The notes under the pieces are model-generated. The model was not told the DNA's origin, made no database searches, and saw only the letters and a list, made by a program, of their open reading frames with translations. The position numbers were made by a program, and so were the translations under genes. DNA of 64,000 nt from a virus, in the IMG/VR virus record IMGVR_UViG_3300050821_010764, positions 1 to 64,000 of that record, one strand, 5' to 3'. Positions 1 through 64,000 of the stretch are shown in pieces. Numbering within the stretch: position 1 is the first letter of the stretch; every line of letters starts with the position of its first letter.

Positions 1-1
1 T

Positions 2-352
2 AATGAATTGGATGGCAGTATCCTGTCCTTTAGAGATAGCGATCCTAAATGGAGTTTTGCTAAGGTTGATGAGTTGGGTTTCGTTACAGAAGTGGCTGAA
101 AAGAAGCCTATTAGTGATATTGCGACGGTTGGTATTTACTATTTCAATCGTGGTAGAGAGTATGTTAAATACGCCGAACAAATGATTGAAAAAAACATTC
201 GTGTCAACAACGAGTTCTATGTTTGTCCGGTCTACAACGAATATGTGCAAGATAGTAAGAAAATCAAAACTCAAGATTGTAAAGCTATGTGGGGATTAGG
301 TACGCCAGATGATTTACAGTTTTTTCTCAAAAACTATGTAGTTAGGGGATAA
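2..352 (+). CDS. Sugar nucleotidyltransferase, C-terminal part (cut by window edge)
   Basis: This is the C-terminal 116 residues of a protein whose reading frame is open to the window edge, so the true start lies outside. The end motif MWGLGTPDDLQFFL and the preceding strand-rich stretch resemble the C-terminus of nucleotidyltransferases that make activated sugars (NTP + sugar-1-phosphate to NDP-sugar). The catalytic N-terminal GGxGxR part is missing, so activity cannot be judged. It is followed one base later by a methyltransferase/glycosyltransferase-like fusion, which suggests a glycan-modification operon. A TTG at position 8 is an internal Leu codon, not a start. Confidence 0.75.
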   Translation, partial: NELDGSILSFRDSDPKWSFAKVDELGFVTEVAEKKPISDIATVGIYYFNRGREYVKYAEQMIEKNIRVNNEFYVCPVYNEYVQDSKKIKTQDCKAMWGLGTPDDLQFFLKNYVVRG

Positions 353-353
353 C

Positions 354-1880
354 GTGTTTGATGGTAAATACTTAGATTGGAATCAAAAAAGAATCAAAGG
401 CATTATTGATTACTACGGTCATCAATTCATGTTCCAAAAAAGAGTGTTGGATTTAGGATGCGGTCATGCCGACATTAGCGGCGCCCTGTATCGATTGGGT
501 GCCGATGTGACGGCGGTGGATGCTCGACAAGATCATCTCAAAATAGTGGGTAAAAAATTTCCAGGTATCAAAACAGTCAAGGCAGACTTAGATCATACTT
601 TTCCGTTTTATGGGAAACAGTTTGATTTGATATTGGATTTAGACCTTATTTGCCATCTCAATGATTATGAAGCTCATCTTCGAGCCGTTTGTGCATCTGC
701 ATCTCATTTGATTTTAGAGACTACTGTTTGTGATTCTAATGATCCATACAAATGCATCAAAGTTACAGAGAACAAAAATATCTACGATTTATCAGTGAAC
801 GGCGTGAGTAGCCGACCTACGGCAGCCGCTATTGAAAGAGTCTTGAAAGAATGTGGATTTACTTTCAGAAGAAACGATAACGTCAGATTCAATTCGGGTC
901 CTTATGTATATGATTGGCAGGCGCAGAATAATGATCGCTGCGATGTTAATAAAAGAAGAATTTGGTTCGCTATTAAAGATAGTAGTCAGCACGTAGCTAT
1001 CTTTGTTCCCCGTAATGCTCCGCAAGAGCCAGCGCCCGTACAGAATACAATTCAAAACACTCAACTTCCAGTTAAGCCTAGCCCCGACCCCAGACTGTCT
1101 AATCTCTCATTATCTAATCTCCCAGTGAAAACTGTTGGTCTAACTAAAAAAGTTAAAACTGCTCTTTGTATTTCTGGACATCTTAGAACGTTTGAAGAGA
1201 ACTATCGCAGTGTTAAAGAAAACATTTTAGATGTTTTAGATTGTGATGTTTTCATTCATACTTGGGATATTTTAGGATTGTCCTATCGCTTCACCGATGC
1301 CGACTTACATGTAACAGAAACTAATCTGTTGTTACCGAAGATTTATCAGCTTTATAATCCTAAAAAAATAATTGTGGAGAAAACTAAGACTTTTGCGGTT
1401 AAACCAATTATGCAACAGAGATTGATTGACCACCGAGATATACCTGGTATTCTTTCCATGTATTACAAAGTAGAAGTTTGTAATGATTTGAAGAAAGAGT
1501 ATGAACAGGAGAACAACTTTATTTATGATTGTGTTATTAGGTTTAGAGGAGATTTATACGTAGAACATCCTATCCCAATAGATGATCGAACCAGTTTTAA
1601 TAATTTGTTTTTACCCTCTTATGGTAATTTTGGTGGAGCTTGTGATCAATTTGCTTTCGGCGGTTCTGCCGTGATGGATAAATATTCCTCCATATATTCC
1701 AACCTAGAAAGACACCTACATGCAGGAGCCCCTTTTCATCCTGAAAAATTACTACTATATCATATTGAGAGTCAAGGATTACCAATAGCTAAGGTGAATT
1801 TTAAGTATGTTATCAAGCGAGCCAACGGTTTGGTACAAGATAACATGCTTTTGGAAAGAGCTTTAGGAATGATAAGATGA
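354..1880 (+). CDS. SAM methyltransferase fused to glycosyltransferase-like domain
   Basis: A 508-residue two-domain protein that starts with GTG, preceded by TAGGGG. Residues about 25-150 form a class I SAM-dependent methyltransferase; the SAM loop VLDLGCGHADISG and the acidic AVDA strand end are visible. A Pro-rich linker (about 225-260) leads to a second domain at about 264-508 with CISGHLR, DVFIHTWD and RFRGDLY motifs. That second domain is repeated as the whole of the next gene, so it is a duplicated module. I read it as glycosyltransferase-like from the motifs and the neighbouring nucleotidyltransferase; the substrate (surface glycan or modified base) is unknown. Methyltransferase call strong, second-domain call moderate. 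Confidence 0.8.
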   Translation: MFDGKYLDWNQKRIKGIIDYYGHQFMFQKRVLDLGCGHADISGALYRLGADVTAVDARQDHLKIVGKKFPGIKTVKADLDHTFPFYGKQFDLILDLDLICHLNDYEAHLRAVCASASHLILETTVCDSNDPYKCIKVTENKNIYDLSVNGVSSRPTAAAIERVLKECGFTFRRNDNVRFNSGPYVYDWQAQNNDRCDVNKRRIWFAIKDSSQHVAIFVPRNAPQEPAPVQNTIQNTQLPVKPSPDPRLSNLSLSNLPVKTVGLTKKVKTALCISGHLRTFEENYRSVKENILDVLDCDVFIHTWDILGLSYRFTDADLHVTETNLLLPKIYQLYNPKKIIVEKTKTFAVKPIMQQRLIDHRDIPGILSMYYKVEVCNDLKKEYEQENNFIYDCVIRFRGDLYVEHPIPIDDRTSFNNLFLPSYGNFGGACDQFAFGGSAVMDKYSSIYSNLERHLHAGAPFHPEKLLLYHIESQGLPIAKVNFKYVIKRANGLVQDNMLLERALGMIR

Positions 1881-2563
1881 AAATTGCAGTGTGTTTGTCG
1901 GGACATCTAAGACAGTTTGAGCAAACTTTGCCCACTCTTCATTTTTATTTGCTTAGAAACTATGACTGTGATATCTTTCTTTCTACCTGGGATAAAATGG
2001 GATATGCTTGCAGGTATAAAACTGATCAAAGACAAGATACTACTTCTCATTATTTAACTCAAATAGAACAGCATCTTAAGCCTAAGAAAATGGTAGTAGA
2101 AGACTCTAATTTTGTGGAAGAGTTAATCCATCAGGGAAACGAATATGCACCGCATTTGCGTAACGAACCCAAACATGTGGGACACATGGCAAGCATGTTT
2201 TACAAGATATATGCGGCTAATGAGCTAAGAAAAAGATACGAACTGGAAAGCGGTATTAAATACGATTGGATTGTTAGGTGCCGTCCTGATTTGATGTTTC
2301 ACCAAGCAGTGAGCCTTCCAACCATTCAAAAAGATAAGGTAATTTATCTACCCAAATCTCAATGTTCTCCTGGATGGTTTAACGATCAGTTTGCTATTGC
2401 TTTACCATCTGATATGGATTTGTATTCCTCTTTCTTTTTTCATATGCCAGAATATTTTAAAGCCAGAAACGAATTCTATCCTGAGAAGTTTATGGATTGG
2501 AGTTTAAAGAAGAAGGGATTAATCCCTGAAATGTTAGATGTTCACTTTGCTATCCATAGGTAA
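1877..2563 (+). CDS. Glycosyltransferase-like protein, paralog of the preceding C-terminal domain
   Basis: A 228-residue protein whose ATG overlaps the previous stop (ATGA), indicating translational coupling. It carries the same ordered motifs as residues 264-508 of its neighbour: CLSGHLRQFE, DIFLSTWD, FYKIYAANELRKRY, RCRPDLM, NDQFAIA and FYPEKF. The two therefore arose by tandem duplication followed by fusion (or fission) of one copy. By context with a nucleotidyltransferase and a methyltransferase it probably acts on sugars, but no DxD metal motif typical of GT-A enzymes is clear, so the enzymatic call stays tentative. Confidence 0.75.
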   Translation: MKIAVCLSGHLRQFEQTLPTLHFYLLRNYDCDIFLSTWDKMGYACRYKTDQRQDTTSHYLTQIEQHLKPKKMVVEDSNFVEELIHQGNEYAPHLRNEPKHVGHMASMFYKIYAANELRKRYELESGIKYDWIVRCRPDLMFHQAVSLPTIQKDKVIYLPKSQCSPGWFNDQFAIALPSDMDLYSSFFFHMPEYFKARNEFYPEKFMDWSLKKKGLIPEMLDVHFAIHR

Positions 2564-2568
2564 TCATT

Positions 2569-3012
2569 ATGTCATACAGCGATAAAGTAATAGATCATGC
2601 AGAAAATCCTAGAAACGTAGGTACGTTGGATAAAAACGATCCTAACGTAGGAACAGGTTTGGTCGGTGCGCCGGCTTGTGGTGACGTCATGCGTCTGCAA
2701 ATCAAAGTTGACCCTGAGACCCAGCTCATTACCGATGCCAAATTCAAAACCTTTGGCTGCGGTTCTGCTATTGCTGCGTCTTCTCTAGCTACAGAATGGA
2801 TTAAAGGAAAATCTATTGAAGAAGCTGAAGCTATTCAAAACTCTCAGCTCGTAGAGGAACTATGTTTACCGCCAGTCAAAATTCATTGCTCGGTTCTCGC
2901 CGAGGATGCTATTAAGTCAGCCATTGCTGATTTTCGACAGAAAAGAGCTGCCCATGAGCAACGAGCCCAAGAAGCAAATACAGTTCCCAGTGTGGAATCT
3001 GGAAACGGATGA
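2569..3012 (+). CDS. iscU: IscU-type iron-sulfur cluster scaffold
   Basis: A 147-residue IscU/NifU-N family protein. IscU is the scaffold on which [2Fe-2S] and [4Fe-4S] clusters are assembled from cysteine sulfur and iron before transfer to apoproteins. All ligands are visible at the expected spacing: Cys37 and Asp39 in GAPACGD, Cys64 in FGCGSAIAASS, and His106-Cys107 in PPVKIHCSVLAED. The family is normally about 128 residues; here about 20 extra residues at the C-terminus overlap the next gene. No IscS or HscA is in the window, so the host desulfurase would be needed. Candidate clients here are NadA at 10.4 kb and the Fe-S nuclease at 43.1 kb. The identity is secure. Confidence 0.95.
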   Translation: MSYSDKVIDHAENPRNVGTLDKNDPNVGTGLVGAPACGDVMRLQIKVDPETQLITDAKFKTFGCGSAIAASSLATEWIKGKSIEEAEAIQNSQLVEELCLPPVKIHCSVLAEDAIKSAIADFRQKRAAHEQRAQEANTVPSVESGNG

Positions 3013-3151
3013 AATGGAAGAACTGACCATGGATGAACAGGATTACCTAGATATGGTCGAGTGTGAAGAAAAACACACTAAAGAATTAGAGGAAAGGCGC
3101 AAAAGCCGCCGAGAAGAGGAACATCGTGCTATGCGATATGATCGAGACTGA
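2954..3151 (+). CDS. Small charged protein, unknown function
   Basis: A 65-residue protein, very acidic in the middle and basic at the end (EERRKSRREEEHRAMRYDRD). The start is ATG 2954, preceded by AAAAGAG, and lies inside the 3' end of iscU in another frame with a 59-base overlap. An upstream in-frame ATG at 2906 is less likely because it would deepen the overlap. It has no recognisable domain. The C-terminal half looks like a single charged helix. Confidence 0.65.
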   Translation: MSNEPKKQIQFPVWNLETDEMEELTMDEQDYLDMVECEEKHTKELEERRKSRREEEHRAMRYDRD

Positions 3152-3242
3152 TGGAGGTCGTTATGTTGCCTATGCTGCTATGTGGGTCATCATTTTGACT
3201 CTACTATATATTAGACATTTAGTTATCCATGAACAAGCTTAG
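3138..3242 (+). CDS. Single-pass membrane microprotein (34 aa)
   Basis: A short frame starting at ATG 3138 and ending with TAG at 3240. It encodes an N-terminal polar segment (MIETDGG), one clear hydrophobic segment (YAAMWVIILTLLYI) and a short basic/polar tail. It fills the only gap between the flanking genes and overlaps both (14 bases with the gene before, 14 with the gene after), which fits translational coupling. No homolog is recognised and it is too short for a firm call. Confidence 0.4.
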   Translation: MIETDGGRYVAYAAMWVIILTLLYIRHLVIHEQA

Positions 3243-3759
3243 ATTCAGATTGTTGCAAAAACTAGCCCAAGCAACACCTGCCCAACCGGCGCAGCCCACT
3301 ACCACGCCTATTACAGTCCCAGCTCCGCCTGCTTTACCAGGTATTTTATCAGCCAATTTAGCAACGGGTTATAATAGCGCCACAATTCCTTTATTGATGG
3401 GGTTGGTTCAGAAATTACATGAAGCTTTACATTATGCTAGTAATGGTAAAGATAATTTTCAGAAGATCATCGATAACAATTTAGATTTAAGTGGCGCGAT
3501 TCCAGATGTCAAAAATGTAGGCGGAATAGCCAAGAAAGTTTATATTACTTTCTTTAATGGTAGAAATCCATTTACATCCAAAGTAGCTGCCAATATCATT
3601 AGAAATTGGGGAGATTCAATTATTAATAGCCCAGAATATAGTAATTTATCTCAAATCAAACCAACCAGTCCATTATCCATTAAGTTGCAAGGTAATCTAA
3701 AACCTTTACTTTTAGACTATATTAATCAGATTAAACAGCAAAATCCAGCTACTCCGTAA
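3229..3759 (+). CDS. Hypothetical protein with Pro/Thr linker
   Basis: A 176-residue protein. The N-terminal basic amphipathic stretch (MNKLRFRLLQKLAQ) is followed by a low-complexity linker of Ala, Pro and Thr (about residues 15-38), then a mixed helical domain. Similar 'KLAQ + linker' beginnings occur in other probable virion proteins of this window (17.1, 22.6, 61.1 and 62.7 kb), so a structural role is possible. No family is recognised. Confidence 0.8.
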   Translation: MNKLRFRLLQKLAQATPAQPAQPTTTPITVPAPPALPGILSANLATGYNSATIPLLMGLVQKLHEALHYASNGKDNFQKIIDNNLDLSGAIPDVKNVGGIAKKVYITFFNGRNPFTSKVAANIIRNWGDSIINSPEYSNLSQIKPTSPLSIKLQGNLKPLLLDYINQIKQQNPATP

Positions 3760-3775
3760 GTTATATTCATTCGAT

Positions 3776-4564
3776 ATGTCTAATCTTAAACTTAAAGACA
3801 GGATCGCTTCCTATCAGGAGGCGTCTGACCATAAACTGCTCAATCGAATTCCCCTGATAATTTCTATCAATGGGCGAAGCTTTGCTAGGGCTACCGAGCT
3901 ATTAGACAAACCGTATTGTCCTAAATTCGCTGAGTGCATTCTATCCACTACTTTGAGAATGTGCAACGAGATTGAAGGTGCCCTCTTTGCTTATCAGCAC
4001 AACGATGAAATTGTTGTTGTAGCTCGTAATGATCAAAGTATTGAGACGGCACCATGGTACAATAACAACCTGCAAAAAATTTGCTCTGTTACTTCCTCCA
4101 TTGCTACCCTACACTTCAATAACTGTGCCAGTACCATTGATTTGAGTATGCAGGGTGAACCCGTTTTTACCTCTCAAGTTTTTGTAGTGCCTAATATTGG
4201 AGAAGCCATTAATGTAATGGTACACAAACAACAATCTAATTTTCACACCTCTATCCAATGTGCAACACTTTATGAGCTATTGAAAAAATATGACAAAAAC
4301 ACCATTAAAGAAATGCTAAATGGTTTGAGTGTAGACGAAAAGATCGAGTTGCTTAAACAAGAGTGTAGTATTGATTTCAATAGCTATCCCGTTCATTTTA
4401 GAAAGGGCGCGGCTTGCTATAAGGTTCCTAAGATAGTTAGCGATGGAACCATGAAGAATAAATGGCTTGTTAATGGCGAGTTGCCAATTTTTACTCAAGA
4501 CCAGTCCTTCTTGTCTAATATTTTCAAGAATGGAGCAGATATTTTTCGAAAGGAAAACCTATGA
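3776..4564 (+). CDS. Thg1-like 3'-5' nucleotidyltransferase (tRNA-His guanylyltransferase superfamily)
   Basis: A 262-residue member of the Thg1/Thg1-like superfamily, enzymes that add nucleotides to the 5' end of tRNAs in the reverse (3'-5') direction. Family landmarks in order: the ISINGRSFARA strand-turn-helix (DGRxFHRF in cellular Thg1), FAYQHNDE (second metal Asp77-Glu78), and FNSYPVHFRKGAACYK (YNxxPxxxRKG). The first metal-binding Asp is Asn32 here, so either the metal site differs or catalysis is impaired. The gene lies 0.6 kb before a tRNA-Thr array whose members all carry acceptor-stem mismatches, which makes a tRNA repair or editing role attractive but unproven. The start ATG is preceded by a TTATATT box rather than a Shine-Dalgarno. 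Confidence 0.8.
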   Translation: MSNLKLKDRIASYQEASDHKLLNRIPLIISINGRSFARATELLDKPYCPKFAECILSTTLRMCNEIEGALFAYQHNDEIVVVARNDQSIETAPWYNNNLQKICSVTSSIATLHFNNCASTIDLSMQGEPVFTSQVFVVPNIGEAINVMVHKQQSNFHTSIQCATLYELLKKYDKNTIKEMLNGLSVDEKIELLKQECSIDFNSYPVHFRKGAACYKVPKIVSDGTMKNKWLVNGELPIFTQDQSFLSNIFKNGADIFRKENL

Positions 4565-4947
4565 AAATGCCGTATGCTGAAATAACAATGTATTCTGGAA
4601 TGTGTCATCTAGATCCTCAAGTCGAATTGACTGAAGAACAGTCTATCGAGATAGAAAACAAACTAGCTCAGTTAAAAGATCCATTTACTGGACAGAGATA
4701 TTATGGAACTGGTGTACTAAGTCCCACAAGTTATATGGTTGTTTTTCCGGAAAACATTATAGTTAATGTTTCCGATAGGGGACATGTTCGGATCAGTACG
4801 GAAGTTTCGGATGTAGAATATCAAGATACCGTTGAACTGCATGCTTATCTGAAAGAATTGTTGGCACCAGCGCTTGCTAAACATCAAGACGATGCTAAAA
4901 AGGCTATGGACGAGTACTATGAAAAAATGCTTCGACCAACCGAATAA
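4561..4947 (+). CDS. Hypothetical protein
   Basis: A 128-residue acidic protein coupled to the Thg1-like gene by an ATGA overlap. It appears alpha/beta (strands around VVFPENIIVNV and HVRISTE) with a charged C-terminal helix. No family is recognised. The coupling suggests it is co-expressed with, and may assist, the Thg1-like protein. Confidence 0.75.
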   Translation: MKMPYAEITMYSGMCHLDPQVELTEEQSIEIENKLAQLKDPFTGQRYYGTGVLSPTSYMVVFPENIIVNVSDRGHVRISTEVSDVEYQDTVELHAYLKELLAPALAKHQDDAKKAMDEYYEKMLRPTE

Positions 4948-5071
4948 AAATCGTTATAATACTCAAAGAGATGCTGAAACGGCAATCTTATTGTCTGACA
5001 ATAAAGACCTTAGAATTTATCAATGTGAGTCATGTAAAGGTTGGCACCTGACCTCTAGCCCGCAAAATTAA
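4919..5071 (+). CDS. Small zinc-ribbon-like protein
   Basis: A 50-residue protein of a type common in phages: a basic N-terminus, a 'YNTQRDAETAI' helix, and a C-terminal YQCESCKGWHLTS knuckle with a CxxC and a His that could bind zinc. The start ATG 4919 lies inside the previous gene's 3' end (29-base overlap); a further upstream ATG (4874) is less likely. The function is unknown, probably nucleic-acid or protein binding. Confidence 0.65.
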   Translation: MKKCFDQPNKNRYNTQRDAETAILLSDNKDLRIYQCESCKGWHLTSSPQN

Positions 5072-5085
5072 AAATTAGCTCAGGC

Positions 5086-5113
5086 TTGACATCTGGTAAT
5101 AAGTGGATATAAT
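5086..5113 (+). promoter_or_regulatory. Consensus sigma70 promoter for the tRNA/tmRNA cluster
   Basis: A perfect -35 (TTGACA, 5086-5091) and a perfect -10 (TATAAT, 5108-5113) separated by 16 bases. The expected start at about 5120 lies only a few bases before tRNA-Thr(UGU). This is the best host-type promoter seen in the window, so the cluster can be transcribed by unmodified host RNA polymerase, probably early. Confidence 0.85.
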
Positions 5114-5125
5114 AAGACTGAGTAA

Positions 5126-5199
5126 GCTAGCTTAGTATAACGGTATTATATCGCCCTTGTAACGCGATGAACCGGGTTCGACTCCCGGCGCTAGCTCCA
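5126..5199 (+). tRNA. tRNA-Thr (anticodon UGU)
   Basis: A cloverleaf with a 3' CCA encoded. The acceptor pairs GCTAGC with GCTAGC (pair 7-66 is a T/C mismatch), the T-arm is CCGGG-TTCGACT-CCCGG, and the anticodon loop CTTGTAA gives UGU (reads ACA). The top pair of the anticodon stem (31-39) is a C/C mismatch. Discriminator is U. Confidence 0.9.
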
Positions 5200-5205
5200 A
5201 AACAC

Positions 5206-5279
5206 GCTGATGTAGTATATCGGTATTATTCATCTTTGGTAAAGATGAGAATCGAGTTCAACTCTCGACTTCAGCTCCA
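5206..5279 (+). tRNA. tRNA-Thr (anticodon GGU)
   Basis: A cloverleaf with CCA encoded, 6 bases after the first tRNA. The anticodon stem CATCT/AGATG is fully paired; the loop TTGGTAA gives GGU (reads ACC and ACU). The acceptor GCTGATG/CTTCAGC has a T6-T67 mismatch. Discriminator is U. Confidence 0.9.
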
Positions 5280-5284
5280 AGTAA

Positions 5285-5359
5285 GCCCATTTAGTTCAGT
5301 GGTAGAACACCTCACTAGTAACGAGGATGTCATCGGTTCGATTCCGATATAGGGCTCCA
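5285..5359 (+). tRNA. tRNA-Thr (anticodon AGU)
   Basis: A cloverleaf with CCA encoded. D-arm GTTC/GAAC and T-arm ATCGG-TTCGATT-CCGAT are intact. The loop CTAGTAA gives AGU (reads ACU; more codons if A34 is made inosine). Acceptor mismatches sit at 5-68 (A/A) and 6-67 (T/T), and an A/C at 31-39. Discriminator is U. Confidence 0.85.
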
Positions 5360-5437
5360 CATAACCATAGATTCAACTACAACGCTTGAGGGTGGCGCGA
5401 GTGGTGGGATGAACAAAAAACAAGTAACCTTCATTAA

Positions 5438-5511
5438 GCTGATGTCATATAGTGGCATTATGTCTCCTTCGTAACGAGATCACGTGAGTTCGATTCTCAC
5501 CTTCAGCTCCA
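5438..5511 (+). tRNA. tRNA-Thr (anticodon CGU)
   Basis: A cloverleaf with CCA encoded. The loop TTCGTAA gives CGU (reads ACG); T-arm GTGAG-TTCGATT-CTCAC is perfect. It has a T6-T67 acceptor mismatch and a C/C at 31-39; the D-stem is weak (ATAT/TTAT). It completes the set of four isoacceptors. The 78-base spacer before it shows no gene. Confidence 0.85.
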
Positions 5512-5545
5512 ATCCTAATATCGATTCTCGATGTTGGGATTTTTT
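5511..5545 (+). terminator. Intrinsic terminator/attenuator between tRNA-Thr and tmRNA
   Basis: Arms 5511-5524 and 5528-5541 pair over 14 positions (two G-U pairs), with loop TTC, followed by a T-run to 5545. It sits directly after tRNA-Thr(CGU), sharing the final A of its CCA, and two bases before the tmRNA. It may set the ratio of tRNA to tmRNA, or act as a processing signal. Confidence 0.75.
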
Positions 5546-5547
5546 AT

Positions 5548-5911
5548 GGGGATGACCCGGCTTCGACTGGGTAAATAATTGAGGAAATGATACAAGCCGA
5601 GGGTGTTTAGACTGCTTCCTCGTAAATCCGCAGTTAGACGAATAAATGCAAACGATAACGCATTTGCTCCATTGGCTCTAGCAGCCTGATGGATGTCCTT
5701 TGATGAGATATTTTTGGTAATCAAAAGGATATAAACCACTAAAGATAGGGTTAACAATGGCTACGGTTGTTAACCTGAAACAAACAGTAGATAGCCGGCA
5801 AGAGCGAGTATCAAGCAGAGTTGTCAATGACTCTAATATTGACTAAGCTTGTGAATGAGTTTTTTCCGTGACGTATCTAGGACTCGGGTTCGACTCCCGA
5901 CATCTCCACCA
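5548..5911 (+). ncRNA. ssrA: tmRNA (SsrA)
   Basis: A complete one-piece tmRNA of 364 nt. The tRNA-Ala-like ends pair (GGGGATG with CATCTCC, one G-U), the T-arm reads CGGG-TTCGACT-CCCG, and ACCA is encoded at the 3' end. The start region GACCCGGCTTCGACTGGGT and the GCCGAGGGTG segment match the family. The tag frame at 5648-5689 begins with the usual resume codon GCA and encodes ANDNAFAPLALAA, then TGA; the LALAA end is a typical degradation signal for ClpXP-type proteases. tmRNA frees stalled ribosomes and marks the truncated peptide. It needs SmpB, which is not visible here and may come from the host or elsewhere in the phage. A reverse-strand frame over this region is a shadow. Confidence 0.96.
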
Positions 5912-5916
5912 AATAA

Positions 5917-6276
5917 ATGAATAAAGTATATGCCGTTGGTTGTCTACAACTAGACACCGCAGAAAATGCCAGGCGCATTATCCTACAAGACCGTTTATGG
6001 TCTCTCTATGCCAAATTCGAAGACGCTGAAAAATGCATCCTAGAAAATCATGGTGACATCTTTGAGTACTCTTTTACCCATGCCCTAATTGAAGAAGTAC
6101 TGGTTATTGATCCGAGTATCCCTTTTGTAGAAGGAGAATCGGCTGAATATCCGCCTAAAGAATGGTGGTATCAAGCTGATTACTCTGTCATCACAGAAGA
6201 AGTTCGTGATCCTCTTGTTACTAAAGTAGATAAACCTAAGTGCCTGGATCGGACTTGTTGTTTCTGGGTTAGCTAA
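5917..6276 (+). CDS. Hypothetical protein
   Basis: A 119-residue acidic protein beginning five bases after the tmRNA end. The pattern (a strand, then 'FEDAEKCILENHGDIFEYSFTHALIEEV') is like small phage proteins of unknown role that report or bind host factors, but no family can be named. Its stop abuts the stop of the convergent lysin gene with no space for a terminator. Confidence 0.75.
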   Translation: MNKVYAVGCLQLDTAENARRIILQDRLWSLYAKFEDAEKCILENHGDIFEYSFTHALIEEVLVIDPSIPFVEGESAEYPPKEWWYQADYSVITEEVRDPLVTKVDKPKCLDRTCCFWVS

Positions 6277-7014
6277 TTATTTTCTTTTGAATAGATTGAA
6301 GATAGTATTTAAGATATTGGTTAGAAGGCTCGTAGGAGCTGCTGGAGGCGGAGTTGGTGCAGGAGCTGGAACTGGATCAGGAACAGGCGCTGGAGGCGGT
6401 TCTGGTGCCACTGGAACGGGTTCTGGAATAGGATCTGGCTCAGGCGCTGGTGGATTGAGTGCATTCACTGCATCTTCATAAGCCGTGGTCTTCATATACT
6501 TGCCAAAATAGAAATTCATCAGCTTGACGTAATCAGCTTCAGGAGCGGTATAGTAACCGGCTAGCTTAAGTAAATGAGCGAAAGCTGCTGGATTACCAGC
6601 CTCTACTGCCGACCAAGCTTTACTATATCTGTGATTCTTGAGGAAGTCTAGTTCGAAAGCAACGCCATCGGCTAGGGTTGCAAAAGCTCTAAACCAAGTA
6701 GCTGGACTAGGTGGTTGGAAGATAACCTTCTGTCCATTAACAATTTCCCACACATTAGCTAGCATCATATACAATTTACCATTATCATTGTCTGGATTGG
6801 AACTAGCAACGAACTTGACATTGCCTAAATTGTTATTCCACATAGAGGTGGTGCCGCCAGTTTCTAAAGTGTTTTGAGCATATAGGACGCCGATGGCTTC
6901 CTTGCTTGGCAACTCTCCAAACTGTTGTTTCCAACCTGCCACGTAACCGGCAATCAATTGAGCTGTGGTATATGAAGTTCTAGTCGTTGGTACTAATGTA
7001 GCTGGCATATTCAA
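6277..7014 (-). CDS. Peptidoglycan hydrolase (glucosaminidase/muramidase-like) with Pro-rich linker and cationic tail
   Basis: A 245-residue protein on the opposite strand to its neighbours. The catalytic region (about 15-175) resembles phage and FlgJ-type cell-wall hydrolases: YAQNTLETGG holds the likely catalytic Glu, followed by SMWNNNLGNVK. Residues about 185-225 are a low-complexity linker of Pro, Glu, Val and Ala (PEPxP and PAPxP repeats). The last 18 residues (LLTNILNTIFNLFKRK end) form an amphipathic, positively charged helix, a design seen in lysins that destabilise an outer membrane. No signal peptide. A good Shine-Dalgarno (AGGGAG) precedes the ATG on the minus strand. The enzyme class is inferred from motifs; the exact bond cut is not certain. 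Confidence 0.8.
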   Translation of the reverse strand: MNMPATLVPTTRTSYTTAQLIAGYVAGWKQQFGELPSKEAIGVLYAQNTLETGGTTSMWNNNLGNVKFVASSNPDNDNGKLYMMLANVWEIVNGQKVIFQPPSPATWFRAFATLADGVAFELDFLKNHRYSKAWSAVEAGNPAAFAHLLKLAGYYTAPEADYVKLMNFYFGKYMKTTAYEDAVNALNPPAPEPDPIPEPVPVAPEPPPAPVPDPVPAPAPTPPPAAPTSLLTNILNTIFNLFKRK

Positions 7015-7051
7015 TCTCCCTATCTATCTAATAATATACGAGAATGTTACC

Positions 7052-7549
7052 ATGATATGGCCACTTAAAAACAAAACTCCCGTCATTCCACCCGAAGGAC
7101 ACGTGGGAGACTTTGCCTTTCGACGTTCCTTCTACCATCATCCAGGTATCGATATTTATTGCGGAAATGGTCAAGAGGTGGTCGCTATTGAAGATGGTAC
7201 TGTCGTTGGTTTTGAGTATTTTACTGGAGTCGGTGCTAATCCGCCTAGTCCTTGGTGGAATAACACTTTTGCAGTGATGGTTGAAGGAGCTAGTGGCGTC
7301 ATCGGGTATTGCGAATTGATGATTGAAGATGAGCTTGATATAGGACAAAAAATCAAAGCTGGCTACCCTATTGGAAATATTGTTCCAGTTCTCAAAAAAG
7401 ATAAAGGCAATGGAACTACCATGCTTCATCTGGAACTCTATGTACCAGGCACTCGACATCATGTCACATGGGTATTAGATACTCCACAACCCTCAGAACT
7501 AATAAACCCTAGAAAACTATTAGAGAGAATCCGTGATACACATTTTTAA
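7052..7549 (+). CDS. M23/LytM-family peptidase-like protein
   Basis: A 165-residue protein starting at ATG 7052. It shows the M23 metallopeptidase pattern: HHPGIDIYCGNGQEV (His and Asp metal ligands), 'AIEDGTVVGF' after it, and HLELYVPG near the end (the HxH motif is reduced to HLE). The family cuts peptide bridges in peptidoglycan. It is divergent from the lysin gene next door, so the two may form a lysis or DNA-entry pair. Loss of the second His of HxH could weaken zinc binding. Confidence 0.7.
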   Translation: MIWPLKNKTPVIPPEGHVGDFAFRRSFYHHPGIDIYCGNGQEVVAIEDGTVVGFEYFTGVGANPPSPWWNNTFAVMVEGASGVIGYCELMIEDELDIGQKIKAGYPIGNIVPVLKKDKGNGTTMLHLELYVPGTRHHVTWVLDTPQPSELINPRKLLERIRDTHF

Positions 7550-8114
7550 AACTCTTGAAGAGTTAGAAAATTACATTCCTAATTGTATTATCTGTGGTAA
7601 ACATTTGCAACTTTTCATTTCGGGGAGATTAAATGCTGTCTCTCCCGCCAAACCCAGATGGGGTAGTGGGCAGGAACAAATTCGATTACCTATGGTGCTG
7701 AAGGAAGGGGTTTTCCGTTCCAAACACAAGAATCATAGCGTCAGTGTGGAATATTCTTCTAATCATATCATTGATGGACAAGATATTGTTAATCGACTTA
7801 GATTTGTTGAGGCAGAAAAGAATTGTCCAACATGTCATTTCAAAATCCTTGCTAAAGCCAAAGATGGGCAAGGTCATAAAGAAAATTGCTTGCCGCCCTT
7901 GACAATTTCGCACGAAGAACTACATTACACCATGAAGGGCGGGAAGCCTATTCGTATTACCAAGTACTATGGTACTGGAGACACTCTAAGAGGAGAATCT
8001 GCCACTATTCGTATTGATAATAAGTTCTTGCCGCCTGTGCCCTGGGATTTTGATAAATTCAAGGATTTAGCACATTTAAACAAAAGAATTGCAACCATCA
8101 AGATGTTCCACTAA
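7533..8114 (+). CDS. Hypothetical protein with two CxxC motifs
   Basis: A 193-residue protein with a GTG start preceded by AGAGAG and overlapping the M23 gene by 17 bases. CIIC near residue 18 and CPTC near residue 100 could together bind zinc, flanking a strand-rich region. No enzyme motif is seen. HNH was considered but there is no DH/NxxH pattern. Confidence 0.75.
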   Translation: MIHIFKTLEELENYIPNCIICGKHLQLFISGRLNAVSPAKPRWGSGQEQIRLPMVLKEGVFRSKHKNHSVSVEYSSNHIIDGQDIVNRLRFVEAEKNCPTCHFKILAKAKDGQGHKENCLPPLTISHEELHYTMKGGKPIRITKYYGTGDTLRGESATIRIDNKFLPPVPWDFDKFKDLAHLNKRIATIKMFH

Positions 8115-8120
8115 TAACTG

Positions 8121-8127
8121 GATATAT
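8121..8127 (+). promoter_or_regulatory. GATATAT box upstream of 8225 gene
   Basis: GATATATAAA in the 110-base gap before the gene at 8225. The box is about 100 bases from that start, so a leader is likely. A nearby ATG (8136) opens only a 4-codon frame. Confidence 0.4.
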
Positions 8128-8224
8128 AAACGATCATGAAATATCTATAGATTCGTCCACGTGCGCCTCCTACAGTTAGACAAGTTCTAATTAATTTGTT
8201 TGTTAACCATATAGGAGATGTAAA

Positions 8225-8611
8225 ATGAAAAACGCACTGAAACATAATTATTCGAAGTTTATTTTGATTGGTAAGATCAAGGGCTTGGCTCTTGAGTCTA
8301 AAAAGGCTAGAACTCGTATTCTAAAAGCAAAAAAGGAAGAAGCTGTTTGGAATTTGTCTTCTCGTAAGCGTGTGGTCGGAATTGATATCCGTCATCACTT
8401 GTTAGCTTATGCTTTTCTACGCGGTGTGTCATATCGTGCCGTGGAACGCGCTTGTGGTAAAGACAACAAGCCTAATGCTGACTTAATTTTCAAGATTGTA
8501 GCAGCTCATGCCCCTCGATTGCTCTGCAATGAGGAAGCTCAAAAGGCTGGTAACTACATCTATAATCCTAGCTTGAGCGATGTTCAGGTGTGGCTCACGG
8601 AGGCACTCTAA
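8225..8611 (+). CDS. Hypothetical basic protein
   Basis: A 128-residue protein with a strong Shine-Dalgarno (TAGGAGATG) before its ATG. The first 60 residues are Lys/Arg-rich; the rest looks helical (LLAYAFLRGVSYRAVERACG), with a hint of a helix-turn-helix. It may bind nucleic acid. No family is recognised. Confidence 0.75.
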   Translation: MKNALKHNYSKFILIGKIKGLALESKKARTRILKAKKEEAVWNLSSRKRVVGIDIRHHLLAYAFLRGVSYRAVERACGKDNKPNADLIFKIVAAHAPRLLCNEEAQKAGNYIYNPSLSDVQVWLTEAL

Positions 8612-8642
8612 CATGTCCACCTAGCTTCAACTCACCCGAGAC

Positions 8643-9194
8643 ATGCAAGACTGTCAGCAATCCCAAGGTCAGTCTGTTTACCAGCATGGTCTCTCGGTTA
8701 AAGAGCATATTTTTCAGTTGATTGATTATCTGAAAACCGGGCACATCTCAGGCGACTGGCGATTGCCCGATTGGTTGACAGAGTATCGTCAGCAACTGCT
8801 TAGCGTCCTTCTCCCTCAGGATATCATCGAGGAGTATACAATTTACCACGATTGTGGTAAGCCTTATTGTAAGTCAATCGATGAGAATGGAAGAACTCAT
8901 TTTCCAAACCATGCCGACATGTCATACCAAACATGGTTGGAAGCTGGAGGTAGTCTGCAAGCCGCCAAGTTGATGAAGATGGATATGATTATTCATACCA
9001 TGAAAGCCTGCGACATCGATGAGTTTATTATTCATCCTGAAGCTTGCACTCTTCTTCTAGCAGGGTTGGCTGAGGTTCACGCCAACGCTAAGATGTTTGG
9101 AGGTCTTGATTCCACCTCCTTTAAAATCAAATGGAATCAAATTAACAAAAGAGGCAAAGCTATTTGCCAAAAACTGTTTAGGAGACAGTCATGA
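8643..9194 (+). CDS. HD-domain phosphohydrolase
   Basis: A 183-residue HD superfamily protein. Metal-binding positions are visible in order: His15 (YQHGLSV), His69-Asp70 (YHDCGKP), the NHADMS His near 90, and a later His in MIIHTMKA. HD proteins hydrolyse phosphoester bonds in nucleotides or second messengers. The substrate cannot be told from sequence; phage versions are often linked to nucleotide pools or signalling nucleotides. It is followed by a Pth2-like gene. Confidence 0.75.
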   Translation: MQDCQQSQGQSVYQHGLSVKEHIFQLIDYLKTGHISGDWRLPDWLTEYRQQLLSVLLPQDIIEEYTIYHDCGKPYCKSIDENGRTHFPNHADMSYQTWLEAGGSLQAAKLMKMDMIIHTMKACDIDEFIIHPEACTLLLAGLAEVHANAKMFGGLDSTSFKIKWNQINKRGKAICQKLFRRQS

Positions 9195-9220
9195 GTCTAT
9201 AGATTAAATCCGGTGATAAG

Positions 9221-9532
9221 TTGTATGTGATTACTCGTTCAGATTTGGAACCCGGTTATCAAGCCGTGCAGTCGATGCACGCTTTGAGACAGTTTACTGC
9301 TGAACATCCTGAGATAGATAGATTATGGTTTGATCAGTCAAACTATCTTGGTCTATTATCTGTTGCCAATGAGAAAGAGCTTTATAATCTAATGGAGCAG
9401 GCTCAGATGCAAGATATTAAGTTTTCGATTTTTCGAGAGCCTGATATTGGGGATCAGATTACAGCTATTGCCATTGCGCCTGGTGCCAAGAGTAAGAAAT
9501 TGTGCAGCAGGCTTCCTCTTGCTTTGAAGTGA
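9221..9532 (+). CDS. Pth2-like peptidyl-tRNA hydrolase
   Basis: A 103-residue protein of the Pth2 type: YVITRSDLEPGYQAVQSMHA at the start (R-D-L-x-x-G-x-x-A-Q-x-x-H pattern), a central KELYNLMEQAQ helix, and FREPDIGDQITAIAIAPG at the end. Pth2 enzymes free tRNA from peptidyl-tRNA that drops off ribosomes. The likely start is TTG 9221 (GGTGAT upstream); the frame is closed by TAG just before. It is slightly shorter than archaeal Pth2 (about 115). Its presence with tmRNA and tRNA genes supports a ribosome-rescue theme. Confidence 0.75.
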   Translation: MYVITRSDLEPGYQAVQSMHALRQFTAEHPEIDRLWFDQSNYLGLLSVANEKELYNLMEQAQMQDIKFSIFREPDIGDQITAIAIAPGAKSKKLCSRLPLALK

Positions 9533-9537
9533 TATAG
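9531..9537 (+). promoter_or_regulatory. GATATAG box upstream of tRNA-like element
   Basis: GATATAG overlaps the end of the Pth2-like gene and lies 14 bases before the 5' end of the tRNA-Ile-like structure, the same distance as GATATAT boxes from SD-less start codons elsewhere in the window. Confidence 0.4.
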
Positions 9538-9544
9538 AGCTTAT

Positions 9545-9664
9545 GATCCGGTAGCTAAATAAGAATGAAAGCGGTCTACGAACGTGGTAGATGCAGCAAG
9601 TAGTTTATGACCAAGCACCTGTTTGATAAACAGGAGAATGTGTGGTGCGAATCCCACCCGGATC
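9545..9664 (+). ncRNA. tRNA-Ile-like RNA (anticodon GAU) with about 44-nt insertion
   Basis: The ends pair perfectly as an acceptor stem (GATCCGG 9545-9551 with CCGGATC 9658-9664). A perfect anticodon arm is present (CCTGT 9618-9622, loop TTGATAA giving GAU, ACAGG 9630-9634), and a T-arm-like hairpin has 4 bp (GTGG 9642-9645, CCAC 9654-9657) with TGCGAAT in the loop. A weak D-arm (GCT/AGC, 9554-9572) lacks GG in its loop. Between D-arm and anticodon arm lie about 44 extra bases, including a TCTAC/GTAGA hairpin. No CCA is encoded. It could be an intron-bearing tRNA, a decayed tRNA or a tRNA mimic. Confidence 0.55.
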
Positions 9665-9688
9665 TCTATTAACGTAAAGGGAAATAAA

Positions 9689-10006
9689 ATGAGCGACAAA
9701 TGTGATAGCGATGTGTACGAGAATGGTTCACAAGTTTTTCTAACTCATACCATTGCAGCTAAAGATGTAGAGAAATGGGTTCAAGCAGTTGCTAAAGAAT
9801 CTGGTCAAAAAGTTGATTGGCATTATTGTGGCGGACGTGCTGTTGTGCTAGCATTAGGCGATCTTAGCAAAGTATATGACGCCTTGAAAAAACTGAGACC
9901 AGTACATGATGCTTTATATGTCGCCGCTGATTACAAATATCTGAAAGATAAAGAATCTGCGCAAGAGCGGGCAGATGGCATTTGGCAATATAATGGCTTA
10001 GTTTGA
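9689..10006 (+). CDS. Hypothetical protein
   Basis: A 105-residue protein; ATG 9689 is preceded by AAAGGG. An upstream in-frame ATG (9623) lies inside the tRNA-like element and is not used in this reading. The mixed alpha/beta sequence (WHYCGGRAVVLALGDL) has no known motif. Confidence 0.75.
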   Translation: MSDKCDSDVYENGSQVFLTHTIAAKDVEKWVQAVAKESGQKVDWHYCGGRAVVLALGDLSKVYDALKKLRPVHDALYVAADYKYLKDKESAQERADGIWQYNGLV

Positions 10007-10012
10007 TGTTAT

Positions 10013-10086
10013 GCCTTCATAGCTCAAAGGAAGAGCAACCGTCTCTAAAACGGGGTATGCGATGTCGGGATTCGCTGAAGGCGCCA
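10013..10086 (+). tRNA. tRNA with amber anticodon CUA (suppressor)
   Basis: A cloverleaf with CCA encoded: acceptor GCCTTCA/TGAAGGC perfect, D-arm GCTC/GAGC perfect, anticodon stem CCGT/ACGG with loop CTCTAAA. With T33 and A37-A38 the anticodon is CUA, which reads UAG. The T-loop is odd (GTCGGGA instead of TTCGANN). Discriminator is G. The amino acid it carries cannot be told. Confidence 0.8.
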
Positions 10087-10094
10087 GGTAGAAT

Positions 10095-10388
10095 ATGTCA
10101 GGCATTTGGGTCTCAAAAATTGTTTCATCTTCGTATGGAGATATAGAAGTTTCTGTACGTTTAGACACCGCCATTGAGCCGGGCGACATGCTTGATCGTT
10201 TAGAGAAAGAGTGGGACGTCCTTGATAAAAAGATGGATAAAGTCTTGCAAAAATTAGAACGTCTTAACGACAAAACGCCACAAAAAATTGTAGATTCGGT
10301 TATGAAAGAGCTGATGGAAATTGATAATTTGCAGAAACATAATCGTAAAGAATGGAATCGCTGGTTTGAAGTTTGGGAGCCAAAATGA
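10095..10388 (+). CDS. Hypothetical coiled-coil protein
   Basis: A 97-residue protein; residues about 30-85 are heptad-like ([20 protein letters not shown] and onward), suggesting a coiled coil. It overlaps nadA by ATGA, so the two are translated together. The function is unknown. Confidence 0.75.
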
Positions 10389-11395
10389 CAAAGTTACCGA
10401 TGTTAACGCCTAAAGAGTTTGCTGATGCTAAACGTAAAGCGATAGCCGATGGCATCTATGATGGTCTTTCTATTTTAGACATCGAAGACAGAATTCAATA
10501 TCTAAAGAAGGAACGTAATGCCGTTATCTTGGCACACTATTATCAGGATTCAGAAATTCAAGATGTTGCTGACTTCATCGGAGATTCCTTACAACTCTCC
10601 CAAGAAGCTGCTAAGACTCAAGCGGATGTCATCTGTTTTGCTGGCGTTCACTTTATGGCTGAAACCGCCAAGATTCTTAATCCAACCAAAATCGTGGTGC
10701 TTCCCGATTTGGAAGCCGGATGTTCACTTGCCGATGGATGTCCCGCCGATAAATTCGCTGCCTGGAAAAGCCTCCATCCCAATTCTATCGTGGTCAGCTA
10801 CATCAACTGTTCCGCCGAAGTCAAAGCACTCTCTGACTATATTTGCACCTCTTCCAATGCCGAGAAGATTGTTCGTGCTGCCGCTGCTACCGGTAAAGAA
10901 GTTCTTTTTGCGCCAGATAGAAATCTTGGTAACTACATCATGAAGAAGACTGGCATTCCCATGAAGATGTGGCAAGGAGCTTGTATTGTCCATGAAACCT
11001 TCAGTGAAAGAAAATTGGTTGGTCTTAAAGTGCGTCATCCGAATGCTTTGGTTCTTGCACATCCAGAATGTGAAGAGCCGATTCTCAAGATGGCGGACTA
11101 CATTGGCTCAACGACTGGGATTTTGAAGTATGCAACTACTTCAGAACACAAAGAGTTTATTGTAGTCACGGAGTCCGGTATCTTGCATCAGATGCAGAAA
11201 GCGGCTCCAGACAAGACATTCATCCCGGCTCCACCAGAAGCAAACTGTGCGTGTAATGAATGTCCCTTCATGAAAAAGAATACTTTGGAGAAGGTATATC
11301 TTGCATTGAGAGATTTGACTCCCCAGATTAACATGTCAGAGGATTTGATGAATCGAGCCAGAGTTTCTATCGATAGAATGATGGCATTATCTTGA
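10385..11395 (+). CDS. nadA: Quinolinate synthase NadA
   Basis: A 336-residue quinolinate synthase, the [4Fe-4S] enzyme that condenses iminoaspartate with dihydroxyacetone phosphate in de novo NAD synthesis. Family marks: [35 protein letters not shown] (Cys113), WQGACIVHE (Cys200), and a CACNECPFM cluster motif (Cys288, 290, 293). Length and order match full-size bacterial NadA, so it looks active. Start ATG 10385 has GGGAG in front. No NadB or NadC is in the window, so it would boost a host pathway. The phage's own IscU at 2.6 kb could load its cluster. NAD supply matters to phages because several defence systems drain NAD; that link is inference. Confidence 0.97.
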
Positions 11396-11404
11396 ATAAT
11401 AAGT

Positions 11405-11481
11405 GGTTCATTAGCTCAGTCTGGTAGAGCAGGGAATTCTAAACTCCCGGGTCATGGGTTCAAATCCCATATGAACCCCCA
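11405..11481 (+). tRNA. tRNA with amber anticodon CUA (second suppressor)
   Basis: A cloverleaf with CCA encoded: GGTTCAT/ATGAACC acceptor perfect, D-arm GCTC/GAGC, T-arm ATGGG-TTCAAAT-CCCAT. Anticodon stem GGGA/TCCC has an A/C at 31-39; loop TTCTAAA gives CUA (reads UAG). A one-base shift would give UCU (Arg) but loses stem pairs and breaks D-arm spacing, so CUA is preferred. Discriminator is C, unlike the first CUA tRNA. Confidence 0.75.
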
Positions 11482-11488
11482 ATATTGT

Positions 11489-11495
11489 GATATAT
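11489..11495 (+). promoter_or_regulatory. GATATAT box, 14 nt before ATG 11503
   Basis: GATATAT followed by a T-rich stretch and ATG with no Shine-Dalgarno; part of the recurring box pattern. Confidence 0.5.
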
Positions 11496-11502
11496 ATTTT
11501 GT

Positions 11503-11673
11503 ATGACTCGAATAGAAATGCAATCCAGAATTAATGAACTTCGTGATGAACTTGAAACCAGGCACAAATATGGCACTGTCAAGATAGCTAATGCCGATGG
11601 AACGCCTGTCGCCACCGAAAAACTTCAGGGCGAATTGTATTCCTTGATTTACAAGGTGAGCAAGCTTGCCTAA
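11503..11673 (+). CDS. Small hypothetical protein (56 aa)
   Basis: A 56-residue protein, MTRIEMQSRINELRDE at the start, mostly helical with a short strand region and a C-terminal helix. It fills the gap between a tRNA and the HNH gene and overlaps the latter by 8 bases. It has no Shine-Dalgarno but a GATATAT box 14 bases upstream. The function is unknown. Confidence 0.6.
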   Translation: MTRIEMQSRINELRDELETRHKYGTVKIANADGTPVATEKLQGELYSLIYKVSKLA

Positions 11674-12151
11674 ACCAAAGCTCACAATTGAATTAGTTCC
11701 ATCTTCTTCGTGGTTTAATAATGTCCGCGCCGTCTTGACCAAGAAGCAATGGGACTATGTAAAATCTCAAGTGTTTTCCAAGGCTTATGACACTTGTGAG
11801 ATTTGCGGAAGTATTGGCTCCAGGCATCCGGTAGAATGTCACGAAATTTGGAGCTACAACAACAAGAAATTAATACAAAAATTAGAAGGCATGATCGCCT
11901 TGTGCCCGAGCTGTCACATGGTTAAACATATGGGTTACACTGAGGTCCGTGGACTCAAAGTGCATGCATTACATCATTTGATGTCAGTCAATAAAATGAC
12001 GAGCAAAGAAGCAGAAGCTTATATTGCCCAAGCTTTTAAAGTGTGGGCAGAACGTAGTGAAAAGATTTGGGAGTTGGATATTACTCACCTTACAGAATAT
12101 GGAGTAGACCTAGATAAAATTAAAAAGCATAAACTAGTATGTAGTCAGTAG
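11666..12151 (+). CDS. HNH endonuclease-like protein
   Basis: A 161-residue protein with a TTG start and AAGGTGAG upstream. It shows a zinc-finger HNH pattern: CEICG, then VECHEIW (the His pair), then LCPSCHMVKH. Such proteins are common in phages as free-standing or homing endonucleases. It is one of only two larger genes here that stop with TAG; an in-frame TAA follows seven codons later. Confidence 0.8.
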   Translation: MPKPKLTIELVPSSSWFNNVRAVLTKKQWDYVKSQVFSKAYDTCEICGSIGSRHPVECHEIWSYNNKKLIQKLEGMIALCPSCHMVKHMGYTEVRGLKVHALHHLMSVNKMTSKEAEAYIAQAFKVWAERSEKIWELDITHLTEYGVDLDKIKKHKLVCSQ

Positions 12152-12179
12152 ATGTATTCCATTTACTATTAAGGCTTAT

Positions 12180-12371
12180 ATGCTAATTTCATTTTTAATT
12201 ACGTTAATCATAGTCGGAGTTGTTTTATATTTGGTAAATACTTTAATACCAATGGATGCAAAAATCAAAACCGTTATTAATGTGATTGTTTTGGTTCTTG
12301 TACTATTTTATGTTCTACAAGTATTTGGGGTCTTACCCGCCCACAGTTACCCTTTACCTTCACTAAAGTGA
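12180..12371 (+). CDS. Small two-pass membrane protein (Thivi_2564-like)
   Basis: A 63-residue protein with two hydrophobic segments (about 3-22 and 32-50) joined by an IPMDAKIKT loop. The pattern closely resembles a widespread small membrane family of phages and bacteria (Thivi_2564 type). The role is unknown; a holin-like role has been considered for such proteins but is not shown. Confidence 0.75.
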   Translation: MLISFLITLIIVGVVLYLVNTLIPMDAKIKTVINVIVLVLVLFYVLQVFGVLPAHSYPLPSLK

Positions 12372-12425
12372 ACGAATTATAATTTACATTGTGTGAGAAA
12401 TTGTACTCTGTAAATCAAGATAACT

Positions 12426-12761
12426 ATGATGACTGAAGATCCTCGTAAAACTGGTTTAAAGAATGGTTTGCGTCAGCTAACCGCGGAACAATTACAGAGA
12501 GTGATTGATTATCCTGGTGAGATGGTGCTGGACTCCTACAACTATGCGGACGGCAATTTCTGCGCCCTAGCGGTCGCTTTAAAAATGGATGAGACCATGC
12601 CTGACCCGAGCCACGACAAAGTGTTCGCGGAACTTACTAAATTGGGCTACAAAGTTTACAATACTCGCGGCATTGCGGGCGAGTTTTACACCACCAACCG
12701 CAAGGAAGACCTGCTGGAAGCAGCAAGAGAGGTATTACAAGAAAAGACACATGCAAAATAA
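12426..12761 (+). CDS. Hypothetical protein, GC-richer than neighbours
   Basis: A 111-residue protein starting at ATG 12426 or 12429. It contains ALAVALKMDE and a GYKVYNTRGIAGEFYTTNR segment. The middle (about 12480-12700) is visibly richer in GC codons (GCG, GCC, CGC) than adjacent genes, which may hint at transfer from another phage or host. It overlaps infC by 11 bases. Confidence 0.7.
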   Translation: MMTEDPRKTGLKNGLRQLTAEQLQRVIDYPGEMVLDSYNYADGNFCALAVALKMDETMPDPSHDKVFAELTKLGYKVYNTRGIAGEFYTTNRKEDLLEAAREVLQEKTHAK

Positions 12762-13287
12762 CAACCAACAACGAGAACAACGCATTCGCATCAATCATCA
12801 AATTCGTATCCCACAAATCAGAGTTGTCGCTTCCAATGGCGATAACTTAGGGGTCATGGCTACTAGAGACGCCCTCAAACTGGCAACAGACGAGGCTTTA
12901 GACCTAGTAGAAATTAATCCAAGAGCTGTGCCTCCAGTCTGTAAAATTATGGACTATGGCAAATTCAAATACGAAGAGAAGAAGAAGGCGCAAGCTGCTA
13001 AGAAGAATCAGCAGGTGCAAGAACTCAAAGAACTTACTTTCCGCCCTAACACGGATGAAGGTGACCTGGCTCATAAGACTGAACAAGCCAAAGAGTTCTT
13101 GACAGAAGGTAATCGTGTTAAGTTTACCATTCGTTTCAGAGGTCGTGAGATTACTCATCCTCAAGTTGGTAGTGATAAATTGAAATGGATTTTGCAACAG
13201 TTAGATGGACTCATTGTAGCTGCGCCACCTATTTCTTTGGAAGGCAAGTTTATGACAATGATCGTAGCACCTAATAAGAAGGCATAA
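12751..13287 (+). CDS. infC: Translation initiation factor IF-3
   Basis: A 178-residue IF-3 with both halves. The N-domain has INHQIRIPQIRVVASNGDNLG, the linker is the usual Lys-rich KYEEKKKAQAAKKNQQ, and the C-domain carries KELTFRPNTDEGDLAHK and the RFRGREITHPQ signature. IF-3 binds the 30S subunit, keeps subunits apart and checks the start codon. Cellular infC normally starts with a rare AUU for autoregulation; this copy uses ATG at 12751, so it would escape that control. The frame extends further upstream (to 12589) but that part overlaps the previous gene and is unlike IF-3. A phage IF-3 could bias initiation toward phage messages, including SD-less ones. Confidence 0.95.
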   Translation: MQNNNQQREQRIRINHQIRIPQIRVVASNGDNLGVMATRDALKLATDEALDLVEINPRAVPPVCKIMDYGKFKYEEKKKAQAAKKNQQVQELKELTFRPNTDEGDLAHKTEQAKEFLTEGNRVKFTIRFRGREITHPQVGSDKLKWILQQLDGLIVAAPPISLEGKFMTMIVAPNKKA

Positions 13288-13296
13288 AGGTGTGAT

Positions 13297-13370
13297 GTCC
13301 CCGTGGTATAGAGGATGTGCTCCAGTTTCCTAAACTGGCAAGGTTGGTTCGAATCCAACCGGGGATACCA
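13297..13370 (+). tRNA. tRNA-Arg (anticodon CCU)
   Basis: A cloverleaf with CCA encoded. Anticodon stem CCAGT/ACTGG perfect with loop TTCCTAA giving CCU (reads AGG). T-arm GTTGG-TTCGAAT-CCAAC perfect; acceptor GTCCCCG/CGGGGAT has one G-U at the end. Discriminator A. Confidence 0.92.
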
Positions 13371-13379
13371 GAGGTCCAA

Positions 13380-13790
13380 ATGAAAATTTACGTAGCTAGT
13401 TCGTGGAAAAATGCAGAGTGGCATAGTGTGGTGGTCGCGAAACTACGTGAAAATGGATTCGAAGTTAATGATTTCAAAGACCATTCTAGTGCGCCCTCTT
13501 CGCCAGACGATCCTTCAGTAAAAGGATTCAAAAAGAATGTGCCACATCCTAATACCACGGACGGTTGCTATGAAGATATGATGGCGCTAAAGCAGTGCGA
13601 TGCTTGCGTATTAGTCCTTCCATGTGGACGCCATGCTCACCTTGAATTAGGTTGGGCGGCTGGTGTTGGAAAGAAAACCTTCGTGTTAATGGATCAACCA
13701 GCTACAGAACCAGCAGTAACCTATTTGATGCATGGTCAGACGGTTGATTCATTGGACGAATTGATTGTGGAGCTTAAAAAATCTTCTTGA
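13380..13790 (+). CDS. Nucleoside 2-deoxyribosyltransferase-like protein
   Basis: A 136-residue protein from ATG 13380. MKIYVASSWKN at the start and 'CDACVLVLPCGRHAHLELGWAAGVGK' in the middle match the fold of nucleoside 2-deoxyribosyltransferase-like proteins (the HLELG Glu aligns with the catalytic nucleophile region). Members act in nucleotide salvage or hydrolyse nucleotide N-glycosidic bonds. It follows tRNA-Arg directly. The exact substrate is unknown. Confidence 0.75.
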   Translation: MKIYVASSWKNAEWHSVVVAKLRENGFEVNDFKDHSSAPSSPDDPSVKGFKKNVPHPNTTDGCYEDMMALKQCDACVLVLPCGRHAHLELGWAAGVGKKTFVLMDQPATEPAVTYLMHGQTVDSLDELIVELKKSS

Positions 13791-13795
13791 TATAT
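13789..13795 (+). promoter_or_regulatory. GATATAT box, 15 nt before ATG 13804
   Basis: GATATAT overlapping the stop of the upstream gene, 15 bases before an ATG that has no Shine-Dalgarno. Confidence 0.55.
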
Positions 13796-13803
13796 GTGAC
13801 TTC

Positions 13804-14268
13804 ATGAGAAACCGAAATATTTCCAGTGAAGGTCAATGTAATTCTGAAATTCTTCTTGGTCTATTGAAAAATAGACTACAGAGTAGTGGTAAAGCCAAAG
13901 CCCATGATGAACATGGTAACATTATTTTCATAGATTGTGATATCTATGCCAAAGATGTTTTAGAGGCATTTATTGAGCTGTCGATTTCTGAATTCAATCA
14001 GACGCCTCATTTCACCGATTTTACTTTAGAAAACAGTAGATTCGTCGATTGTTTTGCCGAAGTTCTTGTTGAGGGAGCTACATTATATGCATTATCCTCC
14101 AAGGCTTTAATCGAACGAGGACGCGAGTTTATGATTAAAGATGATGGTGTGCACTTTGCGCCACCAGCCGTATCTGAGATGCTTAATACACAATTTAGCA
14201 CTCTTTTGTCTCATCATTGGGATAAGCTGAAGGTTATTAAATCTTCCATCAAAGAATTCAACAAATAA
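13804..14268 (+). CDS. Conserved hypothetical protein
   Basis: A 154-residue protein. The start is taken as ATG 13804 because a GATATAT box lies 15 bases before it; an earlier in-frame start (13765) lies inside the preceding gene. Its middle (FAEVLVEGATLYALSSKALIERGREF) and the 'DDGVHFAPPAVSEMLNTQF' segment look like a folded, conserved domain; a tail or neck role is possible but not demonstrable here. Confidence 0.75.
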   Translation: MRNRNISSEGQCNSEILLGLLKNRLQSSGKAKAHDEHGNIIFIDCDIYAKDVLEAFIELSISEFNQTPHFTDFTLENSRFVDCFAEVLVEGATLYALSSKALIERGREFMIKDDGVHFAPPAVSEMLNTQFSTLLSHHWDKLKVIKSSIKEFNK

Positions 14269-14271
14269 GCC

Positions 14272-14278
14272 GATATAT
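14272..14278 (+). promoter_or_regulatory. GATATAT box, 15 nt before ATG 14287
   Basis: GATATAT with a pyrimidine-rich stretch to the ATG and no Shine-Dalgarno. Confidence 0.55.
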
Positions 14279-14286
14279 TCCTTCTT

Positions 14287-15030
14287 ATGAAGAATGGAAT
14301 TATCCTGGCAGGTGGTACCGGTTCAAGACTAGCTCCTTTAACTAGTGTCGTCAACAAACATCTATTAGGTCTTAATGGTAAGTTTATTATTGACTATCCC
14401 ATTAACACATTAAAACAATTGGGATGTCAAGATGTCACCGTCATATTAGGTGGCAATCATTACGCTCAAGTAGCTGGCTATCTAGGAGATGGCAGCAGAT
14501 ATGGTTTGAACCTGAACTATGTGTATCAGGCGGAACCCAAAGGCATTGCTCACGCTATAAGCCTTTGTAAACGATTTGTTTATGATGATGCGGACTTCTC
14601 GGTCATCTTGGGAGACAACGTGTTTGAGCATGCTCCACGTTGGAACAATCCCAATTGGAAGACTAACCCTCGCGCCCAAATTATGTTAGCTAACCACCCG
14701 ACCCTCACTCGTTTTGGTGTAGCTTCTTTACAGGATGGTAAAATTGTTAAAATTGAAGAAAAGCCTAAAGAGCTGGATCATGACTACACGAATATGGCTA
14801 TCTCTGGCTGTTATTTATTTACACCAACGTTTTTCGAGTACTACAAAGACTTAAAACCTAGTGCACGTGGTGAATATGAAATCACTGATATCATTCGCAA
14901 ATATCTAGCCGATGACCAGCTGTCTTATAGTATGGTCAACGGATTATGGAGTGATGCAGGAACCCATGAGTCTATTAGTTACGTAAATCACTATTTTTAT
15001 CAGAAGGAACATGGAATTACTCAAATCTAA
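14287..15030 (+). CDS. Glucose-1-phosphate thymidylyltransferase-like nucleotidyltransferase
   Basis: A 247-residue sugar nucleotidyltransferase of the RmlA type. GIILAGGTGSRLAPLT is the NTP-binding loop, VNKHLLGLNGK holds the catalytic Lys, and LGDNVFE contains the metal Asp. The reaction joins a sugar-1-phosphate to an NTP, releasing pyrophosphate. Cellular RmlA is about 290 residues, so the C-terminal extension is short here. With the SDR reductase two genes downstream and the 0-2.6 kb genes, the phage has most parts for making a decorated deoxysugar. A GATATAT box 15 bases upstream replaces a Shine-Dalgarno. Confidence 0.88.
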   Translation: MKNGIILAGGTGSRLAPLTSVVNKHLLGLNGKFIIDYPINTLKQLGCQDVTVILGGNHYAQVAGYLGDGSRYGLNLNYVYQAEPKGIAHAISLCKRFVYDDADFSVILGDNVFEHAPRWNNPNWKTNPRAQIMLANHPTLTRFGVASLQDGKIVKIEEKPKELDHDYTNMAISGCYLFTPTFFEYYKDLKPSARGEYEITDIIRKYLADDQLSYSMVNGLWSDAGTHESISYVNHYFYQKEHGITQI

Positions 15031-15691
15031 CCCAGTTATTGATAAGAAATATAAACCAGCTCCTAATTTGGATTACCAAGAGTATTTCAATAGAGCCATG
15101 GTCTTTGCTCAAACTAATTACCAAGAACAATTAGATAAAGTTGCCAAGACTCAATTCAGAAAACTTTCTCCCACTTCTTTTTTTGAAGAATACGTTTGGT
15201 GCGTTTGTTGCGTCGGTGAAGAGCCACAAACAGTCTCAGAGTATTTCCCTGCTCTGACTCAGCGTCTTACTCCATTTTATCATAGTTTTTGGGATCTGAA
15301 CAATTTCCCCAAACAAGAAGAAATTAAAGAAAGAGTTTTGGAAGTGTTTCCTAACCATGACAAATTTCATGCTATTATCAATTGTGCCAGCATCATTAAT
15401 AAAGGCATCAAACTATATGGTTGGGATTTCTATCGAGATAATTTTTTGAATAAACCGGAAAAATTAGTAGCTCTTCCTATGATGGGAATTGTTAGTTCTC
15501 GCCAGTTAGCTAGAAATGTGGGAGCTTCTGCCAAAACTATTAGCAGTTCTCGTCTGTATAACCTAGCTTCTCATTGGGGATTTGTAAGTGTAGATGAGAT
15601 GTGTAAAACCATTCAGAAGCATGTTCCGATGCAAATCAAGGTGATTGAGCTAATCCTTTGGTATGCCGCTACAACGTTTGAATGCCCGTGA
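15011..15691 (+). CDS. Possible HhH-GPD-like protein (degenerate) of unknown role
   Basis: A 226-residue protein overlapping the previous gene by 20 bases. Residues about 130-200 resemble a helix-hairpin-helix region of base-excision glycosylases (LVALPMMGIVSSRQLARNVGA), but where the catalytic Asp (KPDxH-like) is expected the sequence reads KTISSSRLY. It therefore may be a non-catalytic DNA-binding relative or unrelated. Cys-rich 'EEYVWCVCCVGEE' is notable. Confidence 0.65.
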   Translation: MELLKSNPVIDKKYKPAPNLDYQEYFNRAMVFAQTNYQEQLDKVAKTQFRKLSPTSFFEEYVWCVCCVGEEPQTVSEYFPALTQRLTPFYHSFWDLNNFPKQEEIKERVLEVFPNHDKFHAIINCASIINKGIKLYGWDFYRDNFLNKPEKLVALPMMGIVSSRQLARNVGASAKTISSSRLYNLASHWGFVSVDEMCKTIQKHVPMQIKVIELILWYAATTFECP

Positions 15692-15696
15692 TATAG
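15690..15696 (+). promoter_or_regulatory. GATATAG box, 44 nt before ATG 15734
   Basis: A GATATAG at the stop codon of the upstream gene; the next gene has its own ACGAGGG Shine-Dalgarno. It fits the longer-leader class of the recurring box. Confidence 0.35.
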
Positions 15697-15733
15697 TAAG
15701 TGTTGATTACGCAATTACTAATTACGAGGGCAC

Positions 15734-16627
15734 ATGAAGATTTTTACCCTTGGTGGAGGTTTTGTCTCCGACCATTTACCATATGATAAGATACTTGACC
15801 GCATTCATCCTCATGAAGAAGATATCGATTATGTCCTAACCAAATACAAGCCTGATGTCATCATCAACTGTATTGGTAAAACGGGTCGTCCCAACGTGGA
15901 TTGGTGCGAGACACATAAGTCTGAAACTTATATGTCCAACGTAGTATTACCAGCTATGGTAGCCGCTCAATGCGAGACGGCAGGCATTCATTTTATTCAA
16001 ATTGGTTCAGGTTGTATTTATTTTGGAGAGTCTCCTAGTTTTCATTATTTGCAAGGAGATGGTACACCTTGGCCAGACCGCAATGAAGGTGTTTTTATTA
16101 TCCCAGGTATTAAAGTAGATAACGGTTGGAAAGAAACAGATTTTGCTAATCCAAAATCATTTTACTCTAAAACCAAATATGCTTGCGATCTTTTGTTAGG
16201 TGCTATGCCAAATGTAACTACTTTGCGTATTCGCATGCCAATCTCCACTAAGAACAATCAACGTAACCTGATTAACAAATTAGCGGGTTACAAACAGGTC
16301 ATTGACATTCCAAACTCTGTGACTTTCATGGATGACCTTACCCGATGTGTGGATTGGGTAGCTAAGGGTGGTCGCATGGGTATTTATCACGTCACCAACC
16401 CAGAGCCGTTGACAGCAGCTCAGGTAATGCGTGAATACCAGAAATATATGCCAAAGCATACTTTTGAGATTATCAATGAGCAGCAGCTAGATAGTCTAAC
16501 GGTGGCTAAGCGTTCCAACTGCATCATTGATGCTTCTAAACTAAATGCTGCTGGATTTCAGATGACGCCATCCAAAAAAGCTTTGGAAAAGTGCATGTCA
16601 GATTATTTCGGGAGAATGTATGTCTAA
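15734..16627 (+). CDS. RmlD-like SDR family NAD(P)-dependent reductase/epimerase
   Basis: A 297-residue extended short-chain dehydrogenase related to dTDP-4-dehydrorhamnose reductase. It has an N-terminal LGGGFVS nucleotide loop (shortened), IINCIGKTGRPNVDWCETH (the RmlD-type 'N' region), a SGCIYFG segment, and the YSKTKYACD active-site YxxxK. Role: reduction or epimerisation of an NDP-sugar. It has an ACGAGGG Shine-Dalgarno and lies downstream of the nucleotidyltransferase, supporting a sugar pathway. The exact product is unknown. Confidence 0.85.
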   Translation: MKIFTLGGGFVSDHLPYDKILDRIHPHEEDIDYVLTKYKPDVIINCIGKTGRPNVDWCETHKSETYMSNVVLPAMVAAQCETAGIHFIQIGSGCIYFGESPSFHYLQGDGTPWPDRNEGVFIIPGIKVDNGWKETDFANPKSFYSKTKYACDLLLGAMPNVTTLRIRMPISTKNNQRNLINKLAGYKQVIDIPNSVTFMDDLTRCVDWVAKGGRMGIYHVTNPEPLTAAQVMREYQKYMPKHTFEIINEQQLDSLTVAKRSNCIIDASKLNAAGFQMTPSKKALEKCMSDYFGRMYV

Positions 16628-16814
16628 TAAGAATGTGACAATTGATTTGAAGGCAAGAAAAGATAAAGACGGACAAGTATTTTACGTGGGCAAAATTAAA
16701 GCTCCTGTTTTAATTGATTGCTCGGTAGGTGCTGTTTTTTTGATTTTCGTTTCTGATCAAGGAGACGAACAATTACAAATTGCTTTGATGGATAATAAAG
16801 AGATTGAGGAATAA
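16620..16814 (+). CDS. Small hypothetical protein
   Basis: A 64-residue beta-rich protein (FYVGKIKAPVLIDCSVGAVFLIFVSD) coupled to the reductase by an 8-base overlap and to the next gene by a one-base overlap. It is similar in size and pattern to small phage proteins of unknown role. Confidence 0.7.
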   Translation: MSNKNVTIDLKARKDKDGQVFYVGKIKAPVLIDCSVGAVFLIFVSDQGDEQLQIALMDNKEIEE

Positions 16815-17116
16815 TGTCAATCCATTTTGAAGAACTGTGGGAGAAATGTGAAAAGTTTCATCAAGAAACTGATAACAATGATCCGGTATCTACTATCGTC
16901 AATGAGTTGATGTTGAAGATAGACCTTTACAAAATGATTGATGCTAAAACAGAAATACCAGATGAGGAACGCCAAAAAGCAAAATCCCGCACTATGGGCG
17001 AGATTCTGTTAACGTTGACATGTTTGTCCCTCAAAGACAATATCAATGTCTTTGAATCATTGAGTATCGCTCAACAATATCGTAGATTAGAAGCTCAGAA
17101 AAAAGTTAAACTGTAA
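16814..17116 (+). CDS. Hypothetical all-helical protein (MazG-like pattern possible)
   Basis: A 100-residue protein. 'ELMLKIDLYKMIDAKTE...TMGEILLTLTCLSLKDNINVFESL' resembles the helix pattern of MazG-type NTP pyrophosphohydrolases, but the acidic metal residues (ExxE/ExxD) are incomplete, so this is only a suggestion. Confidence 0.7.
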   Translation: MSIHFEELWEKCEKFHQETDNNDPVSTIVNELMLKIDLYKMIDAKTEIPDEERQKAKSRTMGEILLTLTCLSLKDNINVFESLSIAQQYRRLEAQKKVKL

Positions 17117-17489
17117 CGCCAATGACTTCAACCGTGTTAACTGCAACACCATTAAGTGGCTTGCCAGTTAGCATTGCTTTGGTCTTTTCGGTAACAGCTT
17201 TGGCTTCTGGACTACCTAATTGTGCCATTGGATATTGTAACTTTACTCTTAGAGCACCAGATTCTTTGCCAAGTTCAGCGGATTGAACTCCGTATTGAGC
17301 TTTAGCTCCAACAGCTTTGGCTGCCTGTTGAACAACAGGAGTTACAGAGGCTGATACATCATCCCAAGAGGAACTACTGCCACCGCCACCAGCTAATGGT
17401 TGAGCCGCTTGAGCTAGTTTAGTGATAATCTTCTGTTGCTTGTCTGCTAGAGCAACTAGTTTCTTGATAATTTCTTTGTCATTAGCCAT
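17106..17489 (-). CDS. Hypothetical Ala/Gly-rich protein
   Basis: A 127-residue minus-strand protein: an N-terminal basic helix (KKLVALADKQQKIITKLAQAAQ), a GGGGSSSS linker, then a compact domain with strands (ALRVKLQYP, NTVEVIGVTV). Preceded by AAGGA. The KLAQ start plus flexible linker is shared with several probable virion proteins in this window. It converges with the gene at 16814 (11-base overlap). Confidence 0.75.
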   Translation of the reverse strand: MANDKEIIKKLVALADKQQKIITKLAQAAQPLAGGGGSSSSWDDVSASVTPVVQQAAKAVGAKAQYGVQSAELGKESGALRVKLQYPMAQLGSPEAKAVTEKTKAMLTGKPLNGVAVNTVEVIGVTV

Positions 17490-17519
17490 GATATGTATCC
17501 TTGATAGTATAGGTTAGAG

Positions 17520-17963
17520 TTATCCTTGGAGAGATTGTTGCAATAGGTAAACCGATTCTTCTCTTTGGGAGGCAATTTGCATAACCATATCGTCTAGACC
17601 TAAGGTGAGCTTACCTTCCCTTTCAAAACAGTCGTAGGCGTCCTTGGAGAATTTAAGAAAATCTTTCTCGACTGCCAGCGACATTTCCATAGGAGAACCT
17701 TCCAGGCTCTTATACTTCAAAAGAACTTTGTTGAGAAGCTCCGCTTGCAGGTCGTAGTTCAAGACCTCGGCACCGAAAAGACCCATAAACTTTTCGGCAG
17801 CTAAGTCTACATCTTTTAATGTGGAATTATACAGTCTTTCAAACAATAAATGGTCGCCATAGAAAGCGTGACCCCTGGTAGTCCAGTGATTATGCTGATG
17901 AATCAAAGCAATTGCCTTTAAACTGGCTATGTACAAAGCTCCAACTTTACTGCACTTATCCAT
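17520..17963 (-). CDS. dps: Dps-family ferritin-like protein
   Basis: A 147-residue four-helix ferritin-like protein. The Dps ferroxidase residues are all present at exactly the E. coli spacing: His26 (NHW), His38, Glu42 (for Asp67), Asp53 and Glu57, equivalent to H51/H63/D67/D78/E82. Dps proteins form 12-subunit shells that oxidise and store iron, and many coat DNA. This one lacks the long Lys-rich N-terminus used for DNA binding and is about 20 residues short. It is divergent from a HU-like gene across a 237-base regulatory gap. It may protect phage DNA or limit iron toxicity during infection; that is inference. Confidence 0.85.
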   Translation of the reverse strand: MDKCSKVGALYIASLKAIALIHQHNHWTTRGHAFYGDHLLFERLYNSTLKDVDLAAEKFMGLFGAEVLNYDLQAELLNKVLLKYKSLEGSPMEMSLAVEKDFLKFSKDAYDCFEREGKLTLGLDDMVMQIASQREESVYLLQQSLQG

Positions 17964-18039
17964 GATGACCTATTTGCTAGAGATTAAGGAATTTCATAAA
18001 GATATGCTTTTATTAGTATCTGGTGCCAGATTATTGATT

Positions 18040-18069
18040 TTGCTCTGATTCGGTGATCCAGCATATAAC
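18040..18069 (+). promoter_or_regulatory. Candidate sigma70-type promoter in divergent region
   Basis: TTGCTC (18040-18045) and TATAAC (18064-18069) spaced by 18 bases, facing the HU/DksA/Clp operon. A fair match only; the long leader (about 120 bases) holds the inverted repeat at 18109-18130. Confidence 0.4.
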
Positions 18070-18108
18070 CGGGCGCTAATTTTCACCTTTTTGGCAATTA
18101 TTTTCATT

Positions 18109-18130
18109 TTGTCGAACTCTCTCTCGACAA
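18109..18130 (+). repeat. Inverted repeat, possible operator
   Basis: TTGTCGA (18109-18115) and TCGACAA (18124-18130) form perfect 7-base arms around an 8-base centre in the gap between divergent dps and the HU-like gene. Size and place suit a dimeric repressor site or an RNA hairpin in the leader; no T-run follows. Confidence 0.5.
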
Positions 18131-18200
18131 ACGCAACGGGGGACTTATAGGGGGATCAGCTGTTATATGATCTCTTGTACGATCTGGGAGGTTAGGGGCG

Positions 18201-18551
18201 ATGAAGAAACCAAAGAGGGTTAAACCGTTTTCTTTTAAGGATCTATCTCATCAACAGGTAGTAGATTTACTGAATGAGGAAAATCCGGTTAATCTCAAGT
18301 ACAATCAGGATTTAGCTGACAGAGTTTATGCTAGATATACTTTGCTGGAGAAATCAGAAGTAAGCAGAATTATCAAGATGGTTTTTCAAAGTTTTCGTGA
18401 CTTGTTGGTGTTGGGAAAAGTTTTGAATTTCAATAACTTGTTTTTTGATGCAAAATTGCATTTCTTTGACTATCGCAAAAACGGTCATATATTACCCTCT
18501 TTGAAAGTAAAAATTTCCACTCCGCCACCCTTGAGGCACCATGCCAGCTAA
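18201..18551 (+). CDS. HU/IHF-like DNA-binding protein (first copy)
   Basis: A 116-residue protein with an N-terminal basic extension and a HU-type fold: helices 'ADRVYARYTLLEKSEVSRIIKMVFQSFRDLL', then 'GKVLNFNNLFFDAKLHFFDYRKNGHILPSLKVKIS' in place of the HU beta arms. Preceded by GGGAGGTTAGGGG. HU proteins bend and compact DNA. It heads an operon running to 22.5 kb. The usual RNP tip motif of HU arms is not seen, so DNA bending may differ. Confidence 0.7.
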   Translation: MKKPKRVKPFSFKDLSHQQVVDLLNEENPVNLKYNQDLADRVYARYTLLEKSEVSRIIKMVFQSFRDLLVLGKVLNFNNLFFDAKLHFFDYRKNGHILPSLKVKISTPPPLRHHAS

Positions 18552-18879
18552 AAATTTCGATGAATTAGAAGATGATGATATTGAATTGGATGACCTCGAT
18601 GACACTCCGATGGATATCGAAGAAATCAAAGCTAATTTACCTAACTATCCTACTCGGCAATTGTGTGAAATGATTGTTTGTGATAGATATTTTGGATGCT
18701 ACCGAGATATTGCCATCATGTGTATGGAAGAGTTAGGTAGACGTCGAGCTGCTGGAGATGATTTTCCATTTGAAACCTTTATTGATGATTCATTAGCTGA
18801 ATTGCCTAAGCTTGATTTTTCCGTTCCAGATTTGGGAGATGTGTTGCGCCAGGTCATTCATATGAAGGGTAATTCATGA
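18541..18879 (+). CDS. Acidic hypothetical protein
   Basis: A 112-residue protein with a strongly acidic N-terminus (DELEDDDIELDDLDD), which could mimic nucleic acid or bind basic partners such as the HU-like protein encoded just before it (11-base overlap). The rest is helical and Cys-containing (LCEMIVCDRYFGCY). No family is recognised. Confidence 0.7.
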   Translation: MPAKNFDELEDDDIELDDLDDTPMDIEEIKANLPNYPTRQLCEMIVCDRYFGCYRDIAIMCMEELGRRRAAGDDFPFETFIDDSLAELPKLDFSVPDLGDVLRQVIHMKGNS

Positions 18880-19451
18880 ATCGTGTATTGACCGAGACCA
18901 TTATTCGACATGTGCTAGCAAATCTAGCTGTCATTCCATCTTCTTTTGTTGATATCGATAAAAGTAAGTCTATTATGTCAAAGGAGTTTCTTCTGCCAGA
19001 GAAACTTATATTTGAAACAGAAGAGGGAGTTGAACTCAAAAACAAAATTTGGGGTTGTCAGATTTCTGTAGAACAACAAGAGCTGAAAATGATTTTAGGA
19101 AACTGTACACAAGAAGAACAGCTTCCAGAGTTTGCTTTAATTGTTCAGCTAAAAAATGCTCCTGCTTATGGATTGTATTTAGTTTACAATGATTTTGTGG
19201 GAGATCAAATAGATGGTGAAGCGCTTATTTCCTGCACTTTAGACGGTAAAGCTTGGATGGAGTGTCAAACTTTCTTGCAAGCTACCTTTCTGGCTGGCAT
19301 GGAACAGATGAAAGACATTGGTTTGTTTTGGAGTAAATGTATTGATTATAAAGAGCAATACAATATGCTGCTATCGTTTATTCAATTTCATAGTACGGTT
19401 TATGAGGTAAAAGATGAGGGGCAGGAAGACGGATTCTCAATTCTTAAGTGA
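18876..19451 (+). CDS. Hypothetical protein
   Basis: A 191-residue protein with ATGA overlap to the previous gene. Mixed alpha/beta; C-terminal helix with YNMLLSFIQFHS. No motif recognised. Confidence 0.75.
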   Translation: MNRVLTETIIRHVLANLAVIPSSFVDIDKSKSIMSKEFLLPEKLIFETEEGVELKNKIWGCQISVEQQELKMILGNCTQEEQLPEFALIVQLKNAPAYGLYLVYNDFVGDQIDGEALISCTLDGKAWMECQTFLQATFLAGMEQMKDIGLFWSKCIDYKEQYNMLLSFIQFHSTVYEVKDEGQEDGFSILK

Positions 19452-19878
19452 TTTTATTTCTACGTGTACCGCAGCAGAGATGGATACTCCTGAACTCATA
19501 GTTGCCTATGCTAAAAGTACTATTGCTAATATTGATGAAGAAATTAAACGAATGGAACGGCAGAAGATTTATCGTTCTAAATTGCTGGGTGTAATTGAGG
19601 CTTTTGAAAAAGCTTCAACGGCTCCTAAGATGGAAGAAATTAAAATTCTATCTTTCTTTAAGATTCAGAATCAGCAAATCTGTAAATTTATCTGTGATAA
19701 TCTAAAGCGGGGCGTAGCGACTGTTGAAGGGTTATGTAATTTGGAATTCTCCTCTGCCGACATTTTATTTTGTGTGAAGCAACTATTGGAGCATAAAGTA
19801 ATCTCTAAATCGGGCAATCATTTGTTAAGAGGAGAAATGTTTGATGAGTATCTTAAATTCGTACTAAGAGAGACCTAA
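19414..19878 (+). CDS. Hypothetical protein, possible winged-helix C-terminus
   Basis: A 154-residue protein starting inside the 3' end of the previous gene. A coiled segment (about 45-65) is followed by 'ICKFICDNLKRGVATVEGLCNLEFSSADILFCVKQLLEHKVISKSGNHLLRG', whose helix-helix-wing order is like a winged-helix DNA-binding domain. Function unknown; a regulatory role is possible given the operon. Confidence 0.7.
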   Translation: MRGRKTDSQFLSDFISTCTAAEMDTPELIVAYAKSTIANIDEEIKRMERQKIYRSKLLGVIEAFEKASTAPKMEEIKILSFFKIQNQQICKFICDNLKRGVATVEGLCNLEFSSADILFCVKQLLEHKVISKSGNHLLRGEMFDEYLKFVLRET

Positions 19879-20255
19879 TGTTTATAGCTTTATTCCTTAG
19901 AAATGGCAAAATACATATTGTTAGTTATCGCCAAAGAGATGGTAACTATCGGGCGGTCTGTAATAAAACCATCAAGCCCGTAGATAGAATAAATACTATT
20001 GCTTTTGATAATACTTTCCCTGGTATTTGTGAATATTGCAAATCAGCTTACGACGAAATGTATCGTTCGGATTTAGAAGATGACACGGTAATGGCTCATA
20101 ATAGTTCAACTAACAATTATGTAACATTAAGGGATTTACATCTGGTAGATTTTATGGGACCTAAAAACGATTATGAAACTCTTTTAGAAGATAAAACTTG
20201 GTATAAGTTAGCCAAATATCAGCGTTTAGTTAAAAGAACCAAAAAACATGTCTAA
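19878..20255 (+). CDS. Hypothetical protein
   Basis: A 125-residue protein with a one-base TAATG overlap to the gene before. It has a beta-rich N-terminus and CNKT...CEYC cysteines (residues about 35-55) that might bind zinc. No family is recognised. Confidence 0.7.
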   Translation: MFIALFLRNGKIHIVSYRQRDGNYRAVCNKTIKPVDRINTIAFDNTFPGICEYCKSAYDEMYRSDLEDDTVMAHNSSTNNYVTLRDLHLVDFMGPKNDYETLLEDKTWYKLAKYQRLVKRTKKHV

Positions 20256-20580
20256 TGATTTATCTGTCAACAAAAGAACACTATGGCGATACGTCAACAA
20301 TAAGATGCGTCATCTAATACATCATTATCACATATTTGCTGTTATTACTATTTTGTTTGATGAGATGCTAAAGGATTTGATTAGTGGTAAAGATATTAGA
20401 ATTTTCAATTTTGGAACTTTTACATTGAAAGATATGAAGCCCAGAAGATATCATGATGTGACTCAGAGGCGCGTGGTTCTTTCTAAGGGACATCGTATTC
20501 TTCGTTTTGTGCTAGCTCCACAAATTCGAAAAAAACTATGCGACCGCCTTGACCTTGACAAAACCTTAAGGAATGATTAA
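20248..20580 (+). CDS. HU/IHF-like DNA-binding protein (second copy)
   Basis: A 110-residue HU-type protein: 'LIHHYHIFAVITILFDEMLKDLISGKDIRIFNFGTFTLKDMKPRRYHD' carries the typical turn GxxxxIxxFGxF, then arm-like basic residues and a C-terminal helix (LAPQIRKKLCDRL). Better match to the family than the copy at 18.2 kb. The two may form a heterodimer like IHF alpha/beta. Confidence 0.8.
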   Translation: MSNDLSVNKRTLWRYVNNKMRHLIHHYHIFAVITILFDEMLKDLISGKDIRIFNFGTFTLKDMKPRRYHDVTQRRVVLSKGHRILRFVLAPQIRKKLCDRLDLDKTLRND

Positions 20581-20582
20581 AA

Positions 20583-20963
20583 ATGAGCAGGAAAGGACCT
20601 CGACAGCTCGTGTTTGTTTGCGCGAGCATCTCTAGCGCTGGAGAGCTGGTAACCAAGATTATTCCAGCTAATTCTCCTGATGAAGCTACCAAGTTATTTA
20701 CCGAACAATTCTCTCATGCGCCCAAAGAAGTATTGGGACCGTTTTTTAAGAAGCGTACGCAGGTAATTGAAAATACTAGGGTTCTAAAGTTCACCAATCA
20801 AACAAAGAAGGCTATATATAATGATTGGATCGTCAACGCATTCATCCTAACAGAGCCGGCGAACCAGGCATATTTGGTCTTCCTCAAAAGGGCGGATGAC
20901 AAAAAGCTGCCTACACCTAAGGGCACTATCACGGTGCCCGTTTCTGATCTAAGGTTCCTATAA
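20583..20963 (+). CDS. Hypothetical protein
   Basis: A 126-residue protein, alpha/beta (RQLVFVCASIS, QAYLVFLKRADD). It lies between the HU-like and DksA-like genes with a TAATG overlap to the latter. No motif recognised. Confidence 0.75.
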   Translation: MSRKGPRQLVFVCASISSAGELVTKIIPANSPDEATKLFTEQFSHAPKEVLGPFFKKRTQVIENTRVLKFTNQTKKAIYNDWIVNAFILTEPANQAYLVFLKRADDKKLPTPKGTITVPVSDLRFL

Positions 20964-21316
20964 TGCTAACCAAGAAATTCCTCAAGCAAACAAAAGAGAA
21001 ACTCCTCTTAGAAAGAGATGAACTACTAGAAAAGTCGACCAAACGTCCTGATATAGACACGGATGGAGATGAGACTGACGAGATTCAAGGTAATTTGTTA
21101 ATTGATTTACACAATCAACTAACCACTAGAAATCATTCTAAATTATTTCAGATTGCTGATGCTCTGAAAAGAATAGATGATAAGACGTACGGAATTTGCC
21201 AAGATTGTGAAGAGAACATTCCCGAGAAGAGGCTCTCTGCTAATCCATATTTTCTAACCTGTGTTTCCTGCGCGGAAGAACGCGAGACAGAGGAAAAACA
21301 AAGAAAGAGATTCTAA
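20963..21316 (+). CDS. DksA/TraR-family zinc-finger protein
   Basis: A 117-residue DksA/TraR family protein. A helical N-terminal hairpin (KKFLKQTKEKLLLERDELLE) is followed by a DGDET region and a C-terminal four-Cys zinc finger (YGICQDCEENIPEKRLSANP, then LTCVSCAEE). DksA and TraR reach into the RNA polymerase secondary channel and retune initiation, especially at rRNA and tRNA promoters. A phage copy could shift host polymerase away from ribosomal genes. It is close in size to DksA-type members (TraR is about 73). Confidence 0.85.
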   Translation: MLTKKFLKQTKEKLLLERDELLEKSTKRPDIDTDGDETDEIQGNLLIDLHNQLTTRNHSKLFQIADALKRIDDKTYGICQDCEENIPEKRLSANPYFLTCVSCAEERETEEKQRKRF

Positions 21317-21318
21317 CA

Positions 21319-21909
21319 TTGAATACTATTGTAACTGAAACGACTGAACATGGCGAAATGCCAATTGACGTCTATCACAAGCTAGCCAATGACCGTATTT
21401 TGTTCATCACAGAGTACATTACTGATCGTGTTGCTGCCGACATCACCGCTACTCTATTATTGAAGGACAGTGAAGATTCTGAAAAGAAGATAACTTTGTT
21501 TATCAATTCACAGGGCGGCGACATTCGTAATGCTTTTATGATTGTTGATATGATGAACATGATTGATGCTCCTATCGAAACAGTCTGCATTGGCGCTGCC
21601 ATGGATGAAGCCGCTCTCATTTTGACTTCTGGTGCTCCTGGCATGAGATTTGCTACCAAAAATTCTCGTATTGCTGCTAGCCAGCTGGTACATGAGTGGA
21701 TTACCCGCGCCGACCTAACAGATGCTAAAAGGTATTTGGAGTTGGCATTAGTTGATAACAAACGCATGATGGAGATTTTTGCTAAAACAACCGGTAAAAG
21801 TTTAAAGCAAGTCATGGAAGATTTTGAGCGACGAGTGTTTATGGGTGCTGCTCATGCAGCCAAGTATGGTTTAATTGACAAAGTAGTTAGTTTTAGTAAG
21901 GTGCAATAA
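21319..21909 (+). CDS. ClpP-like protein lacking all catalytic residues (ClpR-like)
   Basis: A 196-residue ClpP-fold protein with TTG start. The fold signature is clear (LFINSQGGDIRNAFMIVDMM, APIETVCIG, KYGLIDKVV), but each triad position is changed: Ser to Asp96 (GAAMDEAA), His to Ser121 (NSRIAASQ), and Asp to Arg (FERRVF). It thus cannot hydrolyse peptides and resembles ClpR subunits of cyanobacteria and plastids, which mix with active ClpP. The next gene, overlapping by one base, is an active-type ClpP, so a mixed barrel is likely. The pair is last in an operon with HU-like and DksA-like genes. Confidence 0.9.
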   Translation: MNTIVTETTEHGEMPIDVYHKLANDRILFITEYITDRVAADITATLLLKDSEDSEKKITLFINSQGGDIRNAFMIVDMMNMIDAPIETVCIGAAMDEAALILTSGAPGMRFATKNSRIAASQLVHEWITRADLTDAKRYLELALVDNKRMMEIFAKTTGKSLKQVMEDFERRVFMGAAHAAKYGLIDKVVSFSKVQ

Positions 21910-22502
21910 TGGGAAAAGGATGCGATCACAATCACGACCATATTCGTGCTCCCCTTCTTGCAGGATATGCTGACACCTATGTTAAACTGGCTAAACATCG
22001 TATTTTGGTGGTAGCCGAAGATGTTTCTGACACCATGGCAGCGGAATTGTCCGCTATGTTGCTCTATTTTGACAACGAAGATCATGAAGCAACCATTGAA
22101 ATGCACATTCATTCTGATGGTGGGGCTGTAACGGGATTGCTAAACATTTATGATGTTATGCAAATGGTTCAAGCTCCCATCAAAACTGTTTGTGTAGGTA
22201 AGTGTTTTTCAGCAGCGGCTGTATTATTGGCAGCAGGTAATAAAGGTGAAAGGTATGCTCAGAAGAATTCTAGCATTATGATTCACGGTATTCAGTGCGG
22301 TTTTCCCATTCCAGGTCACGACATGACCTCTTCCAAAAACTATTATGAGTTTTTGGTGGAAAACAACGACAATATTATGAAGATTTTGGCACATCATACG
22401 GGTCACTCCCTCGAAAAAGTGAAGAATGACTGCAAGCAAGATGTTTACATGGATGCCAAGCAAGCGTTAGAATATGGACTAATTGACCATATCATCGGAT
22501 AA
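21909..22502 (+). CDS. clpP: ClpP-like serine protease, triad intact
   Basis: A 197-residue ClpP. The triad is complete: Ser101 (GKCFSAAA), His126 (SSIMIHG) and Asp178 (CKQDVYM), and the HSDGGAVTGLLNIYDVM substrate strand and EYGLIDHIIG end fit. The N-terminus has an unusual His/Cys-rich tip (CDHNHDH) that may bind metal. ClpP forms 14-subunit barrels fed by AAA unfoldases (ClpX, ClpA), none of which is seen here, so host unfoldases or another phage protein would be needed. It may degrade tmRNA-tagged products or host proteins, or act in head maturation. A terminator follows. Confidence 0.93.
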   Translation: MGKGCDHNHDHIRAPLLAGYADTYVKLAKHRILVVAEDVSDTMAAELSAMLLYFDNEDHEATIEMHIHSDGGAVTGLLNIYDVMQMVQAPIKTVCVGKCFSAAAVLLAAGNKGERYAQKNSSIMIHGIQCGFPIPGHDMTSSKNYYEFLVENNDNIMKILAHHTGHSLEKVKNDCKQDVYMDAKQALEYGLIDHIIG

Positions 22503-22522
22503 ATGAAGTGTGTTGTGGAGTC

Positions 22523-22558
22523 AATAATGCCCTCGTAACTGAGGGCATTATTGTTTTA
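22523..22558 (+). terminator. Intrinsic terminator after the HU-DksA-Clp operon
   Basis: A 12-bp perfect stem (AATAATGCCCTC 22524-22535 with GAGGGCATTATT 22542-22553), loop GTAACT, then GTTTT. Confidence 0.85.
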
Positions 22559-22601
22559 GCTGTCTGAAATGTGAGGAATATCAATAATTCCCTATATCTT
22601 T

Positions 22602-23999
22602 ATGCTAAAAGTGGCGGTTCCTGATCCAGTTCAATTAAAGCTGAGACAAAACAAAAAGTTATGGAATAAAGAAGTCTCGACTTTTATTAATGATCTGATC
22701 AATTTCAAAAAGACTATGAATGGTGCTCCCTCCAAATTTCATCCGGAGAAAGGTACTATTAAAGATCCTATTCCTGCCGATCCTGCTACTATCATTGGAG
22801 TTTTAGCCGACGATTTTCGTGATATTGCTGAAAAGGGCAATGCCATCATTACAGAGCAGATTAATTACTCCAAGACCCGTCGTAAATCCCAGCCAAAGGC
22901 TCCATTAGCTCCTGCACCGACTGGAACCGCTCCAACTACACCTCCGACTCCTGAAGCGCCTCCTGCGCCAGATTTGTCCAAGCAATTGGCAGCTTTTGAA
23001 CAAAAGTATGGTTTGGTTGCCGAAGGCTCTAATCCACTCTCTAGATTTTTCACCAGATTGTTAACTCCAACTTTTGGTGTTAGTGAAGCGGCTCGTATTC
23101 GTAAATATAGGATGTCTTTGCTGGATGCTTGTGTCAAAACTTATAAAGCACTTGGCAAGTTACAGGTAGAGATTGTTAAATCTTCTCCCGAAAGTATTAA
23201 TATGTCTAATTCCATTCTTCATCAAGCATGGAACGATTGGACTTTAGTGGTAAGAGGTTTGGCTACCTATAAACAGAATATGCCAAAAGAAGTTCCAGAT
23301 GCTGGTGGTGAAATTGCTCCTCCCGAAGATATGTCAACCACTACACCAGTTACTCCTGGTGCTCCCTCCACGCCCCAAGAAGACCCATCTAAATTTCCTT
23401 CTCTTAAACAGGCGTTGGATGCGGTCAATGATTTTAATGCTAACTCCGGAAGATTCACCTCTGATAATGTAGGTGATTTGGTTAGGACTATTGAAAAGTT
23501 TTATATGACCAAGAACTTGACTACCGCTCAGGCAGTAGTTAAAGCCTATCAAAAACTATTAAGTGATCTGAACACTAAGTACCAGACTGCTGGCAGCAAT
23601 TTAAGTGAAGTCGCGGATATGAAAGAAGAGAATAAACGAGCCAATAATCCTCCCGCTACAGCTGCGGTAAGCTCTCATTTAGAGAAGGTTTCTCAAGATT
23701 TCTTGAAGAAGTGGTTGGGTAAAACTACACATCAACTAAGCGTATTTGATAAAACCTCTGTGTATCGTTTAGATATTTACAAGATGGCAGGTGAAATTAG
23801 AAAGAACATTAACCAGACCATGGATTCTTTGGAAAAAGGAATGAGTGTTGATGAGCTAGATCCGTTAGTGACTCAGATTAACAAAGATATGTCAGCTATG
23901 AGAATGTTCATGAGATCTTTGCATCTTAATGCTCCTCCACAAAAGAAGAAGACTCCTCGTAGTCAGCTACCGCCTGGTGCGTTAGAAAACATTTTTTGA
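22602..23999 (+). CDS. Probable virion protein with Pro/Thr-rich linkers
   Basis: A 465-residue protein with three helical blocks (about 1-85, 125-220, 260-450) separated by two linkers rich in Pro, Ala and Thr (about 90-125 and 235-265). Such bead-on-string layout is usual for structural or scaffold proteins of large phages. No enzyme motif is seen. CCTATATC lies about 11 bases before ATG 22602 with no Shine-Dalgarno. Confidence 0.8.
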   Translation: MLKVAVPDPVQLKLRQNKKLWNKEVSTFINDLINFKKTMNGAPSKFHPEKGTIKDPIPADPATIIGVLADDFRDIAEKGNAIITEQINYSKTRRKSQPKAPLAPAPTGTAPTTPPTPEAPPAPDLSKQLAAFEQKYGLVAEGSNPLSRFFTRLLTPTFGVSEAARIRKYRMSLLDACVKTYKALGKLQVEIVKSSPESINMSNSILHQAWNDWTLVVRGLATYKQNMPKEVPDAGGEIAPPEDMSTTTPVTPGAPSTPQEDPSKFPSLKQALDAVNDFNANSGRFTSDNVGDLVRTIEKFYMTKNLTTAQAVVKAYQKLLSDLNTKYQTAGSNLSEVADMKEENKRANNPPATAAVSSHLEKVSQDFLKKWLGKTTHQLSVFDKTSVYRLDIYKMAGEIRKNINQTMDSLEKGMSVDELDPLVTQINKDMSAMRMFMRSLHLNAPPQKKKTPRSQLPPGALENIF

Positions 24000-24005
24000 G
24001 GTAAT

Positions 24006-24413
24006 ATGGAAGAGGGTATCATCTACATTCATAATAACGTTTTTAACACGCTAATAGCTGTTTCAGAAGATGAGCAGGCGCAGGGTTTAATGGGACAAAC
24101 TTGGCCACCTCCCGTTATGTCATTTGTTTATGCGGAACCGCGTGTTACTAAATTCTGGATGAAGAACACTCCAAGCCCATTAGATATTGTGTTTTGCCAC
24201 AATGGTAAGGTTACTCAAATTTGTAAGGGCGAACCCTACTCTACCACTATGATTGGTGATAACAAATTTAGTGATTTGGTCATCGAGTTCCCATATGGGA
24301 CCGCTGTAACCTCAGGTATCAAATTGGGGCATAGTGTGGGACTCGTCAAACCGACCGTCGAGGAATTAAAAAAAATCATTGCTGAAAAATATCATGGAAT
24401 TGTAAAACTTTGA
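24006..24413 (+). CDS. DUF192 family protein
   Basis: A 135-residue DUF192 protein. Motifs EDEQAQGLMGQ, VTKFWMKNTPSPLDIVFCHNGKV and the GDNKFSDLVIEFPYGTA region follow the family order (normally '...RGLMxR', 'FxMxNTxxPLDxxFxxxxG'). The family's role is unsettled; it is a small beta-fold protein often exported in bacteria, but no signal peptide is seen here. Confidence 0.85.
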   Translation: MEEGIIYIHNNVFNTLIAVSEDEQAQGLMGQTWPPPVMSFVYAEPRVTKFWMKNTPSPLDIVFCHNGKVTQICKGEPYSTTMIGDNKFSDLVIEFPYGTAVTSGIKLGHSVGLVKPTVEELKKIIAEKYHGIVKL

Positions 24414-24446
24414 CGGGCTTGCTTTTCTAATTTTAGTGATTATGTT

Positions 24447-25451
24447 ATGGGTATCAAGATGGAACTCATTCAAGACTTTAACAAAATTCTGACCTCCTTC
24501 AACATCAAGGCTTCCTGTGTCGATCACAGAAGGGTGGATAACTATTTCTACTATGACCTGAAGTTGAATCCTAGTGCTAAAGTGAAGGATGTGCAAAAGT
24601 ATAGTGATGAGATTTCGCTGGCACTCAAAACGCCATGTAAACCTAGTGTCAAGGTTTTACACAGTGAGGGTGTGGTTAGATTAGAATTTGCCACGCCACG
24701 TTTAGCTCCGCTCAAACTATTTGATTACTTTACTAACTATGGTATTCCTAAAGGTGAGATCAACTGCCTATTAGGTCAGACAGTAGATGGCAAAGAGATG
24801 TGGATGGATTTAGCTACTAATCCTCATATGATTGTTTCTGGCACCACAGGATCTGGTAAAAGCACACTCATTCACAATATCATCGCTAACCTGCTTAATT
24901 ACAACAATGTGGATTTGTATCTATCCGATCCGAAGCGTATTGAGTTTATTGAGTACAGTAATCGTATTAAGAGTATCGATGTTCGATTTTCTTACGATGA
25001 AACTTTGGCACTCATCAATAATGCCTTAGAGTTGATGGAATTTAGATATGAACTGATACGTCGGGGTAATATCAAGATTACAGATTTCAAACCAATGGTA
25101 ATTATCATTGATGAGTTTGCCGATCTTATTATGCAAGATAAGAATGATGCCTTTTATACTTCGCTGTGTCGTCTAGCGCAGAAGTGTCGAGCGGCTCGTA
25201 TTCATATCATTCTGGCGACGCAGCGTCCCTCGGTCAATATTATTAATGGAACCATCAAAGCTAACTTTCCGGCTCGCATTGCCTGCCGAGTAGCTAGCCA
25301 TGTGGATTCCAAAGTTATTCTCGATGCTTCTGGAGCTGAGAACCTATTGGGTAAGGGTGATGCTTTGGTTCGCGATAACTCACGTTTTCTAGAACGTTTT
25401 CAAGTGGCATATACTGACGCAGCGGAAGTCTGCTCTGTATTCGGAGAATAA
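24447..25451 (+). CDS. FtsK/SpoIIIE-type DNA translocase motor
   Basis: A 334-residue P-loop ATPase of the FtsK-HerA class. An N-terminal alpha/beta region (1-115) precedes Walker A GTTGSGKST (about 132-140), 'YLSDPKRIEF', Walker B VIIIDEFADLIM, and IILATQRPS. Cellular FtsK has membrane and gamma domains; both are absent, so this is a soluble motor of the size seen in plasmid and phage translocases. It could pump or clear DNA during replication or packaging. No classic terminase is in the window. The start is ATG 24447 or, if the internal ATG is used, 24459. Confidence 0.9.
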   Translation: MGIKMELIQDFNKILTSFNIKASCVDHRRVDNYFYYDLKLNPSAKVKDVQKYSDEISLALKTPCKPSVKVLHSEGVVRLEFATPRLAPLKLFDYFTNYGIPKGEINCLLGQTVDGKEMWMDLATNPHMIVSGTTGSGKSTLIHNIIANLLNYNNVDLYLSDPKRIEFIEYSNRIKSIDVRFSYDETLALINNALELMEFRYELIRRGNIKITDFKPMVIIIDEFADLIMQDKNDAFYTSLCRLAQKCRAARIHIILATQRPSVNIINGTIKANFPARIACRVASHVDSKVILDASGAENLLGKGDALVRDNSRFLERFQVAYTDAAEVCSVFGE

Positions 25452-26797
25452 TGCAAACAGTTCGTCCCGATAATCTACTAGAGGTAGATAATCTCATTGA
25501 TAGTTTCTTGAAAAAGCATGAGCAAGGTATTGCTACTTTGCATCGTATCTATTTTCATAACAGTGATCAGTTGTCCATTCGCGCTTTAGTGGCGGAACTA
25601 ATGGATGAATTGAGGACGGGCTGCGTTACTTTTTTGAATAAAGATTCTTCTATGGAAGAGTTAGATGCTTATCTGTTTTATATTGTCAATGATTTTGCCA
25701 AGAAGAAAGCAGCTTCGCACGCCAAAAGAAAAACAGAGTACCTGTGCCCCGGTTGTCTCGTTTCTGGTAAAGAAAATCTAATCTTCATCATCAATAAGTT
25801 TTTTAGGTGCGAAGATTGTGAAGCAGAATTACGTAGCGCAACCGACCCTAAAAGAGTTGCCTTCTATCGTACCTTCTATAAACATAATAAGAATGGCTAC
25901 AGATGTTCGGACTGTGAGCGATTTATTCCACATCCTATCGATGATTCTCCGGTGGTATCCTGTCCCTATTTCGACTGTGTTTTTGTAGGAGCTTGGTCAT
26001 CTCTCAGACGAATGCACCATCCCAACTCTCAAAGTAATGTAGAGATGTTAACTTTGGATGCCGATCAAGGTGGGCAGTGTTGGAAAAATGTCATTCCAGA
26101 CTACGCCATGGATCCACAGAATCAGTTGTTAGAGCAAGAACAACTAGATAATAATGTCAAACTTCTCAAAGAAGTGATTGACTCTCAGAGTACCAGCATT
26201 CATTATAGTAGTTCTGAGTTTACTGTCAAACATAAATGTTTAGTATATGAAGCTTTCAAGAAACTACTGAAAAAGTATCCCGAAGGAATGGTAGAGTATC
26301 TGCTGTATGGCAGTAGGTCAGGCGGTTTCCAACATAAAGCTTTTCAAGAATACATTAATTTATTGGAGGCATCCATTCCCTTCTCTTTTAATAAGGGGAA
26401 GAAGCCTTATAAGGTAGAATCCCTGTTGGACCCTAATCTTAATCTATTTGATGGTATTAGTGTGTTTGAGGGAATGGTTTCTGATAAACTAGAAATCAAA
26501 AATGGAACCAAAGAATTTTATGTAGGCGGCAGAAAAGCCGCTTACACTCAACCATATTTCATGGGCAAAATTCTAAGCATTACTGAAAAGACCAGTAAAG
26601 CACCGCTAACCGATCATATTGAAGAATATAGTTTTATCAAAATCAAAATGAGGGATATAGATCCTGGTACAGAGGTTATTGTTACTCATTTAAGAGTGCC
26701 TCCACACTATCAGATGGGCGGTATGGTTCACGTCAATCGAATAAGAAAAAAGATTGTAGACCGCGCCCACCTTCTGAAAAAAGGCTACAATGAATAA
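25451..26797 (+). CDS. Zinc-finger protein of unknown function
   Basis: A 448-residue protein with a one-base TAATG overlap to the FtsK-like gene. It has two zinc knuckle pairs: CPGC...CEDC (about 98-125) and CSDC...CPYFDC (about 153-177). The N-terminal 90 residues are helical; the C-terminal part is beta-rich (EEYSFIKIKMRDIDPGTEVIVTH), perhaps an OB- or SH3-like fold. It could be a DNA-binding partner of the translocase. No family is recognised. Confidence 0.75.
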   Translation: MQTVRPDNLLEVDNLIDSFLKKHEQGIATLHRIYFHNSDQLSIRALVAELMDELRTGCVTFLNKDSSMEELDAYLFYIVNDFAKKKAASHAKRKTEYLCPGCLVSGKENLIFIINKFFRCEDCEAELRSATDPKRVAFYRTFYKHNKNGYRCSDCERFIPHPIDDSPVVSCPYFDCVFVGAWSSLRRMHHPNSQSNVEMLTLDADQGGQCWKNVIPDYAMDPQNQLLEQEQLDNNVKLLKEVIDSQSTSIHYSSSEFTVKHKCLVYEAFKKLLKKYPEGMVEYLLYGSRSGGFQHKAFQEYINLLEASIPFSFNKGKKPYKVESLLDPNLNLFDGISVFEGMVSDKLEIKNGTKEFYVGGRKAAYTQPYFMGKILSITEKTSKAPLTDHIEEYSFIKIKMRDIDPGTEVIVTHLRVPPHYQMGGMVHVNRIRKKIVDRAHLLKKGYNE

Positions 26798-27257
26798 AGC
26801 TCAATACGCAGTATATGATGTATACAAGCCTGAGACTAATTACATAAAGCTATCTACACCTTTTTTGGTAAAATCTCGTTGTAAGTTTTGTCGAGGATTA
26901 CCTATGCATTACTACTACATCAAAAGCCGTGGATTGTATCAAGATCCTAGCAAATTGGTGCAATGGTTTCAGGATGTTTCAAAACATTTTAAGAGAATGT
27001 GTACGGAACACTATTTTTTGAGTGAGCCACGATACTGTGGTGGAATGGCGAATTTTTCGCAGACTCCCTTTTACAAAGGATATAATCCAACACTACACCG
27101 CACTCGTGGTGTTAGCAACTCATCTGAAATGTCAGAATTTCTAATGTGTGAATGTGGCGGGACCTCTTGGGCGTTTAGAAACAAAGCCGTCAAGAACCGA
27201 CCTGAAATTGTTAATAGGAAGTCTCGTAAAAATTTCCCTCAAAAATTCGAATTTTGA
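26790..27257 (+). CDS. Cys-rich hypothetical protein
   Basis: A 155-residue protein overlapping the previous gene by 8 bases. CKFC near 31 and CECGG near 120, with further Cys at about 72 and 89, suggest a zinc ribbon. Strong aromatic content (HYYYIKSRGLY). The function is unknown. Confidence 0.75.
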   Translation: MNKAQYAVYDVYKPETNYIKLSTPFLVKSRCKFCRGLPMHYYYIKSRGLYQDPSKLVQWFQDVSKHFKRMCTEHYFLSEPRYCGGMANFSQTPFYKGYNPTLHRTRGVSNSSEMSEFLMCECGGTSWAFRNKAVKNRPEIVNRKSRKNFPQKFEF

Positions 27258-27661
27258 AAGGATAACACAGAAAGTTTATTTTTAACCTGATGTTCTAGAG
27301 TTAGGAAGTTATCAGATAATTCTTCAAAGAGTTTCCACTGACGATTGATTAATCGGTAGCAAGAATAGTAAGATAATCTAGCTACTGTGTCATAATAGTC
27401 TTTGCTAGCAAATCTAAGGTGGTCGGGCGCTAAAGTATTAGCGAAAAAAATCCAATCTCCTAAATTCTGGTAGGTTAAAAAATCTTGATTACTGCGGGCT
27501 TGCGCAAACTGCAAAGTGACACTATCTTTAGAGAGATCGAACTGCGCGGTTTTATATTTTCCGTAAATACTGATGATATAAGCTTTAGTGTCGCGTTGAC
27601 ATTTCAAATCGTCGAGCATTTCCTCAAAAAAGTTAGTAATGTTTCTATGAGTAGTATCCAT
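27239..27661 (-). CDS. Hypothetical protein, minus strand
   Basis: A 140-residue minus-strand protein filling a 440-base gap between + strand genes, converging with the gene at 26790 (19-base overlap). Helical and Tyr-rich; no motif. Accepted because the gap would otherwise be empty and codon content looks normal. Confidence 0.65.
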   Translation of the reverse strand: MDTTHRNITNFFEEMLDDLKCQRDTKAYIISIYGKYKTAQFDLSKDSVTLQFAQARSNQDFLTYQNLGDWIFFANTLAPDHLRFASKDYYDTVARLSYYSCYRLINRQWKLFEELSDNFLTLEHQVKNKLSVLSFQNSNF

Positions 27662-27701
27662 TCTCTCATACAGAAATATTGAAAGACATTCCGGAGATTA
27701 C

Positions 27702-29489
27702 ATGAAAACATTAGTAATAGTTGAGTCCCCAGCCAAGGGTCAGAAGATTCAAGAGTATTTGGGCAAAGACTATATCGTTATGGCAAGCAAGGGACATATT
27801 ACTGATCTTGCTAAAGGTGGTAAGCATGGTTTAGGGGTTGATATCGACAATAATTTCAAACCACGCTATGTTCTCTCGGAAGATCGTTTGGATATCATGG
27901 ATGATTTGCTGGCAGCCGCCAAAAGAGTCGACCGTATCTTGGTGGCATCCGACCCCGATAGAGAGGGCGAAGCTATCGCTTGGCATTTGGCTGACCGTTT
28001 AGCCGATACTGGCAAACCAATTAAGAGAATGGTTTTTAATAAAATCAAGAAGGATGCCATTCAAAAAGCTTTAAAAGAGATTCGAGATATTGATATTGAT
28101 CTATTCCATTCGCAGGAAGCTCGCCGCATCCTAGACCGTTTGGTGGGGTTTATGGCATCGCCTTTCTTGATGAATTTCTTTGGTCCCAAATTGTCCGCAG
28201 GACGCGTTCAGTCGGTAGTGACCCGCATGGTTATTGACCGTGAACGTGAAATTGAGAATTTCGTTCCAGAAAACTTTTGGACTATTCAAGCTAAACTGAC
28301 TAAAGACTCTAAGGAAAGTTTCGTTGCAAAGTATATTAACAAGATCACTACCCTGGCAGATGCTAATGCAGCACAGACCGCTTTGGATGTGAAAGATTAC
28401 GTTATTTCTGATGTGATAGTAGATGAGGAAAAGAAGTCTCCTCAAGCCCCGCTAGTTACCTCTACCCTTCAGCGTTTGATGTCTAAAATGCATGGATTTG
28501 ATGCTGAGCGCACTATGAAGGCAGCACAGGTATTATATGAAAGTGGCTATGTTTCCTACATTAGAACTGACTCTGTTAGAGTGGGAGATGAGGATATCAC
28601 TAATGTCCGTCAATGGCTGAAGGATAACAAGCATGCCGTTCCAGCTAAACCTAACTCTTTCCCGAATAGAGACGCGGCTCAGGATGCCCACGAATGTATT
28701 CATCCGACTGATTTGAGTTTGTTACCGAATCAAAATTACGCTATCATCAATCCTGATGAGAAAGCCGTCTATGAGATTATCTGGAAGTGCTTTGTGGCAA
28801 GCCAGATGAACCCGGCAGTCTACGATACTTTGAGCGTAACAGCTCATCCACAGGGTAATCCTAAGGCTAAGGTCAGAGCAACTGGCAAGGCTCTTAAGAG
28901 CAAGGGCTATTTGGATATCCTAGGAATTGATGATACTCAATCAATTGATATTCCTACTTTGAAAGTAGGAGAGATTGTTCATTTAACTGGTAAGGGCGCT
29001 CTCAAAATGGAAAAGAAATCCACGCAGCCTCCGCCACGTTTTTCAGAAGATAAGCTAATTAAAGAATTGGTTAACCGAAATATTGGCAGACCCGCGACAT
29101 ATGCTGAATTGTTAAGCAAGATTACTTCACGTCTCTATGTAGAGAAGAAGGGTAACGTTTATCACGCTACCGATTTAGGTAAGCAAATTACCGATGTATT
29201 AACCAAATTCTTCACTTTTATGGATTACAATTATACTGCCAAGATGGAACAGCAGTTGGATGAAATTGAAAGTGGAAAAGTAAATCATGTTGATATGTTG
29301 AAAAAGTTTTTTCCAGAATTCAAAAAGGAACTTGACAAGGCATATCTAGGTCATGGCGGCACCCTGTGCAAAGATTGTGGCAGCCCCATGTCAGTTCGCA
29401 CTACCAAGACTGGAGATAAGTTTCTTGGTTGTTCCAATTATCCGAAGTGCCGATGTACCATTAATCTTGGTGCTTCCCCAGCAGCGTAA
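27702..29489 (+). CDS. topA: DNA topoisomerase I (type IA)
   Basis: A 595-residue type IA topoisomerase, which relaxes negative supercoils by passing one strand through a break held by a Tyr. TOPRIM domain: LVIVESPAKG at the start and SDPDREGEAIAWHLA. Active-site Tyr286 lies in SYIRTDS, and ARRILDRLVGF and SAGRVQS are present. It ends with one four-Cys zinc finger (CKDCGSP, FLGCSNYPKCR). Bacterial TopA is about 865 residues; this shorter form with a single zinc finger is like phage and plasmid copies. Preceded by CGGAG. Confidence 0.97.
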   Translation: MKTLVIVESPAKGQKIQEYLGKDYIVMASKGHITDLAKGGKHGLGVDIDNNFKPRYVLSEDRLDIMDDLLAAAKRVDRILVASDPDREGEAIAWHLADRLADTGKPIKRMVFNKIKKDAIQKALKEIRDIDIDLFHSQEARRILDRLVGFMASPFLMNFFGPKLSAGRVQSVVTRMVIDREREIENFVPENFWTIQAKLTKDSKESFVAKYINKITTLADANAAQTALDVKDYVISDVIVDEEKKSPQAPLVTSTLQRLMSKMHGFDAERTMKAAQVLYESGYVSYIRTDSVRVGDEDITNVRQWLKDNKHAVPAKPNSFPNRDAAQDAHECIHPTDLSLLPNQNYAIINPDEKAVYEIIWKCFVASQMNPAVYDTLSVTAHPQGNPKAKVRATGKALKSKGYLDILGIDDTQSIDIPTLKVGEIVHLTGKGALKMEKKSTQPPPRFSEDKLIKELVNRNIGRPATYAELLSKITSRLYVEKKGNVYHATDLGKQITDVLTKFFTFMDYNYTAKMEQQLDEIESGKVNHVDMLKKFFPEFKKELDKAYLGHGGTLCKDCGSPMSVRTTKTGDKFLGCSNYPKCRCTINLGASPAA

Positions 29490-29519
29490 CGTTTTTAGAA
29501 AGAACGAGCTATCGATTAC

Positions 29520-30848
29520 ATGAGTAATAAACTAACTGAGAAAAAAGACTATTTGACTCCTGACAAACTAGAAGGTCAGGAACATCTTTCTTTGCAACAA
29601 CTAGCGAAGCTAGTTCCTTCAACTGGAAAATATCCAGTTGATTTTGGTGTGCCCCGCCCACCAGCTAACTTCATCGATTTGATGAACTGGACGGCTGATC
29701 AATTCAGTCCTGCTCTTAAGGATCAAACCCTCTTAAACAAGTTTGTTCACAACCGCATTATTGTTGACGGACAATTTTTGCATTTCTGTAAAGATAATGG
29801 GGTGACCGTAGAGTGTCTGTATAAAGACTCTATCATTTCCTGGAAGACCGATCATAACTATGAGAAGTTCTTTGCCCAGGGTGTTTTTCTCATCAAGGCT
29901 AAAGGACTAGAATTCCTTCATGCAGCCCTTTTCCACAAAGGTAATCAAAACGAAGATGAGATTAGCTTCTTTGTTATCTGTTCAGAAAAGAACTATGAGG
30001 CTTACGTCAAGTTGCGCAATCAGTTTGATGAGTGGGTACAAGAGCGAGACCGTAGCAACCTACACATTCGTGTGATTGACGGCGAGGATATTCCTTATAC
30101 CAAGGACGCTTCTTGGGAAGAATTATTCTTGCCCGAGGACATTAAAAATGAATTAAAGGGATTAGTGGAGAATTTCCTATCTTCTAAGGATTTCTATCTG
30201 GAGAAGAAGATTCCTTGGAAGCGCGGTTTCTTGTTGTATGGCAAGCCGGGCAATGGCAAGACCTCTATCATCCGCACTATTATGTCGGAGTACAACTTTA
30301 AGCCAGTTACCATTGTACCTGGTGCCAACGATGAGGCAGTAAGAGAAGCGTTTTCATACGCAGAAGAACAAAGCCCTTCGTTGCTTTATTTTGAAGATTT
30401 AGATTCCCTCCTGGAAAAAAGCGTGGATATCTCTTCTTTCTTGAATTTGATGGATGGTATCTCTACCAAGAATGGATTACTGGTAATAGCGACAGCTAAT
30501 GATGTCAAAAAGCTAAAAACCAATATTACCCAGAGACCATCTAGGTTTGATAGAAAGTTTGAGATTCCTCTACCAAATCAAGAAATGGCTTATATATATC
30601 TTAAGAGATGGTTTGGTAATATCATTAGTACCCAGAAGGTGCGTGAGCTTGCCAAATACGCTGAAAAGTACGAGTTTTCTTATGCTTACTTAAAAGAACT
30701 TTACATCTCTTCGATGTTCGAGGCTTTGGCACACAACCGCAAGGCGCCGACTGTCAAGGATGTAGATAATACGCTGCAACGTCTGGTGAAAGACAAAAAC
30801 ATTTTGAATAACGGTAGTTCCATCAACACGGATAAGTATTTCAAGTGA
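29520..30848 (+). CDS. AAA+ ATPase (Bcs1-like)
   Basis: A 442-residue AAA+ protein. The N-terminal 200 residues are of unknown fold; the ATPase core has Walker A LLYGKPGNGKTS (about 238), Walker B LLYFEDLDSLL (about 288), a sensor-1 ATAND and RPSRFDRKFEIPLP (arginine finger region), in the arrangement of Bcs1/FtsH-class AAA proteins. It may be an unfoldase or remodelling factor; whether it feeds the ClpP barrel is unknown, and I see no IGF-type ClpP-docking loop. Confidence 0.88.
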   Translation: MSNKLTEKKDYLTPDKLEGQEHLSLQQLAKLVPSTGKYPVDFGVPRPPANFIDLMNWTADQFSPALKDQTLLNKFVHNRIIVDGQFLHFCKDNGVTVECLYKDSIISWKTDHNYEKFFAQGVFLIKAKGLEFLHAALFHKGNQNEDEISFFVICSEKNYEAYVKLRNQFDEWVQERDRSNLHIRVIDGEDIPYTKDASWEELFLPEDIKNELKGLVENFLSSKDFYLEKKIPWKRGFLLYGKPGNGKTSIIRTIMSEYNFKPVTIVPGANDEAVREAFSYAEEQSPSLLYFEDLDSLLEKSVDISSFLNLMDGISTKNGLLVIATANDVKKLKTNITQRPSRFDRKFEIPLPNQEMAYIYLKRWFGNIISTQKVRELAKYAEKYEFSYAYLKELYISSMFEALAHNRKAPTVKDVDNTLQRLVKDKNILNNGSSINTDKYFK

Positions 30849-30871
30849 AGGTTAAAACGGGTCATTGATTC

Positions 30872-31249
30872 ATGAAAGACAATAGAGATTACAAAAAACC
30901 AAGGAGAAACTCCTTCAAGAAGGCGCCGAAGGGAGGTGAAACTCAGCCAGTCGTCGTCACCGACAAATTCGCACATATTGAACCTGTGCAAGCCCAACCC
31001 TTGGAAGTCAAAGTCTATCATAACAATTTTGACAAAGCTCTTAGAGCATTTAGGGCATTAGTCCAAAAGGAAAGAATCCTTTCGGCATATAAAGAGAAGC
31101 AATCGTACGAGAAGCCCTCTAATAAACGTAGGAGAAAACGTAACGAGATGAAGAGAAAGCGTCTTGAACTAGAGAATCCTAGACCACCACGTGAGTCTAA
31201 GAAATCTAATTTCAAACGCAAACCTAAATCTGACGGTTCTCCAGAATAA
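30872..31249 (+). CDS. Basic, low-complexity protein
   Basis: A 125-residue very basic protein (Lys/Arg clusters such as NKRRRKRNEMKRKRLELE), likely disordered and nucleic-acid or ribosome binding. No domain is recognised. Confidence 0.7.
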   Translation: MKDNRDYKKPRRNSFKKAPKGGETQPVVVTDKFAHIEPVQAQPLEVKVYHNNFDKALRAFRALVQKERILSAYKEKQSYEKPSNKRRRKRNEMKRKRLELENPRPPRESKKSNFKRKPKSDGSPE

Positions 31250-31260
31250 CTGGAAACAGC

Positions 31261-32028
31261 ATGTCAACTAATGGAAAAGTAAAAGTCTACAAAAATCCTG
31301 AAAGACAAAGGACTGTCGCATATAAACCCTATGTGCCACAGTATCAGCAAATGGGTGTTGAACCGGAAGAGTACAGAAGTCCTCTAGCCCCGGGGTATAG
31401 CATTCCTAAACCTGCTCCTGGTTCCAAGGATAATCCACGTGCTCCACGTGCCCACATTCGTCGTCAGCAACCTTATGCTGAGGCGGTTCCATCTCCCATT
31501 GGGAGAGGAAAAGGACCTATTCCCAATGTCGGCAATAACATGGAACAAACTTGGTCTAGTGTGGATGGAGAGATCATTGATGATATCTCCGTAGATACTA
31601 GCCAGCCCATGGTTGATAATAATGAGTTTGTCAGTGCAGCTGCCCTCGGACTGCCTGAAGACTCTGTTTTGGAAATCCAAGAAGAGGAAGTAGAGCCAGA
31701 AGAAGAATTGCCCACTTTAGATGAAGTGGCTAATCCGCCTCCTAAAAAGTTCACTTCTGAAGAAAAGACATTCCTGACAGAGAATGAACTACATAACGCT
31801 CTCAAAGAAGAATACACTACTACTGTACTTAAACAACTCGAAGAAGAAGAATTTCTACTATTAGTTAACGGCGATGCCGTTTGTTCCGGTCCTTCTGACT
31901 ATATTCAAGAACAAACTAGAGCAATGGTATTTGGAGAACATGAGTTATATCATGGAAATCCTGTTCCAGTCGATGATATAGTAGTATTAAAGAGAGTCAA
32001 GATTAAGGTTGGAGTATTCTTGGAATAA
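31261..32028 (+). CDS. Hypothetical acidic protein with disordered N-terminal half
   Basis: A 255-residue protein: the first 110 residues are Pro-rich and probably disordered, the middle is Glu-rich (EEEVEPEEELP), and the C-terminal 80 residues may be folded (VNGDAVCSGPSDYIQEQT). The order basic protein then acidic protein then linker protein suggests a structural set. Unknown function. Confidence 0.75.
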   Translation: MSTNGKVKVYKNPERQRTVAYKPYVPQYQQMGVEPEEYRSPLAPGYSIPKPAPGSKDNPRAPRAHIRRQQPYAEAVPSPIGRGKGPIPNVGNNMEQTWSSVDGEIIDDISVDTSQPMVDNNEFVSAAALGLPEDSVLEIQEEEVEPEEELPTLDEVANPPPKKFTSEEKTFLTENELHNALKEEYTTTVLKQLEEEEFLLLVNGDAVCSGPSDYIQEQTRAMVFGEHELYHGNPVPVDDIVVLKRVKIKVGVFLE

Positions 32029-32037
32029 GGAGTAGTT

Positions 32038-32874
32038 TTGGAGAACGTACCGCGTAAAGCCTCAGATATTTTGTTAGAGCTTGAAAAGAAGCTTGATGTG
32101 GCTTTGAGTATCATTCGTACTCAAGACCTAAACATTAAGATTTTATCCAATAAACTGAACACGGTAATGGAAGCGTTGGAAAAACAATCCAAAGCTCCAC
32201 AAAAGATTACTGTGGAAGCAGTCAATACTGCCCGCCCGATTCCAAATCCTCCAGTCTCGCCATTTCAACCAGTTATGGAATTTGATCCTAATCGCCAAAT
32301 TCCAGTTCATGCTGAAGCTAGGCTACCACTAGAAATGGAACCTAATGGGTTCCGAAGAACATCTCGTCCCGAAACCTTTGCCGGCGATGATGCTTATCTG
32401 CCACAATCTTCCAGTCAAGCGGAAACCAAATTCCCAGTTCAAATGCCAAAAGCCCCACCAGGTCGAAGGGCTCCTAATGATCCTCCTCCAGGTCGAGAGG
32501 GAGAGATTACAGTTCCGACCGCTGCTACCAAACAAAAACCAACGGCTCCTACACAAAAACAACAGAGCCAACAGCCGCGTACTCAGAGCATCGTACAAAA
32601 TGCCATTCCGGTTATGCAACGAGCAGTTGATGGTCAAGGTAAGTCTTTGTTCTTGGCAGATGTGGAAATCATTGACTCTCAAACCATGCAGTCTATTTTT
32701 AAGACCAGAACCAATGGAACTGGTAAATGGATGGCTTCGTTAGGTATTGGAAACTACCGTATCATTATTCGTAAGATGGAAAAGCTGAATAACACCAGAC
32801 GTGAAGTAACGCAGGATATCATGGTTGACGGCAGCCAATCTCCATTCGAATTACAGACCATTATTATTAAGTAA
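32038..32874 (+). CDS. Structural-type protein with coiled coil and C-terminal beta domain
   Basis: A 278-residue protein with TTG start after AAGGAG. Residues 5-50 form a coiled coil, 55-185 a Pro/Gln-rich linker, and the last 90 residues (LFLADVEIIDSQTMQSIFKTRTNGTGKWMASLGIGNYRIII) match the pattern of a carboxypeptidase-regulatory-like beta sandwich used for binding or display. Probably a virion surface or fibre-linked protein. Confidence 0.75.
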   Translation: MENVPRKASDILLELEKKLDVALSIIRTQDLNIKILSNKLNTVMEALEKQSKAPQKITVEAVNTARPIPNPPVSPFQPVMEFDPNRQIPVHAEARLPLEMEPNGFRRTSRPETFAGDDAYLPQSSSQAETKFPVQMPKAPPGRRAPNDPPPGREGEITVPTAATKQKPTAPTQKQQSQQPRTQSIVQNAIPVMQRAVDGQGKSLFLADVEIIDSQTMQSIFKTRTNGTGKWMASLGIGNYRIIIRKMEKLNNTRREVTQDIMVDGSQSPFELQTIIIK

Positions 32875-32892
32875 ACATTTAGGATTGACAAT

Positions 32893-33615
32893 ATGAAATT
32901 CCGTGTCATTGTGGCAGATCCACCATGGTCGTTCCATGATTCTCTCAAAATGTCCGACGTGGCAAGAGGGGCTTCCTCCAATTACCAGGTCATGACAAAT
33001 TCTGATATTGAACGGCTGCCCGTAAAAGACTTTATCTCGCCGACCGGGACTGTCTTGGCTCTCTGGGTTCCATCCTCCCTGTTACAAGAGGGATTGAACA
33101 CCATGAAGGCTTGGGGATTCGCACACAAGCAGACGTACGTGTGGGTGAAAGTTAAAAATGATCCACTTAAAAATTTGCGCAGTTTATTCCTTGATGTGTG
33201 GAAAATACAAGATGCATTTAAAGAACAAATTTCTGTTACCAAGTTCTTTAAAAATATGAAGAAATCTATTCTGTCTATTACCGATTTCAATAAATTAAGA
33301 GATGTTTTGGCTTTTGGGATGGGTCGATTGTTTAGGCAGACTCACGAAATATGTTTAATAGGCACTAGCGATAGTAAGATATATAAAGCACTGAAGAATA
33401 AGTCACAGCGTTCGGTTAGTTTTGCACCCAACCTGAAGCACTCTTCCAAACCCGAGGATCTGCAAGATTCCTTGGAGATTATGTTCCCCAGCGGTAATAG
33501 GCTGGAAATGTTCGCACGTAGGCATCGTCCAGGGTGGACCTGTCTAGGTAACGAAATTTGCAATGGCGAGGATATCAGGGACTCGCTGGCAAAATTAAAA
33601 ATACCAAAACCTTGA
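32893..33615 (+). CDS. MT-A70-type adenine N6-methyltransferase
   Basis: A 240-residue methyltransferase of the MT-A70 family. Catalytic DPPW at residues 9-12, then the family's SNYQVMT and a strand/helix with 'WVPSSLLQEGLNTMKAWGFAHKQTYVWVK', and RQTHEICLIGTS (the 'H E' target region) and MFPSGNRLEMFARR near the end. It adds a methyl group to N6 of adenine in DNA or RNA. In phages it usually shields DNA from host restriction. No cognate restriction enzyme adjoins; an HNH gene follows. Confidence 0.92.
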   Translation: MKFRVIVADPPWSFHDSLKMSDVARGASSNYQVMTNSDIERLPVKDFISPTGTVLALWVPSSLLQEGLNTMKAWGFAHKQTYVWVKVKNDPLKNLRSLFLDVWKIQDAFKEQISVTKFFKNMKKSILSITDFNKLRDVLAFGMGRLFRQTHEICLIGTSDSKIYKALKNKSQRSVSFAPNLKHSSKPEDLQDSLEIMFPSGNRLEMFARRHRPGWTCLGNEICNGEDIRDSLAKLKIPKP

Positions 33616-33647
33616 CAATTTAATTTCGGAGGATTATTGCTGTCATC

Positions 33648-34160
33648 ATGAGTAAGAAAACGTTATTACTAAATGCTAGCTACGAGGTGCTTTCTTTCAT
33701 TCCAGAAAGGAAAGTCTTCAAGCTCTTGTTTAAAGACAAGGTAGAGGTCATCTCAGCTTGGGACGAGTATATCATCTGGGGTTCCGGAAGATTACAGCAC
33801 CCTTCTATTTTGAGATTGAAGAATCATGTTAAGAGAAACTACTTCAACTCTAACTTCAGTCGTAAGGCTTTGGTTAAAAGAGATAGAAGCACTTGTCAAT
33901 ACTGTGGCAAGAAGCTAACGGCATCTCAAATCACCATCGACCACGTCTTGCCTCGCGCTCAAGGGGGTATTACGTCGTTTACCAACTGTGTGGTTTGCTG
34001 CCAAGTCTGTAACAATAGAAAGGCAGACAAGACGCCAGAACAGGCAAACATGGTTTTGTTAAAGAGACCAACGCATCCGTCCTTCTCTGCACATCACTAT
34101 GTCGCTGATCCACAAGAACATTGGCATAAGGATTGGGACGATTTTTTGGGTAACTCCTAA
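33648..34160 (+). CDS. HNH endonuclease
   Basis: A 170-residue HNH endonuclease. Residues about 80-130 hold CQYCGKKL, TIDHVLPRAQGG (catalytic His after Asp), FTNCVVCCQVCNNRKADKTP. The N-terminal 75 residues are of the type seen in free-standing bacterial and phage HNH proteins (LLLNASYEVLSFIPERKVFKLL). It may cut host DNA, or act as a homing nuclease. It sits between an adenine methyltransferase and a hairpin-rich gap. Confidence 0.92.
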   Translation: MSKKTLLLNASYEVLSFIPERKVFKLLFKDKVEVISAWDEYIIWGSGRLQHPSILRLKNHVKRNYFNSNFSRKALVKRDRSTCQYCGKKLTASQITIDHVLPRAQGGITSFTNCVVCCQVCNNRKADKTPEQANMVLLKRPTHPSFSAHHYVADPQEHWHKDWDDFLGNS

Positions 34161-34182
34161 TCAACTGTAATTAGTTGATTAG
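34157..34182 (+). repeat. 10-bp perfect inverted repeat after the HNH gene
   Basis: CTAATCAACT (34157-34166) and AGTTGATTAG (34173-34182) with a 6-base centre. It overlaps the HNH stop codon and lacks a T-run, so it may be an RNA stability hairpin or protein site rather than a terminator. Confidence 0.55.
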
Positions 34183-34246
34183 ATGGTGATTTACCCGGAG
34201 AAATGTCATTTTCTCAGAAAAGATGGACTAATTGCATCGGTTGGAG

Positions 34247-34275
34247 GGGATAATGTGAAGAATATTATCCCTTTT
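34247..34275 (+). terminator. Intrinsic terminator
   Basis: GGGATAAT (34247-34254) and ATTATCCC (34264-34271) form an 8-bp stem followed by TTTT. It ends the transcript before the gene at 34331, which has its own GATATAT box. Confidence 0.7.
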
Positions 34276-34313
34276 AACCATGCAATATTACAGAATACTA
34301 TATAGTCTCCCTC

Positions 34314-34320
34314 GATATAT
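34314..34320 (+). promoter_or_regulatory. GATATAT box, 17 nt before ATG 34331
   Basis: GATATATAGGA between a terminator and the ATG; here AGGA can act as Shine-Dalgarno. Confidence 0.5.
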
Positions 34321-34330
34321 AGGACTGACC

Positions 34331-34576
34331 ATGACCAAGGTAAGCTGTAATTGCATTGTATGCGCTCAAGAATTTGATCCAGATGAACTACAGAACGTAG
34401 CCTTGTCTGCGATTAATGTCACTCCGTTTAAGGTTTGTGAGGCTTGCCTCAACGAATCTAATCCAGAGGACGATTATGCTGAAGTGCGTAAAATTGTCAA
34501 TTCTTACCTGAATTTTTCACAGGCGAAGACTCTATTTGCCGAGGTCAAGGATATTCTAGATTCCAGAAAAAAGTAA
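34331..34576 (+). CDS. Small zinc-finger protein
   Basis: An 81-residue protein: CNCIVCAQEF at the start and VCEACLN in the middle make a four-Cys zinc site, followed by a helical C-terminus. The start is taken at ATG 34331 (AGGA upstream) rather than an earlier in-frame ATG at 34280 that precedes the GATATAT box. The function is unknown. Confidence 0.75.
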   Translation: MTKVSCNCIVCAQEFDPDELQNVALSAINVTPFKVCEACLNESNPEDDYAEVRKIVNSYLNFSQAKTLFAEVKDILDSRKK

Positions 34577-34732
34577 TCACAGCTCTATAATGATTATGTG
34601 TGACTCTTCTTTTTCTTCATCTTGCTTCGGCACTTCTTGAAGTGGAGGACCAACTTCTATGTATAGAGGTTGAGGCTCATTTTCTTTCTTCTTGGTCTTA
34701 GGATCATGAATGAAAGGATAGAATGTATTCAT
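34577..34732 (-). CDS. Small acidic/Pro-rich protein (51 aa), minus strand
   Basis: A 51-residue minus-strand protein with a strong Shine-Dalgarno (CGGAGG) before its ATG. It begins MNTFYPFIHDPKTKKKENEP and ends with a charged run and HIIIIEL. It fills a 190-base gap between + strand genes; its stop is adjacent to the neighbouring stop. Function unknown. Confidence 0.6.
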   Translation of the reverse strand: MNTFYPFIHDPKTKKKENEPQPLYIEVGPPLQEVPKQDEEKEESHIIIIEL

Positions 34733-34767
34733 AATAACCTCCGCAACTAATATGCAAGAATAGTTAT

Positions 34768-34971
34768 ATGCTCTGTACTAATTGCTCTAAGCTTGCACTC
34801 CTTTATACTAACAAAAAATGTGTCCGCTGTCAAGGTGACGTATTTAATAACCTTTCGGTTTTATGTGAGTCCTGTTCCGCCTCCTCTCAACAGTGTACCG
34901 TTTGCCTAAAAAAGGTAATTTCGGCGGCTCAACGAGCTGCCAATCGAGGCTGTAACTGCGGAGGCAAGTAG
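34768..34971 (+). CDS. Small Cys-rich zinc-binding protein
   Basis: A 67-residue protein with five CxxC-like pairs (CTNC, CVRC, CESC, CTVC, CNC), likely binding two zinc ions; of a type found in environmental phages. It stops with TAG, and an in-frame TAA follows four codons later. GTTATATG overlaps the start codon, with no clear Shine-Dalgarno. Confidence 0.75.
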   Translation: MLCTNCSKLALLYTNKKCVRCQGDVFNNLSVLCESCSASSQQCTVCLKKVISAAQRAANRGCNCGGK

Positions 34972-34986
34972 TTATATAGGTAAGAG

Positions 34987-35523
34987 ATGATTATCATAAA
35001 TAACGAAGCAGCTTTACGAGTGAAGTGCGAGGACGTGTCTCCCGAAGAAGTGGGTCAATTGATTCAGACTTTGGAGGCAGAACTAGACTACGCCAATAAA
35101 TTGGGCAAAGGCGGCATTGGATTAGCTGCTCCACAAATTGGTATAGCCAAGAACATTGCTATTGTTCGACTTGGCAGAAATTCGGAATTCAACGTTGACT
35201 TGGTCAACTGTAAGATAGATAAGGGATTTGATCCCGCCGTTTTTAAGGACGAAGGATGTCTATCTTTCCCTGGTCGTGTGGAAACAACTACACGATTTCA
35301 AGAGGTACATATTGTCAATAATCTAGTTTATCCACATACTTTTGTGGCAACTGGATTGATGGCTGTCGTCTGTCAGCATGAGTTGGATCATCTTAATCAA
35401 ACTTTGTTTATGGACAGAAAGCTGCCACCTGTAGCGCCCGTGGTCAGTAAGAAGAAGTCCGGGCCAAATGAGCCTTGTCTATGTGGCTCTGGCAAGAAAA
35501 CCAAGAAATGCTGTAGGAGGTAA
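34987..35523 (+). CDS. def: Peptide deformylase with C-terminal SEC-C motif
   Basis: A 178-residue peptide deformylase, which removes the formyl group from the N-terminal Met of new proteins at the ribosome exit. All three family motifs are present: GIGLAAPQIG (43-52), EGCLSFPG (89-96, metal Cys91) and QHELDHL (130-136, metal His131/His135, catalytic Glu132). A second module follows a basic linker: a SEC-C zinc motif (GPNEPCLCGSGKKTKKCC, 159-176), otherwise known from the SecA tail where it binds zinc and SecB/ribosomes. Phage deformylases usually lack the C-terminal helix used for ribosome docking; the SEC-C tail may do this job instead. The fusion is the unusual point. Confidence 0.96.
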   Translation: MIIINNEAALRVKCEDVSPEEVGQLIQTLEAELDYANKLGKGGIGLAAPQIGIAKNIAIVRLGRNSEFNVDLVNCKIDKGFDPAVFKDEGCLSFPGRVETTTRFQEVHIVNNLVYPHTFVATGLMAVVCQHELDHLNQTLFMDRKLPPVAPVVSKKKSGPNEPCLCGSGKKTKKCCRR

Positions 35524-35526
35524 TCC

Positions 35527-35775
35527 ATGAATAAACAAGAAGCCGAAGAACTAACTAATAGTCTACTAATTGCAGATGCTTTATTGCGCCTCCGAGCCAT
35601 TGAGAATCTCCTTGTCGCCAAGGGAGTTTTTACTCAGGAAGAGTTTTCTAAAGAGATGGAAGTTATTACCGCCCAAATTGCTAAAAGTCTTCTACAAAAG
35701 GCTAATGTGCCAGGCGACCTTGATGAACTTATCAAAGGCTTGCAAGAACAAAGTAAAAAACCAACTGGTAACTAA
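35527..35775 (+). CDS. Small helical protein
   Basis: An 82-residue helical protein following the deformylase after 3 bases, with TAATG overlap to the next gene. No motif. The tight spacing suggests co-translation with the deformylase (GTAGGAGG lies in front). Confidence 0.7.
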   Translation: MNKQEAEELTNSLLIADALLRLRAIENLLVAKGVFTQEEFSKEMEVITAQIAKSLLQKANVPGDLDELIKGLQEQSKKPTGN

Positions 35776-36083
35776 TGTTATTCATTACACAAGAATCTGA
35801 AATATCTTCCCCAATTGCCATTAAATCACTGTATTTCTATGCTTCTTGGATGCCTTATCATAAAAAAATGATGGTTATGATAGATAAAATGGAGCAAAAA
35901 TATAAAGAAATTGAGTTTTTAGCCATTGATGTAGACTATTTTAAAGGATTATGTAAGAGATTTAATATAGAGTCTATTCCCACCATATTGATAATTAATA
36001 AGGGTGAAGAGTTAAAAAGGATTAATGGCTTGATTATGACCAGCGCCTTGAAAAGCGCGTTTGCTGATATATGTAATTCTTGA
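35775..36083 (+). CDS. Thioredoxin-fold protein without active-site cysteines
   Basis: A 102-residue thioredoxin fold: YFYASW at the active-site strand, 'FLAIDVDYFKGLCKRFNIESIPTILII' with the cis-Pro. The CxxC is replaced by Met26-Pro-Tyr-His29, so it cannot do disulfide exchange. Cys-less thioredoxin folds can act as binding or assembly modules (as thioredoxin does for T7 DNA polymerase). The role here is unknown. Confidence 0.8.
   Translation: MLFITQESEISSPIAIKSLYFYASWMPYHKKMMVMIDKMEQKYKEIEFLAIDVDYFKGLCKRFNIESIPTILIINKGEELKRINGLIMTSALKSAFADICNS
36066..36072 (+). promoter_or_regulatory. GATATAT box, 40 nt before ATG 36106
   Basis: GATATAT in the last codons of the thioredoxin-like gene; the next gene has ACGGAG as Shine-Dalgarno. 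Matches the 38-45 nt spacing class. Confidence 0.45.
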
Positions 36084-36105
36084 ATACTATTTACGGAGAA
36101 ATACC

Positions 36106-36429
36106 ATGACTAAAAAGACAGAGAAGAAACCAGTAGTTGTTGAGGCTCCTACCAGACCAACTTTCGAGCAATTAGCTGCTGACACCGAATCTGGTAAAAT
36201 TTGGGATGAAATCAAAAACAAAAACATCGAAATGTTTGCTTTGCCTGATCAAAGGGTCTGGCAACATTGTGAGCCTATTTTGATTGAGCCAACCAAGCTA
36301 TATTTGCGCACTCGTTCTTCCTCGGTGCTGCCTTCGTTAGAAACAGCCTGTGGAAAAGGTTATGTAGTGGAACTACTAGACAAGTATGTAACAGTAACAC
36401 GTGCAGTTACCCCTCTAACCCAAAGATAA
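36106..36429 (+). CDS. Hypothetical protein
   Basis: A 107-residue protein from ATG 36106 (CGGAG upstream). A basic N-terminus, then a small domain ending in strands (KGYVVELLDKYVTVTRAV). No motif recognised. Confidence 0.75.
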   Translation: MTKKTEKKPVVVEAPTRPTFEQLAADTESGKIWDEIKNKNIEMFALPDQRVWQHCEPILIEPTKLYLRTRSSSVLPSLETACGKGYVVELLDKYVTVTRAVTPLTQR

Positions 36430-36433
36430 TAAC

Positions 36434-36946
36434 ATGCCATTTGACGAAGAAGACAACGACCAGCCATCTCTTCAGTCCCAGAAATTAGGATTGAAGAAAG
36501 TTAGTACTCAGAGTTCTATTTTTGATTCCATGCCCAAAAAACCATCTCCGGAGGAGTTTGAGCAACAGGTGCAAAGAGTTCAAGAGCGCGGCTCTTCTTT
36601 TAAAGCTAAAACGGCTGATTTAGCTGTCAGATTTTATAGGACGATGGCAGATAAGACTTTAGCCTCAAACAAAAACATGTTCCAGAAAGAAGTGGAAATG
36701 GAAATGTTGAAGGACATGATTAAATTGGCTCAGGAGATTAATGCTCATCCTCTTGAAAGAGAGGGAGAGGGATCTCTGAGTCTTATTACTCTGTTAATGA
36801 AAACTGTTTTCAATCAAAGAGACAAAATTAATGCTCTGGAATATTACGTGGTGCAATTAGAAAAGAAAGCTGACCCGGCATATCTTTCGGATTTCGTATC
36901 AAAAGAAATTGCCAAGGCGCTTGACAAACAGAAGAAGAGTGAATAA
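36434..36946 (+). CDS. Hypothetical helical protein
   Basis: A 170-residue protein with a disordered polar N-terminus and long helices from residue 35 on; likely a coiled-coil or scaffold protein. No family recognised. Confidence 0.75.
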   Translation: MPFDEEDNDQPSLQSQKLGLKKVSTQSSIFDSMPKKPSPEEFEQQVQRVQERGSSFKAKTADLAVRFYRTMADKTLASNKNMFQKEVEMEMLKDMIKLAQEINAHPLEREGEGSLSLITLLMKTVFNQRDKINALEYYVVQLEKKADPAYLSDFVSKEIAKALDKQKKSE

Positions 36947-36953
36947 GTTTACC

Positions 36954-37133
36954 ATGATAACCAAAGAAATGTTGTTGTCCCTCATTTCTGAGGAAAAGGA
37001 TAACTTTAGCAGGTATTCACAACTATGCGCGATGTACCAGATACAACCGGACTCGATGGCTATGGCGAGGAACCAGGGGAGACTGGAAATTCTTCAGAGG
37101 CTCTTACAGGAAAAGCCTTTTACCAAGACTTGA
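36954..37133 (+). CDS. Small helical protein upstream of primase domain
   Basis: A 59-residue helical protein (ATG 36954) whose stop overlaps a TTG start of the primase zinc-domain gene (TTGA). The coupling suggests they act together. No motif. Confidence 0.65.
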   Translation: MITKEMLLSLISEEKDNFSRYSQLCAMYQIQPDSMAMARNQGRLEILQRLLQEKPFTKT

Positions 37134-37663
37134 TCCGTCGAGCTAATACAGTTCCGCTTAGTAACATATTCAGACATTACGGCATTCGTGTGGCGAATAC
37201 CCAGTGCACTATCATTTGTCCATTCAAATCCCATAAGGGTGGTCGAGAGAATTCGGGCTCTTTTACTTATTATCCCCACACCAATAGTTTTTTTTGTTTC
37301 GGTTGCAAAATAGGCGGACAACACTCTCACGGATGTGAATTCATGGCTGCTATGGAAAGTATTTCCAGAGCTAAAGCCGCTTACAAAATTCTACAATTAT
37401 TTGCCTCCGATGCAAGCGAAGGCGAAGTGCTAGAAGGCGAGAGTTTTTCGGAACGCCTAGAAATCATGATGGATTTTTCCAACACCGTACGTCAATTTCG
37501 ACAGGAACATTTTGATGAAAAAGCCTTCGCATTCATTGAAAAAATCTGCGTGGTATATGATGATGTACATCTCCGACACAAAACGCTTGACAATGAGGCA
37601 CTCCGCCGAACTGTCGAGGCGCTCAAAGGAAAGATAAAGTCTTATACATGTCTCACGCCATAA
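37130..37663 (+). CDS. DnaG-type primase zinc-binding domain protein
   Basis: A 177-residue protein with the CHC2 zinc finger of bacterial primases: CPFKSH (Cys30, His35) and SFFCFGCKIGG (Cys56, Cys59), with SGSFTYYP between. This part reads the DNA template at priming sites. The TOPRIM catalytic part is not here but in a separate gene at 59.2 kb, so the primase appears split. I place the start at TTG 37130 (TTGA overlap with the gene before); an ATG at 37025 would overlap that gene by 109 bases and gives an unnatural N-terminus. Confidence 0.8.
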   Translation: MIRRANTVPLSNIFRHYGIRVANTQCTIICPFKSHKGGRENSGSFTYYPHTNSFFCFGCKIGGQHSHGCEFMAAMESISRAKAAYKILQLFASDASEGEVLEGESFSERLEIMMDFSNTVRQFRQEHFDEKAFAFIEKICVVYDDVHLRHKTLDNEALRRTVEALKGKIKSYTCLTP

Positions 37664-38850
37664 TTCTTGGCGACGTCCATTTAGGGAAGGGCATCAACAT
37701 CGGTAAAACGGGCGTTGGTTCCAACTTAAATAGTAGAGTCGCAGACCAATTAAATCTTCTGGATTGGACTTTGGAGCAGGCGATAGAACGCCATGCTGAC
37801 AGTATTATCATCACTGGTGACGTTTTTGAAGACCCCAAACCACATCCATCTTTAATTACCTTCTTTCTAGCTTGGCTGAAAAAGTGTCAAGCTTATGATA
37901 TTCACGTCTACATTATCATGGGCAACCATGATATGCTACGTAGTGGTTCTTCTTTTACTTCCTCCCTAGATATCATTAGCGAAGTAGAGCTGGATAACGT
38001 TAGTGTTTACAAAGATATCAATACCGTCATGATTGGGGCTACCGCATTTACGCTGGTACCATTCCGTGATAGAAAATCTTTCAGTGTTTCTTCTAATGCC
38101 GAGGGCGTAGACATCTTAAGGGAAAGCTTCAAGTATGAGCTAGCTGGCATCCCAGTTACCTACAAGAAAATTATGATTGGACACTTGGCGATTGAAGGCT
38201 CCATCCCCATCGGCGATGAAATCGACGACATTGCTAATGAACTGTTCTGTCCGTTAGATATGTTCACCGGCTACGATTATGTTTGGATGGGACATGTTCA
38301 CAAGCCACAACTGATGAAAAAAAGTAAGCCATATGTAGCCCATATTGGCAGTATGGATATCTCTAATTTTGGAGAAACTGATCACAAAAAATACATCGTT
38401 ATCGTTGATTGTGATTCTGGTGCACCTGATTTTACTATTGAGCATCTGCCAACTCGTCCTCTTATTAAACTGAATATCACGGTTCCCAAGGATACGGTTG
38501 ATCCTACTGCTTACGTGCTAGAAGAGATTGAGAAGGCAGATACAGAATTTGGTCGCTCTATTGTTCGAGTGGAGGTCTCCCTCGCCGCCCCCGAATTGAA
38601 ATCAGTGAGCAAATCAGCTATTGAAAAGTTCCTAACAGAAAAGGGAGTCTTTAATGTTACCGGCATCTCAGAGTCCAAAAAGATTGCTCTGATTAAAAAG
38701 GATGGTACGAACACTATTGACACCAAAATGGATGTGGCATCTGCTATTAAAACGTACGCACAGACGTACGTGGACGCGCTTGCGCGTGATTCTTTTATAG
38801 AATTAGCGATGGATATCTATAAAACCTATAAAGCTGAGGCGAAAGAATGA
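37648..38850 (+). CDS. sbcD: SbcD/Mre11-type nuclease (T4 gp47-like)
   Basis: A 400-residue calcineurin-like phosphoesterase: GDVHLG (8-13), TGDVFEDP, GNHDM, GHLAIEG and GHVHKPQ are the five metal motifs in order. With SbcC it cuts hairpins and resects DNA ends to start recombination, as T4 gp46/gp47 do. Its stop overlaps the sbcC start (ATGA). Confidence 0.95.
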   Translation: MSHAIILGDVHLGKGINIGKTGVGSNLNSRVADQLNLLDWTLEQAIERHADSIIITGDVFEDPKPHPSLITFFLAWLKKCQAYDIHVYIIMGNHDMLRSGSSFTSSLDIISEVELDNVSVYKDINTVMIGATAFTLVPFRDRKSFSVSSNAEGVDILRESFKYELAGIPVTYKKIMIGHLAIEGSIPIGDEIDDIANELFCPLDMFTGYDYVWMGHVHKPQLMKKSKPYVAHIGSMDISNFGETDHKKYIVIVDCDSGAPDFTIEHLPTRPLIKLNITVPKDTVDPTAYVLEEIEKADTEFGRSIVRVEVSLAAPELKSVSKSAIEKFLTEKGVFNVTGISESKKIALIKKDGTNTIDTKMDVASAIKTYAQTYVDALARDSFIELAMDIYKTYKAEAKE

Positions 38851-41075
38851 AGCCAATCAGACTCTACATCGAAAACTTTGTGTGTTACGAAAAGGGCTTC
38901 ATCGATTTCCGAGAATTTAGCTCCGCCCTTATTGTGGGTAGGAAAGAAAACAATGACATGTTTTCCAATGGTGTTGGTAAGTCCACCATCTTTTGTGCCC
39001 TGGCTTACGTGCTCTTCAACGAATCTGATGTACCTCTGGAGAGACTAATTAGAGATGATACTAACGCCTGTCAAGTGGTATTAGATTTTATGATTGGCGA
39101 TCAAGAGTACCGTCTAGCTCGCTCTCGAACTAAGAAGGGCAGTACCGATCTAACTCTGTTAGAAAGGAATACAGTGTCAGGTACCGATGATGAAGTATAT
39201 CATACGATAGTGGCTGACTATGAATCTCCGCTGATGGGTAAGAAAAAAACCGAGAAGTTCTGGAAAGATAAATCTGGTAGTCGTGCTGGAGATACCGAGA
39301 AAGATCTGGCTAAGCTGATCAAGATTAACTATAAATCTTTCTTGAGTACAGCTTTGTTTCCTCAGAACGATATGGCAGGTTTGGCTACTGCTACCCCAGA
39401 AAAACGTAAAGGCATTCTAAAGGATGCCCTTAATCTGTTGGTATACACCAAGCTGGAAAAACTAGCGAAAGATAAGTCTAGTGCTCTTCTTAAAGAGATT
39501 GAGAAAAACACTATCCTGAAGGATAATTTGGGTCAGCCTCAAAAAGAATTATTAGAATTGGTCAAGCAGTTAGCGTCGGTCGAAAAAACCCTAGAAGAAA
39601 AAACGTTGTTGCTAACCGATGTTAACACCAGACAGGCGGAGCAGACCAATAAGGTTAATGAGTTAGTTAATACTCATGCTAACCTAGAAGGTAAATTCGC
39701 TGCCCTGTTGACACAGGAAAAAACTATTCTGGCAGAAAAGAATAAACTAGAGATCTCTGTTAAGGAGTATCAGTCTAAAAAAACCAATGTCAGTAAAGCC
39801 GCTCGTGAGATGGTTTTGGAAATCAATGACCTAAAGGAACAGCAGACTAAGCTAGCGGTTATCGACTATTCCCAGGCTGACATTTTGAATGAGACTATTG
39901 CTGCCTTGAAAGAGCAAGTTACTCAACATAACGTCAATATCAAAAACAAAATGGAAGAGTATGAGGATCTCAAGATTCCTCTGCCTAGCGGAAGTGTTTG
40001 TAAAAACTGTCGCAAACCCATGACGGATAAGGACAGAAAAGATCATAAGGTTCATATCGCCAAAGATATGGAAGCCTTGCAAACTAGCATGCAAGATTCT
40101 AAGAAAACCATTGTTGCTCTTTCTGCCGAGGTATTGACTCATCAGCAAGTGGTTAATGGTCTCAATTTATCTAAACAGCAATTAGAAGGCATCAATACCA
40201 AAATCTCTGCCAAGAACAAAGAAATCTTGGACAAAAAGGCATTGCATGATGAATATGCGACGCTGCTGAATAAATTCACCACTGAACTGGGTGGCAAAAG
40301 TATTGAACTAGAGCTGGCACAAACAGAACTCAAGAACTCTTCTATTGAGGAGGCTAAAACTTTGCAGCTTCAGATTGAGGCTGAAAAGAAAAAAATTGCT
40401 ACTATAGTGGTAGAAACGAATCAGCTCAACAAGGAAATTAGCCATTTCAATAGCAATAAGGCGGTGGTACAACATACCATTGATCAGAAAACTAAGGACC
40501 AGCTTAAAAAGCAAGAGTTAGAAAAGGCGTTGGCAGAGCTAGTGGATAGGCTAAGTACATATCCGTCTGTCATCCAAGCTTTTTCCTCCACTGGCATCCC
40601 TAACCTGATTATTCAAAATGTTTTGGATGATTTGCAGATTGAGGCTAACAACTTACTGTCGCAGTTGAAGCCTGGTTTACAGCTTTCCTTTTTCATTGAG
40701 AAAACCAAGGGCGACGGCGACCAAGCCGATACGCTGGATATTAACTACCATATCAATGGTAAAGAACGATATTACAAACAGTTATCGGGCGCTATGCAGT
40801 TAGCAGTAGCTTTCAGTCTTAAACTGGGTTTGTCATTCCTTTTACAGAAGATGATTGGCACCGATATCAGGTTCCTATTACTAGATGAAATTGACCAGTC
40901 TTTGGATAAAGCTAGCGTAGATGCCTTTGCTGATATTGTAAAGTTTTTCCAAAAGGAATTCACCATCCTAATTATTACTCATAACGACAGATTGAAAGAT
41001 AAATTCTCGCATGCTATATTGGTGGAACAAGATATCAATATGGTATCCAAAGCAAGAGTAGTGTCCTCTTGGTAA
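38847..41075 (+). CDS. sbcC: SbcC/Rad50-type ATPase (T4 gp46-like)
   Basis: A 742-residue SMC-type ATPase: Walker A NGVGKST (about 41-47), a long coiled coil broken by a zinc hook (CKNC, about 385-388), then a signature-like 'KQLSGAMQLAVAFSL' and Walker B FLLLDEIDQSLD. Its short coils match phage gp46 more than cellular SbcC (over 1000 residues). Partner of the preceding SbcD. Confidence 0.95.
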   Translation: MKPIRLYIENFVCYEKGFIDFREFSSALIVGRKENNDMFSNGVGKSTIFCALAYVLFNESDVPLERLIRDDTNACQVVLDFMIGDQEYRLARSRTKKGSTDLTLLERNTVSGTDDEVYHTIVADYESPLMGKKKTEKFWKDKSGSRAGDTEKDLAKLIKINYKSFLSTALFPQNDMAGLATATPEKRKGILKDALNLLVYTKLEKLAKDKSSALLKEIEKNTILKDNLGQPQKELLELVKQLASVEKTLEEKTLLLTDVNTRQAEQTNKVNELVNTHANLEGKFAALLTQEKTILAEKNKLEISVKEYQSKKTNVSKAAREMVLEINDLKEQQTKLAVIDYSQADILNETIAALKEQVTQHNVNIKNKMEEYEDLKIPLPSGSVCKNCRKPMTDKDRKDHKVHIAKDMEALQTSMQDSKKTIVALSAEVLTHQQVVNGLNLSKQQLEGINTKISAKNKEILDKKALHDEYATLLNKFTTELGGKSIELELAQTELKNSSIEEAKTLQLQIEAEKKKIATIVVETNQLNKEISHFNSNKAVVQHTIDQKTKDQLKKQELEKALAELVDRLSTYPSVIQAFSSTGIPNLIIQNVLDDLQIEANNLLSQLKPGLQLSFFIEKTKGDGDQADTLDINYHINGKERYYKQLSGAMQLAVAFSLKLGLSFLLQKMIGTDIRFLLLDEIDQSLDKASVDAFADIVKFFQKEFTILIITHNDRLKDKFSHAILVEQDINMVSKARVVSSW

Positions 41076-41084
41076 GGAGTTTGT

Positions 41085-41696
41085 ATGTACAAAATAGCAA
41101 TTTGTGGGAAAGCCAATACTGGTAAGAATACAGTGGGCAAACTGTTATTTAAACAATTGTATGATCTGAAATTTGATTATACTAAAGGTCCATCAGAATC
41201 TTTTTCAGGCATGAAGTATATGGCATTCGCCGATCCTATCAAAGAAATGATTCGTATTGCTTATCCCGAGTTGCCAAGAAAATATCTGTATGGTTCCTCT
41301 AAATTCCGCGCCGAACCGATACCGGGAGCCTTCAAAAACGGTGTTCCTCTAACCGTACGTCAGTGTCTCATTGATATTGGTAATGATTTCGGTCGTGCCA
41401 ATAAGCCAGATATTTGGCTTCGTAATTTTGATAACAGACTTAGCAAGGTTGTCAAAAAAGGTATTAGTTTGGTAGTAGTGACTGATGTTCGTTTTCGTAA
41501 CGAGTTTGACCATCTGAAGACGTTGGGGTTTTATCAAATTCGTTTACTCAGAGATTCTCATCTAAAAATTGATGATATTAGTGAAACTAACCAAGACGGA
41601 ATTCGTGATGATGAATTTAGTTATGTACTACATAATAATAGTACGATAAAAAATCTAGAGTTAGAGGTTTCTCAGATTGTTTCTCAGCTAAAATAA
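41085..41696 (+). CDS. Deoxynucleoside monophosphate kinase (T4 gp1-like)
   Basis: A 203-residue P-loop kinase (GKANTGKNT, 8-16) with 'RQCLIDIGNDFGRANKPDIWLRNF' and 'VVVTDVRFRNEFDHLKTLGFYQIRL', the pattern of phage dNMP kinases. It phosphorylates dNMPs from degraded host DNA. Preceded by AAGGAG; follows sbcC. Confidence 0.88.
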   Translation: MYKIAICGKANTGKNTVGKLLFKQLYDLKFDYTKGPSESFSGMKYMAFADPIKEMIRIAYPELPRKYLYGSSKFRAEPIPGAFKNGVPLTVRQCLIDIGNDFGRANKPDIWLRNFDNRLSKVVKKGISLVVVTDVRFRNEFDHLKTLGFYQIRLLRDSHLKIDDISETNQDGIRDDEFSYVLHNNSTIKNLELEVSQIVSQLK

Positions 41697-41719
41697 GTAT
41701 ATTTTGACATATACTCAAG

Positions 41720-42034
41720 ATGAGCATAGATGGCTTAAAAGAAGAGTATGTTCCGAAGTATTCGGCTAACGGAGAGCAAAAGTTTTATCGTTATCTGTTG
41801 GTGTCGGCTTTGAACAAACTGGTTCTCATCGAGAGGGGATTGTACAAAGGTACTACCCCAGATTTGGAATTTTTAGATTATCATGATCGCTTCATAATCT
41901 TGTATAGAAGGGAAGGGGATGAGATTTACCTCCGGGTAGCCCGTCTTCTTCGAAAAGCGGCTCATAAAATCTATCGCATAATGCTAAAGAAAAAGATGAC
42001 CGTAGCTAATGCAAAATTTCTAAATCTGGTATAA
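41720..42034 (+). CDS. Hypothetical protein
   Basis: A 104-residue basic protein; GACATATA lies 14 bases before the ATG with no Shine-Dalgarno (a variant of the GATATAT box). 'YLRVARLLRKAAHKIYRIMLKKKM' is an amphipathic basic helix. No family recognised. Confidence 0.75.
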   Translation: MSIDGLKEEYVPKYSANGEQKFYRYLLVSALNKLVLIERGLYKGTTPDLEFLDYHDRFIILYRREGDEIYLRVARLLRKAAHKIYRIMLKKKMTVANAKFLNLV

Positions 42035-42035
42035 A

Positions 42036-43031
42036 ATGGTAGTAATCAGCGTAACAGTCACCCAGTCGGATGAGCAAATTGTGGCAGGAATCCCTAGAAC
42101 GGTATCGATTTCTACCAATGTACCGGCTTCTATTTTTTACACTCTAGATGGTAGTATTCCTACTCTCTTTTCCACAATGTACACTGGACCTATCTTTTTG
42201 TCCAAGACCAGTCTCAGCATAACTTTAAACATTCTAGCTACCAACGGGGTCGACTCCTCCCCAATCGTGACCGAAACCTTTATTACAAATATGGTGGAGG
42301 GCACTAACGTCCGTATTGCGCATTCCGGTACCGATGCTCTTCCAGGCTCCAATCTGCCTGACCTGTATCCTTTTGGTACCAATCCGGTCATGCCCAATCA
42401 AGATTTTACCAATCCTGCTGACGCTGGTATTACAGTAGATAATCCAGCGTTACCCGCCACCTCTACTGGATTTGATGGTAAGGGTAATCCAACGGGTTTC
42501 ACTAATCAATCATTCGATCTAACTAACTATAGTATTAAATATTCTACCACAGACCGTGAAGGACAAATAGGTCCGGGTATTGGTAATTTACCAGCCTCTT
42601 TCACGATTGAAAAAGAGTCAGCTCCACCGGAAAGTACTAACATCAATAGTAATATGTTTGACCCAAGAGCTTTTGTCATTTTTCAAGATTCTACTACCGA
42701 GAATCCTGGTGACCCTCCGCACATCAATCGAATGCATTTCTCTCTAGAGAACCCAGAAAAAGCTAGAGACGGCAATCACTTTTTCAATAGTGGTTTAGAT
42801 GCTCCGCCAGTTAGCGGTACTTTTTTGAGATCACATTTTAATCCAAGAACCAATATGATGACTTATTATTATTTGGATAGTTGGACTAATAAATGGATTA
42901 TCTCTACTCAACCATATGTTCAAAATGGAACCTTCGATGGTAACTTATCTGGAGTAGCAATGTCTACGAGAGAACCAGGGTCTAAATACGTATTCGAATG
43001 GTTGCCATTCACTAGAAGAGTTCTATTTTAA
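42036..43031 (+). CDS. Virion decoration/structural protein with chitobiase-C-type domain
   Basis: A 331-residue beta-rich protein. Residues about 5-85 match the chitobiase/beta-hexosaminidase C-terminal domain pattern (SIFYTLDGSIPT, STMYTGPI, SITLNILATNG), an Ig-like fold used in many phage surface proteins. The rest is Asn/Pro/Thr-rich with aromatic strands (MMTYYYLDSWTNKWIIST). Likely exposed on the particle. Confidence 0.75.
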   Translation: MVVISVTVTQSDEQIVAGIPRTVSISTNVPASIFYTLDGSIPTLFSTMYTGPIFLSKTSLSITLNILATNGVDSSPIVTETFITNMVEGTNVRIAHSGTDALPGSNLPDLYPFGTNPVMPNQDFTNPADAGITVDNPALPATSTGFDGKGNPTGFTNQSFDLTNYSIKYSTTDREGQIGPGIGNLPASFTIEKESAPPESTNINSNMFDPRAFVIFQDSTTENPGDPPHINRMHFSLENPEKARDGNHFFNSGLDAPPVSGTFLRSHFNPRTNMMTYYYLDSWTNKWIISTQPYVQNGTFDGNLSGVAMSTREPGSKYVFEWLPFTRRVLF

Positions 43032-43050
43032 TTGAAATTGTTCGGACGCC

Positions 43051-43057
43051 GATATAT
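43051..43057 (+). promoter_or_regulatory. GATATAT box, 38 nt before ATG 43089
   Basis: GATATATAGA in the intergenic gap before the nuclease gene. Confidence 0.45.
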
Positions 43058-43088
43058 AGATTGTACACCTATTATTTGAAAGAATAAA

Positions 43089-43886
43089 ATGTCCGAAGAA
43101 TTACTTGAAGAATTGCGCCTGTCGGTCAGCAAAACCAAAACTTTTGATGGCTGCAAGAAGAAATTTGATTTTTGTTACGTTCAGAAACTGCCTCGCAAGG
43201 ATTGGGATTTCCATATCTTTGGCAAGTTCTGCCATTCGGTCTTAGAAACTTTTCATAAGACTTATTTAGAAGGATGTTTTCTACCTTACAACACCGTTAT
43301 GGGAGATGCTTATAAAGCAGCCCTTCTGGAGTTCAAAGATAAGATGACCCCAGATATGAAAAAAGAGTGTTGGGGATTGATTGACAAGTATTTGCGATTA
43401 GTATCCAAGGATAAAGCCAATAAATTGCCGGCGAACGTAATTGCCGTAGAAAAAAGATTTGAATTTCCAGTCGCCAAAAACATTATCTTAAACGGGGCGA
43501 TTGACAGAATTCAGTTGGATGCCGATAATGTTATACACGTGGCAGACTACAAGACCACAAAAAACAAAAAATATCTGAAGGATGATTGGTTCCAACTATT
43601 AACGTATGCTTATGTTATACATAAGGAAGACCCAAGCATTACGAAAGTAAGGGCGTCATACATTCTGCTCAGACATGATTTTGAGTATATTACTAGAGAG
43701 TTTACTCTAGCAGAGATTTTGAAAGTCAAAGATCAATACATTAAGTATGCTGAACAAATTGTGAATGAAACGGAATATAAACCGAATCCAACCGCACTTT
43801 GCAACTATTGCGATTATCTAAGTCTTTGCCCAGAAGGTAAGACCAAATCTTTCAATTCAAACACTTATGGCGAAGTAAGTTACTAA
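43089..43886 (+). CDS. RecB/Cas4-type nuclease with Fe-S cluster
   Basis: A 265-residue PD-(D/E)XK nuclease. Catalytic motifs: GAIDRIQLD (about 136-144) and DYKTTK (about 153-158), with QLLTYAY after it. Four Cys fit an iron-sulfur cluster: Cys22 (FDGCKKKF) and Cys238, Cys241, Cys247 (CNYCDYLSLC), as in AddB and Cas4 families. It trims DNA ends as an exonuclease. The phage's IscU could help mature it. Neighbour genes do not include CRISPR parts, so a recombination role is more likely than spacer acquisition. Confidence 0.9.
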   Translation: MSEELLEELRLSVSKTKTFDGCKKKFDFCYVQKLPRKDWDFHIFGKFCHSVLETFHKTYLEGCFLPYNTVMGDAYKAALLEFKDKMTPDMKKECWGLIDKYLRLVSKDKANKLPANVIAVEKRFEFPVAKNIILNGAIDRIQLDADNVIHVADYKTTKNKKYLKDDWFQLLTYAYVIHKEDPSITKVRASYILLRHDFEYITREFTLAEILKVKDQYIKYAEQIVNETEYKPNPTALCNYCDYLSLCPEGKTKSFNSNTYGEVSY

Positions 43887-43895
43887 GAGGACCAC

Positions 43896-45143
43896 ATGCA
43901 AATTGAAGTCAAAGAAATTGAGCCTTGCAAACTAAGCATTCACTATGTAGCGGACGCTGAAGAGATTCTTAACAAACGTGGCGAGGTTATTGCCCACTTC
44001 AAAAAAGCTCCAGTCCCAGGTTTTCGTCCTGGTAAAGCTTCTGTCGATGCCATCAAGGTTCATTACAAAACTCAAATTGAAGAATCTCTCAAAAGAGCCT
44101 TGGCTGAAGATGCTTTTCATAATACCCTTTTCGAAAAGAAACTCCGCCCCCACGGCGCCCCAAGATTCAACTCCCTGCTTCTAGCAGATGGTAAGTTTAC
44201 TTGTGATTTTGATCTACATACTAAGCCAGATTTCGAATTGCAGCCATATCAAGATTTGGAAATCCCTAAGCCACACGCCGATCAAACCACACTGGAACTG
44301 ACGGAAAAAATGCTACAAGAGCTAAGGATTCGTTTTGGTGAAGCCGTACCGTATAACGAAACCGACTTTGTACAAAATGGTGACAATGTCATTGTTGATT
44401 ACGAAGGCTCTGTGGATGGCGAAAAAGTAGATCATTTATGTGCCGTTGGTGAAATGTTGACGGTAGGTGCTAGCAATCTTACGCAATTCGACGATAATTT
44501 GCTTGGAATGATTATGGGAGAAACCCGAGAATTTGATTTAGTGGTACCTGACGCAGGGCTACCCTCTTTGGTAGGTAAAACGGTTCACCTCAAAGTAACT
44601 TTGAATATGGGGTCTAAGACTACGCCATGTCCACTAGATGATACTTTGGCTCTTAAGTTTGGTAAGAAAGACTTTGCAGAATTGAAAGCTTTTGCTTCCG
44701 GCACTGCCGAAGCCGCCATTCAAAACAAGAGCAAACAAAACATCAATGAAGCTGTGGCTGGCAGATTAGTGGAATCAAATAAGTTTGATGTTCCTAATTG
44801 GCTATCATTATCTGAAGCCCAATATTTGGTGCACAATGCCAAATTAGATTGGAATATACTATCAGATCTTGATAAAGAAAAATATATCGAAATGGGAGCT
44901 AAGAATGTAAAGCTTTCTCTTATCTTAGATAAGATTAGAGAGTCTAATCCTGAAGCTCAATTAACTGACCAAGAGGTTTTTGAAGTTTTGAAGCATAATC
45001 TAGCCAAGACTCAAGTTAAGCAACCATTAGACGAAGTTATTCAGCAAATGAATAAAACGGGATATTTACAGATTTTGTTCTCTAGAATTAGAGACGAACA
45101 CACGATGGATTTCATCACAAAAACAGTTAAACTAGTTGAGTAA
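43896..45143 (+). CDS. tig: Trigger factor
   Basis: A 415-residue trigger factor, the chaperone that docks at the ribosome exit tunnel and shields new chains. The N-domain holds the ribosome-binding signature PGFRPGK (41-47), the middle PPIase domain is recognisable around 'NVIVDYEGSVDGEKVD' and 'FDDNLLGMIMGETREFDLVVP', and the C-terminal helical arms follow (VPNWLSLSEAQYLV). Bacterial Tig is about 430, so it is full length. It could favour folding of phage proteins or compete with host trigger factor and deformylase. AGAGGACC precedes the ATG. Confidence 0.95.
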   Translation: MQIEVKEIEPCKLSIHYVADAEEILNKRGEVIAHFKKAPVPGFRPGKASVDAIKVHYKTQIEESLKRALAEDAFHNTLFEKKLRPHGAPRFNSLLLADGKFTCDFDLHTKPDFELQPYQDLEIPKPHADQTTLELTEKMLQELRIRFGEAVPYNETDFVQNGDNVIVDYEGSVDGEKVDHLCAVGEMLTVGASNLTQFDDNLLGMIMGETREFDLVVPDAGLPSLVGKTVHLKVTLNMGSKTTPCPLDDTLALKFGKKDFAELKAFASGTAEAAIQNKSKQNINEAVAGRLVESNKFDVPNWLSLSEAQYLVHNAKLDWNILSDLDKEKYIEMGAKNVKLSLILDKIRESNPEAQLTDQEVFEVLKHNLAKTQVKQPLDEVIQQMNKTGYLQILFSRIRDEHTMDFITKTVKLVE

Positions 45144-45154
45144 GGAGTTTTAAC

Positions 45155-45475
45155 ATGGGCAAGAAAAAAGCAGACGCAGCACCAGGGACGTTTCCAGAGA
45201 AGTGGCACAAAGTAATTGAGAAGCTTCCAGAGTTCAAAGATACGGCTGATGCAGCCAGTGTGGATGAGCTGAAGAAGATTATTGTTACTGCTGAAGGTAA
45301 CATTTATACTATCGAGCAAGAAAAAGAAGCCGATGAGAAACTCAATGCTGCTAAGGCATTGGTGAAGGATTATTCCGAACCTCATCGTGATGCCATCAAA
45401 GCTCAGACAGCTAAGATTAAGTATGCCGTCTTCCTGTTAGAGGGCAAAGGCGTTGAGATAGATAACAAGGACTAA
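45155..45475 (+). CDS. Hypothetical helical protein
   Basis: A 106-residue protein right after trigger factor (AAGGAG upstream). Helical; 'IIVTAEGNIYTIEQEKEADEKLNAAKALVKDY' could be a coiled coil. A one-base gap separates it from the next gene. Unknown function. Confidence 0.75.
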   Translation: MGKKKADAAPGTFPEKWHKVIEKLPEFKDTADAASVDELKKIIVTAEGNIYTIEQEKEADEKLNAAKALVKDYSEPHRDAIKAQTAKIKYAVFLLEGKGVEIDNKD

Positions 45476-45476
45476 G

Positions 45477-45755
45477 ATGAAGGTGGAACGATTTACGATA
45501 CAAGCGTGTTGTGGATCAACGGTGTTGATCTTTAGAACAGATCAACCCGTCACCAAAAATCATCTAGAAGCACTCAAGAAGCTAGGCTTTAGCGAGTCTG
45601 TGAATTTTACAACAGCCGGAATCCTATATGTGGATAATCCGGACTTTACAATAACGGGTCCTCTCGGGTCCGATAAATTGACTGTAAGATGTAAACACAA
45701 AGAGTGCACCCAAAAACTCAATGATTTGGAGGTGTTACTTCAGCAGCTGGGGTGA
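45477..45755 (+). CDS. Hypothetical protein
   Basis: A 92-residue beta/alpha protein with four Cys (ACCGS, RCKHKECT) that might bind a metal. In the same run as trigger factor and the M41 peptidase. No family recognised. Confidence 0.75.
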   Translation: MKVERFTIQACCGSTVLIFRTDQPVTKNHLEALKKLGFSESVNFTTAGILYVDNPDFTITGPLGSDKLTVRCKHKECTQKLNDLEVLLQQLG

Positions 45756-45758
45756 AAC

Positions 45759-46424
45759 ATGGCGAATTACAGCATAAACTCTATTGAGGACCTGAGACGT
45801 AAAGTAACTCAAGTACACGAATACATTGCAACTTCTTATCATGAAGCCGGGCATACCATTTACGGCTTACTTCATTTCATGAAAATTGAATCAGTTTACG
45901 TATTTGAACATAAAAAGTCCAAGAGAATCGAAGGTTTTACTCATTATGAGTCTCCGCCTTTGAAAGAAATTACGGATAATAGTCTGTTAATGGACCGTGT
46001 TTTAGCTGAAGTTTGTTTATCTTACGCTGGTTTGGTAGCTGAAAAACACCAATTCAAGCTCTTTTCTGGTTCCGATAAGTTCCCGTCTTTTCTAAAAGAC
46101 GGATCTTCCAATGACACGATGGAGGCGGCAACGCTAATTAAAAAGTATAACGTGGCGCCACCTGGAAGAAAAAGATACGAATTCAAAAAGAAAATGATTA
46201 AGAAGGTCTCTTTGGAATTGCAGGATAATTGGGACGCGGTTACATTAGTAGCACACGCATTGTTCCAAAAGAAAAAGTTATATTTTGCAGATTTGAAAGA
46301 GCTGCTAACTAAAAAGACCAAGAACAAAAAGTTCTGGAAGGAACAATTTAAGACTCTAGCCACCATTTACGATTTTGACGATGGGCTTTATCGTTTTCCA
46401 ATCAGCATTCTTACCCATCATTAA
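45759..46424 (+). CDS. Stand-alone FtsH-like (M41) metallopeptidase
   Basis: A 221-residue protein matching only the protease half of FtsH. Zinc motif HEAGH (28-32, catalytic Glu29) and the third ligand Asp119 in GSSNDTMEAAT are spaced as in M41 peptidases; AGLVAEK between them fits too. FtsH's AAA ATPase and membrane anchors are missing, so it must use another unfoldase or act on loose substrates. It could be fed by the AAA protein at 29.5 kb, or serve as a decoy subunit for host FtsH. Encoded next to trigger factor. Confidence 0.85.
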   Translation: MANYSINSIEDLRRKVTQVHEYIATSYHEAGHTIYGLLHFMKIESVYVFEHKKSKRIEGFTHYESPPLKEITDNSLLMDRVLAEVCLSYAGLVAEKHQFKLFSGSDKFPSFLKDGSSNDTMEAATLIKKYNVAPPGRKRYEFKKKMIKKVSLELQDNWDAVTLVAHALFQKKKLYFADLKELLTKKTKNKKFWKEQFKTLATIYDFDDGLYRFPISILTHH

Positions 46425-46531
46425 TCACCGTATTCCCTGATAAAGCATACGCAGCCTATCCTTAGGCTGAACAGCTCCATACGTGAGTCGATATGCACTT
46501 TGTCATAATACACAACCAATAGGAAAGTACT

Positions 46532-49500
46532 ATGACCGATTTTGTCTCGCTCCATAATCAAACCGATTTTTCCATTCTTGATTCTCTCATTTCGCCCAAA
46601 ACGCTTTTTTATCGCGCCAAAGAATTAGGGCAGACAGCCATTGCAATCACTGACCACGGCACTTTAGCAGCCGCCTGGGATGCCCTCAAAGCTTCCAGAG
46701 AAACTGGTGTCAAACTGATTATGGGCTGCGAATGTTATTTCGTCGATGATGCCACCAACGTAACCGACAAATTTCGTCATGTTGTTCTGTTGGCAAAAAA
46801 CGCAGTAGGCTATCGTAACCTGCTCACCCTCAACAAAAAGGGTTTCGATCAGGGTTCTTTCTTGGGGAAGCGCGTGTATCCAATTGTGGATTGGAAATTA
46901 TTAGCACAACACGCCGAAGGACTTATTTGTCTAACGGCTTGTGGTAATGGTATCATCAATCAGTTACTGATGAACAAGAAATTTGAGGAAGCAGGGCAGA
47001 CACTACTTCGATTGAAGGTTTTATTTGGTGACAATTTGGGATTGGAAATCCAACCCAACAACATGAAACGTGGTGGGAACATCTACAACGATGAGATCGA
47101 TCAACAGTTTCTCAATCGCCGACTTATTGAGCTGGGCAAAACCCACGGCATCAGGGTAGTACCGGCATGTAATGCTCACTATATTAAGAAAGAAGACTCA
47201 GATACTCATGATGTCTTTCTGGCTATTGGTTCACATCAACCAAAGTATTCTAATTTTAGACTCCGATACAATGTGCCTGATTTTTATCTGAAGACGGGCG
47301 AGGAGGTAGTGAATTTCTTTGCCAGAAATTATGGGGAAGAATTTGCTAAAGAAGCCTGTGCCAACACGACTTACTTTGCCAGCTTGTGTGAGAAACCGGA
47401 TTGGATTGACCCTAAGTTCTCCAATCCATCTGGGAAAGAATTGCCAATCTTCCCAGTCAAAGATGAACCAGATTATGCGGAGTTTTTAGAGTGGGAACTA
47501 AAACAACCTGAAGATGTCCAAAGGTTGGATGAAGATAAAGTCTTTTTGCGATATAAATGTGAGCAGGCTTTTGAATCCAGAATCAAGGGTATCAACGACG
47601 AGAATCGTAAGCAGTATCAAGATCGATTGATAGAAGAGTTGGATGTTATTGAGTTTCACGGATTCTCCAGCTACATGCTCATCGTGGCAGATTTTATTGA
47701 CTGGGCACGCAAACACGATATTGCCGTTGGAGATGGTCGAGGATCTGTCGGTGGTTCGTTGATTGGATTCTTATTAGGAATTCATCAAGCGGATCCCATC
47801 AAGTATAACTTGATTTTTGCTAGATTCCATAACAAGGAAAAGTCTAGCTTTCCAGATATTGATACAGACTTTGCTCCCAGCGGGCGAGCTTTGGTACAGG
47901 AATATCTGCGTAAAAAGTATGGAGAAGACCATGTGGCTCACGTATCTAACGTCAATACCATCACGCCAAAGGTATACGTTCGAGACATCGCCCGTGCCTG
48001 CGAGATAGGCGGCTCCAAAGACGAAGCGATTAGAATCGGTACAGAGGCAGCAGACTGCATCCCAGCAGACATTCATTCTATTGATGATGCCTTGGCTAAG
48101 GTGCCATTGTTTGCTGAGTATTGCAAAAGATATCCTCAATTCATAGAGTACAAAAGCATTTGTGGTAAGTATCGTGCATGGTCGACACACGCAGGTGGTA
48201 TTATCATTTCAGCTCGACCTTTGACTGGATTGATACCACTTAGAAAAGATAAAGATGGTTCTCTTGCCATTGAGTATGATAAAGACAAAGCCGAAGAAAA
48301 CGGATTGGTCAAGATGGATACTTTGGGTCTATCTACTTTGGATATCATTGGTGAGACCTACAAGATCATCAGGGCTCGTGGTAAAGTGCCACCTCCTGAT
48401 CCGTTAGATTACGATGCTCCTGATAAGGAAGCTTACGACCTAATTACCAAGGGAGATACTTTCTGCGTGTTCCAGTTGGGAACCAGCGGAGGCACCATTG
48501 ATTTATGCCGTCGTATCAAACCAGAAAACATCAACGACTTAGCCAACATCAATGCTTTGGCGAGACCATCAGCTCGTGATATGCGCAACGACTTCATCAA
48601 GACCAGAGATGGTGAGAAGAAGATGACGTTACTACATCCTAAACTAGGAAGAGCTTTCAATAGCACTTATGGTTTCGGCTTGTATGAAGAGTGTCTGATG
48701 TATTTGGCACAAGACGTGGCTGGTTGGAGTTTACACTCAGCTGACCGTTTGCGTAAACTGACTAAAGAAAAGGGTAAAAACCCCAAGAAAGCTCAGGCAT
48801 GGAGAACGGAATTCATTGAAGACGCTATCAAGCAAGGTGTTAGCGAGCCCATTGCCAAACGTATCTGGGATGAAGTTGTAGATAAGTTCCAGGGCTATGG
48901 TTTCAATGTATCTCACGCTGTATTGTATTCCATGACGGGATTCAAGACCGCAGCATTAAAGGCTCATTTTCCAGTAGAATTCTTATTGGCTAATTTGATG
49001 GCTGAAGTTAAATCCAACAATCCAGATGCCAGAGGCAATATTGAGAAAATCAAAAAAGAACTAAGGGGTCATAAAGTTAAGATTCTTCCACCAGATATCA
49101 ACACCTCACAGTTGACTTATACCATTAGTGATGGTAACAAACTATTGACGGGACTGGATGCTCTTAAGTTTGTCGGCGAGGATGCTATCAAGGACATTAT
49201 TGAAAAAAGACCATTCAACAGTTTCTTTGATTTCATGGCGAGAGTAGATTCCAAGAAGGTGAGAGCCAATAGCATTCAAGCTTTGGCATCAGCCGGTGCC
49301 ATGGATTCTTTCAAGATTCCTCGCAAGCTCATCTATCTATACTGCTCAGATTATCGTAAGAAATTACAGGTCTGGTTGAAGAAGCATGATCCGAAAATTG
49401 ATCAGTTTGTTTATCCTTGGCCTGCCGAAGCTGATTGGAAACTATCGGAGCTATATGCCATGGAACAGTTCTTCTTGGGAGAATCTTTCACTTGTAAGCC

Positions 49501-50050
49501 ACCGGATGCATATGGCAAGTTCTTTAAAGATAATCATGTGACCATTTATGAAATCAAGAAAGCTAAAGACAAAACCAAACTATCTCCCATCAAGGGAATT
49601 GTTAGGGGTTTCTTTGAATTCAAGGTTAAGAAAGAAACTAGCAAATATTATGGTCAATCTATGATCAAAGCCATTCTGGAAGACAAGAATGGTGATCAAT
49701 GCAGTTGTACTATCTTTCCAGATAGATGGAAGCAGGTACAAGATCGTATCAAAGAGTTACATTCTAAGGCTGTGTTTAACTCAGGAATTGCCTTGTGTTT
49801 TGCCGGCAACACCAATAACTATGAAGATGATATCGGAATCATTTTGGATGATTTGTATAATGTGGCAGATATTCCAGCACTGCCCGCTGATTTAAAAGCC
49901 AAGAAGGTTAATTTGAAAGAAGCTAAGGCGAAATTAGCCAAGGATACTACTGAAAAGCCTAGTGAATCCAAGGATTTATTGGAAGAAATCGAGGACATGC
50001 TTTATGACGAAGGACTTATCGATTTAGATGACGAGTCCGAAGATGACTGA
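46532..50050 (+). CDS. dnaE: DNA polymerase III alpha subunit (DnaE-type)
   Basis: A 1172-residue family C DNA polymerase. PHP domain at the N-terminus (SLHNQTDFSILDS, AITDHGTLAAAW), catalytic palm with GDGRGSVGGSL (about 398) and the PDIDTDF metal Asp pair (about 440), then VSHAVLYSMTGF and an OB-type domain near 1000-1090. In the PHP HxH motif the second His is Gln, so proofreading by PHP is doubtful. It is full length like cellular DnaE, and no phage-type family A or B polymerase is seen here, so this is probably the replicase. The C-terminus ends in a very acidic tail. The 107-base gap before it holds a small AGCCTA/TAGGCT hairpin and an AGGAAAG Shine-Dalgarno. Confidence 0.97.
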   Translation: MTDFVSLHNQTDFSILDSLISPKTLFYRAKELGQTAIAITDHGTLAAAWDALKASRETGVKLIMGCECYFVDDATNVTDKFRHVVLLAKNAVGYRNLLTLNKKGFDQGSFLGKRVYPIVDWKLLAQHAEGLICLTACGNGIINQLLMNKKFEEAGQTLLRLKVLFGDNLGLEIQPNNMKRGGNIYNDEIDQQFLNRRLIELGKTHGIRVVPACNAHYIKKEDSDTHDVFLAIGSHQPKYSNFRLRYNVPDFYLKTGEEVVNFFARNYGEEFAKEACANTTYFASLCEKPDWIDPKFSNPSGKELPIFPVKDEPDYAEFLEWELKQPEDVQRLDEDKVFLRYKCEQAFESRIKGINDENRKQYQDRLIEELDVIEFHGFSSYMLIVADFIDWARKHDIAVGDGRGSVGGSLIGFLLGIHQADPIKYNLIFARFHNKEKSSFPDIDTDFAPSGRALVQEYLRKKYGEDHVAHVSNVNTITPKVYVRDIARACEIGGSKDEAIRIGTEAADCIPADIHSIDDALAKVPLFAEYCKRYPQFIEYKSICGKYRAWSTHAGGIIISARPLTGLIPLRKDKDGSLAIEYDKDKAEENGLVKMDTLGLSTLDIIGETYKIIRARGKVPPPDPLDYDAPDKEAYDLITKGDTFCVFQLGTSGGTIDLCRRIKPENINDLANINALARPSARDMRNDFIKTRDGEKKMTLLHPKLGRAFNSTYGFGLYEECLMYLAQDVAGWSLHSADRLRKLTKEKGKNPKKAQAWRTEFIEDAIKQGVSEPIAKRIWDEVVDKFQGYGFNVSHAVLYSMTGFKTAALKAHFPVEFLLANLMAEVKSNNPDARGNIEKIKKELRGHKVKILPPDINTSQLTYTISDGNKLLTGLDALKFVGEDAIKDIIEKRPFNSFFDFMARVDSKKVRANSIQALASAGAMDSFKIPRKLIYLYCSDYRKKLQVWLKKHDPKIDQFVYPWPAEADWKLSELYAMEQFFLGESFTCKPPDAYGKFFKDNHVTIYEIKKAKDKTKLSPIKGIVRGFFEFKVKKETSKYYGQSMIKAILEDKNGDQCSCTIFPDRWKQVQDRIKELHSKAVFNSGIALCFAGNTNNYEDDIGIILDDLYNVADIPALPADLKAKKVNLKEAKAKLAKDTTEKPSESKDLLEEIEDMLYDEGLIDLDDESEDD

Positions 50051-50055
50051 TATAT
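50049..50055 (+). promoter_or_regulatory. GATATAT box in the gap after dnaE
   Basis: GATATATA overlaps the dnaE stop codon; a second GATATAAA at 50109 lies 45 bases before ATG 50154, which has CGAGGA as Shine-Dalgarno. Confidence 0.4.
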
Positions 50056-50153
50056 ACGATATCAGATAATAATAAAATCGACTGAAAACACCCTTAAAGT
50101 CGAAAAATGATATAAATGATAGTATCTGTATATGCATAACGAGGAATGAAGTC

Positions 50154-51071
50154 ATGAAGCTAAAAGATTGGGCAGATAAACAGGGAATTTCTTACTTGAC
50201 GGCGTGGCGCTGGTTTAAGGCGGGAGACCCTCGTTTGTCACATGCATACCAATCTGATTCGGGCACGATAATTGTGCCTGAGGATAATGATTCCTCGGAG
50301 AAGTCAATGGGTATCACTCAATCTAATGATGTAATGTCTATGGTTCTTAAGAAGACCGTAGAACTCAGCAAAAACAATTCTTCTATTGAAGATTTTGCTG
50401 CTTGGATTCTTTCTACTTTCAATCTCAAATTAAACACTGTGAATGAAGGTCCTAGATACTCCAGAAATAAACCAGCGCCTGAGATGGTTCAAAACCATTT
50501 CAAGCAGTTCCTAAAGCCAAAAGGTGATAAGCCAAAGCCAAATATGTTCGTTGCAGAGCCAGAAGCTTTCGATGATTTGATGGCAAAAGCTGATGACCTG
50601 ACCACTCAGGAATTGGTAGATGAAATTCACAAGATTGGTGCAGAGGGTGGCGTCTCCGTCAACCCAACCGATGCTCCAGAAGTGGGAGAATTAATGAAAG
50701 ATCTTTCTGCTTTTATCGATCCTTCATTGAAAGCTTCCAGCGTGAAGTTCTACAATGAAAACAAATTTACTGAAGGCGGCGTTACAAGAAGCGTTGATTT
50801 AACTCCACAACTCAACTATACCGGCTCGACTAATTCCGCCTTCAGTAATAACTCTTTGTCTGTGGCAAGTACCCTTGCAGACGGCGGAAGCGCCTTCAAT
50901 AGTGTGTATGTCAGTGCTGATGTTTCTGGACCGAATACCTTCGGCGGCACCAGTATAGCCTCTCATTTTCAACCAACTCAAAAAGAAACTGAGTTAGTTG
51001 CTCGTGCCACCGAGCTTGTTGATAAAAGAAGAAGAGGCAGAAAACCATCCAAGATTACAGGAAATAAATAA
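50154..51071 (+). CDS. Protein with resolvase-type (MerR-like) HTH and AT-hook tail
   Basis: A 305-residue protein. The first 45 residues (KLKDWADKQGISYLTAWRWFKAG, then GTIIVPE) closely match the MerR-like helix-turn-helix of IS607-type serine recombinases, but no recombinase domain follows. The middle is low complexity and Ser/Asn-rich, and the end (VDKRRRGRKPSK) resembles an AT-hook. It is probably a DNA-binding protein or a virion protein with DNA-binding ends. Confidence 0.75.
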   Translation: MKLKDWADKQGISYLTAWRWFKAGDPRLSHAYQSDSGTIIVPEDNDSSEKSMGITQSNDVMSMVLKKTVELSKNNSSIEDFAAWILSTFNLKLNTVNEGPRYSRNKPAPEMVQNHFKQFLKPKGDKPKPNMFVAEPEAFDDLMAKADDLTTQELVDEIHKIGAEGGVSVNPTDAPEVGELMKDLSAFIDPSLKASSVKFYNENKFTEGGVTRSVDLTPQLNYTGSTNSAFSNNSLSVASTLADGGSAFNSVYVSADVSGPNTFGGTSIASHFQPTQKETELVARATELVDKRRRGRKPSKITGNK

Positions 51072-51580
51072 TGAAGCTCTTTAAAGCTATTGGTGCCTGG
51101 TTCCGTGCCAAGTATATCGGAATCGTAGAATATGTGACTCTTTCTCTATTAGCCATCACTGGTAGATATGTTCGTAAACTCATCATTCTAAAAGGTAAAG
51201 ATCCAGATTATGTGGCGCCTCCAGCACCACCTCCAGCTCCTCCTAAGGTCTATCCAGAATATAATCCATTGGAAGCTCAACAGAAACTGGCGACCTACTA
51301 TACTTCTAAGAAGCCATCCTGGACTACTAGTTCGCAGGATTCCTGGGTAAAACAACCTAGTAAGCATCCAGTTTTGGCAGCTAGAAAACAGTTTGAGGAA
51401 CATCTTATTGCTAAAGCTGCTGTTGTCGCCACAACTTCTGTTGTTTCGGAACCTCAGCCACCTTCATTGACACCAGAAGAGGCTAAGGAAATTCTACAAC
51501 CATTAAATGACCCTGGTTTTGCATCAAAAGAGTGGCTAGAAGTTGTTCAGTCCGCAGCAGGTGAAGGAGAAGTCAAGTGA
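51071..51580 (+). CDS. Hypothetical protein, N-terminal membrane-associated helix possible
   Basis: A 169-residue protein with TAATG overlap to the gene before. Residues 5-40 are basic and hydrophobic (AWFRAKYIGIVEYVTLSLLAITGRYVRKLIIL), perhaps membrane-associated; then a Pro-rich linker (APPAPPPAPP) and a polar C-terminus. Unknown function. Confidence 0.7.
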   Translation: MKLFKAIGAWFRAKYIGIVEYVTLSLLAITGRYVRKLIILKGKDPDYVAPPAPPPAPPKVYPEYNPLEAQQKLATYYTSKKPSWTTSSQDSWVKQPSKHPVLAARKQFEEHLIAKAAVVATTSVVSEPQPPSLTPEEAKEILQPLNDPGFASKEWLEVVQSAAGEGEVK

Positions 51581-52353
51581 AAGCATTAACAGATTTATTA
51601 CAAAAACATCCAGAAGTATTGAACAAATATGTTTCCATAGGTTTTGCCTTAGTAGACAAGACTGTTGCCCCAATTAATAAGTTCATGCAACATTTGATGG
51701 TAGTTCAAGGAATTGATCCTAACACCCAGCCTGGTGAAAAGGAAAGAAAAGCTCTTGAAGATATGTTGAACAATGTCGATGATTCGGAAGAGTTTGAGGA
51801 AAATTTTGATTTTGCTCCAGCATTGAAAGCTTTTGATAAGACCAACAAGAAGCTACAACATCTTCATCTAACTAAAGAAAAGTTCAAAGATTTGACTGAT
51901 GTATCTCAATTGGGTGTAGCTCAGCCTTCATTACAGAGAACTAAGCCCGCTAAGATTTTCAATTCCGAAGGTTTATTGAATTCTGGTTCTCTCAAAGAAG
52001 CCCTTCAAACTCTCAAGAAATACGCTGAAGAATTAGAATTTGATAAAGACGAATCAACCCAGCTGTCTCCCAAATTAGCTAAAGCTCGTGAGTTAACACA
52101 ACAAATGGTAGACAGAGGACTGTTAGATTCTAGTGTCAAAGCGTTTCAAGCTCAGGTAGATGAAATTCTAAAGTTCAGTGATGATGCTTTAACTTCATTA
52201 GAGAAAGTAATTTTAAGACACCCTAAGACAGAACCTAAAAATGCTACTTCTCGTCAAAGTGTAGCAGTGGGTAAAAACAAGAAAACTAGAGCTAAAGCTA
52301 AAGTAACTAAGAGTTTCAAAGGTTGTTTTAGAAGAGTGTCTGATAAAGAATAA
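51577..52353 (+). CDS. Hypothetical helical protein
   Basis: A 258-residue protein with ATGA overlap upstream. Mostly helical with a Lys-rich tail (GKNKKTRAKAKVTKSFKG). It may be a structural protein. No motif recognised. Confidence 0.75.
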   Translation: MKALTDLLQKHPEVLNKYVSIGFALVDKTVAPINKFMQHLMVVQGIDPNTQPGEKERKALEDMLNNVDDSEEFEENFDFAPALKAFDKTNKKLQHLHLTKEKFKDLTDVSQLGVAQPSLQRTKPAKIFNSEGLLNSGSLKEALQTLKKYAEELEFDKDESTQLSPKLAKARELTQQMVDRGLLDSSVKAFQAQVDEILKFSDDALTSLEKVILRHPKTEPKNATSRQSVAVGKNKKTRAKAKVTKSFKGCFRRVSDKE

Positions 52354-52376
52354 TCTCGTATAATATCTGAGGTAAA

Positions 52377-52802
52377 ATGCCAATTAGAACGGTCAAACAA
52401 TATACAGATAGAGGAAAGATTAAGGATTTAGTTGTCCGTTTGGGCGAAACTATTGTCCCAGAATCTGAACCATCTTCATCCGAACTTAGGATGAAGAAGC
52501 TGTATGAGTTTGCTCAGATTTGCAAAGACAAGAAATTGCAAGATGCCATTGGTTTTATTACGACAGATTACATTGCTGACAAAAACGCCATCCCGCTCAG
52601 TGCCTACCGTCTTAGACAGATGGTCGCTGATATAAAGTCTAAGTCTCCAGGAAAGATTGATGCGCTTGAGAAGCAATTTTCTGAATGTTTTGCTGAACCG
52701 TTGGATCCTGAAGCATTGGATTATCTAAACAAAAAGCATGCCCGAGTCAAGACCGCTAGTGTGCGAAAACCTCCTATTTTTTGGAGAGCGAGAAAATCAT
52801 GA
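52377..52802 (+). CDS. Hypothetical protein
   Basis: A 141-residue helical protein with a basic C-terminus (RKPPIFWRARKS). CTGAGGTAAA serves as Shine-Dalgarno. It is coupled to the next gene by ATGA. Unknown function. Confidence 0.75.
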   Translation: MPIRTVKQYTDRGKIKDLVVRLGETIVPESEPSSSELRMKKLYEFAQICKDKKLQDAIGFITTDYIADKNAIPLSAYRLRQMVADIKSKSPGKIDALEKQFSECFAEPLDPEALDYLNKKHARVKTASVRKPPIFWRARKS

Positions 52803-53668
52803 AGTGTATATCTTGTGAAATTGAAATCAATCCACAATGGACTCATGCCATTGATATCAATGTGTGCCCATTCTGTGGGAAACACATTATGGAAGAGCAT
52901 TTAAAGAATTTATTTGCTACTCTTCGTGAGACTATGGATTCTTTGAAAGAATATCCTGAGCAAGTAAATGATTGGATGTTATCAAACCACAATTATATCA
53001 AAACAGATTCTCCTAACATTGGACAGTACATGCCAAAGGAGATGCTTAAAGAACTTAAGAAGATTGAAGATGATAAAGAATTCCTTAAGAAGAAGGAATC
53101 TCAGAAGTCTATTGTTAAGGTCAAGACCGAACAAGGCGAAGAGGATGTGCTGGTAGAAAAGATTCAATCGGAAGAGAAGACTAATGACTTCTTTAAAAGA
53201 GCCGAAGTTATCAAGCCACAGCAAACCAATCAACAACTTGGACCCAATGTTAGTCCCAGCTTTAACTCTCCAGCAGAAAAGACTCAACATCTTAAAAAGG
53301 TATTTCAACAAATCAAGAAAGCCGGCTCTCAGGGTCTAACGGATCCTTCTGGTGGTAGTATGATGCTTCCTGCCGGTATGATGGACCAAGCTGATCCAGA
53401 AGCGGTGGCAGAATTTCAACAGATGATTTCTGGTGGTGCTGAAGTGGCGTCTTCCCTAGATGCCGAGCTAGATGACGATTTGCCGGGTGGAGACTATATC
53501 TTGCAGGCTAACATCGCCGCCGCGCAAGGAAAGGCTGCTGGAGGCTCTGGAGGCGGAGCAAATGCCAAAGACATGGCACATCTACAAAGACTACAAGCCA
53601 AGGTATCTCAGGCTCGCCGCGATGTGGTCAATGGTACAGGAGCTAAAGGCTCATTTTCACGATCATAA
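52799..53668 (+). CDS. Zinc-finger protein with long helical/disordered region
   Basis: A 289-residue protein. CISCEI and VCPFCGKH at the start form a four-Cys zinc site; a helical acidic middle and a Gly/Gln-rich end (SGGGAN, QAKVSQARRDVVNGTGAKGS) follow. ATG 52799 is chosen for its ATGA overlap; an upstream TTG is in frame. The role is unknown, possibly an adaptor in the recombination cluster. Confidence 0.75.
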   Translation: MKCISCEIEINPQWTHAIDINVCPFCGKHIMEEHLKNLFATLRETMDSLKEYPEQVNDWMLSNHNYIKTDSPNIGQYMPKEMLKELKKIEDDKEFLKKKESQKSIVKVKTEQGEEDVLVEKIQSEEKTNDFFKRAEVIKPQQTNQQLGPNVSPSFNSPAEKTQHLKKVFQQIKKAGSQGLTDPSGGSMMLPAGMMDQADPEAVAEFQQMISGGAEVASSLDAELDDDLPGGDYILQANIAAAQGKAAGGSGGGANAKDMAHLQRLQAKVSQARRDVVNGTGAKGSFSRS

Positions 53669-53684
53669 TTGAGGACGGTAAGTT

Positions 53685-53987
53685 ATGTCCATTAAAGTAA
53701 TTGACAATAAAAGAGTAGATATGACAGATGATGAGTGGGCTATGTACCTCAAAATCGTCAAATCATATACTACAGTTAATAACAAAGGTGAAGACCTATT
53801 CAAGAATCTGTTTGAAACGGGTCCTGATGGAATTATTATCTTTTTGAAGCCGCCTTCTACCTTTAGAACTAGCTTCGAAGTATTCTTATTTTTGATGAGT
53901 TTAATGCAGCACCAGCATCTTCGTTTGATGCACCAACAGGTGGACGACGTGTGCCAGCAGATGAAAGAAAAATTGAAGGACAAGTAA
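53685..53987 (+). CDS. Hypothetical protein
   Basis: A 100-residue protein with 'MTDDEWAMYLKIVKSYT' and a C-terminal helix rich in His/Gln (LMQHQHLRLMHQQVDDV). GAGGACGG precedes the start. Conserved-looking but unassigned. Confidence 0.75.
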   Translation: MSIKVIDNKRVDMTDDEWAMYLKIVKSYTTVNNKGEDLFKNLFETGPDGIIIFLKPPSTFRTSFEVFLFLMSLMQHQHLRLMHQQVDDVCQQMKEKLKDK

Positions 53988-54041
53988 TTCTATTTGTCGA
54001 GAGAAAGTTCACGATATTCTATATTACAGAAGGAAGACAAC

Positions 54042-54554
54042 ATGACCCAGCAGGTAAGACTTAGCGATTTTTTGGGCACGGAATTAGAGGAAGATTTTGC
54101 TAATTTCGATATGACTGAGATTGAGCAAGTGTTGGTAAATTTGAGAGATATCGATGCTATCGATTTGTCTCACGTAGAAATGCTACAACAGCAGTCTCTA
54201 CGAGGAGCAGATGTGATTGCAGGGTATCTAGGTAAGATGGTAAAGACAATCGGTTATCTAGAAGCGAAAGTAAACAGTACAAAGAATAAAGTGTCTTTGG
54301 AGTACTCGGCGCCAGATGGGTCAAGGACGACAGTAGACATGAAAAAATGGGCAGGAGAAAGTTCGCCCGAAGTAGAAGCAGTACAAATTAAACTAGCATA
54401 CGCTAAGGGAAGCAAGTTAGTCCTCGACCGCAAATATGAAATTTTGGTGAAGGCTCACCATCATTTTAAAGATATTGCCGCCGGGCTCCGCAAGACGATC
54501 CTCGGATATAGTCAGAGCACGACTAACGAGCCAGTCCCCAACGGCTATGAATGA
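54042..54554 (+). CDS. Possible recombination mediator (position next to recA)
   Basis: A 170-residue helical protein from ATG 54042 (AAGGAAG upstream). The C-terminal helices (KLVLDRKYEILVKAHHHFKDIAAGL) and its position just before recA recall the T4 UvsY loader, but there is no clear sequence match, so this is a positional guess only. Confidence 0.7.
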   Translation: MTQQVRLSDFLGTELEEDFANFDMTEIEQVLVNLRDIDAIDLSHVEMLQQQSLRGADVIAGYLGKMVKTIGYLEAKVNSTKNKVSLEYSAPDGSRTTVDMKKWAGESSPEVEAVQIKLAYAKGSKLVLDRKYEILVKAHHHFKDIAAGLRKTILGYSQSTTNEPVPNGYE

Positions 54555-54565
54555 TGGGAGATAAA

Positions 54566-55762
54566 ATGTCGAACAAATTAGATGCGTTTTTCAAAAGTTA
54601 TGCTGACTCGGAAGAGCAAATAGATTTCAGAATGGCTCACGAAACTGTGGGCGAAAAGGTCCCAGTTATTTCGACCGGCTCCGCCGCACTAAATGATGCG
54701 CTGTCTTCTGGTGGTCTTCCAAAAGGAAGACTGATTCAATATTACGGTCCTACTGGAAGTGGTAAAACTTTGATGGCTATGATTGCCATGCTAGAAGCTC
54801 AACGCCAAGACCCCACTTCTCAACAGATGTTTATTGACGCCGAGCAAACTTTCGATCCCAATTGGGCAGAAGTTTTAGGCGTAGACACATCTCGTGTTAT
54901 TCATGTGTTCGGTGATAAAGCGGCTAATGGTCGTAAGTGTTTTGAAATGCTTTTAGGTGTTCCAAAAGAAGATGCAAAAACTCACGTACTTAAAGGTAAA
55001 TCTAAAGAAGGTTTACTAGATTTAATCAGTGCCAAAGAGTTAAACATTAACCTAATTGTTCTAGATTCACTAGGTTCAATTGTGCCTCCTGGAGAAGATA
55101 CTTCAGTAGTTGGTAAGATGAACATGGCTTTGTTAGCCAGATTCTTAACGACCACTTTCAAGAAACTCACTTTAGAAGTTAGCAAAGCAAATATTCCTTT
55201 CATCATTATCAATCACAAGAAAGATAATATGGATCCTTATGGTGCCGACCATACTTATTCAGGTGGTAACACTTACGCACACACACTAAGTGCAAATGTC
55301 TATTTCGAAGCAGTACAACGTAAAGATGCAATGATTCTTGATGAGAAAGAGAATAAGGTTGGACATCCTTTGCGAGCTACTATTGAAAAATCTAAGTTTG
55401 GACCTTGGCCAAGAAAGTGCGAATTCAAAGTAAATTTTGGAATCGGTGTTATAGACACACACGAAGAAATCGGACGCTTGGCGCTAGACTACAACGTAGT
55501 CGTCAAGACTTCCAGCGTTTCTCATGAATATGGAGACCGCAAGTGGGTTGGTGAACCCAAGTTTTTTGAAGCTGTCAAGAGTGACCCTGCATTAGCAGCT
55601 GAGTTGTTAATGAAGGCAAATGAAGCTCGCGAAGCTAAAATGGAAGCCAAGAGACAAGAACAAATTGCTAAGAGAGCAGCTTTTGAAGCCGCCGCACAAG
55701 CTGGTATCACAACACTTGATGCTGATGGTGAAAAGAAGAAAGGGAAGAAAGGTAGCAAATAA
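54566..55762 (+). CDS. recA: RecA/UvsX-type recombinase
   Basis: A 398-residue RecA. Walker A GPTGSGKT (61-68), 'QMFIDAEQTFDPNWAEVLGVD', Walker B LIVLDSLGSIVPP, and the loop L2 region 'NHKKDNMDPYGADHTYSGGNTYAHTLSANVYF'. It drives strand exchange and repair. The C-terminus is long and charged (EAREAKMEAKRQEQIAKR, then KKKGKKGSK). The start ATG 54566 follows GGGAG; an upstream ATG (54551) without Shine-Dalgarno is less likely. Confidence 0.96.
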   Translation: MSNKLDAFFKSYADSEEQIDFRMAHETVGEKVPVISTGSAALNDALSSGGLPKGRLIQYYGPTGSGKTLMAMIAMLEAQRQDPTSQQMFIDAEQTFDPNWAEVLGVDTSRVIHVFGDKAANGRKCFEMLLGVPKEDAKTHVLKGKSKEGLLDLISAKELNINLIVLDSLGSIVPPGEDTSVVGKMNMALLARFLTTTFKKLTLEVSKANIPFIIINHKKDNMDPYGADHTYSGGNTYAHTLSANVYFEAVQRKDAMILDEKENKVGHPLRATIEKSKFGPWPRKCEFKVNFGIGVIDTHEEIGRLALDYNVVVKTSSVSHEYGDRKWVGEPKFFEAVKSDPALAAELLMKANEAREAKMEAKRQEQIAKRAAFEAAAQAGITTLDADGEKKKGKKGSK

Positions 55763-56103
55763 TGACCGAGAAAGATTTTGCAATAAGTGTAACTGCTGCT
55801 CCGCCAGTAGGACACATTTCTAAAAAGCCTTGTTATCTGATTACTCTCGAAGAGTCATCTGGTAAAGGCAAGAGCATTATTAGATTCATTGCGATAGATA
55901 AGCCGGCTTTTGAGACCACCTTCATTCAAGTTAAGGGCGTTTACTCTCTTCTGGGTGAAGAAGAAATCACCAAAAGATTTAGCGAGATTATTGCTTCAAC
56001 TCCTAAAGAAGAAATTGTAGATATGATGTTTCCGTCTCATAGAGTTCATAGCATCAGAAGCCTTGTTTTTAACGCAAATAAACCCTCAACACTGATCAAA
56101 TAA
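55762..56103 (+). CDS. Hypothetical protein
   Basis: A 113-residue alpha/beta protein coupled to recA by TAATG. It contains 'SIIRFIAIDKPAFETTFIQVKGVYSLL'. Its position suggests a recombination or SSB-related role; no family recognised. Confidence 0.75.
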   Translation: MTEKDFAISVTAAPPVGHISKKPCYLITLEESSGKGKSIIRFIAIDKPAFETTFIQVKGVYSLLGEEEITKRFSEIIASTPKEEIVDMMFPSHRVHSIRSLVFNANKPSTLIK

Positions 56104-56135
56104 TTCGATCAAAAAGTAAGAAAGTGAGTAATAAA

Positions 56136-56450
56136 ATGGCATCTAATAGTAAGATAATCAATCGCAGAAATGCAGCGATTAGCCACGTCGATGACGTAGT
56201 TTTTCGAGGTATCTCTTCGGTGATAGAAAGACAATCTGCGGGCATTTGGATTGGTACAGTTACGAATTTGACAACGGCTCTTAACCGAGTTTTGAGCAAG
56301 AGACAAAGGACAATTTTACCAGGAAGTCCAGGCGCACTCAGAGTGGTAATTAATAGAGTGGTCAATAGACTACGCAATAGAGGTATCGGAGTAAGATTTA
56401 GCCGTTCCTCAGATCATACTAGAACTCGTTTCGTTAGATTTGCACGCTGA
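56136..56450 (+). CDS. Small basic DNA-binding-like protein
   Basis: A 104-residue very basic protein. 'PGSPGALRVVINRVVNRLRNRGIGVRFSRSSDHTRTRFVRF' looks like a winged or helix-turn-helix DNA-binding end common to phage regulators. A GTG at 56124 is an alternative start. It lies upstream of SSB. Confidence 0.7.
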   Translation: MASNSKIINRRNAAISHVDDVVFRGISSVIERQSAGIWIGTVTNLTTALNRVLSKRQRTILPGSPGALRVVINRVVNRLRNRGIGVRFSRSSDHTRTRFVRFAR

Positions 56451-56529
56451 TGTGCTAAAATAAAAAACGTCGTTTCGCTAAATAAAAAGTACCTTTGTGT
56501 ACAGAAGATAAATATAGCAGGAGAATACA

Positions 56530-57294
56530 ATGACTACATTCGGTGAAGTTTCTTATAATGATGATGTGTACGGTGGTTCAGATAACAAAAAGGGTGGAAA
56601 CAACAAGGACTTGTTCCTTCGTTTGGCTGAAGGTTCCAACGAGCTAAGACTCGTAACCGCGCCTTTCCAATACCTTGTTCACAAGGTCAAGAAAGACCCA
56701 ACCAATCCAAAAGATTTTGGACAGAAGGTTGGATGCTCTGCCCTTCATGGCAGCTGCCCACTTTGCGATGGTGGCGATAAAGCCAAGCCACGTTGGTTCT
56801 ACGGTGTGATTGACCGTAAGACTGGAACCTATAAGGTGCTAGATGTTTCGTTTGCTGTCTTTTCAGCAATTCGTAAGCTAGCCAGAAACACTGCACGTTG
56901 GGGTGATCCAACCAAGTACGACATCGATATCGTTGTCGACAAAAACGGTGGACCAACCAACTACTACTCTGTGCAACCAATCTCCAAGGAGCCACTTTCT
57001 GCAACTGATCAACAGTTGAAGGACAACGCTGATTTGGACGATTTGAAGAGACGCTGCACTCCTCCAACCTTGGAGCAATTGCAACGTAGAGTTGACAAGA
57101 TCATGGGCGTTGCATCTGATGCAACTGCCGTCGCCGCAGCTGCTGTAGCTGCTGCACCTCCAGCAACTGGCAAGAAGGCATCTGCGAAAGCAGCTCCTAA
57201 AGCCGCTGCTCCTGTGAGCATGACTGATGACGAGGAAATGGGCGGAGACTTCCCAGCCTATGACGGCAGCTCTGAAGCTGACGCCACTTCCTAA
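56530..57294 (+). CDS. ssDNA-binding protein (T4 gp32-like)
   Basis: A 254-residue protein with gp32-type traits: an OB-fold-like core with aromatic strands (KPRWFYGVIDRKTGTYKVLDVS), a Cys/His zinc segment (GCSALHGSCPLCDGG), and an Ala/Pro linker to an acidic tail (DDEEMGGDFPAYDGSSEAD) for recruiting partners. It coats ssDNA in replication and recombination. AGGAG precedes the ATG and a strong terminator follows, so it can be made as a short abundant message. Confidence 0.88.
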   Translation: MTTFGEVSYNDDVYGGSDNKKGGNNKDLFLRLAEGSNELRLVTAPFQYLVHKVKKDPTNPKDFGQKVGCSALHGSCPLCDGGDKAKPRWFYGVIDRKTGTYKVLDVSFAVFSAIRKLARNTARWGDPTKYDIDIVVDKNGGPTNYYSVQPISKEPLSATDQQLKDNADLDDLKRRCTPPTLEQLQRRVDKIMGVASDATAVAAAAVAAAPPATGKKASAKAAPKAAAPVSMTDDEEMGGDFPAYDGSSEADATS

Positions 57295-57320
57295 CGAACA
57301 CTGCTAAGTAAGTCAAGCAA

Positions 57321-57358
57321 AAGAGGAGATAAGGTAACACTTATCTCCTTTTCTATTT
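57321..57358 (+). terminator. Intrinsic terminator after ssb
   Basis: GGAGATAAG (57325-57333) pairs with CTTATCTCC (57340-57348), loop GTAACA, followed by TTTTCTATTTT. Confidence 0.85.
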
Positions 57359-57363
57359 TGTCC

Positions 57364-57370
57364 GATATAT
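57364..57370 (+). promoter_or_regulatory. GATATAT box, 15 nt before ATG 57379
   Basis: GATATAT directly after the ssb terminator and 15 bases before an SD-less ATG; the clearest case that the box is a promoter, as transcription must restart here. Confidence 0.6.
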
Positions 57371-57378
57371 GACCTAGT

Positions 57379-57936
57379 ATGAAAAAAGTATTAGGATTTG
57401 ATGTGTCGAGTACTACAATTGGTTGGTGTGTATTAGAGATTAATGAAACAACCAAAGAGATCGATTATAAAGTTTGTGACTATGTCAAACCCCTAAAGAA
57501 GGGATCCATCATTGAACGTATTGTAGATACCAGAAATAAGATTTCTGTTATTATCAATAAGGTACAACCAGATTATATTGGCATTGAAGATATTATCCAA
57601 TTCATGCAAGGCAAAAGTACTGCCAAAACTATTATCATGCTAACTACATTTAATAGGATGATTGGATTATGCGCTTATGATTATCTGGGAAGGTCGCCGG
57701 AGTTATTCAATGTCATGACTATTAGGCATGGACTAAAAGAAGATAAAGTTTTGCCAAAAAAAGAAGATATGCCGGAGCTTGTCGCTAAACATTTAGGAAT
57801 TACATTTCCTTACGAGTACAATAAAAAGGGCAAAGTCAAAGTGGAAAGTTTCGACAAAGCGGATGGTGTAGCTGTCGCTCTCTATTATGCACGAGTCCTC
57901 ACTGATAAGGTCAAGCGTAAGGGTAAGAAAAAATGA
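57379..57936 (+). CDS. ruvC: RuvC-like Holliday junction resolvase
   Basis: A 185-residue RNase H-fold resolvase. Catalytic acids: Asp8 (GFDVSSTTIGW), Glu70 (YIGIEDII) and the C-terminal Asp pair in DKADGVAVAL. It resolves branched DNA before packaging. Lys-rich tail. The start has no Shine-Dalgarno but a GATATAT box 15 bases upstream; it is coupled to dnaJ by ATGA. Confidence 0.9.
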   Translation: MKKVLGFDVSSTTIGWCVLEINETTKEIDYKVCDYVKPLKKGSIIERIVDTRNKISVIINKVQPDYIGIEDIIQFMQGKSTAKTIIMLTTFNRMIGLCAYDYLGRSPELFNVMTIRHGLKEDKVLPKKEDMPELVAKHLGITFPYEYNKKGKVKVESFDKADGVAVALYYARVLTDKVKRKGKKK

Positions 57937-58871
57937 ATCTCAAGGAAGCCTACTCAATCTTAGAAATTCCCCAGACCTCCACACCGGAGGAGGCTAAGAA
58001 GAAGTACCGCGAACTTACGAAAAAGTATCACCCCGACATCAATAAGGAGGTTGGAGCCGAAGATAAGTTCAAAAAGATCAATGAAGCTTATCAGGTAGTC
58101 TCTTCTGGTAGAAGTACTGATCGTGAAGATGTGATGCATCAGCGCAATCCATTTACCAATCCTTTTGGTAGCCAGATTCAATATCAGGCAGAAAATATTC
58201 CTTTACACACTACTATCTCATTTAAAGATTCAGTGAGGGGATGTAAAGTGGATCTAAAGTTTAACCGCAATGCCAAGTGCAAAAACTGCCATGGTCAAGG
58301 CGAAGTATCCATCCATAATGGTTGTACTAAATGTGGTGGTAAAGGACAAGTCGTTAGTCGTCAGGGCAACATGATAGTAGTACGGACTTGTGATAAATGT
58401 TTTGGTCGGTCATCTGCCGAGGCATGTAAAAGCTGCAACGCTACTGGTGTGGTAGAAACTGAAACCTCTATTAACGTCACCATCCCTGGCGGAATTCAGA
58501 ATGGGAATATTCTGCGTGTAGGTGGAATGGGAAACTTTGCCGGTCATTTCGGACCACTAGAACAACACACAGACGTGCATCTGCACGTGGCTGTGACTCC
58601 AGAAAAGGGCTTATCCCTAGATGGTAATCAGGTGGTATCTACTTTAGAAATATCTCTTCTAGAAGCCCTGAAAGGGTGCCAAAAGGTAGTTCCTACTATT
58701 TTTGGCAATAAAGAAATAGAAGTAAAACCGATGTCTAGGAATAAAGAAGAGATTATAATTCCACGTTTAGGCGTGAATGGCACTGGGAATCAAAGAGTAA
58801 TTCTAGACGTCAAATACCCAGCGGATGTCCATAAGATTATCGACATCCTTACTAATGAGAGGATATCATAA
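57933..58871 (+). CDS. dnaJ: DnaJ co-chaperone
   Basis: A 312-residue DnaJ: J-domain with HPD (33-35), then four zinc repeats (CKNCHGQG, CTKCGGKG, CDKCFGRS, CKSCNATG, about 110-170), then the C-terminal peptide-binding domain. The Gly/Phe-rich region is nearly missing, so substrate hand-over may differ. DnaJ triggers DnaK ATPase; no DnaK is seen, so it would recruit host DnaK. In phage lambda, DnaJ acts in helicase loading; here it sits among replication genes (RuvC, primase). Confidence 0.95.
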   Translation: MNLKEAYSILEIPQTSTPEEAKKKYRELTKKYHPDINKEVGAEDKFKKINEAYQVVSSGRSTDREDVMHQRNPFTNPFGSQIQYQAENIPLHTTISFKDSVRGCKVDLKFNRNAKCKNCHGQGEVSIHNGCTKCGGKGQVVSRQGNMIVVRTCDKCFGRSSAEACKSCNATGVVETETSINVTIPGGIQNGNILRVGGMGNFAGHFGPLEQHTDVHLHVAVTPEKGLSLDGNQVVSTLEISLLEALKGCQKVVPTIFGNKEIEVKPMSRNKEEIIIPRLGVNGTGNQRVILDVKYPADVHKIIDILTNERIS

Positions 58872-59209
58872 TGGCATTTTCCACATTCTGCACCAATAAA
58901 GGTTGCGGCAAAATTCAAGAACCTTATCTAGATCCTAAGGACAATAAAGTTTATTGCTCGGAGTGTGATAGAGAAATAACCAACATTACGCCGTTTGTCA
59001 AGATCCAAATGAAGAGCATGAAGCAATTTCGACAGACTAAGCCGAAACCCTTTGCTGTCAAGTGCCCGGCATGTGGTAGAGAAGAGCAGCCGATGCACCT
59101 TGGCGACGATATAGTCTGTAGTATGTGTGGCGATCCACTCAATAATCTGAGCCCAATCTTCAAAAATATGCTCAAAGAAAAGTTGAAAAACGCCAATAAA
59201 GATGTCTAA
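58871..59209 (+). CDS. Zinc-finger protein
   Basis: A 112-residue protein with two zinc sites (CTNKGCG...CSEC and CPACGR...CSMCGD). TAATG overlap with dnaJ. Likely a small nucleic-acid or replisome adaptor; unknown. Confidence 0.75.
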   Translation: MAFSTFCTNKGCGKIQEPYLDPKDNKVYCSECDREITNITPFVKIQMKSMKQFRQTKPKPFAVKCPACGREEQPMHLGDDIVCSMCGDPLNNLSPIFKNMLKEKLKNANKDV

Positions 59210-59233
59210 ATTCGCCACGTTAGGAAGTATGGC

Positions 59234-60001
59234 ATGTTAAACAAAATCATTGAATCCTGTCAATTTCTGTTGGAGAATTTCCCAGAAGCGCAAGAAGCTA
59301 GAGACTATTTGGATTCTAGGCTCAACAAAGAGAGTCGGCAGCAATTCCAATTTGGTTATTTCCCAAGGACTAATAATCTAAATGTCTTAACTGAAATGGT
59401 AGGAGAAGAGGCGTTACTTAATACAAGTCTATTGTATTATAGAGAGATAGAAGACTCTTTATCTCATCGAATGATTCCTGTTCCTTATTTCGAAGACTAT
59501 CCGGTTATCATGCCATTTCGTAATACTTACGGCGAGATAGTGGCTATTGTAGGAAGAACCTTACTGAGTGAAGAGGAGCAGAAGGCGAAGAAAATTCCCA
59601 AGTACAAGAATACTAAAAAAACGAGACGATTTGAGAAAGGTCAATTAGTTTTTGGATTGCACGAAAATAAACAACATATTTTAGACCAAAACTGTGTTTA
59701 TGTCGTAGAAGGTCAGTTCGACGTTATTAAAGCTGTTGAAAAGGGATTTAGGAATATTGTCGCATTAGGTACTTCTAATATGACAGCCTATCAATTTTCT
59801 GTCATTAGTCGATACACCGATAACATATTTCTGTTATTGGATAATGATGTAGCTGGCGAAAAGGGGAGGAAACTAGCGATTAACAAGTATGGCAAACTTG
59901 CCAATATTCAGAATTTTTACTTACCAGAAAGTTATAAAGACATCGACGAATACCTAACCAAAAATGGTAATGAGTCTGTGTCTTTTGTTGTCAAAGCGTG
60001 A
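59234..60001 (+). CDS. DnaG-type primase catalytic (TOPRIM) protein
   Basis: A 255-residue protein with the DnaG core: 'FQFGYFPRTNNL', 'YPVIMPFRNTYGEIVAIVGRTL' (N-subdomain RNAP basic motif region), TOPRIM Glu in VYVVEGQFDVIKA and metal Asp pair in LLLDNDVAGEKGR. It lacks the zinc domain, which is a separate protein at 37.1 kb, and the helicase-binding C-terminus. It synthesises RNA primers. Its position just upstream of the sigma-like gene fits a replication/transcription block. Confidence 0.9.
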   Translation: MLNKIIESCQFLLENFPEAQEARDYLDSRLNKESRQQFQFGYFPRTNNLNVLTEMVGEEALLNTSLLYYREIEDSLSHRMIPVPYFEDYPVIMPFRNTYGEIVAIVGRTLLSEEEQKAKKIPKYKNTKKTRRFEKGQLVFGLHENKQHILDQNCVYVVEGQFDVIKAVEKGFRNIVALGTSNMTAYQFSVISRYTDNIFLLLDNDVAGEKGRKLAINKYGKLANIQNFYLPESYKDIDEYLTKNGNESVSFVVKA

Positions 60002-60033
60002 TAATTAAACTAAAATTACCACTCCTTGCTATT

Positions 60034-60040
60034 GATATAT
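60034..60040 (+). promoter_or_regulatory. GATATAT box, 40 nt before ATG 60074
   Basis: GATATAT between the primase gene and the sigma-like gene, whose ATG follows GGAG. Confidence 0.5.
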
Positions 60041-60073
60041 TCTGATTCAGTCTTTAACTTTACTGGAGTTCAA

Positions 60074-60514
60074 ATGGAACGTAGAAAAAATCGTAGCGAC
60101 AAATACCAATGGGTCCTGTTGGAAACAGTTTGTTCGAATGACATGATGGAAGCCTTTTGCAATGAAGACAGCATTTACAATAGACTTAACCCATTTCAGT
60201 ACGATGAGGACCTAATGGATTTAGAAGAGCAGTTGAAGCAAGAGTTTTGGAGAGTGGTAGATACCCTTTTGACTCCAAGACAAAGAGAAGTGATTAGACT
60301 TTACGCAGATGGCTACACTCAGATGGAGATTGCCAAGATGCTGAATGTCAACCAAAGTTCTATTACCAAGTCTTTAAATGGAAATGTGGACTACAAGAAT
60401 GGTAAGAAGATTTACGGTGGGGCTAGAAAGAAAATCCGCAAGATTATCGAAAACGATGACAGGATTAAAGAGATACTAGCAGAGATGGCAGCTTGTAGAG
60501 AAGAAAAGTGGTAA
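60074..60514 (+). CDS. Sigma factor region-4-like transcription factor
   Basis: A 146-residue protein starting at ATG 60074 (GGAG upstream); an in-frame TTG further up overlaps the GATATAT box. Residues about 66-100 (LTPRQREVIRLYADGYTQMEIAKMLNVNQSSITKSL) are a sigma70 region 4 helix-turn-helix, which reads -35-like DNA. A typical region 2 is not evident, so it may be a truncated late sigma (as T4 gp55 is short) or an adaptor. It is the only sigma-like candidate here for reading the GATATAT box; that is inference. Confidence 0.85.
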   Translation: MERRKNRSDKYQWVLLETVCSNDMMEAFCNEDSIYNRLNPFQYDEDLMDLEEQLKQEFWRVVDTLLTPRQREVIRLYADGYTQMEIAKMLNVNQSSITKSLNGNVDYKNGKKIYGGARKKIRKIIENDDRIKEILAEMAACREEKW

Positions 60515-60518
60515 GATA

Positions 60519-60555
60519 AAAGGCGGGCTTCATTTGAAGCCCGCCTTTCTTTTTG
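60519..60555 (+). terminator. Strong intrinsic terminator
   Basis: A 13-bp perfect stem (AAAGGCGGGCTTC with GAAGCCCGCCTTT, loop ATTT), followed by CTTTTT; separates the replication block from the virion-type genes. Confidence 0.9.
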
Positions 60556-60659
60556 GTAATAAAATGGACTTATTAGGTATACTACCCGCCTAAATAAGTA
60601 GAAAATCGTATCAATATTTCTTTATCTATAGTAGGCACGTTCTGTTTATGGGAGACGTA

Positions 60660-61115
60660 ATGTCAAAAAATTCGATAGATTACTCTAGTTTGGAAACCAA
60701 AATCTACAAAAGAGCTTACAAACTGAGCGATGTTAAAGATCGTTTGGAAACCGTTGCTTTTGACATTGTTAGATTCAAAGATAGTGATAAGGCTGCTGAT
60801 TTGTGGCAGGTACAGAACGCCGAAGACGGTGATTATATCGTTGCGATGTACCAGTCTGAGGAAGAAGAGAAGACTGCTTCCTGGGGTGTGACTGTCAGCA
60901 AGACTGCCGGTGACCTACAGGTCTCTTACAAAGGCGATCCTCTAGTTAGCATCTCGTCTGGCAAGTTAGGAATACCTCCTTCCGAGCTATATAAGATTGA
61001 AGAATACCTACCTGCTAAGCTAGCTGCAAACAAGAAATTGGTCAAGGCTCTACTCAATGAGTTGCCAGCATCAGCTAAAAATGCGGTATTAAATAAATAC
61101 CCTGAGTTGGTTTAA
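60660..61115 (+). CDS. Hypothetical protein, probable virion-associated
   Basis: A 151-residue protein from ATG 60660 (GGGAG upstream), with a short in-frame upstream ATG (60648). A beta-rich middle (WQVQNAEDGDYIVAMYQ, SWGVTVSKTAGDLQVSY) and a helical C-terminus. First gene of the block after the strong terminator. Confidence 0.75.
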   Translation: MSKNSIDYSSLETKIYKRAYKLSDVKDRLETVAFDIVRFKDSDKAADLWQVQNAEDGDYIVAMYQSEEEEKTASWGVTVSKTAGDLQVSYKGDPLVSISSGKLGIPPSELYKIEEYLPAKLAANKKLVKALLNELPASAKNAVLNKYPELV

Positions 61116-61136
61116 CATACGGAATAGGATGCTTAA

Positions 61137-62741
61137 ATGAGTCTCGACAAAATCAAACAATTAGTAGGTTCTTTGGCAAAGTCAGTTGATGACAGCGAAA
61201 GAGTTGCTACCCCGATTCTGGCTGCCAAGTTAGCTAAAGCCGTTGAGGCTTATCCGGGCGATCAAACCATCGGAGCTATGTCTCGTGTTATTGGTAAGCT
61301 CGCTTCTAACAATACTTTCTTTATTCGTAAATCAGAACTTAAAAGTTTGTATCAAAAACTACATTCTCGTAACACCAAGTTCGCTGAATTGTTTCAGGAC
61401 GAATTGGGTGTGGTAGATTCTCTTCCAACACCAACTTTGATGCCAAGAGATGAAGCTGTTCAGGTAAATACTTACGAAGTTGGTGATCAAATCTTAGCAA
61501 ATGCGCTGAATAGTGTCTTTGACAAGTTCACTCCACTTAAACTTTACAGCCAAAATTTGGCTAATAAAGCGTTAGCCTCAGTGGCTAGCACTTTAGATGC
61601 TTGGAATTTGAAGCCAACTGCTCTTGCAGTCGATGATGGCAACGAGAAATTCCTAGTTATCAGAGCCGACTACGAGACTCCAAAGGGAGTCACCAGTCTT
61701 TATGTTCCAGTAGAGACTACCAAAACCACCGTGGCTGAAGCTTCGGTTTTTATGGGCAACACCGGTCCTCAAGAACTCAATCATACCAATATTAAAACCT
61801 ATCTAACTACCTTCGCTGGCACCAAACTCAAGATTAATGCTACCAGCATCTTGGGTGTGTTGACCAGTGCGGCTTCTGAAAACAGGACTGTTAGCGATGC
61901 AGAGATTGCATTAACTAAATTGAATGCTACTCGTCAAGGTAAGTCAGAATTCTTCCAGAACCAAGTAGTTGGTTTGAAGGTTGCTGAGGCTGCCAAGAAA
62001 GATGTGGAGCTTTCGAGGTCCGAAGAGTTCGTTTCTTTCGAAAAACAATTCACCACTCCATACGGTCAAGCTTCTTGGCAGTTCGGTGCAGATAAAGTTA
62101 AGACTGCTAGAGAACATGTGACTAGACAGTTGTTAACCTACGGTCATAAGAACCCACAAGTTACTGTTGTCAAAAGTGACGACACTTCCATTCTCTTTAG
62201 CGTTGCACTAGATGCGGGCAGGGTTGGATTTACCGTTCCTGTCAAATTTGCCAGTGGCAATATGGTTAAGCCAAGTGTCATGTTGTGCAATGGTACGGTT
62301 GCTTCATTTAGCCAAGAAGGAATTAACGAACTATACGTCAGTAATGCCAGCGACTTCAAAGCTGCGGCTGCTGCCTCTCCTCAATTTGGTTTGAAGCCAA
62401 GTGATGTATTAAATAACTTGAGAGTAGCTTTAGCCGAGGGTAACCACGCCAAGGCAGAAGACGCCTTGAACGTCCTAGCAAATTCTGGAGATACTAAGGC
62501 TCATGCCATCGGCTTCCAGTTATTCCTAGATGGTTTAGCCCACAAGAAGGCTGAAGCTGAAGTCAAGTGTTCTCACATGATCAAGAATGCTACTAGTGAG
62601 CATCCAATCTGTGCACATACTGGATTACCAGTTCACAAGGTGTATCAAGATAAAGATGGTAATTGCCGTCCTCTTTATAGAAGAGGTCAGGATGAAACTT
62701 ATGAAGGAGCAGTCTTTAATAACTCCAAGATCTTCGGGTGA
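61137..62741 (+). CDS. Probable virion structural protein
   Basis: A 534-residue protein: helical N-terminus with repeated KLA motifs (ATPILAAKLAKAVEAYPG), long mixed alpha/beta body, and a C-terminal Cys/His segment (VKCSHMIKN, HPICAHTGLPVHK) that could bind zinc. Large size, high Ala/Thr content and position suggest a major structural protein. No named family. Confidence 0.8.
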   Translation: MSLDKIKQLVGSLAKSVDDSERVATPILAAKLAKAVEAYPGDQTIGAMSRVIGKLASNNTFFIRKSELKSLYQKLHSRNTKFAELFQDELGVVDSLPTPTLMPRDEAVQVNTYEVGDQILANALNSVFDKFTPLKLYSQNLANKALASVASTLDAWNLKPTALAVDDGNEKFLVIRADYETPKGVTSLYVPVETTKTTVAEASVFMGNTGPQELNHTNIKTYLTTFAGTKLKINATSILGVLTSAASENRTVSDAEIALTKLNATRQGKSEFFQNQVVGLKVAEAAKKDVELSRSEEFVSFEKQFTTPYGQASWQFGADKVKTAREHVTRQLLTYGHKNPQVTVVKSDDTSILFSVALDAGRVGFTVPVKFASGNMVKPSVMLCNGTVASFSQEGINELYVSNASDFKAAAAASPQFGLKPSDVLNNLRVALAEGNHAKAEDALNVLANSGDTKAHAIGFQLFLDGLAHKKAEAEVKCSHMIKNATSEHPICAHTGLPVHKVYQDKDGNCRPLYRRGQDETYEGAVFNNSKIFG

Positions 62742-62744
62742 TCT

Positions 62745-63584
62745 ATGAGTGTATCAAGACTAGCTAGATTTCTAACTCTCAAATACGCCGCAGAGCTAAT
62801 CAATCCTGATGCTCCTGCCGGTGAATTGATTGAGACGATTAAAAATAATTTAGCTGACATTTACCGAAAGTTTATGCCAGAGTATAGCGGTCTTATATCT
62901 CAAATCAATCAATCCTATAAACTTCCATTTCTAGATAGTTTGGAAGATATTTTTTCTGCCTTTATTGCTAATCTTGACAATCTGGATATTATTCAAGTTA
63001 ATCAGCTATCCCTTGAATTGATTAAGAATGTTGAGCATGTAAGGGTTAAATTAAACGATTTCATCAAAACCAATAAGAATGACCCTGCTTTTACCGCTTT
63101 CTTTATGAGAAAGAGATTAGCTAGCACGGTGGATAAAGTATTGGAAGGTTTGGAGAAAGATTTAATTAGACAATTAGATTACATTAATGCTACCAACAAA
63201 AGTGTTCATCTTCCTACTGCCGAGTTCACGGAACATGGTAGGGGTCGTCGCATGCCAGATGGTAGTGAAACTACCAAGCGTCGTCGTATGGAACAAACTC
63301 CACAACAAACTGAAATGTTGGTTTTGAGATTCGGTGATTTGTATGGTGTTAGGGATATGTCTGATTGGGGTAAGCTCAAACATGGGGATGCCGATTTGGC
63401 AGAAGAATTAATGACGGCATTTCTTGGGCTAAATAGAGCATCTAAGGAGTACCAGAAATCTGAGGACTACGATCCTAAAGACCGAAGGAATGCCAGCAAA
63501 GAAAAATTATTTTTGGCAACCAAGGTAAAGGGTGGTTTGCGCAAGCGAATTGAAGAGTTCTTTAGTAATAAGAGAGGTTTATAA
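62745..63584 (+). CDS. Hypothetical protein, virion block
   Basis: A 279-residue protein. N-terminus SRLARFLTLKYAAELINPDA resembles other block members; helical middle; C-terminal half has a basic stretch (GRGRRMPDGSETTKRRRMEQ) followed by a folded end. TAATG overlap to the next gene. Unknown function. Confidence 0.8.
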   Translation: MSVSRLARFLTLKYAAELINPDAPAGELIETIKNNLADIYRKFMPEYSGLISQINQSYKLPFLDSLEDIFSAFIANLDNLDIIQVNQLSLELIKNVEHVRVKLNDFIKTNKNDPAFTAFFMRKRLASTVDKVLEGLEKDLIRQLDYINATNKSVHLPTAEFTEHGRGRRMPDGSETTKRRRMEQTPQQTEMLVLRFGDLYGVRDMSDWGKLKHGDADLAEELMTAFLGLNRASKEYQKSEDYDPKDRRNASKEKLFLATKVKGGLRKRIEEFFSNKRGL

Positions 63585-64000
63585 TGAGAATAGCAGAAAT
63601 GTTGACCGCCATTGCGGCTTGGCTAGAAAGCCCAAATAATGAAGCTTTGCTGTTAGCCGAAGCTGACGAGGACTGCATGAAAGTCGTTGCAGAGTCCTGT
63701 ACTTTGGCTGCCGCTCTTCTCAAGAATGCTGCTGAACAAGTAGACACCATGGAAGCCCCAGAAGAGTCTAAAATCACTCCTGAATCCATTGATGAGCTTG
63801 CCAATTTGGCAGCCGCTTTCGATGCCTCGGGTGACCCACAACTCAAGAAGCAGGCTTCTGTACTTGATGAACTATTGCTATCTATTGCTGCTCCACCTAA
63901 TGCTTATGCAGAAAGAAAAGATTTACAAGAGCAAAGATTGATTGAGATAGGTAAGAAGTACAATGATCCACGTAAAGAATTGCATGAAGTAAATAAAATT
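63584..64000 (+). CDS. Hypothetical protein, partial at window edge
   Basis: 139 residues are visible, and the frame runs off the window. MRIAEMLTAIAAWLES at the start, Ala/Leu/Glu-rich helices, then a polar region (AYAERKDLQEQRLIEIGKK). It resembles the other KLA/Ala-rich proteins of the block. The + strand frame is clearly better than the overlapping minus-strand frames. Confidence 0.75.
   Translation, partial: MRIAEMLTAIAAWLESPNNEALLLAEADEDCMKVVAESCTLAAALLKNAAEQVDTMEAPEESKITPESIDELANLAAAFDASGDPQLKKQASVLDELLLSIAAPPNAYAERKDLQEQRLIEIGKKYNDPRKELHEVNKI

Follow-up and report, generated by a model that had tools for sequence, protein, structure and literature searches.

The window analysed here is a 64,000-nucleotide stretch of viral DNA, positions 1 to 64,000 of a 144.8-kb linear IMG/VR virus contig (IMGVR_UViG_3300050821_010764). 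It encodes a one-piece tmRNA downstream of an array of tRNA-Thr genes, among genes for translation proteins, and it also carries two adjoining Clp protease genes. The features, each on the + strand, are as follows.

3776-4564, +, Thg1-like protein of the 3'-5' tRNA polymerase/repair family; opens the conserved block; Pfam Thg1, 7.8e-18
5086-5113, +, predicted sigma-70 promoter, TTGACA-16-TATAAT (12/12), 40 nt before the tRNA-Thr array
5126-5199, +, tRNA-Thr (TGT); ARAGORN
5206-5279, +, tRNA-Thr (GGT); ARAGORN
5285-5359, +, tRNA-Thr (AGT); ARAGORN
5438-5511, +, tRNA-Thr (CGT); ARAGORN
5511-5541, +, hairpin resembling a terminator, separating tRNA-Thr (CGT) from the tmRNA; sequence
5548-5911, +, one-piece tmRNA gene (ssrA), CCA encoded; ARAGORN, full-length RF00023 match, covariation across 16 tmRNAs
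5548-5554, +, acceptor stem 5' strand GGGGATG, with G3 at 5550; pairs with 5901-5907 (7 bp)
5598-5635, +, pseudoknot 1: CGAGG (5598-5602) with CCTCG (5618-5622), GACTGC (5610-5615) with GCAGTT (5630-5635); compensatory changes
5648-5689, +, resume codon GCA (5648-5650), tag frame ANDNAFAPLALAA and TGA stop; sequence, ARAGORN, kept as protein in relatives
5884-5900, +, T-arm TCGGG-TTCGACT-CCCGA with canonical T-loop; sequence
5901-5911, +, acceptor stem 3' strand CATCTCC (U70 at 5905), A73 and CCA; sequence, RF00023
9221-9532, +, PTH2-type peptidyl-tRNA hydrolase; Pfam PTH2, 29 bits (cut-off 23), weak match to solved PTH2
12589-13287, +, translation initiation factor IF3; Pfam IF3_N and IF3_C
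21319-21909, +, ClpR-like inactive Clp subunit; Clp_protease, 2.6e-46; triad lost (Ser to Asp, His to Ser, Asp to Arg)
21909-22502, +, ClpP with the Ser/His/Asp triad kept; Clp_protease, 8.6e-49; triad aligned

The tmRNA is identified by ARAGORN at 5548-5911 (+), with the tag ANDNAFAPLALAA*, and by the Rfam covariance model RF00023, which gives 150.3 bits (gathering score 47; E 4e-59) over all 374 model positions (1-374). For comparison, 23 Myxococcota tmRNAs reach 107-180 bits under this model, a range that includes the phage score. A complete phage tmRNA had been predicted at this position, with paired acceptor ends, an encoded CCA, a GCA resume codon and a 13-residue tag ending in LALAA before a TGA stop, and each of these elements can be read in the sequence; the tag reading frame at 5648-5689 is GCA AAC GAT AAC GCA TTT GCT CCA TTG GCT CTA GCA GCC TGA. 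The alternative of a decayed copy fails on the covariance-model score, and the pairs of pseudoknot 1 are intact. The alanine identity pair G3:U70 (5550:5905) and A73 are both present, the elbow is canonical, with GG in the D-loop and UUCGA in the T-loop (CGGCUUCGAC / UUCGACU), and the RNA folds better than its shuffles (z = −2.84).

When the window tmRNA was aligned with those of relatives (16 tmRNAs in all), RNAalifold detected compensatory change in 44 of 70 pairs. Scoring the named structure, including the pseudoknot 1 helix, gave 95.3% of cells paired and 37 of 50 pairs changed on both sides. The covariation values were matched by none of 500 shuffles, and pairing falls to 40-54% when partners are slid by 1-3 columns. 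All five pairs of the first helix of pseudoknot 1 are compensated and the second helix is 95.8% paired; one stem of the pseudoknot 2 region (helices 7-8) covaries. The G3:U70 pair is invariant (16/16) and was also read directly in five later sequences.

The tag is likewise retained as protein. Aligned relatives encode ANDNAFAPLALAA, ANDNAFAPMALAA, ANDNAFAPVAQAA, ANDNAFVPMAQAA, ANDNSIAPLALAA, ANDNAAPMALAA, ANDNAFESFALAA, ANDNAFAMAA, ANDNAFAEAA, ANDFAFAEAA, ADESAFAMAA and ADEFAFAEAA, and members found later encode ANDNAYAMAA, ADDMVFAEAA, ANDNATAPYALAA, ANDNNAFVQMPLAA and ANDNSIAPLAQVA. The variable columns fall at third codon positions in 9 of 15 cases for the 13-residue tags and in 8 of 15 for the 10-residue tags. 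Position -3 varies (L, M, E, Q and others), and the terminal AA is found in 20 of 21 distinct tmRNAs, the exception being ANDNSIAPLAQVA. Helices maintained by compensation and a tag kept as protein are not those of a decayed copy, and thus 5548-5911 is confirmed as a full-length one-piece tmRNA gene.

Relatives were collected by an IMG/VR scan with the Thg1-like protein (3776-4564), which returned 15, and by the tag pattern, which added two; a profile of the Thg1-like protein then returned further relatives, seven of whose records were searched. Whole-record searches found a full-length RF00023 tmRNA above the cut-off in 16 of the first 17 relatives and in all seven later ones. The gene is therefore present in 24 of 25 clade records including this one (records of up to 481 kb, which may be fragments), and is lacking only in a distant clade member, G017; with near-copies counted once, the distinct tmRNAs number 21. 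ARAGORN, as run, reported a tmRNA in only six of the 14 Thg1-selected relatives (L016-L029) where Rfam found one, and at these settings it overlooks about half of the clade's tmRNA genes. Megablast of the record against isolated phages gave no match. A census with a tmRNA pattern gave 41 matches, mostly small contigs with gammaproteobacterial-type tags. In one relative (L090 1484-1793, in G004 and also G014) a second, 3'-truncated tmRNA copy lies approximately 170 nt upstream of the intact one; it has the tag ANDNAYAMAA and a canonical D-loop but no T-arm, and its sequence is that of a tandem duplication with one copy apparently decaying. A profile search for SmpB (PF01668), validated on control genomes, found none in the 25 records (this 144.8-kb record and 24 relatives), so that the SmpB of the host would be needed. 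The tmRNA is accordingly close to a core gene throughout this large-phage clade rather than an occasional pick-up, and it would in every case rely on host SmpB.

The gene is tied to a block for translation upkeep, with the recurring order Thg1-like gene, tRNA-Thr array, tmRNA, PTH2-type hydrolase, IF3 and tRNA-Arg(CCT). The Thg1-like protein, whose nearest solved structure is the bacterial Thg1-like 4kgk, is encoded in all 15 relatives compared, the PTH2-type hydrolase in 12 and IF3 in 11; the true start of IF3 is probably downstream of 12589, as the domain begins at residue 68. Thg1-like proteins repair tRNA 5' ends. The record also encodes trigger factor, DnaJ, peptide deformylase, a CCA-adding-type enzyme and a second such nucleotidyltransferase. 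Besides the promoter at 5086-5113, the 144.8-kb record has just one 12/12 sigma-70 site, located on the other strand. A site scoring 11/12 or better is found in 12 of 14 relatives in the interval from the Thg1-like gene to the tmRNA, mostly some 40-60 nt ahead of the first tRNA-Thr. The array (5126-5511) provides all four tRNA-Thr anticodons and is mostly retained among clade members; its tRNA-Thr(AGT) would be an uncommon one in bacteria. The hairpin at 5511-5541 resembles a terminator, and co-transcription of the tRNAs and tmRNA may therefore be partial; by eye, a similar T-tailed hairpin-like stretch precedes the tmRNA in G007, G011 and G013.

There are also two CTA-anticodon tRNAs in the record: one at 10013-10083 (Rfam, 41 bits), which is missed by ARAGORN and has an enlarged, odd T-loop (TGTCGGGAT), and one at 11405-11481. 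The conserved CTA-anticodon tRNA raised the question of whether TAG is recoded genome-wide and ribosomes stall as a result; for this record the idea is rejected: coding density under the standard code is 95.5%, and only 5 of 160 reading frames end in TAG, several of them spurious. A weak tRNA-like match at 9600-9658 (29.3 bits, T-loop TGCGAAT, no clear acceptor stem) is probably a decayed tRNA. A 2H phosphoesterase akin to LigT and the anti-CBASS protein Acb1 is encoded at L007 12336-12950 (G000 112336-112950, − strand; Pfam Acb1, 2e-10), possibly a counter-defence or RNA repair gene.

A metabolic gene gives a lead to the host. NadA quinolinate synthase (10373-11395) is 80% identical to Myxococcota NadA, and roughly the 30 best matches are from Myxococcota or unplaced deltaproteobacterial MAGs; as NadA can move between lineages, Myxococcota can be taken only as a host lead. 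A search of 379 Myxococcota genomes for prophages found no clade member and no close Thg1 homolog. Sampled Myxococcota tmRNAs mostly encode the tag ANDNAIALAA, which has the ANDNA start in common with the phage tag, a start also found in some alphaproteobacterial-type tags. The window tmRNA is about 43-49% identical to sampled Myxococcota tmRNAs, and in a tmRNA tree the phage sequences form one group far from Myxococcota (44% identity vs 66% within the phages); it is therefore unlikely that the gene was acquired recently from a host of the sampled kind.

Taken together, these data make us fairly confident that the phage encodes a functional one-piece tmRNA, most likely for supplementary ribosome rescue during infection via the SmpB, EF-Tu and AlaRS of the host. 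The intact conserved RNA, the promoter sequence and the lack of a phage SmpB are the steps that the genomes themselves back. From these we infer the expression time, charging, SmpB use, tagging and proteolysis of tagged products. Host RNA polymerase would transcribe the tRNA-Thr array and tmRNA early, and host RNase P, AlaRS, EF-Tu and SmpB would mature, charge and load the RNA, which would release ribosomes stalled on broken or truncated mRNA, with the tagged fragments destroyed by host proteases. Rescue capacity would be raised alongside PTH2 (peptidyl-tRNA release), the Thg1-like protein (tRNA end repair) and IF3. Phage infection, as general phage biology implies, breaks mRNA and so creates non-stop complexes. 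Hosts own a tmRNA, and therefore the benefit of a phage copy is not self-evident; the plating of a lambda-P22 hybrid (lambda-immP22) drops approximately 10,000-fold when its host has no tmRNA or no SmpB, and the missing rescue is the main cause (PMC2862035). Ribosome rescue with SmpB was also the original prediction, and it stands as the natural reading of an intact tmRNA under selection, with the amendment that the partner must be the host's, the phage having no smpB. The routing of host or defence products to proteolysis, which the prediction also raised, is at this stage speculative.

Alternatively, the tag rather than rescue could be what is selected, directing products to a chosen protease, such as phage ClpP/ClpR, or away from the one preferred by the host. 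The degenerate pattern ANDNAFAP-x-A-x-AA* had no match in one genome per species across 84,980 species, position -3 varies within the clade while most sampled Myxococcota tags end in ...LAA, and the record has both ClpP and ClpR-like genes. However, the window tag ends in an ordinary LALAA, the clade almost always retains the AA end, as for a normal degron, and the published dependence of phages on tmRNA is mainly a matter of rescue (PMC2862035). Moreover, a search of the 144.8-kb record for an AAA_2 (ClpX/ClpA-type) unfoldase found none, so that phage ClpP could degrade tagged products only with an unfoldase from the host. We consider such a tag switch unlikely.

A decoy role is considerably less probable: the RNA would not work itself but compete with host tmRNA/SmpB or titrate it, as in mycobacteriophage DS6A, whose tmRNA is TLD-only. 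A TLD-only phage tmRNA is able to inhibit host tmRNA (PMC4131195), and a phage without SmpB would suit this role, but here selection extends to the entire mRNA-like domain, the resume region and the tag; the mRNA-like domain is absent from the DS6A type, whereas the window has a full tag and pseudoknot 1. There is hardly any chance that the gene is a functionless relic of host ssrA acquired by integration or imprecise excision, and for most of the clade this is already refuted. The ssrA gene is a frequent integration site from which phages acquire fragments (discussed in PMC9004378), but this gene is complete, occurs in 24 of 25 records inside a conserved translation block, shows long internal divergence with compensatory change, and groups with other phage tmRNAs apart from those of sampled Myxococcota (44% vs 66% identity). 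Finally, a permuted two-piece tmRNA (RF04321/RF01849 type), suggested by an RF04321 match at 5454-5689 that just passes its threshold (50.2 vs 47 bits), can be dismissed as a cross-hit joining the tRNA-Thr(CGT) 3' half to the tmRNA 5' half, since the acceptor strand of that tRNA pairs with its own 5' end and not with GGGGATG and the one-piece match reaches 150.3 bits.

In 8 of the 21 distinct clade tmRNAs, the window's not among them, the elbow formed by the D-loop and T-loop is remodelled, with both sides changed together. These eight have A18, in a D-loop UAGAUUCGAC or UAGUUUCGAC that replaces the UGG-type loop, and all eight carry G55, in a T-loop GGCAGUA, GGCAGUG, GGCGGUA or UGCAAU; all 13 tmRNAs with G18 carry U55 (Fisher p 5e-6, uncorrected for relatedness). 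When viral contigs were retrieved with only the A18 pattern, 14 of 14 had G55 as well; several are clade members and some are permuted genes of other viruses. The variants are not confined to tmRNA. A cloverleaf search blind to the T-loop found 14 of 182 clade tRNAs without U55-C56; of these, 13 combine G18-U55 or A18-G55 with Watson-Crick pairing at 19-56, A19-U56 and U19-A56 among the pairs (permutation mean 2.4, maximum 8 of 5,000). The 14 are concentrated in tRNA-Thr, the genes next to the tmRNA (10/35 vs 4/147 for others, p 1e-5). Compensated tRNA variants occur in L017/L027, L016, L020, L021, L022, L025, L029, L014, L240 and L241, many of them missed by ARAGORN. The variants are thus unique neither to tmRNA nor to the clade, as a few also occur in unrelated viral contigs and the alphaproteobacterial permuted tmRNA is of the same A18/G55 type. 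The eight clade tmRNAs share the elbow type of the RF01849 consensus, a T-loop GGC(A/G)GUR or UGCAAU with a D-loop UAG, but they follow RF00023 in the order of their parts, each gene being in one piece and not permuted. A U-to-G elbow change has been described for Caulobacter tmRNA (PMC1168896). There is no sign of a Myxococcota source, all 21 tmRNAs there being canonical.

On the Thg1 tree the elbow label needs seven changes, at least two of them on strongly supported branches, and G008 (canonical) and G011 (A18) are sisters. One reading, which we put forward as speculative and rather improbable, is that the elbow of the tmRNA and of its tRNA-Thr array is rebuilt under selection: 18-55 (G-U to A-G), 19-56 (G-C to A-U or U-A) and 54-58 (U-A to G-G) would change as a set, time and again, because the usual elbow is read by some host factor, and the rescue RNA would thereby escape it. 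The reader could be a defence nuclease, a modification enzyme, or a recognition rule of SmpB or RNase P. The canonical tmRNA of the window would then be the unswitched state, its tRNA at 10013-10083 already being odd in the T-loop. Slow neutral compensation in long-resident genes or domain exchange with alphaproteobacterial-type permuted tmRNAs may be at work instead, and either would yield the same pattern. The compensated variants are natural experiments on the elbow needs of SmpB, EF-Tu, RNase P and modification enzymes.

In its anatomy the gene is like the standard bacterial one-piece tmRNA (ssrA, RF00023), with a tRNA-like domain bearing G3:U70, pseudoknot 1, a GCA resume codon, a tag ending in ...LAA and an encoded CCA; it differs in being encoded by a phage without SmpB and in a tag pattern absent among 84,980 species. 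Phage tmRNAs are known from mycobacteriophages Bxz1 and Wildcat and Bacillus phage G (PMC4131195), from huge phages, some of which also have SmpB (PMC7162821), and from Melnitz, in a survey that found them in 402 of 18,146 phage genomes, about 2.3% (PMC9004378). In the open-access literature we did not find described a variant elbow on one-piece phage tmRNAs, its repeated switching, or the parallel in phage tRNA-Thr. Like the known ones, the present gene is an entire tmRNA carried by a lytic or large phage, and Bacillus phage G also has a Thg1-like gene, as in the window. Unlike in the huge phages of PMC7162821, here the tmRNA is nearly fixed in a clade and never accompanied by SmpB. A phage tmRNA as such is therefore already known, and the points of interest are its near-fixation without SmpB and the elbow switching in relatives.
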